A DNA stretch of 33,431 nucleotides from assembly GCA_024228555.1 (NCBI GenBank), contig JAAETI010000248.1:1-33431 (forward strand), given 5' to 3'. The notes beneath the pieces were generated by a model. The model was given only the letters and a program-made list of their open reading frames with translations. It was not told the origin of the DNA and made no database searches. The DNA comes from a bacterium (lineage in GTDB: Bacteria > Actinomycetota > Acidimicrobiia > Spongiisociales > UBA5794). Both the position numbers and the translations under genes were made by a program. Below are positions 1 through 33,431 of this stretch, in pieces (position 1 is the first letter of the stretch; each line of letters opens with the position of its first letter).

Positions 1-474
1 ATCGCGGAGCGACTCGGGTGCGATCACATCGAACTGGATGCAATCCATCACCTACCCGACTGGACACCCATCGAACGAGAAGAGATGCGGCGGATCGTCA
101 CCAAGCGCACCGAGACCGAATCCTGGGTGGTTGACGGCAACTACGCCTCGTTTGTCCAAGACATCGTGTTCTCCCGGGCCGATACGGTTGTTTGGCTCGA
201 CATGCCCCACAGCGTGACGATGTCACGGGTCGTGCGACGAACCCTCAGCCGTGGACTCCTCCGTCGTGAGCTGTGGAACGGAAACCGAGAGAGCCTCCGC
301 AATCTGCTCAAGACCAAGCCCGAGGAGAACATCGTCCTGTGGTCCTGGACTCAGCGCGAGAAGTACCGAACGAAATACCGCACAGCCAGAGACGATGCCG
401 CCCACGCCGACCTCAACTGGGTCCATCTGACGTCGCCTCGGGAGGTTCGCCACTGGATAACAACCATCTCTTAA
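1..474 (+). CDS. Adenylate kinase / FlaR-like P-loop protein, 5' truncated
   Basis: The reading frame is open from base 1, so the N-terminus, including any Walker A loop, lies outside the window. The visible part has the pattern of the AAA-type adenylate-kinase-like proteins annotated as DNA topology modulation protein FlaR. It shows an early IELDAIHH segment, then WVVDGNY, then a Walker-B-like VVWLDMP, then an Arg-rich lid region with VVRRTLSR and ELWNGNRES. Proteins of this family are small cytoplasmic nucleotide-binding proteins with poorly defined substrates. The stop codon lies inside a TTAA tetranucleotide that also supplies the stop of the convergent DUF389 gene. The family call is good; a specific function is not supported. 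Confidence 0.8.
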   Translation: MAERLGCDHIELDAIHHLPDWTPIEREEMRRIVTKRTETESWVVDGNYASFVQDIVFSRADTVVWLDMPHSVTMSRVVRRTLSRGLLRRELWNGNRESLRNLLKTKPEENIVLWSWTQREKYRTKYRTARDDAAHADLNWVHLTSPREVRHWITTIS

Positions 475-1520
475 CCTCCGACCTCGGCACGCTGCGTCGA
501 CGACGCAACCTGCTGCAGTTCGACAACAACCTCACGACCGAGTTCGTCTGCGATCGAATCGGCCAGGGCCGCCACACTCGGGAGCTGCCCCGAACTCGCA
601 ACCACCACATCAACGTTGGCGACACCCTCGTCAACCACGACCTCGACACCGATCACCTCTGCCGGCTCGGTGGCCCGCTCCGACCATTCTTCGACGATGA
701 CTTCGATGTCGCTGCCCTCGGGTGGTGGCGACAAGATCCCCGGCCCCGCCCACTGCAACGGCACCACCATCAACACCACCGCCAGCGCCACCCACCGCAC
801 CCCGCGGAGAATCTGCCCGAATCCAAAGACCAGACTCATTCCTGGGACAAAGCCAACGAACATGAACGTGATGGCGCCGGCCAGCATGACCCCACTGACG
901 TTCGCCAACACCAACAAGGTCGCACCAAGAGCCATGTCGAATCGACCGACCTGAAGCGAGATCCCGATCGTGGCCAGCGGTGGCACCAAGGCCACCGCAA
1001 TCGCAGCGCCGGCCATAGCCTCAGCCGCTTCACGACGGACCAACGTGTAGGCGCCGACAGTGCCTGCCAGCATGGCGACACCCAGATCGCGGATATTGGG
1101 TTCGGTGCGGGCCAACAGTTCGCCCGGCGGTATCTCAAACGTACCAAGCGGAATCGCAATAACACCGGCCAACGCCACCGCTCCACCGGCGGCACAAAGA
1201 ACCGCAAGCGCCTGCAAGACTCCTCGCTTCGGCCAACCACGCACTACCGCCGCCGAAACACCAAGCACCGGCCCCATTAAGGGCGCCACAACCATCGCCC
1301 CAATGATCACCGCAGGCGAGTCGGCCAGCAGCCCCAGCGACGCCAACGCCACAGACAGCCCCATCAGGGTGGCAAACCGCCAAATCCAGGGCCGAAACCG
1401 GGCGCCCTCGTGGTACATCGAGTGGATCACCCGCTGCCTGCGGGCGTCCGTAACGGGCGATTTGATGTCGAGGGTCTTCCCCAGACGGGTCAACACGTCT
1501 CTGGCGGCGTCGCGAAGCAA
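471..1520 (-). CDS. DUF389 family integral membrane protein
   Basis: The 349-residue product has the DUF389 (TIGR00341-like) pattern: a soluble N-terminal stretch of about 45 residues, several hydrophobic helices between about residues 45 and 245, and a soluble C-terminal tail. The conserved core is recognisable in SPAVIIGAMVVAPLMGP near residue 70. Family members are inner-membrane proteins of unknown function. The listed start is a TTG. A strong Shine-Dalgarno GGGAGG at 1544-1539 lies six bases before an in-frame ATA at 1532, so the true start may be a little upstream and non-canonical. The gene is last in a minus-strand run of four. Its stop shares TTAA (471-474) with the opposing gene. 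Confidence 0.85.
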   Translation of the reverse strand: MLRDAARDVLTRLGKTLDIKSPVTDARRQRVIHSMYHEGARFRPWIWRFATLMGLSVALASLGLLADSPAVIIGAMVVAPLMGPVLGVSAAVVRGWPKRGVLQALAVLCAAGGAVALAGVIAIPLGTFEIPPGELLARTEPNIRDLGVAMLAGTVGAYTLVRREAAEAMAGAAIAVALVPPLATIGISLQVGRFDMALGATLLVLANVSGVMLAGAITFMFVGFVPGMSLVFGFGQILRGVRWVALAVVLMVVPLQWAGPGILSPPPEGSDIEVIVEEWSERATEPAEVIGVEVVVDEGVANVDVVVASSGQLPSVAALADSIADELGREVVVELQQVASSTQRAEVGG

Positions 1521-1619
1521 CGGACGATCTATGGCCAGCCTCCCTGGTCGTCTGCTGCAACGGTGCCAGGTAGAGGCATAAGAGGTCTACAAAGGCGCTA
1601 CATGAAGGAGCAACGAGAT

Positions 1620-2108
1620 TTAGTTGCCGTATGTGGCGATTCGCTCGTATCCGGCCTTGGCGAATATGGCCTCCGATGGCAGATTGCCTTCGGTGATGAA
1701 CGCCCGAATCTCCTCGGCGCCTGTTGCCCAGACCGCATCGGTGGCGACGTCGAGGAGAGCGCTGGCCAGCCCGCGACCCTTCACCACAGCGCGTGTCATT
1801 ACGAATCCCACCAGCGGTAGCCCGGCGATCCGGCTCATCATGACGGCACATTGGATTACTCCATTGGAAACGGCTACTCGCGAGACCTCGAGATAGGCCT
1901 CCGCCTCCAGATAGCCGCCGACCTCTTCCACTGCCTGCTCCGGCGTCTCACCCTCGTAGTCGATGGTGCCCACGTACGCATCCAACATGAGGTCGGCGAG
2001 TTCGAGATGATCTGCCACCGATGCCGCCCGAGTCTGGTAGCCGTCGGGAAGGCTCCGGCCAAAAGGTCGGTAGTCAGATCTGATCAAACGGTATTCGTGT
2101 CGTGCCAC
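1620..2108 (-). CDS. GNAT family N-acetyltransferase
   Basis: The 162-residue protein has GNAT architecture: an N-terminal strand and helix (YQTRAASVADHLELADLM), a central beta region, and the acetyl-CoA-binding motif A region VVKGRGLASALLDVATD at about residues 110-125. Near the C-terminus NLPSEAIFAKAGYER matches the usual N-x-x-S/A...G(F/Y)-x-R ending. Such enzymes transfer acetyl from acetyl-CoA to small molecules or protein amines; the substrate cannot be read from the sequence. The start is GTG. The gene lies between the EamA transporter and the DUF389 gene on the same strand and may be cotranscribed with them. Confidence 0.85.
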   Translation of the reverse strand: MARHEYRLIRSDYRPFGRSLPDGYQTRAASVADHLELADLMLDAYVGTIDYEGETPEQAVEEVGGYLEAEAYLEVSRVAVSNGVIQCAVMMSRIAGLPLVGFVMTRAVVKGRGLASALLDVATDAVWATGAEEIRAFITEGNLPSEAIFAKAGYERIATYGN

Positions 2109-2183
2109 ACGGACACCATACCCACCGTGTCGTCGTTTGAGTCAGCCGACAAAGAGAGACCGCGGCGTTGTGGCCTGTCACAG

Positions 2184-3089
2184 CTAGCGGACCGGTGGTG
2201 CGGGGACAACCTGGCGCTCGGATCGGTCCGTCAGCACGACGCCGATGAGGATCAACAGTCCCCCGACGGCGATTCCCAGCTGCAGCTTCTCATCAAGCAG
2301 CACAATCCCTGCCGTCAGCGAAATCAGCGGAACGATGTAACCAACCAGTGACGCTTTTGTCGCCGAGACCTGCTGCAGCAACCAGAAAAACAGCAGGAAC
2401 GGGGTGACGCTTCCGACCACCGTCATGTAGACGATCAACGTCCAGCCCCAGGTCGAGATCGCACCAGGCAAGCCCTCTACGACGAACATCGTGGCACCGA
2501 CCAGCACAACACCGATGGCGAACTGCATGAAGGTGAGCTCCATCGGATCAAACCGATCAGCGTGCGCTTTTGCATAGACCCCCGCATACGAGATCGAGAC
2601 CACCGCTCCAATCGACAATGCCGCCGCAACCAGAGGCTTGCCGCCTTCGGCCAGGCCACTGTCTCCGCTCAGCAGCAAGAACGCGACGCCGCTAAACGCC
2701 ACAGTCAATCCAATTACCTTGGCGGTATGCAACGGCTCTTCGGGCAACATGAAGTGGGCGGCAATCGCCGTACCCAACGGGATGAGCGCGACCAGCAACC
2801 CGACAAAGCCCGCCGATGCGTTCTCATAGGCAAGGGTGAACAGCACGAACGGCACCGAGAGCTGGAACACACCCTGCACCAACCCGGTCGACCAGGTTGC
2901 CCGATCGCGGGGAGCATGGCGGCCCCGCATCCGCAGCAGGACATACAGAATGACCGTCGCCAACACCGCCCTGATGGTGACCATTGCAATCGGAGGCACC
3001 CCATTGTTCAACGCAGCACGCGTGGCGACACCGTTGGTGCCCCATGCCAACGCCGCACCAAGAATCGCAATCCAGACCCGAACAAGCAT
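2184..3089 (-). CDS. EamA/DMT family permease
   Basis: A 301-residue, highly hydrophobic protein with about ten predicted transmembrane segments, the normal size for the EamA drug/metabolite transporter superfamily. Family marks include an N-terminal AWGTNGVATRAAL helix and two repeat halves, the second including the GSVTPFLLFFWLLQQ and SLVGYIVPLISL helices. It probably exports a small metabolite or amino acid across the cytoplasmic membrane; the substrate is unknown. The start ATG is only 22 bases after the stop of the Rieske-glutamate synthase fusion gene, which suggests an operon and makes an amino-acid-related substrate conceivable, though this is inference. Confidence 0.88.
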   Translation of the reverse strand: MLVRVWIAILGAALAWGTNGVATRAALNNGVPPIAMVTIRAVLATVILYVLLRMRGRHAPRDRATWSTGLVQGVFQLSVPFVLFTLAYENASAGFVGLLVALIPLGTAIAAHFMLPEEPLHTAKVIGLTVAFSGVAFLLLSGDSGLAEGGKPLVAAALSIGAVVSISYAGVYAKAHADRFDPMELTFMQFAIGVVLVGATMFVVEGLPGAISTWGWTLIVYMTVVGSVTPFLLFFWLLQQVSATKASLVGYIVPLISLTAGIVLLDEKLQLGIAVGGLLILIGVVLTDRSERQVVPAPPVR

Positions 3090-3111
3090 CGGGCCAGCCT
3101 ACGGCACTCAG

Positions 3112-4725
3112 CTACTGGCCAATTCCCCCGTAGGCGATGCCGGTCAAAGCAGCCATTTCCGTCTTGTAGGTGGTCAGATCATCAACTTCGAAATCTCCGA
3201 CGGACCGATGGCCGGTGGCACGGGCCAGAACCTTCATCAGCTCGACCGAAGCGCGGAAGAAACGGTCCAGACGAGCCGCGGCATCATCGATGACGAGCCT
3301 CGCCCTGAGATGATCCTTCTGGGTAGCTACACCCACGGGACAATTGTTGGAGTTGCAGGCTCGCATCCCGAGACAACCGATCGCCTGCAGAGCGGAGTTC
3401 GAGAGCGCAATGCCGTCGGCGCCCAATGCAAGCGCCTTGATGAAGTCGGCTGGAGTCCGCAGCCCACCGGTTATGAAGAGAGTTACCGCACCCGTCTTGC
3501 CGGAGCGATCGAGGTGACGTCGCGCCCGCGCCAACGCCGGAATCGTCGGCACCGAAATGTTGTCCCGAAAGAGCGTTGGAGCAGCCCCGGTCCCTCCCCC
3601 ACGTCCATCAAGAATGATGTAGTCGACACCGACCTCGATGGCGGCATCGATGTCGGCTTCAATGTGCTGTGCGGACAGTTTGTAGCCGATCGGAATACCT
3701 CCGGTGCGCTCCCGCACCTCGGTCGCAAACTCGCCGATCTCAGCCGGGGTATCCCAGTCGGGGAATCGAGGCGGAGATATTGCAGGTTCGCCCTCAGCAA
3801 GACCGCGCGTCTCGGCAATTAGACCGACCACCTTCGGTCCAGGCAGATGTCCGCCGGTACCGGTCTTGGCGCCCTGCCCGCCCTTGAAGTGGAAGGCCTG
3901 CACCTTCTCGATCTTGTCCCAACTAAACCCAAAACGTGCCGAAGCCAACTCATAGAGGTAGCGGGAGTTGGCCGCCTGCTCATCAGCGAGCATCCCGCCC
4001 TCGCCGGAACAAATCCCTGTTCCCGCAAGTTCGGCGCCGCGGGAGAGCGCAACCTTCGATTCAAAGGACAGCGATCCAAAGGACATATCCGACACAATCA
4101 GCGGGATATCGAGACGGAGTGGCCTGTTGGCTTCCGGGCCCACCACGAGCTCGGTGGACACCTCGTCGTCGTCGAGGAGCGGTGGCTTGGCCAGCTGTGC
4201 GGTCAGAATTTGGATGTCATCCCATTTGGGGAGCTGGTCGCGAGGAACACCCATCGCAGCGAGCGGGCCATGATGACCTAACTTCGAGAGCCCCTCATCG
4301 GCGAGCTGGCGGATGAGCTTCACATACGGCTCGTCGACGGTTCCGTGCGGGTCCTGATACGGTCCCTGGTAGGAATCACGATCCCAAGGCTGGGGATGAG
4401 CTTCCTCGAAGGCAGCGATCTCATCGGCATCGACGTAGACGCCGCCGTCTTCGACCCACGCGGTGAACTTCTCGAGGATCTCGTCGTTCATATAGGCAGA
4501 AACGCCGGTATCGAACCTGTAGTCCCAACCGTGCACGCCACACACAATGTCGCCCTCAACGATGCTGCCATCGGCAAGCAGCGCTCCCCGGTGCAAACAT
4601 CGCCCGTAGAGCACAGAGACCTCGTCATCAAACCGAATTATGACGAGATCAGTGTTGCCGACCAATGCCCCAGCGGGTTCACCAGCCTGCAGGTCAGACC
4701 ATTCTGCGATGCGTAGTGGAGTCAT
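3112..4725 (-). CDS. Rieske domain-glutamate synthase (FMN domain) fusion protein
   Basis: This 537-residue protein joins two domains. Residues 1 to about 100 form a Rieske-type [2Fe-2S] domain with ligands Cys43-x-His45 and Cys62-x2-His65. From about residue 150 onward it is the FMN-binding central domain of glutamate synthase, with IVSDMSFGSLS, the GEGG loop, AKTGTGGHLPGPKV, and near residues 450-465 a Cys-rich segment (GCLGMRACNSNNCPVGVAT) matching the [3Fe-4S] cluster site of GltB. It lacks the glutaminase domain and the GXGXG domain, so it is not a complete GOGAT. Related stand-alone GltS-like proteins are annotated as glutamate synthase-related. The Rieske domain may deliver electrons in place of GltD; that is inference. 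It heads a minus-strand gene run. Confidence 0.9.
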   Translation of the reverse strand: MTPLRIAEWSDLQAGEPAGALVGNTDLVIIRFDDEVSVLYGRCLHRGALLADGSIVEGDIVCGVHGWDYRFDTGVSAYMNDEILEKFTAWVEDGGVYVDADEIAAFEEAHPQPWDRDSYQGPYQDPHGTVDEPYVKLIRQLADEGLSKLGHHGPLAAMGVPRDQLPKWDDIQILTAQLAKPPLLDDDEVSTELVVGPEANRPLRLDIPLIVSDMSFGSLSFESKVALSRGAELAGTGICSGEGGMLADEQAANSRYLYELASARFGFSWDKIEKVQAFHFKGGQGAKTGTGGHLPGPKVVGLIAETRGLAEGEPAISPPRFPDWDTPAEIGEFATEVRERTGGIPIGYKLSAQHIEADIDAAIEVGVDYIILDGRGGGTGAAPTLFRDNISVPTIPALARARRHLDRSGKTGAVTLFITGGLRTPADFIKALALGADGIALSNSALQAIGCLGMRACNSNNCPVGVATQKDHLRARLVIDDAAARLDRFFRASVELMKVLARATGHRSVGDFEVDDLTTYKTEMAALTGIAYGGIGQ

Positions 4726-4796
4726 GGGTCGATTCTGCCATGTCGTTCATGACGCTGATGACGGCCAGATCGCACCAGATGATCTAGGCTCGCACT

Positions 4797-5141
4797 ATGC
4801 GACTCCTACTTAAACTCGCTGTCAACGCAACTGCGCTTTGGACAGCCAGCTATTTGGTATCCGGTATCGATCTCGAAGGCAGCGTGTGGACCATCCTCTT
4901 GGTGGCGCTGGTCTTCGGATTGATCAACACCTTCATCAGGCCAATCCTGAAGGCTCTCTCGCTCCCGCTGCGCATGGCTACCTTCGGGTTATTCACCTTT
5001 GTGATCAACGCAGGGATGCTCGCAATCACAGCATGGATAACGGATGCGCTATCGATCGAGAACTTCTGGGCGGCACTCCTTGGTGCAATCGTGATCTCAG
5101 TGGTGAGTGCGGTCCTCGGCTGGTTCGTTCCCGACAATTAG
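4797..5141 (+). CDS. Phage holin family 4 (Phage_holin_4_2-like) membrane protein
   Basis: A 114-residue protein with four closely spaced hydrophobic segments, matching the widespread bacterial family named mycobacterial 4-TMS phage holin or Phage_holin_4_2. Recognisable parts are the first helix with LLLKLAVNATALWTASYLV, the conserved loop FGLINTFIRPILKALSLPLR at about residues 40-60, and the glycine-rich last helix LLGAIVISVVSAVLGW. Despite the family name these are common chromosomal genes with no phage neighbours here, and no lysis role should be assumed. It diverges from the Rieske-GltS gene across about 70 bases. Confidence 0.88.
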   Translation: MRLLLKLAVNATALWTASYLVSGIDLEGSVWTILLVALVFGLINTFIRPILKALSLPLRMATFGLFTFVINAGMLAITAWITDALSIENFWAALLGAIVISVVSAVLGWFVPDN

Positions 5142-5271
5142 GCGCCGCCCTGGCCAGTCGGACCACAATTCGAACGTCGATGTCTTTGCGAGGCAGGACG
5201 CTGCCACGCGGGAGAATGGGAGTTCGTAAACGCCTCCCCTTTGAGCCGACCCGGGCCACTACGATCGGACT

Positions 5272-5901
5272 ATGACAACTATCAAACGCCTCACGGACTC
5301 GTGTCTCGTCGTCACCACCGACGACGGAGCCACCCTCTTCGATCCCGGATTCCACACATTCGAGAACGAAGCAGTAGACCTGGCAACCATCGGCGACATC
5401 CAGCGCGTCCTGGTTACCCACGAACACGGCGACCATGTCAGCCCTGATTTCCTCAAGTGGGTTCTCGACCGCGGGGACGATGTCACGGTCTACGGGAACG
5501 AGGCCGTGGCCGCCGTTCTTGCAGAAGCAGACATTGAGGTCGCAACCGACGTACCCGCCGGAACCAGCACTGAGGATGTGCTCCACGAGACAACCCCCAT
5601 GGGTACGGCACCGCCGAACCGAGCTTGGACAATCGATGGCGTGATCACCCACCCTGGCGACAGTTACGGACCAACGCGGACCGCACCCGTGCTCGCCCTC
5701 GGGCTGCTCACCCCGTGGGGTTCAACCACCAAGACGCTGGCGTTCGCCAGGAATCTGGCTCCGCAACAGGCAATCCCAGTACATGATTTCTACCTCTCCG
5801 AAGGCGGGCGAGAGTGGATCAACTCGGTTGCCAAACATGTACTCGCCAATGACGGTATCGAGTTCGTAAAGCTCGACTGGGGCGAGAGCTTCACGCTCTA
5901 A
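5272..5901 (+). CDS. MBL-fold metal-dependent hydrolase
   Basis: A 209-residue protein with the metallo-beta-lactamase fold signature THEHGDH at residues 49-55. Later candidate metal ligands are the His in VITHPGDSYGP and the late IPVHDFY. The form is the short UlaG/RomA-like type, often annotated as a beta-lactamase superfamily hydrolase, and there is no signal peptide, so it is cytoplasmic. Such proteins hydrolyse phosphoesters, lactones or related bonds; no substrate can be assigned. No strong Shine-Dalgarno sequence precedes the ATG. Confidence 0.87.
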   Translation: MTTIKRLTDSCLVVTTDDGATLFDPGFHTFENEAVDLATIGDIQRVLVTHEHGDHVSPDFLKWVLDRGDDVTVYGNEAVAAVLAEADIEVATDVPAGTSTEDVLHETTPMGTAPPNRAWTIDGVITHPGDSYGPTRTAPVLALGLLTPWGSTTKTLAFARNLAPQQAIPVHDFYLSEGGREWINSVAKHVLANDGIEFVKLDWGESFTL

Positions 5902-6009
5902 ATCTGCGCTGTTGTTGACAATTGCCGCAGCATCTCAATGTGGGCGGTGTAACTTGGCCCCGAGGCGGGCGAATACTGATCCGCCGGTTCAGAACCAAGG
6001 AGCCCCCAA

Positions 6010-6291
6010 ATGGCAGGCAAGAAAGCCGGCAATCTCAACAAGACAACCGTTGCCGAGCTGGCAAACGACAAGGCAGCCGTGTACAAGATCTTGAACGCCA
6101 AGGGCGACAACGTGTACACCGGCGCAGCTGCCAAGGGCAAGGTGCAGGAGCAGATCGCCAAGCACATGCGTGGTGGCGAGGAAGCAATTCCGGGAGCGAA
6201 GTCGGTCAAGCTCACCCAGAAACCCACCGTCGGCGAAGCTCGGAAGTCTGCTGCTCGTATCATCAAGCGGGATCAGCCCAAGAACAACTAG
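6010..6291 (+). CDS. Small basic protein resembling a degenerate GIY-YIG domain
   Basis: A 93-residue lysine-rich protein preceded by a good Shine-Dalgarno sequence (AAGGAG). Its first 18 residues are basic. The rest can be laid over a GIY-YIG nuclease domain: AVYKILNAKGDNVYTGAA corresponds to the GIY...YIG strands with both tyrosines kept, followed by a helix ending in AKHM and a C-terminal ARKSAARIIKRDQPKNN that resembles the last helix and terminal Asn. The catalytic Arg after YIG appears replaced by Gln, and the metal-binding Glu by Ala or Ser. If the alignment is right, the protein may bind nucleic acid without cutting it. The fold assignment is by eye and uncertain; that this is a gene is well supported. 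Confidence 0.7.
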   Translation: MAGKKAGNLNKTTVAELANDKAAVYKILNAKGDNVYTGAAAKGKVQEQIAKHMRGGEEAIPGAKSVKLTQKPTVGEARKSAARIIKRDQPKNN

Positions 6292-6309
6292 TTAGACGAT
6301 CCAACCGCT

Positions 6310-6337
6310 TGCGCCGCTCTCACTTGAGGGCGGCGCA
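6310..6337. terminator. Hairpin between convergent genes
   Basis: TGCGCCGC at 6310-6317 pairs with GCGGCGCA at 6330-6337. Inside it a T-G wobble and CTC/GAG extend the stem to 12 pairs closing on an ACTT tetraloop. It lies 18 bases after the GIY-YIG-like gene and 12 bases beyond the end of the convergent ABC ATPase gene, so it could end transcription from either side. There is no clear T-tract. Confidence 0.6.
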
Positions 6338-6349
6338 GCCGCGTTCGGG

Positions 6350-7426
6350 TCAGCCGGCGCTGTCTTCGATGCGGCCCAGCACCAAGCCCGACCTGGGATC
6401 GAAGAGATGGAGACGACGCAGCCGTACGTTGACCACGGATCCGAGTGGGGGCGGGACCGCCTCGGTGCGCATCTCAACCATGTGGCCGGGGGCCAACTCG
6501 ACCTCGGCAAATCCGTAGCTGCCCATGAAGTAGCCCTTGCCAACCGCTACCGCGACACCCATGGGGTCGAGAACGACATCCTCCGGACGTACCCCGACGT
6601 CGACATGTTCATCGCTAGCGGTCGACAGATTTGGTGTCCAAGCTCGCAGCCGGAAGTCCCCCATCGTGACCCAAAACCCAGCTCCCCCGCTCGACAGTCG
6701 CGCCGGCACGAACCCCATCGACCCTATGAAGCCGGCGACAAATCGATTGGCAGGGGAACCATATAGGTCGAGCGGTGCCCCGATCTGCCGCACCGCCCCG
6801 TCACGGAGCACGACGATCCGATCCGCCATCACCATTGCCTCCTGCTGGTCGTTCGTGACAAAGATGGTCGTGACCCCGTACCCCTGTTGCAGCAAACGGA
6901 ACTCCTGTCGCATCTGTACCCTCAGATGTGCATCGAGCCGGGCAAGCGGTTCGTCCATGAGGAACACGTCCGGCACTCTCACCAGCGCACGAGCCGCCTG
7001 GACGAGCTGTTGGTGCCCAGCACCGAGGGCATCCGGCTTCCTTTCGAGGAGGTGGGCAATCTCCAGCACTCGCGCTTCGGCCTCAACGCGAGTCCTCACC
7101 TCTTCGATGGGAGTTTTGCGCACCTTCAGAGGAAACGCGACGTTGTTCCGCACGTTCATGAATGGGTACAGGGCCTGGTCCTGAAACACCATGGCAACAC
7201 CACGGTTCTCGGTTGCAACGTCGCTCATGTCGACGCCACCAAACCGAATCTTGCCGCCTTCAACGGGGTCCAGGCCTGCAATAGCTCGGAGCAACGTTGA
7301 TTTGCCGGCACCTGACGGTCCAAGGGCAACCACCAGCTCTCCGTCGGAGACGTCGAGATGTTCGATGTCCAAGATGACCTTGCCATCCCTGACAACGCGT
7401 ACATCTTCCAGAGAAATGGCCGCCAT
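6350..7426 (-). CDS. ABC transporter ATP-binding protein (CUT1/UgpC-like) with altered signature and switch residues
   Basis: The start is placed at the ATG at 7426, because GGAGGAGG lies just upstream; an open frame continues further but without family similarity. The 358-residue product has the MalK/UgpC layout: an ABC domain to about residue 230, then a TOBE-like C-terminal domain. Walker A is GPSGAGKST (36-44), the Q-loop Gln is 82, and Walker B is VFLMDE (154-159). The signature reads LGAGH (134-138) instead of LSGGQ, and the switch position in VTND has Asn192 instead of His. No permease or binding protein is adjacent, so it is an orphan here. Reduced or differently regulated ATPase activity is possible, but the variation may simply be typical of its subfamily. 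Confidence 0.85.
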   Translation of the reverse strand: MAAISLEDVRVVRDGKVILDIEHLDVSDGELVVALGPSGAGKSTLLRAIAGLDPVEGGKIRFGGVDMSDVATENRGVAMVFQDQALYPFMNVRNNVAFPLKVRKTPIEEVRTRVEAEARVLEIAHLLERKPDALGAGHQQLVQAARALVRVPDVFLMDEPLARLDAHLRVQMRQEFRLLQQGYGVTTIFVTNDQQEAMVMADRIVVLRDGAVRQIGAPLDLYGSPANRFVAGFIGSMGFVPARLSSGGAGFWVTMGDFRLRAWTPNLSTASDEHVDVGVRPEDVVLDPMGVAVAVGKGYFMGSYGFAEVELAPGHMVEMRTEAVPPPLGSVVNVRLRRLHLFDPRSGLVLGRIEDSAG

Positions 7427-7485
7427 TGCGCCTCCTCCACTGATCGTACCCAACCGCAAGAGTTGTGGGGTCGTCCACATCGAAT

Positions 7486-7514
7486 GGGACCTCGGGCAAA
7501 AGAAACGGGACCTC
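7486..7514. repeat. Pair of GGGACCTC direct repeats in a divergent promoter region
   Basis: GGGACCTC occurs at 7486-7493 and again at 7507-7514, 21 bases apart start to start, about two helical turns. The pair lies between the divergent ABC ATPase and lipoprotein genes. This spacing suits a dimeric regulator binding one DNA face, but no regulator is identified and chance is possible. Confidence 0.35.
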
Positions 7515-7547
7515 CGTCGACAGCGGTCCGGTTGAGAAAGGCGTATC

Positions 7548-7574
7548 TTGAGAGAGACACCTCGGTCGTATAGA
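7548..7574 (+). promoter_or_regulatory. Possible promoter of the acidic lipoprotein gene
   Basis: TTGAGA at 7548-7553 and TATAGA at 7569-7574 resemble -35 and -10 hexamers with a slightly short 15-base spacer. They lie about 40 bases upstream of the lipoprotein ATG. The assignment rests only on hexamer similarity. Confidence 0.3.
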
Positions 7575-7612
7575 CAGACAGCCAAGCCTCGTGGGGAAAA
7601 GGAATGGGTCAA

Positions 7613-8206
7613 ATGAAGAATGAACGACTACTAGTCACTCTGTTTGCATTGATGCTGTTAGCCGCAGCCTGCGGAGGACAGTCCGCTGAAGAAGCACTGC
7701 TCGAGGAGATCCTCGAGAACAGCGGCGAAGACATCGGCGACATCGATATCAACACTGACGACGGCAACTTCAACATCAACGTCGAAGGCGAAGACGGCGA
7801 GGACATCAACATCACCGGCGGCGGCGATGATGACGAGTTCTCGATCACCGTTGAAGGCGAAGACGGCGAAACCATGACATTTGGTGGTGGCGAAGTCCCC
7901 GATGGGGTGAAGTCACCGATCCCCGACGGCGGTACGGTGGCCAGCACCTTCAGCACAGGCGAAGACATAAGTGTCTCGCTGACCTATCCCGGAACGTCGT
8001 TCGACGAGCTCGTCTCGTTCTACGACGACCGCCTGGACGCCAGCGACGACGAACGCTTCGAGTCCTCCTTCACGACTGAAGACGGCACGTTCCGTTCGGT
8101 CGTTTGGAGTGGCGCAGACGGCGACTGGACCGTGAACGTCAGTGATTGCATCGGAATCAACGGCGACCTCGACAGCGTCTGCGTTTCGATCTTCGAGTCT
8201 TCGTAG
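7613..8206 (+). CDS. Acidic lipoprotein with internal repeats, unknown function
   Basis: The ATG at 7613 is chosen over an in-frame ATG at 7604, because AAAAGGA ends nine bases before 7613 but abuts 7604. The 197-residue product starts with a lipoprotein signal peptide (MKNERLLVTLFALMLL) and a lipobox LAAAC with Cys20. A strongly acidic region follows, containing two copies of a unit built on VEGEDGE (INVEGEDGEDINITGGG and ITVEGEDGETMTFGGG). The C-terminal half, from about residue 105, looks like a compact domain with TYPGTSFDELVSFYDD and two Cys (SDCIGINGDLDSVCVS) that could form a disulfide. No family was recognised. The Asp/Glu-rich repeats could bind cations such as calcium; this is inference. 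Confidence 0.82.
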   Translation: MKNERLLVTLFALMLLAAACGGQSAEEALLEEILENSGEDIGDIDINTDDGNFNINVEGEDGEDINITGGGDDDEFSITVEGEDGETMTFGGGEVPDGVKSPIPDGGTVASTFSTGEDISVSLTYPGTSFDELVSFYDDRLDASDDERFESSFTTEDGTFRSVVWSGADGDWTVNVSDCIGINGDLDSVCVSIFESS

Positions 8207-8328
8207 GTCTGTCGCCAAATCGGTAGCTGCATGCCTCTTCGGTGCGCCCGTTCTACGCCATCGACCTGAGATCTCTCTCAGCGGGACCTGACGTCGTGAT
8301 CGCCGAGCCGTATCTGGAAGGACTTCCG

Positions 8329-8344
8329 CTGCTGAGATCAGCAG
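8329..8344. terminator. Short hairpin between convergent genes
   Basis: CTGCTG agat CAGCAG forms a six-pair stem with a four-base loop between the lipoprotein gene and the DUF3179-like fragment. A second weak dyad, CTGAG...CTCAG, lies near 8266-8281. Neither has a T-tract. Apart from these the 177-base gap 8207-8383 shows nothing clear. Confidence 0.35.
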
Positions 8345-8383
8345 GACACTCTCCGACCGGCCACATCGATGCGTTTCTGGTGG

Positions 8384-8629
8384 CTAGGGCTGCCAGACAG
8401 TCGTTTCCGGCTGGAACTGACTCCACGCAAGCCAGAAGGACTCATGAGTCGGGAGTTCGTCCCCGTCCGTGTCGAACGCCCGCAGTCCACCGCCGTCCAG
8501 GTTGAGAGCAATCCCGTTGGCGGTCACCGGCGATCCTGCCTCAAGGGCATTGCGGGCGGCCGCGGCGGGGAAGGCGGCAACCGAGCCGCCAGCAGCAACA
8601 ACACCAACGATGGGTTCTTGGACTGGCAA
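8384..8629 (-). pseudogene. DUF3179-like C-terminal fragment
   Basis: About 81 codons from a TTG resemble the last part of DUF3179 proteins: EPIVGVVAAGGSVAAFP, a middle stretch with GGGLRAFDTDGDELP, and the characteristic ending ESFWLAWSQFQPETTVW. A normal DUF3179 protein is several times longer. The frame continues upstream without a stop, but only by overlapping the end of the DNA ligase gene in another frame, and no good start or Shine-Dalgarno sequence was found. The likeliest reading is a gene remnant cut off when the ligase end was joined here. A very short functional protein cannot be excluded. Confidence 0.4.
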
Positions 8630-8643
8630 CCGCGGGTCAACGA

Positions 8644-10152
8644 CTACGGTCCCTGCAGGATCGCCAGCACTGCTTCGATGGTGTCGGCCTCGTCGGCAGC
8701 TTTGTCGTCCCGATACCCCTTTACTCTGGCGAATCGCAGCGCTACGCCACCGGGATAGCGTGAACTCGCCTGGACACCGTCGAAGGCAATCTCGACCACC
8801 TGCTCCGGACGCAGGTGGACGACACGGCCCTTCCGATGGGTCTCCAGTTCGAGGAAGCGCTCCGTTTGCCAGCGCAACATCTCATCCGTCATGCCCTTGA
8901 AAGTCTTTCCGAGCATGACGAACTCGCCATTGGCAGCACGCGCCCCCAAATGGATGTTGCTCAACCAGCCCTGCCGCCGTCCGGAGCCCCACTCCACGGC
9001 AAGGACCACCAGGTCCAGGGTATGAACCGGCTTGACCTTCAACCACCCCGCACCCCGTCGACCCGCCTCATAGGGAGTGTCAAGCGATTTGATCATGATG
9101 CCTTCATGACCGGCAGCGAGTGTCTCTCCGAAGAATGAGGTTGCGGCGGCAACATCATCGGTGATGATTCGGGGTATCCGGTATTGGGTGGGCACAACAG
9201 AATCCAGCATGGCGAGCCGATCTCCGGTTGGTTCGTCCAAGACGTCCTTGCCGTCCAAGTGAAGAATGTCGAACACAAAAGGCGACAGTTCCACCTCGGT
9301 CGCCTCGGCACTCCCGAACCGCCCCATCATCACCTGGAATGGAAGTGGTCGACCGGAAGGCCCAACCGCGATAGCTTCACCATCGAATACCGCTGCCGAA
9401 ACGTCGAAGGTCAGGACAGCCTCGACCAGTTCGGGTACCCGATCGGTGACATCGTTGAGATTGCGGGTGTACACGGCGACCTGCTCATTTGCGATGTGCA
9501 CCTGGATGCGGGCGCCATCGAGCTTGCGCTCGACGGCGGCTGTCCCCAGCTTGTCCATGGCGGCTTCGATGCTGGCAGCCGGCTTGGCCAACATCGGCAA
9601 GACCGGTCGGAACAGCCGCAGTCCAAAGGCGGCCAGTGCCTCCTCCTCACCCTTGCTCGCTGCCACGGCTACCTCGGACAGATCGCCCGAGAACATCGTT
9701 GCTCTCCGCACCGCAGCACCCGGCACTCCAAAAGCCATGGCGACGGCATCCATCATCAGCCGTTCGCTCGCACCTTGACGCAGACCACCAAGCAACAAGG
9801 CCATCAGGAACTTCTGCTCGTCTGCAGTGGCAAGTGCGAACAGCCCTTCGATGTCAGAGCGTCGCGTCTCGACTGACCCGGCCCCAGCTGTTGCCGCCAT
9901 TGTTGTGAACGCCGCATCGACGGCACCGAGGGTCAGCGAAGGCCGCGCGGCCGGTTTTGGAAGCTCCCGGAGACTGGCGTAGCCAACGCCGAATGATCCT
10001 TGGGGCACCACCCCTGACAGGTAGGACACACCGACGGGCAGTTCAGTGTCATTAAGCGAGGCAACGTATTCGGCAAGGACTTCGACCTTGGCGTTGCGCG
10101 CCGGTTCAGCAGCCACTCGGTTCGATGATGTAACGATCTCTGCCAACAACAT
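8644..10152 (-). CDS. ATP-dependent DNA ligase (LigB-like)
   Basis: The 502-residue protein has the size and order of actinobacterial LigB and archaeal-type ATP-dependent ligases. An N-terminal DNA-binding domain spans about residues 1-185, the adenylation domain follows with motif I KLDGAR (Lys210 is the predicted AMP-accepting residue), and an OB-fold domain is C-terminal. Other nucleotidyltransferase motifs are visible: FDGEAIA (motif III region), HEGIMIKSLD (motif IV) and GWLKVKP (motif V). It seals nicks using ATP and is accessory to NAD-dependent LigA in bacteria. The upstream leader lacks a clear Shine-Dalgarno sequence. It is divergent from the flippase gene across about 117 bases. 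Confidence 0.93.
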   Translation of the reverse strand: MLLAEIVTSSNRVAAEPARNAKVEVLAEYVASLNDTELPVGVSYLSGVVPQGSFGVGYASLRELPKPAARPSLTLGAVDAAFTTMAATAGAGSVETRRSDIEGLFALATADEQKFLMALLLGGLRQGASERLMMDAVAMAFGVPGAAVRRATMFSGDLSEVAVAASKGEEEALAAFGLRLFRPVLPMLAKPAASIEAAMDKLGTAAVERKLDGARIQVHIANEQVAVYTRNLNDVTDRVPELVEAVLTFDVSAAVFDGEAIAVGPSGRPLPFQVMMGRFGSAEATEVELSPFVFDILHLDGKDVLDEPTGDRLAMLDSVVPTQYRIPRIITDDVAAATSFFGETLAAGHEGIMIKSLDTPYEAGRRGAGWLKVKPVHTLDLVVLAVEWGSGRRQGWLSNIHLGARAANGEFVMLGKTFKGMTDEMLRWQTERFLELETHRKGRVVHLRPEQVVEIAFDGVQASSRYPGGVALRFARVKGYRDDKAADEADTIEAVLAILQGP

Positions 10153-10269
10153 GATTGTTGGAGGTTATCGAATCAGCCCACCTTGCGTACCCACCATCGC
10201 GGCCGGCGGGGTCGGTGGTAGTTTCCTCCCGAGCCAGCCGCCGGCTGGGCGTACGACGACGGGGCGTTC

Positions 10270-11550
10270 GTGAAAACCAGAACAAGCCTCACCAGACAGT
10301 TACCCGCTGGCATCGTTGATGCCTCCTCCGCCTCGCTTGCCACGTTCTTGATGGGGCTGGCAGCAGTCAACCTGCTCGAGGACGCGGACCGCGGTGTCTA
10401 CGCCATCTTCTTCACGACGTTCATGTTGGCAACACTGGTTCCGCACAATCTCGTATTCACACCGGCTGAAGTCGATGCGGTCGCATATCCCGTAGAGCAC
10501 CGCATTCCGCTGATACGCCGCACCATGGCACTTGGCATCGGACCTGCCGCACTTGGTGCACTCAGCGTCGGGCTGGCGGCGCTGGCCGGTTGGGCGCTGA
10601 CCACCACGTCCGTGATTGTCCCCTTGACTGTCACCACCGCCGTCGCCGCAGTGCTGTCTCCGCTCCAGGACCACCTCCGCAAGATGTTGCACATCGGAGA
10701 CCGATCGTGGCTGGCGGCGTGGGTGTCGGGGATCCAACTCACGGCAGCGGCTGCGGCGATCCTGGCCATGATGGCTGTGGATGTCGCTGTGCCCTGGATC
10801 CCATTCGGGGCGCTCGCTATCGCCAATACGGCCTCACTGACGTTTGGATGGCTGGTGACGACACGGCTGCATGGTCAGGTTCCCGCGGAGTCTGAGATTC
10901 GACTCGGCGATCTCATCAAACGAGGCCGATGGTTGGTAGTCCAAGCAGCCGTGCCCGCTCTGGCGGGCTTCCTTGCGGCAACAACCATCACCCGCCTGGC
11001 CAGTGCCGAGGCTCTTGGCTTTGCCGAAGCGGCACGGGTGGTCTCCCAACCGATCCTGGTTTTCGCCACCGGGCTCAGCGTCGTGCTGGCTCCCCGAACA
11101 ATGGAGGCCGCCATGAACCGCGACCTCACCAAAGCGCGTCACGCCAGCAAGGTGTTCCTCACCGCAGTGGCGATCGCCGGCATTGGATACCTTGCAATCG
11201 CCGGCTGGTCGTGGCAACTGAATCCAATGAGCCGAATCGTCCCTTCAGCTTATGAGGTGAGCGGGCTGGTGGCACTCACCATCGTCGCCAACATTGCGAA
11301 CGCAACGGTCTTCCTCCAGATCAACGAACTGCTCGGAGCCAAACGCGAGATCACCCTCGCCAAACTCTCGCTGTTCGTGTCCCCCATCGTGCTCCTGGGA
11401 GCGGCTACGGCAGGAGTAACGGAGGCTTTCGCCCGCGCCATCGGCCGTTTGGGACAGTCGACGACACGTTTCCTCGTGCAACGTATTGTGATTCGGCCGC
11501 TGTACCAGCCAACAGAGGCGGATTCCTCTGCGGACACATCGCCTCGCTAG
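10270..11550 (+). CDS. Polysaccharide flippase-like multi-pass membrane protein
   Basis: A 426-residue protein from a GTG start; an in-frame TAG a short way upstream limits the choice. It has about 12 hydrophobic segments along its length and charged cytoplasmic loops such as LIKRGRW, and resembles Wzx-type oligosaccharide flippases and the MATE/MOP superfamily without a decisive motif. Such proteins move lipid-linked glycans across the cytoplasmic membrane. The neighbouring GT4 glycosyltransferase and asparagine-synthase-like gene support a role in surface glycan production. Its TAG stop lies in the tetranucleotide CTAG, which also encodes the stop of the convergent glycosyltransferase gene. 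Confidence 0.75.
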   Translation: MKTRTSLTRQLPAGIVDASSASLATFLMGLAAVNLLEDADRGVYAIFFTTFMLATLVPHNLVFTPAEVDAVAYPVEHRIPLIRRTMALGIGPAALGALSVGLAALAGWALTTTSVIVPLTVTTAVAAVLSPLQDHLRKMLHIGDRSWLAAWVSGIQLTAAAAAILAMMAVDVAVPWIPFGALAIANTASLTFGWLVTTRLHGQVPAESEIRLGDLIKRGRWLVVQAAVPALAGFLAATTITRLASAEALGFAEAARVVSQPILVFATGLSVVLAPRTMEAAMNRDLTKARHASKVFLTAVAIAGIGYLAIAGWSWQLNPMSRIVPSAYEVSGLVALTIVANIANATVFLQINELLGAKREITLAKLSLFVSPIVLLGAATAGVTEAFARAIGRLGQSTTRFLVQRIVIRPLYQPTEADSSADTSPR

Positions 11551-12737
11551 CGGCTCGACAGTCCAGCCAGTCGACCGTACAAGTCGACCCACCGCCCCAG
11601 GACTCGCTCGCCCGCAAACCGCGCCAGGAACTCCCTGCGTGCGGCTACCCGCATAGCCGCCAAACGCTCATCGTCACTGAGAAGCAACTGCACCCGCTCG
11701 GCTAGCGCCCCGGCGTCGCCCGCCGCGAAGTGGTACCCATCCACGCCATCGGTGACGATCTCGCTCAGGCCGCCATGGTTTGCGACAATCGCAGGCGTTC
11801 CCCGCGACATCGCCTCGGCCACAACACGCCCGAATGTCTCGATGCCACGGGTTGGTGCAACCACCAGGGTCGCGTGACCCATTAGATCGGCCACAGCGTC
11901 ACCGTCGACAACCCCGAGATACTCGATGAGAGGATTGGCCGCGACAGCATCGATCACATCCGGAAGCAGTGGCCCGGTGCCGGCGATCTTGAGTGGGTAG
12001 TCGATCCCCCCGACCCGCCACGCTTCAATCAGGGCATCGATGCCCTTCGGCGGCGCCAGCCGCCCCGCATACAGCGCATACCCGCCGTTGCCTTCACCTG
12101 CGCCCGGATCCGGGTAGACAAAGTTGGGAATGACGTCGATCTGGTCGCGATCCCAACCGCCCCTCACATAGATATCACGGGTGATTTCGGATGCCGTGAC
12201 GTAGTGGGCCACCCGGCGCTTCCAGGTACCCAGCAAGCGGTGACCTGCGGACATGCCCGCAACGACCGCCGTACCGGCGGCGCTTTCTCGGTAGCACTCG
12301 TGAACGACGCTGGGCCAAGCCACGGTCTTGCCCACGCAGTCAGTGCAAACCGCACCGTCTCGATAGAGCATGGCCTCGGGGCAGAGTATCCGGAAGTTCC
12401 GCAACGACTGCACCACGGGGACACGATTGCGGTGCGCCGCGTAATAGATGGAGGGCGAGAAGAGCGGAAAGAAGTTCTGGACGTGCATCACGTCGAACTG
12501 ACCGTCTTCCAAGACCTTGTCGACCTTGCCATGGGATTCGGTGGACCATACGGATCGGGTGGCGGTGCGTAGCTTGCCCAGCTCGAAGATCCGCTCGTTG
12601 CGCTCCTCGAGGACAACGACCTCGTGCCCGGCGGCGCGCAGCAACGCGATCTGGCTATCGGTAGACGTGTCCTCACCGCCGACCGATCGGTACCGGTTAT
12701 GCACCATCAGGATCTTGAGCTGTCGCGATGACCCCAC
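11547..12737 (-). CDS. GT4-family glycosyltransferase
   Basis: The predicted start is the GTG at 12737, because AAGGAG (12749-12744), which overlaps the stop of the upstream gene, lies six bases before it; a TTG at 12743 directly abuts the Shine-Dalgarno sequence and is less likely. The 396-residue protein has the GT-B fold: an N-terminal Rossmann domain beginning LKILMVHNRYRSVGGED, and a C-terminal donor domain with LYAGRLAPPKGIDALIEA and the E-x7-E motif in ETFGRVVAEAMSRGTP. It should transfer a sugar from a nucleotide donor to a glycan or lipid carrier in the cytoplasm. The overlap of stop and Shine-Dalgarno implies translational coupling with the asparagine-synthase-like gene. Confidence 0.92.
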   Translation of the reverse strand: MGSSRQLKILMVHNRYRSVGGEDTSTDSQIALLRAAGHEVVVLEERNERIFELGKLRTATRSVWSTESHGKVDKVLEDGQFDVMHVQNFFPLFSPSIYYAAHRNRVPVVQSLRNFRILCPEAMLYRDGAVCTDCVGKTVAWPSVVHECYRESAAGTAVVAGMSAGHRLLGTWKRRVAHYVTASEITRDIYVRGGWDRDQIDVIPNFVYPDPGAGEGNGGYALYAGRLAPPKGIDALIEAWRVGGIDYPLKIAGTGPLLPDVIDAVAANPLIEYLGVVDGDAVADLMGHATLVVAPTRGIETFGRVVAEAMSRGTPAIVANHGGLSEIVTDGVDGYHFAAGDAGALAERVQLLLSDDERLAAMRVAARREFLARFAGERVLGRWVDLYGRLAGLSSR

Positions 12738-12747
12738 TGCCAACTCC

Positions 12748-14253
12748 TTATCGCGCCACGAAACGGCTGTGGTTCCGCCATCCGGACACGACGAACAAGC
12801 TGAGCATTGCGTGGAAGAGGAACGGTCGATTGGGCATGACGTCGAGCCACTCGTCCACTAGCTCTGCGATTGCCGGCTCCCAGAGATCACACGACAGGAT
12901 CTCGTCTCTCACAAACTCAGCATTCGCCTCGAAGAACCGACCACCGTCGAAGCTGAAGAATCCGGACCCGACCACCGCGGGGTCATAGCCGAGCCGTTCC
13001 TCGAGCAATTGCGTCAGCAGGACCTTGTCGCTGCGAGTCCTCTCGACATAGCGCCACTCCACGGGAAGGTTGAAGACGTATTGCGCCAGATCCGAATCGC
13101 AATAGGGCAACACCGATTGCATACCGTTGGCCTGGGCAATGATCCGCACCTTCTCGGGGGCACGAACCCCCTCCAACTGACGGACCATGCTGGTCGCGGC
13201 AAGTTCCGCATCGTTCAGCGATGCCAGCTCATGCGCCGATTCGTACCAGTACTCGCTTGGATCAACGGCGTCGCGGTAGATCGGTTTGATCTCGTGATGT
13301 CGCATGTTGCGGCCCGGCATTGCGATGGCCGGTCGCGCCCGCGCCGCGTAATTCAGCTTCGAGTCGATCGGGGTGTGGCGGGCGACGGCGTTCACCAACC
13401 ATCGACCTCGTATCCGTGCCAACCTCTTCTTGCGACGGTTGCGCGAGGCGAAGTAGCCCATGTAGCCGTCGTTGCCACCCCCGTCGATGATCCCACCGGT
13501 CGTGACGCCACTTGCAGCGACCGAGAGCATAAAAGGAATCATGGCGTGATCCGATGAAGGAGCAACCGCCTTTTCGAAGAACGTCGTGAGATGACGACGC
13601 ACCACCGCCGGGTCGTTGGGTGCCTCGATGGTGCTGTGCTTCAGCCCGAGTTGCCTGCAGAATCTTGCGGCATGTTCGTGCTCGACGTTGTCCTCAGCCG
13701 CTCTGTAGGTGAAGCAAGGCACGTCGGGGGCGACCTCGGCAAGGGCGATGGCTAGTCCGACGGAGTCCTTTCCCGAGCTGAGCATGAGAAGCCCACCATC
13801 GTCGCATCGCTGCAGATTCCGCTCCAGGCTTGCCGCCATCAGCTCGTAGAGCCGGTCGGTGCTCGGTGTTTCATCCTGGCGAGACTTGGCGAGCAGCCAC
13901 GGGTAGTCCAGGCTGACCGCAACGTCAGGTTTGCCATCCGGTTCGATGTGAGCGTCGTCGCCGGCTCCCAGCCGCAGGATGTCTGCGAAGGCAGTGCCTG
14001 GGAACGGGACGAAGCCGGTCCCGAGGATGTGGGAGACCCCAAACGGCGAAAGCTCGGCAGTCCCATCGCCTCGCTTCGCTTCGACCATCTCCACCAGCGA
14101 TGTTCCGATGAGTATCCGCGATTGATCAACGGCAACAAACGTTTCTCTGTCGAGAGAGTCGTCGCCGCGCACATGCAAACCGTCAGCCTCGACCGACGCC
14201 CAATCAGGGAGATCAGGCCCAAGGCCGCGATCGCGAACATCTTCATGGCTCAA
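12748..14253 (-). CDS. Asparagine-synthase-like protein with a vestigial glutaminase domain
   Basis: A 501-residue protein whose central and C-terminal part is an asparagine synthetase domain, with the PP-loop LSSGKDS at residues 158-164 and later GGIIDGGGNDGYMGYF and VLPYCDSDLAQYVF. The first 130 residues lack the catalytic N-terminal Cys of class II glutamine amidotransferases. They still contain a stretch resembling the end of that domain: LIGTSLVEMVEA, then FGVSHILGTGFVPFPGTAFADILRLGAGD. It probably adenylates a carboxylate and accepts ammonia or another amine instead of hydrolysing glutamine. Placement beside a glycosyltransferase and flippase suggests it modifies a surface glycan; this is inference. 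Confidence 0.85.
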   Translation of the reverse strand: MSHEDVRDRGLGPDLPDWASVEADGLHVRGDDSLDRETFVAVDQSRILIGTSLVEMVEAKRGDGTAELSPFGVSHILGTGFVPFPGTAFADILRLGAGDDAHIEPDGKPDVAVSLDYPWLLAKSRQDETPSTDRLYELMAASLERNLQRCDDGGLLMLSSGKDSVGLAIALAEVAPDVPCFTYRAAEDNVEHEHAARFCRQLGLKHSTIEAPNDPAVVRRHLTTFFEKAVAPSSDHAMIPFMLSVAASGVTTGGIIDGGGNDGYMGYFASRNRRKKRLARIRGRWLVNAVARHTPIDSKLNYAARARPAIAMPGRNMRHHEIKPIYRDAVDPSEYWYESAHELASLNDAELAATSMVRQLEGVRAPEKVRIIAQANGMQSVLPYCDSDLAQYVFNLPVEWRYVERTRSDKVLLTQLLEERLGYDPAVVGSGFFSFDGGRFFEANAEFVRDEILSCDLWEPAIAELVDEWLDVMPNRPFLFHAMLSLFVVSGWRNHSRFVAR

Positions 14254-14377
14254 CTCAATAAGGATGTCGTCCGCCCTCTACTGGACCGCAGCATTCCTGG
14301 CGATGCTGGCCGGGATGGTAGCTTCGTACCGTTGTCGACCACCATGGAATCATGCCAGAAATTAGGGAATCTCCGCA

Positions 14378-15349
14378 ATGATTGAGTCAATCCAGCTCGG
14401 CAATACGGGGCGCGAGGTGACTCGCATCGGGCTAGGCATGGCAGCTCTCGGACGCCCGGGATACATCAACCTCGGCCACAAGTCGGACCTCACCGGCCGA
14501 ACGGAGGTGCGCGCCTTGGAAGAACACGCACACGGGGTTCTCACCGCGGCCTACGACCTCGGGATCCGCTACTTCGACACCGCTCGTTCTTACGGTGGTG
14601 GTGAAGGCTTCCTCGGACGGTGGCTGTTTGCCCAGCGTGTCACCGATCCAGCCGTGACCGTGTCGTCGAAGTGGGGCTACCGATATGTGGCCGACTGGCG
14701 CGTTGATGCGGAGCTCCACGAGGTCAAAGAGCACAGCCTCGACGTCCTCGACACCCAGTACGCCGAAAGCCGCTCTCGGTTGGGACGTCACGTCGACATC
14801 TACCAGATCCACTCCGCAACGCTGGAGTCGGGCGTGCTGGATGACAACGCCATCCTCGATCGCCTTGCGGCTATTCGCAGCGAGGGGGTCACGATTGGCT
14901 TGAGCACCAGCGGTCCCAACCAGGCGAGGACCATCGACAAGGCCATGCAGATCGAGCGCGACGGGGATCAACTCTTCGGGACGGTGCAGGCGACGTGGAA
15001 TCTCCTCGAGACGTCTGCGGGAGCTGCCCTGGCCGCAGCGCGCGAAGCCGGCATGGGCGTGATCATCAAGGAGTCGGTCGCCAATGGTCGCCTCACCGAG
15101 CGCGACATGCGGACGACCAAACCGATTCGCGAGGCGTTTCCCGACCACAGCCCCGACACGATTGCCCTGGCCGCCATCCTGGCCCAACCGTGGGTCAATA
15201 CGATCGTCAGTGGTGCCGCAACAGCCCAGCAGCTTGCATCGAACGTCGCAGCTCTCGAAGTCGATCCGGCGCTCGTGCGGGACCTGCCCGACATGGCCGA
15301 ATCAGCTGATGACTACTGGCGTACGCGGGCGGCATTGAAATGGACATGA
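14378..15349 (+). CDS. Aldo/keto reductase
   Basis: A 323-residue AKR-superfamily TIM-barrel oxidoreductase, normal length. The catalytic tetrad is visible: Asp67 and Tyr72 in YFDTARSYGGGE, Lys98 in VSSKWGY and His145 in IHSATLES. The start GNTGREVTRIGLGMAAL is typical of the YajO/YdhF-type group, and the C-terminal NTIVSGAATAQQLASNVAAL lies where NADP(H) binds in the family. It should reduce a carbonyl with NADPH; the substrate is unknown. Its stop overlaps the start of the next gene (ATGGACATGA at 15340-15349), so the two are translationally coupled. It diverges from the asparagine-synthase-like gene over about 120 bases. Confidence 0.92.
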   Translation: MIESIQLGNTGREVTRIGLGMAALGRPGYINLGHKSDLTGRTEVRALEEHAHGVLTAAYDLGIRYFDTARSYGGGEGFLGRWLFAQRVTDPAVTVSSKWGYRYVADWRVDAELHEVKEHSLDVLDTQYAESRSRLGRHVDIYQIHSATLESGVLDDNAILDRLAAIRSEGVTIGLSTSGPNQARTIDKAMQIERDGDQLFGTVQATWNLLETSAGAALAAAREAGMGVIIKESVANGRLTERDMRTTKPIREAFPDHSPDTIALAAILAQPWVNTIVSGAATAQQLASNVAALEVDPALVRDLPDMAESADDYWRTRAALKWT

Positions 15350-16170
15350 CGCTCCACGAAAAAGGTGCGGCGTTCGGCGAGATGCACCACAGGGAGACCA
15401 TCCTTGTCCTGCCCAACCCGTGGGATATCGGTACATCCCGGTTGCTCGAGCATCTCGGCTTTGAGGCCCTGGCAACCACCAGTGCAGGCTTCGCCCATTC
15501 GCTCGGTCAACCGGACGGAGGGATCGATCGCACGCACGCCCTCAGCCATGCGGCCGAGATCGCAGCGTGCACGTCTTTGCCGGTCTCCGCCGACCTGGAG
15601 AACTGCTTTGCCGACAATCCGGCGGGTGTGGCGGCGACGGTGGCCGCAGCAACCGAAACCGGCATTGTGGGTTGCTCAATAGAAGACGCAACCGGAAACC
15701 CCGATGACCCAATCTACGAGTTCGAGCTGGCGGTGGCGCGAGTGGAGGCCGCGGTGGAGTCTGCCCGCAACGCCGGATTTCCGTTCACACTGACTGCGCG
15801 GGCCGAGGGGTTCTTGCATGGCCGCCCTGACCTCGAGGATGCTGTGCGCCGACTCCAGGCGTTTGCTGAGGCCGGTGCCGATGTTGTGTACGCACCGGGC
15901 ATCTCGGACCCAGCAGCCATATCCACCGTCGTTACATCTGTGCCGGTGCCGGTGAATGTCCTTGCCCTGCCGGGCATGACTGTGTGCGGTCTGGGGGACC
16001 TGGGTGTGGCACGAGTCAGCACCGGGAGCGGCCTGTCCCGCGCTGCGTTCGGCGCCTTCTACGCCGGAGCCGAGGAACTGATCGAGGACGGGACGTTCGG
16101 TTACGGGTGGCCCGACCGCCCCACAGTGCCGCTCAACGAGATCTTCGCCGCAGGCAGGGACCAGCGGTAG
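15340..16170 (+). CDS. Isocitrate lyase/PEP mutase family protein
   Basis: A 276-residue (beta/alpha)8-type protein of the isocitrate lyase/phosphoenolpyruvate mutase superfamily. Family marks are LPNPWDIGTSRLLEHLGFEA, PVSADLENCF (Asp85 and Glu87 as probable Mg ligands) and GIVGCSIEDATG (residues 109-118). The usual glycine after DLE(N/A) is Cys89 here. Members cleave or form C-C or P-C bonds next to an alpha-keto acid, releasing or rearranging pyruvate-like products. The substrate is not deducible. The ATG at 15340 overlaps the reductase by ten bases; the ATG at 15346 would give the common four-base ATGA overlap and is an equal candidate. Its stop abuts the convergent arsR stop in TAGCTA. 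Confidence 0.88.
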   Translation: MDMTLHEKGAAFGEMHHRETILVLPNPWDIGTSRLLEHLGFEALATTSAGFAHSLGQPDGGIDRTHALSHAAEIAACTSLPVSADLENCFADNPAGVAATVAAATETGIVGCSIEDATGNPDDPIYEFELAVARVEAAVESARNAGFPFTLTARAEGFLHGRPDLEDAVRRLQAFAEAGADVVYAPGISDPAAISTVVTSVPVPVNVLALPGMTVCGLGDLGVARVSTGSGLSRAAFGAFYAGAEELIEDGTFGYGWPDRPTVPLNEIFAAGRDQR

Positions 16171-16497
16171 CTACGGGCTGCTCAGGGCGTCGCGCAGCAC
16201 ACCCAACCGATCGGCGTCAATCCGGAACCATGCCCACTTGCCTCGCTTTTCCCGCGACAGCAGACCCGCCTCCGTCAGCAGCGAGAGATGGTGGCTGACT
16301 GTTGGCTGGCTTCGACCGAGCACCGCAGGCAGATCACATGCGCACAACTCCCCATTGGCCGAGTTGGCGATGAGGCTGATAATGCGAAGCCTGATGGGGT
16401 CTGCCAGGAGTTTGAACCCGCCGGCAAGTTCCTCGGCTTCGGCGGCGGCGATCGGTTCGACTAGGACCGGTTCGCAGCAGGTTTGGATGAGTTCCAT
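16171..16497 (-). CDS. arsR: ArsR-family arsenic-responsive repressor
   Basis: A 108-residue winged-helix regulator of the ArsR/SmtB family. The core PIRLRIISLI, then ELCACDL with Cys52 and Cys54, then the recognition helix QPTVSHHLSLLTEAGLL is the classic arrangement in which thiols on or near the DNA-binding helix sense As(III) or Sb(III). A further pair, Cys7-Cys8, at the N-terminus may take part in metalloid binding. It diverges from an arsenite methyltransferase gene, and a perfect 20-bp palindrome lies between them, so repression of both genes until arsenite binds is the expected logic. The family and sensor type are clear; the exact metal set is inferred. Confidence 0.93.
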   Translation of the reverse strand: MELIQTCCEPVLVEPIAAAEAEELAGGFKLLADPIRLRIISLIANSANGELCACDLPAVLGRSQPTVSHHLSLLTEAGLLSREKRGKWAWFRIDADRLGVLRDALSSP

Positions 16498-16513
16498 GAC
16501 CTCACTCTAGTTA

Positions 16514-16533
16514 ATATTGACGTACGTCAATAT
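16514..16533. promoter_or_regulatory. 20-bp perfect palindrome, probable ArsR operator
   Basis: ATATTGACGTACGTCAATAT is identical to its reverse complement. It starts 17 bases upstream of the arsR ATG and ends 47 bases before the arsM ATG. Each half contains TTGACG reading outward, so a bound ArsR dimer would cover a -35-like hexamer for both divergent genes. No convincing -10 match was found on either strand. Confidence 0.8.
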
Positions 16534-16579
16534 AACTGATAACGTCATATCGACAGTCATCAATACGAGGAGCAACCGC

Positions 16580-17347
16580 ATGACAGACACCAAGAATGAG
16601 ATCAGGGACAAGGTCAAGCAGCGCTACGCAGATGCGGCTCGTAGCGCCGAACCGTCGTGCTGCGACACGGACTGCTGCAGCCCCTCGGCATCCGATGCCT
16701 TCAAAACTGCAGACTCAGGCGACTTTGGGACCTGGTTGTACAAGACCGAAGAACTGTCGGAGATTCCCGACGGCGCCGCCCTCGCTTCTCTCGGCTGTGG
16801 CAACCCAACCGCCGTTGCCGACCTGAGCGCAGGCGAGACCGTGCTCGACCTAGGGTCCGGCGCAGGCATTGACGTCCTGCTGTCGGCAAAGCGGGTCGGA
16901 CCGACCGGGTTTGCCTATGGCATCGACATGACCGACGAGATGCTCGAACTCGCTCGGAAGCACCAAGAAGAAGCCGGCGCCGAGAACGTCGAGTTCCGCA
17001 AAGGGACCATCGAGGACATCCCGCTGGATACCTCCACGGTCGATGTCGTCATTTCCAATTGCGTGATCAATCTCTCAGCCGACAAACCAGCGGTCTTCGC
17101 CGAGATGCACCGGGTTCTCAAGCCGGGCGGTCGTCTCGGTATCGCCGATGTTGTTGCCGACAATGACCTGACCGATGCGGAGAAGCTCGAAAGAGGCAGC
17201 TGGGTGGGTTGCATCGCCGGAGCACTAGGTTTCGAGGAGTACGAGTCAGGGCTGGTCAACGCCGGATTCTCGGATGTGTCGATCGAATCGACCCACGTCG
17301 TTGCCGAAGGCATGCATTCCGCCATCATCAAAGCCACAAGGGCCTAG
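16580..17347 (+). CDS. arsM: Arsenite S-adenosylmethionine methyltransferase
   Basis: The start is the ATG at 16580, preceded by GAGGAGC; an open frame reaching back to 16517 would run through the operator and is rejected. The 255-residue enzyme has a SAM-binding Rossmann domain ([16 protein letters not shown] at 88-103, [10 protein letters not shown]) and the three conserved ArsM cysteines: Cys73 in LGCGNP, Cys161 in ISNCVINL and Cys211 in VGCIAGALG. Two N-terminal pairs, Cys27-28 and Cys32-33, are additional likely As(III) ligands. It methylates trivalent arsenic to methylated, partly volatile species. The divergent arsR and shared operator indicate arsenite induction. Confidence 0.95.
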
Positions 17348-17381
17348 AAACCCCCCCGTTCCTGCGTAGCCCGAACGTTCC
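17347..17381 (+). repeat. Copy A of a short 3'-end repeat
   Basis: The sequence GAAA, seven C, then GTTCCTGCGTAG (17347-17369) and GAACGTTCC (17373-17381) begins at the last base of the arsM stop. It matches a second copy after the GbsR-type gene at 21177, where GTTCTTGCGTAG and GAACGTTCC recur. In this copy the two parts are only a few bases apart. Confidence 0.5.
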
Positions 17382-17385
17382 GAAC

Positions 17386-17412
17386 GTGGGTGCCCGCGCC
17401 TCGGGCACCCAC
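17386..17412. terminator. Strong hairpin between arsM and the ABC permease gene
   Basis: GTGGGTGCCCG (17386-17396) and CGGGCACCCAC (17402-17412) form a perfect 11-pair GC-rich stem with a five-base loop. It lies between the convergent arsM and ABC permease genes and could terminate both. No T-tract follows. Confidence 0.7.
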
Positions 17413-17422
17413 GAATAGTCGA

Positions 17423-19855
17423 CTACTCCATTACCCGGAGCGTGCCGGGAAGGTCCATGCGGCGCATGCGCCGGACCGTGAACAGAGGAGCAATCGCAAC
17501 CGCCAGAATCCCGAGGACGACCAACGTGACGAGCGTTGCGGGCGACAGCTCAACCGTTAGGCCGATGTTCGGCATCGTCTCCTTAGCGGTGACATTGACG
17601 ACCCACCACACCATCCAGAGACCGCCGCCAAACCCGATCGCGGTTGCCGCGATCCCGATAATGGTGTTCTCGACAACCGCCATTCGCAACGCCTTCCTCA
17701 CGCGCACGCCATAGGCAAACATGGTCGCGTGCTCGCGCTGCCGCTCTTCGAAACTGATCGACGCCGAATTGAAAGCCATCAGGACGGCCAGCAGCAACAC
17801 GAAGAACGCAACCCCTTGCAGGATCCCCACAAACTGCGCCATTAGGTCATCGAGTTCGTCGGCCGCGGCCGACGCCTTCTGCGCCGAACTCACCGCATCA
17901 AGCTCAAACAATTCTCGTTGCACATCACCGGGAGTGAAGCCCGGGGCTGGGTTCGCATACATGACGTTGGCAAGACCGACCGCGTTTACTGACTCAAGAG
18001 CACTCACATCCATGTAGGCCGCAAATCGCAGCGGATTGTCGTGCAGGCCAGCGACGACGATGTCGGACTCGACGAACCCAAAGGTTGTCGGCCCGGTGCG
18101 AACCGGGTGCGTCACAGACACGGATTGGCCGACCACTACACCGAGGTCTTCGGCTGCGGCCTCCGCCAGAATCAGACCGTCTCCCTGCATCTTGTCACCG
18201 CTGATTGCCGGATGCCAGAGGTCATTGTCGAGATCGAGGATCTCAATCAAGAGATCGACATCCTCCACCCCCGAGGCCTTGGCCCCAATCTGCAGGATCG
18301 GGATGGTTTCCCCGACACTGGTGGCGTCGCCGATAGCGACAACCCCAGGATCGTCAGTCGGCAGCACACCCTCGAGGGTCACGACAAGCCGGTTCGGCGA
18401 GTCACCCTTGATAGCGTTGCCACCACGATCGATCGCACCGACAAACGAGTCGATTGAGCCAAGGAACCCGACGAGAACCGCAATCACCGCGGCAATCCCG
18501 AGCGTTGTCAGCACCGCCCGCCGCGGCGCCCGCAACAGATTGCGGAACGGCAACTGTGCAAACGTATCGCCGGGGAGCGGGATCCGCTTGAGCAGCGGTG
18601 CCAATCCGCCACCGCGGGAAGCCAGGTGCCCGGTCCGAATAGCCTCGATCGGCTTGACCCTGACCGCACGCCAGACCGGGTAGGCGGCGGCGAAGAACGG
18701 GATCACAAAGCCAATGACGGCCACCCAAGCGAAAAGACTCCACTGGAAATGGGTGATCCACACCGGGAGCGGCAAGAAGCTGACCAGGACCGACCTCATG
18801 AGCTGACCGAGTAGCACACCAACCAACACCCCAAATACGACTCCGAGGAAGGCGATCTGAGCACCGACGAGCAGCGGACGCAGCGCAATCTTGCGTGGCG
18901 AGATGCCAAGCGCCATCGAGATACCGATCTCTCTGCGCTGAGCTTCGGACAGACGTGTTATCAGGTTGAATGCCCCCATAACCGCACCGGCAAATATCAA
19001 GAAGGCGAAGATGCTGAACATCTCCTGGTCGTTCTCAACATCCTCAAACAGAATCCGATAGGAGGGATCCTCCTCCTTCATCATCACCTCGACGCCGACA
19101 CCAAGGTCGCCGATGGCTGATTCGATTTCGGCCGCCACTACGTCGCGGTCGCCATCGTCGGCAACAGTGACGATGAGATCGTTTACCGCACCTTCCATAC
19201 CGGTGAGACGCTGTGCGGTCTCCAGGGAGGTGAATACACCCGCATAGGTGCCCTGTGCGAACGTCGACGTGTTCTCAGGGACGACCATGAAGTACTCAGG
19301 GGTGAGGGCGCCGCCGGCGTAGGCAACATCCTCGCCACCGCTGACGGTTACGGACCCAGAAGGCGGCAGATCATTGTGGAAGATGAAGCCATAGTCGAGC
19401 AGAACCACCGGCTCCCCCGCATCGCTCGGCGCTAGCGCCGAACCTGTCTCAACGTGCCATCCGTTGATGGCGGGCCCGCCATCGGCAATATCGACGCCAA
19501 TCATTGATCCCGGGACGAGAAGCGTGTCGGCACCCGATGAAGCGTCGACCTGAGTAGGGCGGACGAGCCGCTCCTGCACTCCATCCAATGAGTCGGCATG
19601 GGCAATTCCCAAGGCCGCGGTCGCCAGTTCACCCTTGTCGACCGAGCTTTCGCCGGCGAGCTCGAACCGAACATCGAACATGTTCAGCAGCTCGACGCTG
19701 GCAACATTCGAGTCGCGACGCCAGTTGGCTGTACTAGTGAGACCGGCGTATGCACCGGTACCGATGCCGATGACGAGGGCAATCGCGATCACCTTCACCC
19801 AATACTTGCGTAGATCTCTCCACGACCAACGAAGAAGAAGAAACCAATCCTTCAT
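17423..19855 (-). CDS. FtsX-type ABC transporter permease (MacB/LolC-like)
   Basis: The start is taken at the ATG at 19855 (MKDWFLLLRWSWRDLRK), four bases after the ATPase gene stop; the frame continues upstream only as overlap. The roughly 810-residue product has two FtsX units. The first has an N-terminal helix (VIAIALVIGIGTGAYAG), a large extracytoplasmic domain of about 230 residues and three helices; a second FtsX block with its own extracytoplasmic domain follows. Segments such as RLSEAQRREIGISMALG and RQREHATMFAYGVR are the coupling regions seen in this family. With its ATPase partner it probably works as a mechanotransmission-type exporter of lipids, lipoproteins or peptides, not a classical importer. 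Confidence 0.92.
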   Translation of the reverse strand: MKDWFLLLRWSWRDLRKYWVKVIAIALVIGIGTGAYAGLTSTANWRRDSNVASVELLNMFDVRFELAGESSVDKGELATAALGIAHADSLDGVQERLVRPTQVDASSGADTLLVPGSMIGVDIADGGPAINGWHVETGSALAPSDAGEPVVLLDYGFIFHNDLPPSGSVTVSGGEDVAYAGGALTPEYFMVVPENTSTFAQGTYAGVFTSLETAQRLTGMEGAVNDLIVTVADDGDRDVVAAEIESAIGDLGVGVEVMMKEEDPSYRILFEDVENDQEMFSIFAFLIFAGAVMGAFNLITRLSEAQRREIGISMALGISPRKIALRPLLVGAQIAFLGVVFGVLVGVLLGQLMRSVLVSFLPLPVWITHFQWSLFAWVAVIGFVIPFFAAAYPVWRAVRVKPIEAIRTGHLASRGGGLAPLLKRIPLPGDTFAQLPFRNLLRAPRRAVLTTLGIAAVIAVLVGFLGSIDSFVGAIDRGGNAIKGDSPNRLVVTLEGVLPTDDPGVVAIGDATSVGETIPILQIGAKASGVEDVDLLIEILDLDNDLWHPAISGDKMQGDGLILAEAAAEDLGVVVGQSVSVTHPVRTGPTTFGFVESDIVVAGLHDNPLRFAAYMDVSALESVNAVGLANVMYANPAPGFTPGDVQRELFELDAVSSAQKASAAADELDDLMAQFVGILQGVAFFVLLLAVLMAFNSASISFEERQREHATMFAYGVRVRKALRMAVVENTIIGIAATAIGFGGGLWMVWWVVNVTAKETMPNIGLTVELSPATLVTLVVLGILAVAIAPLFTVRRMRRMDLPGTLRVME

Positions 19856-19859
19856 GATG

Positions 19860-20558
19860 TCACCAGCGCAAATCTTCGAGACGGGCCTTGCCATCGGCTG
19901 GCGGTCCGTCGCTCACTATCCGACCGCTACTCAGCTCAACGACCCGGTCTGCAACCCGCGAGATCTCGCGGTTGTGGGTGACCACAAGGACAGCCCTGCC
20001 CTCGGCAGCCTGTTTTTGGAGCAGCTCGAGAATCTGGACACCGGTCTCAAAGTCGAGTTCACCAGTCGGCTCATCGGCGAGCATCACGGGGTTGCCGGTT
20101 GCCAGCGCACGGGCAATGGCCACCCGTTGCTGCTCGCCACCCGACAGTTCGTGGGGAAACTGATCGACTCGCTCACCAAGTCCAACCGACTCGAGGACCG
20201 ATACGGGGTCGATCTCGTCTCGCCCGGCCACATCAGCACCGAACTGAACGTTCTCTGACGCAGTCAGCCCGGGGAAGATGTTGAAGCTCTGGAAGATGAA
20301 ACTCACAGAGGTGCGCCTGAAATCGAAGAGGTCCTTGCGGCCGGCCTTTGAGATGTCGACGCTGTCGACGACGATTGAGCCACCGGTGGGACCGTCCAGA
20401 GCGCCGATCATGTTGAGCAGCGTTGTCTTTCCCGAGCCGGAGGGCCCCAGGACAACAACAAACTCGCCGGCATCGACATGAAGATCGACGTCGGCAAGCG
20501 CCACGATTGGCACCCCGTCCCCAAACTGCTTCGACACCTTGCGGAGTTCGATCATCAT
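19860..20558 (-). CDS. LolD/MacB-type ABC transporter ATPase
   Basis: The start is the ATG at 20558, followed by a second ATG, with AAAGG just upstream; this gives 232 residues, standard for LolD-type ATPases. Walker A is GPSGSGKTT, the Q-loop lies in FIFQSFNIFPGLTASENV, the signature is LSGGEQQRVAIARAL, Walker B is PVMLADEPTGELD, and the H-loop is VVTHNREI. All key residues are intact, unlike the orphan ATPase at 6350. The FtsX-type permease gene follows immediately, so the pair forms an operon. It diverges from a GbsR/MarR-type regulator gene that may control it. Confidence 0.94.
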   Translation of the reverse strand: MMIELRKVSKQFGDGVPIVALADVDLHVDAGEFVVVLGPSGSGKTTLLNMIGALDGPTGGSIVVDSVDISKAGRKDLFDFRRTSVSFIFQSFNIFPGLTASENVQFGADVAGRDEIDPVSVLESVGLGERVDQFPHELSGGEQQRVAIARALATGNPVMLADEPTGELDFETGVQILELLQKQAAEGRAVLVVTHNREISRVADRVVELSSGRIVSDGPPADGKARLEDLRW

Positions 20559-20582
20559 CCGGCCTTTCGCCAAGCAGGCTTT

Positions 20583-20612
20583 GATTACCTGATTTGAGGT
20601 GACTACTGTCAA
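20583..20612 (-). promoter_or_regulatory. Possible promoter of the ABC exporter operon
   Basis: On the minus strand TTGACA (20612-20607) and TAATCA (20588-20583) are spaced by 18 bases, and the ATG at 20558 lies about 25 bases further on. The -35 is a perfect match to consensus and the -10 is only fair. Confidence 0.4.
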
Positions 20613-20617
20613 CGATA

Positions 20618-20641
20618 TCAGTAATCACTGAAATAAGTGAT
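20618..20641. promoter_or_regulatory. Overlapping dyads, possible GbsR/MarR-type operator
   Basis: TCAGT-AATC-ACTGA (20618-20631) overlaps ATCACT-GAAATA-AGTGAT (20624-20641). They lie between the divergent ABC operon and regulator gene, next to the proposed TTGACA box, a natural site for the regulator to bind. The symmetry is short, so this is tentative. Confidence 0.4.
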
Positions 20642-20674
20642 AGAGGATAAGGTCCCATTCGGGAAAGGACCCAG

Positions 20675-21172
20675 ATGCCGGAGACAGACCCTGACAGCAG
20701 CGCCAACCTTCAGGCATCTGTCGCCGAAGCGATCGAGTCCTTCAGCCTCGTGTTTGAGCAGTTCGGTTTTCCCCGTATGGGCGGCCGGATCTTCGCCTAC
20801 CTGATCCTCAGCGATGAGCCCTACGTGACTCAATCCGAGCTGACAGAGGCACTCCAAGCAAGCACCGGATCGATCAGCACGATGGTGCGCATGCTGGAGC
20901 AAATCGGATTCCTCGAGCGTGTGTCACTGCCGGGACACCGCCGCGACCGCTTCCGGCTGCGCACCGATCCGTTGGTTGAGATGACTCGCCGCCGCATCGA
21001 GGGAGCAATCAACGTCGTCGACATCCTCAACAGGGCCAAAGTCAAAAAGGAAGTGGGCCCGATCGCAACCGCTCGGCTGGAACGCGCCGAATCGTTCTAT
21101 CGCTACTTCCACGTGGAGATGGAACTCGCCCTGGTCCGCTGGCTCGAGGCCAATCCCCTACCAGCCGACTGA
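20675..21172 (+). CDS. GbsR/MarR-type transcriptional regulator
   Basis: A 165-residue winged-helix protein with GbsR-like features: an N-terminal helix (AEAIESFSLVFEQFGFPRMGGRIFAYLIL), the helix-turn-helix YVTQSELTEALQASTGSISTMVRMLEQIGFL at about residues 49-80, and the wing VSLPGHRRDRFRL. A C-terminal helical region should mediate dimerisation. AAAGGA provides a good ribosome site. Its divergent position next to the LolD/FtsX exporter operon suggests it regulates that operon and itself in response to an unknown ligand. The family is well supported; the target is inferred. Confidence 0.88.
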   Translation: MPETDPDSSANLQASVAEAIESFSLVFEQFGFPRMGGRIFAYLILSDEPYVTQSELTEALQASTGSISTMVRMLEQIGFLERVSLPGHRRDRFRLRTDPLVEMTRRRIEGAINVVDILNRAKVKKEVGPIATARLERAESFYRYFHVEMELALVRWLEANPLPAD

Positions 21173-21176
21173 GCTC

Positions 21177-21238
21177 GAAACCCCGTTCTTGCGTAGATTC
21201 CTCGACAAGGACCGCGATCACGTACGCAAGAACGTTCC
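21177..21238 (+). repeat. Copy B of the 3'-end repeat, with a perfect 12-bp inverted repeat
   Basis: GAAACCCC followed by GTTCTTGCGTAG (21177-21196) starts four bases after the regulator stop and matches the copy after arsM. CGTTCTTGCGTA (21184-21195) is the exact complement of TACGCAAGAACG (21223-21234) across a 27-base loop, and GAACGTTCC (21230-21238) again matches copy A. It could act as a terminator or be a small dispersed intergenic element. Confidence 0.55.
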
Positions 21239-21318
21239 AAGAAATCCCTACCGTTGACGTACAACAACGTGCATACTGTTGGTAGGTAGGAAGGCCTCTA
21301 TTACCAATGGAGGTGCAA

Positions 21319-22035
21319 ATGCTGGCAGGCAAAGGCTGTATCGATTTTCCGTGCACTGATGTGCGCCATGCGGGCAGCATCCAACCAGAAACGCCGACCC
21401 ATCCCGACAACATTCGCGTCATGATGGTTGTCGCCGCACCACCGGCGGACCGCACCGAATCAGTCGACCCAACCGCTGACCCCCTGATCCGTCAAGAGAT
21501 GCTTGCCGCGTTCCAGGCAGCCGGGTACGAGGTGAGCAACGTCGAGGACATTCGGAGTCTTGGCGTCTACGTGACCACCGCCGTCAAGTGTCCAAAGCTT
21601 GGTTTTGGACTCAAGCCTGAGACCATCGCCAACTGCTCATCACTTCTCGAAGCCGAGATTGCGGCGTTGCCGAATCTGCGGTCGATCCTCCTCATGGGCA
21701 ATACCGCGATCAAGGCAATCAACGAAGTAGCCACCCGTCTCCACGGTGCGCCGGTGATCCCGACGGGGTCTGCCTACAAGGTCAAGAGCCGCGAATATCG
21801 GCTCGGCGATGTCAGCCTGTTCCCTTCGTACCCCGAGTCGGGGCACAATCTCAGCGTCGAAGGCAATCGCGAAGAGGTCATCGCGGTCGATATCCGCAAC
21901 GCTATCAAGGTTGCGGGCGGACCGGCTACTCAATCACATCAAACCCGACCGAAGCGAGAACCGCACCGTTCACCTGAACCTGCACCACATGCGGTCCTGG
22001 AAGAATCCTTCGAGTCGTCATCTGCTGGAGACTGA
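21319..22035 (+). CDS. Uracil-DNA glycosylase superfamily protein, probable Fe-S type
   Basis: The ATG at 21319 is selected because GGAGG sits five bases upstream; an in-frame ATG at 21307 would overlap that Shine-Dalgarno sequence. The 238-residue product resembles COG1573-like uracil-DNA glycosylases in YVTTAVKCPK, CSSLLEAEIAALPNLRSILLMGNTAIKA and a late FPSYPESGHNLS. Cys7, Cys12, Cys91 and Cys106 (C-x14-C for the last pair) fit the [4Fe-4S] pattern of family 4-type enzymes. It should remove uracil or another damaged base. The last 35 or so residues are hydrophilic, outside the family core, and encoded antisense to the end of the AlkC-type gene, suggesting loss of an earlier stop. Residue-level activity is unproven. 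Confidence 0.78.
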   Translation: MLAGKGCIDFPCTDVRHAGSIQPETPTHPDNIRVMMVVAAPPADRTESVDPTADPLIRQEMLAAFQAAGYEVSNVEDIRSLGVYVTTAVKCPKLGFGLKPETIANCSSLLEAEIAALPNLRSILLMGNTAIKAINEVATRLHGAPVIPTGSAYKVKSREYRLGDVSLFPSYPESGHNLSVEGNREEVIAVDIRNAIKVAGGPATQSHQTRPKREPHRSPEPAPHAVLEESFESSSAGD

Positions 22036-23023
22036 TCTTCCGCTTGATTTCGACCACCTCGGCCGGATCAACTTCGACAACCTTGCCTTTGAACACCTTG
22101 CGCGAACCGGTGCCGGAAGCGTTCTGAAAGACAACGGCGTAGTCGAGCATGAGCCACTGCGGCGCTTGAGCGGTGGACGTCACGGAGAATTCGACATGGA
22201 CACTGGTGCCAACAGCAGCGATCTCAGGGGTCATCTGCAGGCCAGAGACTCGAACCTGAGGCTGATCGGAGAACCCAAGCAACGCCATCGCGCTTCGGTC
22301 TCCTGCTTTGAGAAGTGTTCGCAACGCGTGCTTTGTCAGAGCCGTAACCTCGTCTGATCCATCGTCCCATCGAGCCAGCGTTTCCACCGCAACCGCAGGA
22401 TGGTCCTTGCTGATGTCATTCAGGTTGTTGGCCACACTGCGCCTGACTACCTCCGACGGATCCCGGTACAGCACCTCCAGTACCGGCAGAATCGGACCCG
22501 GATCGGTCTTCAATGCGGGAATGCCCATCCCCCACGGCAACCGAGGACGGAACCCCTCGCTGGCCAGCCGACGCACGTTGGCGTCATCGCTGTTCGCCCA
22601 GACCAGCATCTGATCGGTCATCCGATCCGGATAGCGTTTTATGAATGGCCGCACCGCAAACTCAGCCGAGGCCAGCTTGGTGAACTGCTCTAGCGCTGGG
22701 ATCGACAGGTCTGGGTCGTCAACGCCATACTCCTCGACAAAGTCGTTGAAGCACCAGACGGTCATTGTTCCTGACTGAACGAGTTCTCCGGCCTGCCTCA
22801 TCACCGCAAGCGCCTCCGCGTAGTCGTCGGGGAGAACTGACCGCAACGTCATCGCGATATGCCGGACCCGTTGCTTGAGAGCGCGATCTTCCCAATCGTC
22901 GTCGAAGATGCAGCCCACCACCTCCTCGACATCAAGGCCCGGCCTCACCTCGGCAACAGCCATCACGATTCTTGTCACCGAAGGGCGATCGATGAAGTCC
23001 TTGAGAAGTGGTGGATCAGCCAT
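21926..23023 (-). CDS. AlkC-type DNA alkylation repair glycosylase (HEAT-like repeats)
   Basis: A 365-residue protein with an alpha-helical HEAT-like repeat region to about residue 255 and a C-terminal beta-rich domain from about 257 to 365 that looks immunoglobulin-like. Family marks are SAEFAVRPFIKRYPD, ASEGFRPRLPW and the segment around TDPGPILPVLEVLYRDPSEVVRRSVANNLNDISKDHP (roughly 174-209). The AlkC/AlkD superfamily excises N3- and N7-alkylated bases, and AlkC proteins with an Ig-like C-terminal domain have been described. It overlaps the convergent UDG-type gene by 110 bases, so two base-excision-repair genes face each other. Confidence 0.88.
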   Translation of the reverse strand: MADPPLLKDFIDRPSVTRIVMAVAEVRPGLDVEEVVGCIFDDDWEDRALKQRVRHIAMTLRSVLPDDYAEALAVMRQAGELVQSGTMTVWCFNDFVEEYGVDDPDLSIPALEQFTKLASAEFAVRPFIKRYPDRMTDQMLVWANSDDANVRRLASEGFRPRLPWGMGIPALKTDPGPILPVLEVLYRDPSEVVRRSVANNLNDISKDHPAVAVETLARWDDGSDEVTALTKHALRTLLKAGDRSAMALLGFSDQPQVRVSGLQMTPEIAAVGTSVHVEFSVTSTAQAPQWLMLDYAVVFQNASGTGSRKVFKGKVVEVDPAEVVEIKRKISLQQMTTRRILPGPHVVQVQVNGAVLASVGFDVIE

Positions 23024-23096
23024 AGCGATACATTAAGCCGTCAGAGTTGGCCATGGGTCGGGGTACGCTTTCAAGGAGCGGTTCGGAGGGAGAACG

Positions 23097-23888
23097 ATGA
23101 TGCGCAGCGACATGACGCGACGTGCGTTCATGCTGGATCTTGGGAGGGGAACGCTCGCCGTCGCCATGTTTGGCGTGACCGCAATTGCCTGCAGCACCGA
23201 CCCGACCACAAGCGCCGCCGCTGTGACGGGATCGACCAATCCCGTCACTACCTCTCCGATAACAACGTCTCCAGTAACCACGTCACCGATCGCTCCGACC
23301 GCCGTCGCTTGGGAGAGGGTCAATCTCGGATTCGTTTCCGCCTACGTCCTCGCCAGAAGGGGCGAAGCCGTGATCGTTGACACCGGCAATCCGGGAAGCG
23401 AGGACGCCATCGAGGCTGGCTTGGAGAGCCTCGACCTCGGCTGGAGTGACGTGGCTCATGTCATCGTGACTCATCTGCACGGGGACCATCAAGGGAGCCT
23501 CCCCGGCGTCATGAACCTGGCCGCAGATGCAACCGGATACGCCGGAGCCCTCGACATCCCCGAGATCTCTTCTCCGCGGGAGCTCGTTCCTGTCGGCGAC
23601 GGCGACTCGGTCTTCGATCTCGAGATCATTGCCACCCCCGGTCACACTCGGGGCCACATCTCCGTATTCGACCGTGCCGGAGGCTTGGCCGTGGTCGGCG
23701 ATGCACTGAATGGGAGGGACGGCGGCGTCGCCGGGGCGAACCCTGATTTCACAGACGATATGGCCACTGCGAACGAGTCCATCAAGAAGCTCGCTGAGCT
23801 GACCTTCGACACAGTCGCGTTCGGCCACGGCGACCCGGTGATCGGCAATGCATCCCAGCAAATCGCCGACTTAGCCGCCGGTCTATAG
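23097..23888 (+). CDS. Secreted Tat-type lipoprotein MBL-fold hydrolase
   Basis: A 263-residue protein with an N-terminal TRRAFM twin-arginine motif, a hydrophobic stretch and a lipobox (TAIAC, Cys32), so it is probably exported folded and lipid-anchored. A Thr/Ser/Pro linker at about residues 33-68, with near-repeated TTSP units, tethers the enzyme. The metallo-beta-lactamase domain has THLHGDH at 125-131, then TPGHTRGHISV, GDALNG and a final FGHGDPV. These are the usual ligands of the glyoxalase II/lactonase-like branch. GGAGGGAGA upstream is a strong Shine-Dalgarno sequence. Substrate unknown. Confidence 0.9.
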   Translation: MMRSDMTRRAFMLDLGRGTLAVAMFGVTAIACSTDPTTSAAAVTGSTNPVTTSPITTSPVTTSPIAPTAVAWERVNLGFVSAYVLARRGEAVIVDTGNPGSEDAIEAGLESLDLGWSDVAHVIVTHLHGDHQGSLPGVMNLAADATGYAGALDIPEISSPRELVPVGDGDSVFDLEIIATPGHTRGHISVFDRAGGLAVVGDALNGRDGGVAGANPDFTDDMATANESIKKLAELTFDTVAFGHGDPVIGNASQQIADLAAGL

Positions 23889-23946
23889 AACTGGGCTAAC
23901 CAGCTCGCCGCGAATTTCGTATGCTGAGTATCCGCTATCGGAGGCA

Positions 23947-25554
23947 ATGCGCTTGGGTCCCCGACAGAAAGTCGGCGCTTGGGCAACCGCTGTTGCGCTC
24001 GTCATCGTTGGCATCAGCCCGCTGTTGTCTCCTGCCGTTAATCCTGCGAATGCACCTGAGCATGAGTTCTCAGCTGAACGAGCCATGGGCCATGTCAAGG
24101 CGATTGGCCGCGAGCCGCATCCGATGGGATCGGCAGAAAATGCCCGGGTCCGCGACTACATCGTCGCCCAGCTTCGGGAACTCGGATTGGACCCGGAACT
24201 GCAGACGATCTCGTCTCCTGACTACTTCGCCCCACCGGGCCACCAAGTGGACGTCACCAACATCATCGCCACCGTTAGGGGGACCGCAAACACGAAGGCC
24301 GTCGCGCTGATGGCACACTACGACACGGTTCCGAGCACCCCCGGAGCAAACGACAACTCCACAGCAGTGGCCGCACTTCTTGAAACCGCTCGCGCCGTCC
24401 TGGCGGGCCCGCGCCCCAATAACGACCTGATCTTGCTCTTCACGGACGCTGAGGAGCCCTCCCCCCGCCCTGGATCGAAAGCGTTGCTGCGCCATCGTGT
24501 CGCCAGCGAGATTGGATTCATCGTCAACCTGGAGGCCGCAGGCGGGACCGGCGCCTCGCTGCTTGCAGAGGTGAGCGGCTCGACGTCGTGGGTAGTAGGC
24601 GAATTGGCGGCTGCCTCGGCTGACCCGGTCGGGTACTCCGCGATAACCGAGATGACCAGCTTGTTCGGCGACCTTGGCACCGACTTCGATTCGTTTCAGA
24701 ACGCCGGGTATCCCGGGGTGCACTTCGCATACATGCACAACTCGCCGATCTACCACACGGCCGCGGACCATCTGGACTCGGTTGATCTTGGGTCATTGCA
24801 GCACCACGGCACCCATGCCCTCGGAATCGCCAGGCACTTCGGAAATCTGGATCTGGCGGTAGTCCCCGACAAAGGGAAATCGACGTTCTTTGCGGTTGGA
24901 CCCGCTTTCGTTCGCTATCCCGCTTCGGTGTCACTCCCGCTCGCCATAGTTGCGTTTGTCGGATTCGGCTGGGCAGTCGTTCGTTTGGGCACGCCACGAA
25001 GGGCGTCGGCCGTTGCTCGCAGCGCCGGCAGAACACTCGCGGCTGCGCTGGCAACAGCAATAGCGGGAACCATGATCTGGCTAGCCCTGGTTGCGGTTCG
25101 GTCGAAGCCGGGCCTAATCGAGAGCTGGGTGTACCTCGGCCTTCTGCTCGGTGTTGGCATGTTCGGCTATCGGTGGCTCGGGCCACGTCAGTCCCCTGCG
25201 GCAAGGGCAGGCGGTGTTGCGCTGTGGGCTGTCATCGGACTGGGGCTGGCAATCATCAGCCCCGCCTCGGCCTATCTGTTTGCCTGGCCGGCACTAGGGG
25301 CGGCGGTGTCCCTCGGCATCAGTCTGCGCTCGGGTAACCGATATCACTTCGCTCAGTTTGCGGTCGTTGCGGTACCCACGCTTCTCGTTGCAACACCAAT
25401 CGTCGACATCATCTTTCAGATGTCACAACCGCGCTCCGGTAACCCCGACTCCAGTATCCCCTACGTTGCCGTTGCAGCCCTATTCCTCGGGGTTCTAGCC
25501 ATCGCGCTGCTACGAGACGCTTGGCCGACCCCTCCTAGCGAGGTTCCAGAATGA
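23947..25554 (+). CDS. M28-family membrane zinc peptidase
   Basis: A 535-residue protein with one N-terminal membrane segment (WATAVALVIVGISPLL), an M28 aminopeptidase-type domain at about residues 40-300, and some six hydrophobic segments in the last 230 residues. Zinc ligands and catalytic acids are visible: His124 in MAHYDTVP, Asp136 in GANDNSTA, Glu169-Glu170 in TDAEEPS, Glu196 in NLEAAGG and His270 in IYHTAAD. The layout recalls membrane-anchored M28 proteases such as the yeast vacuolar Pff1 type. The catalytic domain should face outward, trimming peptides. The last 20 bases overlap the convergent nitroreductase gene. GGAGG lies just before the ATG. Confidence 0.91.
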   Translation: MRLGPRQKVGAWATAVALVIVGISPLLSPAVNPANAPEHEFSAERAMGHVKAIGREPHPMGSAENARVRDYIVAQLRELGLDPELQTISSPDYFAPPGHQVDVTNIIATVRGTANTKAVALMAHYDTVPSTPGANDNSTAVAALLETARAVLAGPRPNNDLILLFTDAEEPSPRPGSKALLRHRVASEIGFIVNLEAAGGTGASLLAEVSGSTSWVVGELAAASADPVGYSAITEMTSLFGDLGTDFDSFQNAGYPGVHFAYMHNSPIYHTAADHLDSVDLGSLQHHGTHALGIARHFGNLDLAVVPDKGKSTFFAVGPAFVRYPASVSLPLAIVAFVGFGWAVVRLGTPRRASAVARSAGRTLAAALATAIAGTMIWLALVAVRSKPGLIESWVYLGLLLGVGMFGYRWLGPRQSPAARAGGVALWAVIGLGLAIISPASAYLFAWPALGAAVSLGISLRSGNRYHFAQFAVVAVPTLLVATPIVDIIFQMSQPRSGNPDSSIPYVAVAALFLGVLAIALLRDAWPTPPSEVPE

Positions 25555-25951
25555 CTACGGGAATGGCCCGGTCGGTCTTCGACTCATAGTCACCAAAGCG
25601 AGGCTCAGCTGTCACGACCTTGGCCCACAGCTCATCACGTTGCGCCCCCGCGTCACGAGCCGATACCTGAATCTCTTCACCACGGACGTTGACAGTCGTG
25701 TCGGGGTTGGCGAGGAGGTTGTAGTACCAGCCGGGGTTGTGCTCATCCCCGCCTGCGGACGCGATTATCAAGTAGTCGTCTTCCTCCCTGAGGAACATCA
25801 AAGGGGTGTCGCGCACCTTGCCGCTCTTGGCGCCGCGGTGAGTGAGGACGAGGACAGATCCCTCATCGCCGCCACCAAAGAACCGGCCTCCGGTCAGCTT
25901 ATAGAGCTTGGCGTGCCATCCAGTAAACAAACGGAATAAGAACTTGCCCAC
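25535..25951 (-). CDS. Deazaflavin (F420)-dependent nitroreductase family protein
   Basis: A 138-residue protein of the DDN/F420H2-dependent quinone reductase family. Typical elements are the start FTGWHAKLYKLTGGRFFG, the beta-strand VLVLTHRGAKSGKVRDTPL and the conserved HNPGWYYNLLANPDTTVNVRG. Members use reduced F420 to reduce quinones, nitro compounds or unsaturated substrates, and are mostly found in actinobacteria and other F420 producers. The substrate is unknown. It lies just downstream of gltD on the same strand after about 20 bases, and could be transcribed with gltBD. Confidence 0.92.
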   Translation of the reverse strand: MGKFLFRLFTGWHAKLYKLTGGRFFGGGDEGSVLVLTHRGAKSGKVRDTPLMFLREEDDYLIIASAGGDEHNPGWYYNLLANPDTTVNVRGEEIQVSARDAGAQRDELWAKVVTAEPRFGDYESKTDRAIPVVILEPR

Positions 25952-25972
25952 TTTGTCGTCCTTCCTTGCCCG

Positions 25973-27412
25973 CTAGCGCGGGAGATCGCTGCTCCCCATG
26001 AGAAACTCATCAACTGCCCGAGCACATTGACGGCCCTCCCTGATGGCCCACACCACCAGCGACTGGCCTCGTCGCATGTCACCTGCAGCGAACACACCGG
26101 GGACACTCGTTGCATAGTCGTCTGTGGATGCGTCCACGTTGCCTCGATGATCCAGCTCGACCGCAAGCTCGGCGACGAGACCCTCATGAATCGGGCTGAC
26201 GAAGCCCATCGCCAACAGCACCAGGTCTGCCTTCAGCTCGAACTCGCTCCCGGCGACCTCTGTCATCTCCCAGCGCCCGTCGACCTGTTGCCAATCGACG
26301 GCAACTCCGTGCAGCGCCAAGACCTTGCCGTCGCTGCCTTCGAAACGGGATGTCGACACAGCCCAAAGACGCTTGCATCCTTCGTCGTGGGACGTCGAAG
26401 TGCGAAGCCTGCTCGGCCAGTTCGGCCAGGTGAGCATCTTGTCTGGCACCTCGGGAGGCCGTGGCAGCAATTCCAGTTGGGTAACGGATGCGGCACCTTG
26501 GCGAGTGGAGGTACCTACGCAGTCCGCCCCGGTGTCACCGCCACCGATAACCACAACATGTTTGCCTTCTGCGGAGATCGCCGACACGTCGCCAAGGGAC
26601 TCCTGGCCGACGCGACGGTTCTGTTGAGCAAGGAAGGGCATGGCGAAATGCACACCATCGAGGTCCCTCCCCGGAACAGGTAGATCGCGGGGGGTTTCAC
26701 AACCCGCGGCCAACACCACGGCGTCGTAGCCTTCTACCAGTCGACTCACGGGCACGTTGACACCGACATGGCTGTTGACCCGGAAGCCCACCCCTTCAGC
26801 CTGCATCTGAGCTAAACGGCGGTCGATCGCCGACTTCTCGAGCTTGAAGTCGGGGATGCCGTAGCGGAGCAGACCACCAATCTTGGCGTTCTTCTCGAAT
26901 ACCTTCACGTGGTGACCGGCCCGCGCCAACTGTTGTGCGGCAGCCAGCCCCGAAGGGCCCGACCCGACAACGGCCACCCGCTTGTCGGTGCGCCAGGCGG
27001 GAATCCTTGGCTCGATCCACCGGTTCTGCCAGGCCTTCTCGATGACGGAGTACTCAATTGTCTTGATGGTGACCGGCGAGTCCTGCAGATTGAGCGTGCA
27101 TGCTTCTTCGCACGGCGCTGGACAAACCCGGCCGGTGAACTCAGGGAAGTTGTTCGTCGAGTGCAGTACCTCGATTGCCTCGCGCCAGTTGTCGCGGTAC
27201 ACAAGATCGTTCCAGTCGGGAATGATGTTGTCGACGGGACAGCCGAAATGGCAGTAGGGAACCCCACAGTCGATACACCGGGCCCCTTGCTGAGCGACGG
27301 CGGCATCGGTCAGCGGGATTGAGAATTCGCGATAGTCGGCGGTCCTTTCCGCAACCGGCAGGTAACCGCGGTCCTTGCGCTCGATACGCTGGAAGCCTGT
27401 TGGGGAACCCAT
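25973..27412 (-). CDS. gltD: Glutamate synthase small subunit
   Basis: A 479-residue GltD of normal length. Cys46, Cys49, Cys54 and Cys58 ([13 protein letters not shown]) and Cys97, Cys101 and Cys105 (CPAPCEEAC) lie in the N-terminal [4Fe-4S] cluster domain. The FAD-binding motif is [21 protein letters not shown] near residue 146, and the NADPH-binding motif is [13 protein letters not shown] near 287. It takes electrons from NADPH and passes them through FAD and Fe-S clusters to GltB for glutamate formation from glutamine and 2-oxoglutarate. The ATG directly follows the gltB stop, with GGGAGGGG as its ribosome site inside gltB. Confidence 0.97.
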
Positions 27413-30400
27413 CTACACCCCTCCCGAAGCTGTGACGCTCTGTTGCTCGAGGGCATTGCGGAACTCAACCGGCACAACTTTGTAGAACCGAGGCAGGTAC
27501 TCGTCGAAGTTGTCGAGGATCTCCTGAGCTCGCGAGCTACTGGTGAGCAGAGATTGACGTTCGATGAGGGTGCGCAGACGCCACACGTCGTAGCGAAGCG
27601 GATCTGCAAGCAACTCCTCAGGGCTTGGGTCGTCACTGACACCAAGCGGGGCCCCGTCATCGCCGCCGATTCGTTCGATGTCCACCATCTGCGGGTTGAT
27701 CCGCTGCTCGAAGTCCCCGGCATCATCGACCACATAGGCGATGCCGCCGCTCATACCGGCTCCGAAGTTGCGGCCGGCCTTGCCGATCACGACAACGCAC
27801 CCGCCGGTCATGTACTCACATCCGTGGTCACCGACACGCTCAACGACTGCGATCGCGCCAGAGTTGCGCACGGCGAAGCGCTCCCCGGCACCTCCGTTGA
27901 AGTAGCAGTCACCGGAGATCGCTCCGTAGAGCACGGTGTTGCCGAGGATGATGTTCTCACGAGGAACGGTGATCCCTTGAGGAGCGGCCTCGATGATCAC
28001 ACGCCCGCCCGACAGGCCCTTGCCGACGTAGTCATTGGCGTCGCCCTCGAGATGAAGAGTGACACCATGGGCGAGCCAGGCTCCAAAGCTCTGTCCGGCC
28101 GTTCCATCCAGCTTGATGTTGATAGTGCCCTGGGGCAGACCCGCATGACCGTAACGACGAGCAACTTCGCCCGAGAGCATGGCCCCGACAGTCAGGTTCG
28201 TGTTGGCGATCGGCAGCTGGAATGAGACCCGCTCGCCGTTGTCGAGAGCCGGCATGGATTTCTCAATCAAGGTGTTGTCGAGAGCGATCTCGAGGTTGTG
28301 ATCCTGGCTTTCGGTGTTGCTGATGGCCACCCCGGGGGCAGGTTCGGGCTTATAGAGCAATCGGGAGAAGTCGAGGCCACGAGCCTTCCAATGGTCGACA
28401 GCCGTCTTCATCTTGATCCGGTCACTCTGACCGATCATCTCTGCATAGGTCCGGAAGCCGAGTCGGGCCATCAGTTCCCTTGCCTCCTCAGCAACAAACA
28501 TGAAGAAGTTCACCACGTGCTCCGGCTGACCGGGGAACAGCTTGCGCAGTTCCGGGTCCTGAGTGGCCACGCCCACAGGGCACGTGTTCAGGTGACACTT
28601 GCGCATCATGATGCAGCCCTGCGAGATGAGAGCACCAGTACCGAAGCCAACTTCGTCGGCCCCGAGAAGTGCGGCGACAACAACATCTCGCCCGGTGCGG
28701 ATGCCGCCGTCGGTTTGCACCGCGATGCGACCCCGCAGCTCATTCGCCACCAGTGTCTGATGGGTCTCGGCCAGACCGATCTCCCAGTGCGACCCGGCCT
28801 GCATCACAGAAGTGAGCGGACTGGCACCAGTCCCGCCGTCATTGCCCGAGACGAGCACATGGTCGGCGTAGGCCTTCGCAACGCCAGCAGCAATGGTCCC
28901 CACTCCCACTTCGGAAACCAGCTTGACGCTGATCCGGGCATAGGGGTTGACGTTCTTGAGGTCGAGGATCAGTTGCTTGAGATCCTCAATCGAATAGATG
29001 TCGTGGTGGGGGGGTGGCGAGATCAATCCAACCCCTGGCGTCGAGTGGCGCACCTTGGCGATCCAGTCGTTCACCTTGTGCCCGGGGAGCTGACCGCCCT
29101 CCCCCGGCTTGGCACCCTGGGCCATCTTGATCTGAACGTCGTCGGCGTTCACCAGGTATTCAGTGGTGACTCCAAACCGTCCCGACGCAACTTGCTTGAC
29201 GGCTGACCGCATCGAGTCGCCATTCTCCATCGGCTGGAAACGACTCGGTTCTTCGCCACCTTCACCGGTATTGGACTTCGCCCCGATCCGGTTCATCGCA
29301 ATCGCCAGATTGGTGTGGGCCTCCCACGAGATTGATCCAAACGACATGGCGCCGGTGGCGAATCTCTTGACGATCTCCGCAGCAGGCTCAACTTCGTCGA
29401 GCGGGATCGATTCAGGGAGATAATCCAATTCGAACAGACCGCGCAGGTTCTTGAGGCTACGGACTTGGCTATCTACCTCTGCGGTGTACTTCTGGAACAG
29501 GTCGTAGTCGCCAGAACGAACTGCATGCTGCAGATTCGAGATGGTCTCGGGGGTCCAGACATGGTCCTCACCCCGCAGCCGGAACGCGTAGTCACCACCG
29601 ACATCGAGCTCAGTCGTCGTGAACGCCTTCGCCCCAAACGCATCCTCATGGCGACACACCGTCTCAGCGGCGATTTCATCCAGCCCGATCCCCTCGATGA
29701 CCGAGGGCGTGCCGGTGAAGTAGCTATCGATGAAGCGGGCGTTGAGCCCGATGGCATCAAAAATCTGCGCCCCGCAATACGACTGGAACGTGGAAATGCC
29801 CATCTTGGACATCACCTTCAGCATTCCCTTGTTGATCGCCTTGGTGTAGCGCTGCTCGGCTTCCTCCGGCGTGGGCACACCATCCAGCTCATCAATGAGG
29901 GAGTGGATAACGTCAAAGGCGAGGTACGGGTTGATAGCCTCGGCGCCATAGCCGCCCAGTAGACAGAAATCGTGAACCTGGCGCGCTTCGCCGGTCTCGA
30001 CAACAAGCCCAACCTCAGTGCGCAAACCCTCGTTTATCAGATGATGGTGAACGGCTGCGGTCGCCAAGAGCGCCGGAATGGCGATGCGCTCCACGTCCTG
30101 ATGACGGTCGGAAAGGATCAGGATATTGCGACCCTCTCTCACCAGGGCGGTCGCTCGTTCACACAACTCCTGCAATGCCCCGCGCATACCGGATGCACCC
30201 TCGGTTGCCGGATAGCAAATGCTCAGTTTCTTGGTGCGGAACGCGTTGTCGACGTGATTCTCGATCCGCTGCACCCGCTCGAGGTCAACGTTCGTGAGTA
30301 TCGGATGCGAAACCTCGAGCCGCTTATGAGTACCTCCGGTGTTGAGCGCCAACAGGTTGGGCCGGGGCCCAATCAGCGACACCAATGACATGACCGTCTC

Positions 30401-32026
30401 TTCGCGGATCGGATCGATCGGTGGGTTGGTGACCTGAGCGAACCGCTCCTTGAAGTAGTCATAGAGCATCTTGGATCGGTTCGAGAGCACCGCAGGGGGC
30501 GTATCGCGCCCCATCGAGCCTATGGGGTCCTTGGCGGCGACGGCCATCGGCTTCAGGAAGAATTCGACGTCCTCCTTTGTGTATCCGAAAGCCCGCTGTG
30601 CCTTGCGCAGCGTCTCAGAATCGGGTCCCATCGCGGCAACCTCCGATGGAAGCTGCCTCAGATGGATCTGCGTCTCGTTCAACCATTGTTGATAGGGCTT
30701 GGCCCCGGACAGGCTGTCCTTGAGCTCGGCATCCTCGATGATCCGACCTTGCTCGAGATCGATCAACAGCATCTTCCCCGGCTGGAGACGCCACTTCTTG
30801 ACAATCTTCTCTTCGGGAATATCGAGGACGCCCATTTCGGATGCGAGCACCACAAGATCGTCGTCGGTGACGAAGTAACGGGACGGCCGCAGGCCATTGC
30901 GATCGAGTGTGGCACCGATCTGCCGACCGTCGGAGAATGCAACCGCGGCCGGACCATCCCACGGTTCCATGACCGCAGCGTGGTACTCGTAGAAGGCTTT
31001 GCGGCCTGCGTCCATGAGGGAGTTGTCGGCCCAGGCCTCGGGGATCATCAGCATCATTGCGTGCCCGAGCGAATAACCGCCGGCGAGCAACAGTTCGAGC
31101 GCGTTGTCGAACGTAGCCGAGTCGGAAGCCCCATCGCCAATGAGCGGCCACAGCTTCTCCAGATCGTCCCCAATGATCTCGGAGGACATGTTGTGCCGAC
31201 GGGCCATCATCCAGTTGACGTTCCCTTGAACGGTGTTGATCTCACCGTTGTGACATAGGAAGCGGAAAGGTTGGGCCAGACGCCAAGACGGTGAGGTGTT
31301 GGTCGAGAAGCGTTGATGGATAAGGGCGAGGGCGGACTCGACTCGCTCATCGACAAGATCCGGGTAGTACGTGGCGAGATGCTCTGCGAGCATCATCCCT
31401 TTGTAAGTGATGGTCCGCGCCGAAAGCGTTGTCACGTAGAACTCGCCACGCTCAATCAGATAGGATGCACGTTGTCCGAGCTGGATATGCGCCTGCTTTC
31501 GGATGACGTAGAGCTTCCGCTCGAAGTGATCGCTGTCCACAACATCGTCACCACGACCGACAAATAGCTGGCGAATGACAGGTTCGATCGGCTTGACGCT
31601 CTCCCCGAGACAGGACGGGTCGACGGGAACATCACGCCAGCCCAGCATCTTCTGACCTTCACGGATGACAAGTTCGACGAGAAGGTTCTCTGCGACAATC
31701 CGATCGATCGGATCCTGCGGGAGAAAGATCATGCCGACGCCGTAATCCCCTGCCTGAGGCAGTTCGACGCCCTGCGCAGCCATTTCTGGACGGAAGAATG
31801 CATCGGGAATCTGGATGAGCATCCCGGCACCGTCGCCGGCCAGTGGATCGGCTCCGACCGCACCACGATGGGTCAGGTTGGCGAGAACCGTGAGACCTTG
31901 GTCGACGATCTGGTGGGTCTTACGGCCCTTGATGTCCGCCACAAAGCCGATACCGCAGGCATCGTGATCAAATGCAGGGTCATAAAGCCCTTCCGGCTGT
32001 CTCAATTGGCCGTGCTCCGTGTCCAT
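27413..32026 (-). CDS. gltB: Glutamate synthase large subunit
   Basis: A 1537-residue full-length GltB. Its class II glutaminase domain begins at Cys24 in DACGIGFV, so residues 1-23 are likely a removed propeptide. A central linker domain follows, then the FMN synthase domain at roughly 850-1220, including GAKSNTGEGGE and the [3Fe-4S] cysteines in GCIMMRKCHLNTCPVGVAT near residue 1140. The C-terminal GXGXG beta-helix domain includes GGRVIIEAAPQ and GGCVVVIGKAGRNFGAGMSGG. It releases ammonia from glutamine, channels it to 2-oxoglutarate, and reduces the imine to glutamate. The Shine-Dalgarno sequence is GAGGGCAG. It is first gene of the gltBD operon. Confidence 0.98.
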   Translation of the reverse strand: MDTEHGQLRQPEGLYDPAFDHDACGIGFVADIKGRKTHQIVDQGLTVLANLTHRGAVGADPLAGDGAGMLIQIPDAFFRPEMAAQGVELPQAGDYGVGMIFLPQDPIDRIVAENLLVELVIREGQKMLGWRDVPVDPSCLGESVKPIEPVIRQLFVGRGDDVVDSDHFERKLYVIRKQAHIQLGQRASYLIERGEFYVTTLSARTITYKGMMLAEHLATYYPDLVDERVESALALIHQRFSTNTSPSWRLAQPFRFLCHNGEINTVQGNVNWMMARRHNMSSEIIGDDLEKLWPLIGDGASDSATFDNALELLLAGGYSLGHAMMLMIPEAWADNSLMDAGRKAFYEYHAAVMEPWDGPAAVAFSDGRQIGATLDRNGLRPSRYFVTDDDLVVLASEMGVLDIPEEKIVKKWRLQPGKMLLIDLEQGRIIEDAELKDSLSGAKPYQQWLNETQIHLRQLPSEVAAMGPDSETLRKAQRAFGYTKEDVEFFLKPMAVAAKDPIGSMGRDTPPAVLSNRSKMLYDYFKERFAQVTNPPIDPIREETVMSLVSLIGPRPNLLALNTGGTHKRLEVSHPILTNVDLERVQRIENHVDNAFRTKKLSICYPATEGASGMRGALQELCERATALVREGRNILILSDRHQDVERIAIPALLATAAVHHHLINEGLRTEVGLVVETGEARQVHDFCLLGGYGAEAINPYLAFDVIHSLIDELDGVPTPEEAEQRYTKAINKGMLKVMSKMGISTFQSYCGAQIFDAIGLNARFIDSYFTGTPSVIEGIGLDEIAAETVCRHEDAFGAKAFTTTELDVGGDYAFRLRGEDHVWTPETISNLQHAVRSGDYDLFQKYTAEVDSQVRSLKNLRGLFELDYLPESIPLDEVEPAAEIVKRFATGAMSFGSISWEAHTNLAIAMNRIGAKSNTGEGGEEPSRFQPMENGDSMRSAVKQVASGRFGVTTEYLVNADDVQIKMAQGAKPGEGGQLPGHKVNDWIAKVRHSTPGVGLISPPPHHDIYSIEDLKQLILDLKNVNPYARISVKLVSEVGVGTIAAGVAKAYADHVLVSGNDGGTGASPLTSVMQAGSHWEIGLAETHQTLVANELRGRIAVQTDGGIRTGRDVVVAALLGADEVGFGTGALISQGCIMMRKCHLNTCPVGVATQDPELRKLFPGQPEHVVNFFMFVAEEARELMARLGFRTYAEMIGQSDRIKMKTAVDHWKARGLDFSRLLYKPEPAPGVAISNTESQDHNLEIALDNTLIEKSMPALDNGERVSFQLPIANTNLTVGAMLSGEVARRYGHAGLPQGTINIKLDGTAGQSFGAWLAHGVTLHLEGDANDYVGKGLSGGRVIIEAAPQGITVPRENIILGNTVLYGAISGDCYFNGGAGERFAVRNSGAIAVVERVGDHGCEYMTGGCVVVIGKAGRNFGAGMSGGIAYVVDDAGDFEQRINPQMVDIERIGGDDGAPLGVSDDPSPEELLADPLRYDVWRLRTLIERQSLLTSSSRAQEILDNFDEYLPRFYKVVPVEFRNALEQQSVTASGGV

Positions 32027-32141
32027 CTGCCCTCACATGCCCGTTCTGTTCAAGACCCATTCTGCGTGAGCGTACCCAGCGGTTAGTTCTTGTGCGAAGG
32101 CAGGACCCTAGACGGATTTTCTTGTGGCAAAAGCCGGGATT

Positions 32142-32160
32142 TGCGAATATGCGAATATTC
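32142..32160. repeat. Tandem TGCGAATA repeat with GAATATTC palindrome upstream of gltB
   Basis: TGCGAATA occurs twice in direct succession (32142-32157), and the second copy runs into the palindrome GAATATTC (32153-32160). This AT-rich patch lies in the 252-base divergent region between gltB and the kinase-like gene. A small hairpin GACCCT-TGTC-AGGGTC lies at 32181-32196. Either could be regulatory for gltBD; no known regulator consensus is recognised. Confidence 0.4.
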
Positions 32161-32278
32161 ACGGTGCTTGGCGCCGAAGGGACCCTTGTCAGGGTCTTTC
32201 AGGGCCATTGGCTCCTAGATCGCACCGCTCCCAGCACATACAATCGGGGTACACCGGATAATCAGGAGGCGCAGCATC

Positions 32279-32983
32279 ATGAGTCCCGCCAATCCGATAG
32301 AAAGATTCCTACGTGGCCACAGCTACGGCGCCAAGCCCGGTGACCCCCGACTGGACAGGATCAGACCTTTTGTGACGATCTCTCGGCAAGCGGGAGCCGG
32401 TGGACACACCCTTGCCAAGACTCTGCTCGAGACGTTCGAGCAACAACCAGACAAAGAGCTGTTTGGAGGTTGGGAGATGTTCGATCAGAAGCTGGTGACC
32501 ATGGTCGCCGAGGACCCTGACCTGAGAGTCTCTGTGGAGTCATTGCTCGCCGAGGAATACCACAGGACTGCCGATGATTTCTTCCGCCAGATCCTGACCG
32601 CCTCCACCCATCAGGACATCGTGGCGGATCGCATGTTCCGTCTCGTCCGGATGCTGGCCGAGGTTGGGAAGGCAATCATCGTCGGGCGCGCCGGCTCAGA
32701 AGTGACCAGAGGTCTCGGACCCGCCGCATCGGTCCGTCTCGTTGCATCCGAAGAGCGGCGACTAGCTCGGATGATGGAGCTCCACGGACGCTCCGAGAAG
32801 AAGGCTCAGGATGCCATGGATCGCCATGACTCAGGGAGAACACGGCTGCTCAAGAAGCACTTCCGCGTCAACATCGACGATCCGCTTCTGTACGACGCCA
32901 CCTGGAACACCGGGGCGGTGCCGTTTGGGACCATCGCAGACTGCATCGTCAACACGCTGCGGGACCGTGCTGCTGAGCTCTGA
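32279..32983 (+). CDS. Cytidylate-kinase-like family protein
   Basis: A 234-residue P-loop protein of the cytidylate-kinase-like family. The nucleotide-binding region starts at VTISRQAGAGGHTLAKTLLE (about residues 32-51), a variant of the GxxGxG(K/S) loop with no clear GKS/T. Later elements are IIVGRAGSEVTRGLGPAASVRLVASEERRLARM (about 137-170) and a C-terminal DPLLYDATWNTG that matches the family's substrate-side segment. It may phosphorylate a nucleotide or another small molecule; the substrate is not established for the family. AGGAGG upstream is an excellent ribosome site, and TACAAT at 32239-32244 may be its -10 box. Confidence 0.85.
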   Translation: MSPANPIERFLRGHSYGAKPGDPRLDRIRPFVTISRQAGAGGHTLAKTLLETFEQQPDKELFGGWEMFDQKLVTMVAEDPDLRVSVESLLAEEYHRTADDFFRQILTASTHQDIVADRMFRLVRMLAEVGKAIIVGRAGSEVTRGLGPAASVRLVASEERRLARMMELHGRSEKKAQDAMDRHDSGRTRLLKKHFRVNIDDPLLYDATWNTGAVPFGTIADCIVNTLRDRAAEL

Positions 32984-33004
32984 GAGCACCCGGCCAAGCG
33001 AGCG

Positions 33005-33431
33005 CTAGACACCTTGTAGCCCGTAGAAGTACGCCCCCTGGGGGTCCTGGAGCACAGCAAACGTGCCGACGTCGGGTATCGGCATCGGTTGCACTTCGAC
33101 CCTGCCCCCGGCTCCGGCCACGTAGTCACATGCAGCCTGGATGTCGGCAACACCCAAGTAGATAGCCCAGTTTGGAGGGACCGGCCCCCACTCCGGCTGG
33201 ATGGCCATCATCCCGGCAATCGGCTTGCCATCGAGCATGAAGCTGGTGTACTCCCCCGTCGGCACTTCTCCCGTGACTGCTTCCCAACCAAATACCGATG
33301 CATAGAAGTCCTTTGCTGCTGCGATGTCGTAGTTCTGCAGCTCCGTCCATACGAGTGCGCCCGGCTCGTTGGTCCGCTGTGCGCCGATGTGTCCGTGTGG
33401 CTCCCAAAGCGCAAATACTGCTGCCGAAGGA
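33005..33431 (-). CDS. VOC-family (glyoxalase/bleomycin resistance-like) protein, 5' truncated by the window
   Basis: The frame is open to the window edge, giving about 142 residues of C-terminal sequence. FALWEPHGHIGAQRTNEPGALVWTEL followed by AAAKDFYASVFGWEAVTGEVPTGEYTSFMLDG marks the end of one VOC domain and the start of a second. The rest has PIAGMMAIQ, VPPNWAIYLGVADIQAAC and GTFAVLQDPQGAYFYGLQ. This is the second half of an actinobacterial two-domain VOC protein such as the CFP30B/27-kDa-antigen-like group. The metal or substrate is unknown. A GTG at 33265 is not the real start, because homologous sequence continues upstream. Confidence 0.88.
   Translation of the reverse strand, partial: PSAAVFALWEPHGHIGAQRTNEPGALVWTELQNYDIAAAKDFYASVFGWEAVTGEVPTGEYTSFMLDGKPIAGMMAIQPEWGPVPPNWAIYLGVADIQAACDYVAGAGGRVEVQPMPIPDVGTFAVLQDPQGAYFYGLQGV

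Follow-up and report, generated by a model that had tools for sequence, protein, structure and literature searches.

How transcription of the divergent genes arsR and arsM is governed from the 82 bp that separate them (16498–16579), and how many repressor-binding sites this takes, is the question raised by this locus of an uncultured actinobacterium. The initial annotation had seen a region built around one palindrome. Our analysis of the window (the whole stretch of 33,431 bp that contains the locus) and of related loci indicates that the gap likely carries two such sites, not one, and that many relatives share this arrangement.

The genes and their surroundings

The minus-strand gene arsR (16171–16497) encodes a 108-aa ArsR/SmtB repressor with an N-terminal Cys7–Cys8 pair and the motif ELC(52)AC(54)D. 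The protein scored 52.7 bits with PF01022 (HTH_5 winged helix, cut-off 22) and 84.4 bits with NF033788 (HTH_metalloreg, cut-off 55), above both curated cut-offs; the Rv2640c-family model NF041413 was not reached (86.7 bits vs a cut-off of 155). Its best PDB match by sequence was 6j0e, ‘Arsenic responsive repressor ArsR’ (E = 2.3e-17), and the top-ranked named relatives (the best 80 of 551) belong to Acidimicrobiia and other Actinomycetota. The hexapeptide ELCACD corresponds to the metal-binding motif of the ArsR/SmtB family, defined as ELCV(C/G)D in an excerpt of PMC5658604, with A rather than V as the fourth residue. Cys7, Cys8, Cys52 and Cys54 are kept in all 22 divergent arsR–arsM loci.

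On the plus strand, arsM (16580–17347) encodes a 255-aa arsenite methyltransferase, which passed the model NF008823 (PRK11873) with 303.6 bits against a cut-off of 263. Cysteines occur at positions 27, 28, 32, 33, 73, 161 and 211, and the predicted function is As(III) methylation. Six further ArsM homologues of about 40–43% identity contain one in-frame TGA (G042:C9, G023:C151, G024:C53, G001:C115, G010:C5 and G001:C162); these are possibly selenoprotein methyltransferases resembling the ArsM-UU families of NCBIfam.

The description of the locus as a minimal arsR–arsM unit, with no arsB, arsC or acr3 nearby, proved accurate for the families searched. In the source genome (5.4 Mb in 1027 contigs), neither ArsB (PF02040) nor the PF03960 type of ArsC gave a match at E ≤ 0.001, while the single acr3 match lies on contig C583 and the single LMWPc match (PF01451), which may be an arsenate reductase or a phosphatase, on C942; hence “not nearby” is correct for these families. 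As to the flanks, an aldo-keto reductase gene adjoins the arsM locus in five of six same-genus relatives (window 14378–16170; L021, L023, L026, L027 and L031), and no counterpart of the PEP-mutase-like gene at 15340–16170 was detected in the loci searched, which have short flanks.

Two operator-like sites in the gap

The gap is poor in G+C (41%, vs 61% across the window). The perfect 20-bp palindrome ATATTGACGTACGTCAATAT reported earlier is indeed present, at 16514–16533, and is the sole copy in the window; we refer to it as O1. No other match with up to three mismatches was found in the window, nor did any appear in 100 dinucleotide shuffles, and mononucleotide shuffling of the 82-bp gap, repeated 200,000 times, yielded a perfect 20-bp palindrome only 16 times.

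For comparison, we searched for ArsM in 50 genomes of the family, and for ArsR in 138 genomes of the order and in a collection of named genomes. Two loci were excluded early, L046 (contig end) and L047 (distant, with an in-frame TGA), and 34 arsM loci were studied. Anchoring on TTGAC was possible in 29 of these, and 27 have TAnnnT 17 or 18 bp on; because the two boxes themselves were used for anchoring, their invariance is partly by construction. Left out as unanchored were L033 and L045 (no site), L041 (cut by a contig end), and L042 and L043, where arsR runs in the same direction as arsM and paired sites lie upstream of arsR. The columns of O1 were counted over 27 loci, after removal of L040 (near-identical to L037) and of L044, whose TTGAC lies outside the palindrome. 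In L113 and L142, no TAnnnT follows the TTGAC of the chosen O1 at 16–18 bp; these two were set aside from the geometry of the second site, leaving 25 loci with a standard promoter.

With a matrix derived from the O1 sites of the other loci (window excluded), O1 scored 31.7. The same matrix disclosed a second site, O2 (ATATCGACAGTCATCAATAC, 16547–16566, score 27.3), located 33 bp downstream of O1 and over the predicted arsM start. These are the two top-scoring sites of the window, the next best reaching 9.9. All 25 loci with a standard promoter have an O2, 29–39 bp downstream of O1; its first base lies anywhere from 3 nt upstream to 7 nt downstream of where the −10 box ends, and no score is below 12.5. 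Of 7500 shuffled segments, 0.05% scored at least 12, the highest value being 13.5; L067 (13.4) and L073 (12.5), the weakest O2 sites, come within this range and are not safe individually. Both O1 and O2, as predicted sites, are palindromic operators overlapping a promoter or start site, as expected for ArsR/SmtB regulators.

A fixed helical phasing of the two sites was rejected, as the offsets are scattered over 29–39 bp; with a spacing that varies over 10 bp, there is no strong case for cooperative looping either. Three loci with an arsM homologue, L033, L045 and L047, showed no operator-like site over the stretch examined. In Cellulomonas chitinilytica (L142:2864–2938) and in an actinobacterial MAG (L113:2920–2984), three sites in the arsR–arsM gap were scored by the matrix, and two of these overlap.

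The initial annotation had proposed a search of the genome for further copies of the palindrome. The site motif occurs five times in the source genome, namely at O1 and O2, at 22290 and 22325 on contig C423, and once on C395 (2013–2032, L196), where a lone operator-like site reads GTATCGACGGTGATCGATAC; a reversed-pattern control gave zero. The operator pair was found in 23 of the 50 family genomes, source included, and again the control gave none. On C423, the pair directly precedes a gene for an ArsP_1-family permease, which is followed by a second arsR (arsR2; C423:22290–23674; L009:5291–6678). The permease belongs to that family by its score with PF03773 (129.7 bits, the only ArsP_1 match in the source genome) and fell below the cut-offs of the SaoE and SO_0444 equivalogs of NCBIfam; its export substrate is possibly a methylarsenical or another metalloid. 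A permease–arsR pair with paired sites also occurs in G017, G032 and G034, and in G035 paired sites stand ahead of a permease cut by the contig end.

Given that the operator pair is common to arsM and to permease–arsR2, methylation and export are probably co-induced. The earlier statement that arsM is the whole local response holds at the locus itself, but there is a paired operator at permease–arsR2 on another contig, and acr3 lies elsewhere. Membership of acr3 in the regulon was rejected for want of a site, the best score over 3717 bp of L020 (C583) being 4.7. Just ahead of a third arsR paralogue (C348:6371–6658, L008) there is a single weak operator-like site, with a score of 16.3.

Operator-like sites are also retained at six arsM loci whose examined flank has no arsR: L024, L025, L026, L028 and L029 have two matrix-scored sites each, and L044 has one scored site and, besides it, another palindrome. 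In five of the six genomes concerned, another arsR has such a site, the exception being G016. Together with the occurrence of the same motif ahead of permease–arsR2 in the source genome, this is consistent with control in trans, with the arsR2 product, and not the adjacent ArsR alone, acting on arsM, and vice versa. We regard such sharing as a serious contender, with a chance that falls a little short of even. The six genomes, however, are listed as 76–94% complete, so that the absent arsR may simply be unassembled; G016 has sites at arsM but none at its other arsR; and ArsR and ArsR2 of the source genome are only 52–57% identical.

A related matter is the ligand. ArsR could respond chiefly to antimonite or to the methylarsenite that ArsM produces, since the effector is not readable from sequence and since arsM adjoins arsR and a sister site lies beside the ArsP_1 permease. 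We consider this unlikely: the closest relative with a solved structure carries the name arsenic-responsive repressor, and the candidate metalloid-binding cysteines are conserved.

Promoters and predicted start sites of the two genes

A sigma-70 consensus scan of 16100–17500 returned no promoter in the gap, the sole promoter-like match being inside arsR on the other strand, which makes the scan uninformative for this region. Transcription starts of both genes were predicted from hexamers alone. For arsM, the −35 box TTGACG (16517–16522, plus strand) is contained in O1 and is followed, after 17 bp, by the −10-like box TAACGT (16540–16545, plus strand), a hexamer also found in L032 and L039; the predicted start is near 16552. 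TTGAC is followed by TAnnnT at 17 or 18 bp in 27/29 anchored loci, and among the 25 standard-promoter loci the spacing is 17 in 20 cases and 18 in 5. A Shine-Dalgarno sequence, GAGGAG (16567–16572, plus strand), stands 7 nt before the ATG.

The arsR side is organized otherwise. A −10-like box, TAGAGT (16504–16509, minus strand), lies 6 nt before the ATG, giving a predicted leaderless start at 16497. TAnnnT was found 6–7 nt before the arsR start in 17 of 22 non-redundant divergent-arsR loci, as compared with a mean of 0.8 and a maximum of 5 in 2000 mononucleotide shuffles. The call depends on the choice of start codon, for which we took the in-frame start nearest the aligned first residue; with starts so chosen, TAnnnT is at a gap of 8 in L031, and none is at 6–8 in L034, L066, L113 and L142. 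Another in-frame start would fit L034, L066 and L142 to the pattern, which is suggestive only. Shine-Dalgarno-like sequences occur at 25/28 arsM starts vs 2/22 arsR starts, and a leaderless-type TAnnnT box, looked for as a control, was seen at 0/28 arsM starts.

The position of TAnnnT indicates that arsR is probably leaderless, with a −10 box predicted to set the start at the start codon and no Shine-Dalgarno sequence, and that arsM probably has a leader. According to the available text of PMC3160421, leaderless genes, which are common in Actinobacteria, are recognizable by a TANNNT some 12 bp upstream. The arsR of the window is alike, the first T of its box being 12 nt before the ATG, although the class described there is a general one of the genome, not specific to ArsR in that text.

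Relative to the predicted starts, O1 occupies −36 to −17 on the arsR side and about −38 to −19 on the arsM side. Each promoter thus has its −35 zone under O1, and one dimer could repress both. The distance from the arsR start (rule-chosen) to O1 is 13–19 bp in 14/22 loci and outside this range in 8, implying that sharing of O1 by the two promoters is not universal.

The idea that one ArsR dimer serves both directions therefore survives as far as O1 covers both predicted −35 zones, but not through two −35 boxes. The palindrome does contain TTGACG reading outward on both strands, at 16517–16522 (plus) and 16530–16525 (minus), as had been noted. The five O1 positions A3, T14, C15, A17 and T18 are invariant in 27/27 non-redundant loci; position 16, the base that completes the arsR-facing TTGAC, is A in the window alone, G in 19 loci and T in 7, with several relatives reading TCGACG where the window has TTGACG. 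Consequently, within this set, the perfect symmetry of O1 is peculiar to this genome. The arsR-facing TTGAC (hexamer at 16525–16530, minus strand) is found in 1/27 aligned promoters, the window's own, and lies 15 nt from the −10-like box that predicts a leaderless arsR. On these grounds we rejected the notion of two functional −35 boxes. The single-palindrome model, in which one dimer blocks two such boxes, can point to the two hexamers and to the placement of O1, but it is improbable in view of this lack of conservation and of the regular presence of O2.

That O2 might act as RNA, forming a hairpin or attenuator in the arsM leader, agrees with its near-palindromic sequence and its position mostly downstream of the predicted start, but is very improbable, because O2 fits the O1 matrix and such sites also precede permease and arsR genes.

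Proposed switch and relation to known systems

Taken as a whole, the data are best explained, in our judgment with good probability, by an ArsR dimer that is released by arsenite from two operators. The dimer would bind O1, over the −35 zones of both promoters, and O2, which would cover arsM alone, from about −5 to +15. In the absence of arsenic, both sites would bar RNA polymerase from arsM, and O1 would bar it from arsR, so that arsM would be tightly repressed and arsR autorepressed more softly. Binding of arsenite at Cys7/Cys8 together with Cys52/Cys54 would free the repressor and allow transcription of both genes, arsR presumably as a leaderless mRNA and arsM as an mRNA with a leader and a Shine-Dalgarno sequence. 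Placed under the same operator pair, arsM and the ArsP_1 permease with the second arsR would be induced jointly.

The operator of the ArsR of C. glutamicum has reportedly been the subject of earlier work. That ArsR operators come singly or in pairs, that arsR and arsM form pairs and that leaderless genes exist in Actinobacteria is already known. For instance, in the ars promoter of Synechocystis, ArsR is reported to footprint a pair of 17-bp repeats (Lopez-Maury et al. 2003, cited in PMC4585019), so that, as here, one promoter has two repeated sites; as far as the excerpts of PMC4585019 go, however, a distant arsR controls the ars operon there, arsM is without such repeats, and the consensus as given there is ATCAA(N)6TTGAT, vs ATTGA(N)6TCAAT in O1. 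Inverted-repeat operators of the 12-2-12 type, one or two per promoter, are established for SmtB/ArsR proteins (PMC8790569, in part). O1 fits this type, 10 of the 12 positions in its arms being paired, and the sites likewise lie near or over the promoter and start; in that frame O2 pairs only 7 of 12 arm positions, and the regulators named in that portion of the source respond to other metals.

In Thermus thermophilus, TtSmtB binds the TtarsM promoter over the putative −35 and −10 boxes (PMC8649762 and PMC5658604, extracts). The system resembles the present one in having a repressor on the arsM promoter and dispersed genes with a common operator; it differs in that the extracts describe one inverted repeat and a TtArsM without the canonical arsenite site. 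Two-gene arsR–arsM units have been reported (PMC6205960 and PMC4585019, partial texts). Among them, the ars3 cluster of Rhodopseudomonas palustris (arsRM type) is similar in being a two-gene, arsenite-induced arsR–arsM unit with acr3 in another operon, but it forms one operon (arsR4, arsM), while the genes are divergent here (PMC4585019, same excerpts). A passage of PMC6514093 describes arsP and arsM as rare in general among Actinobacteria, yet reports arsM in several actinobacterial clusters.

In the portions of the open-licence literature that we could access, we found no description of a divergent arsR–arsM region with two operators, or of a leaderless arsR. Nor did we find in them the leaderless/leadered asymmetry, which holds in most of the set, or the connection to an ArsP_1 permease. 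We tentatively propose, as a possibility that we would not yet favor over its negation, that the region is a conserved asymmetric divergent switch, in which a leaderless arsR is softly and a leadered arsM doubly repressed, wired to the ArsP_1 permease and arsR2 such that methylation and export are co-induced.

Comparing relatives corrected what had been read from a single sequence, in that only one of the two mirror-image −35 boxes turned out to be conserved and a second operator had been overlooked. For the family, a predicted leaderless repressor gene next to a leadered enzyme gene provides a testable rule, and the common operator suggests a methylate-and-export regulon.
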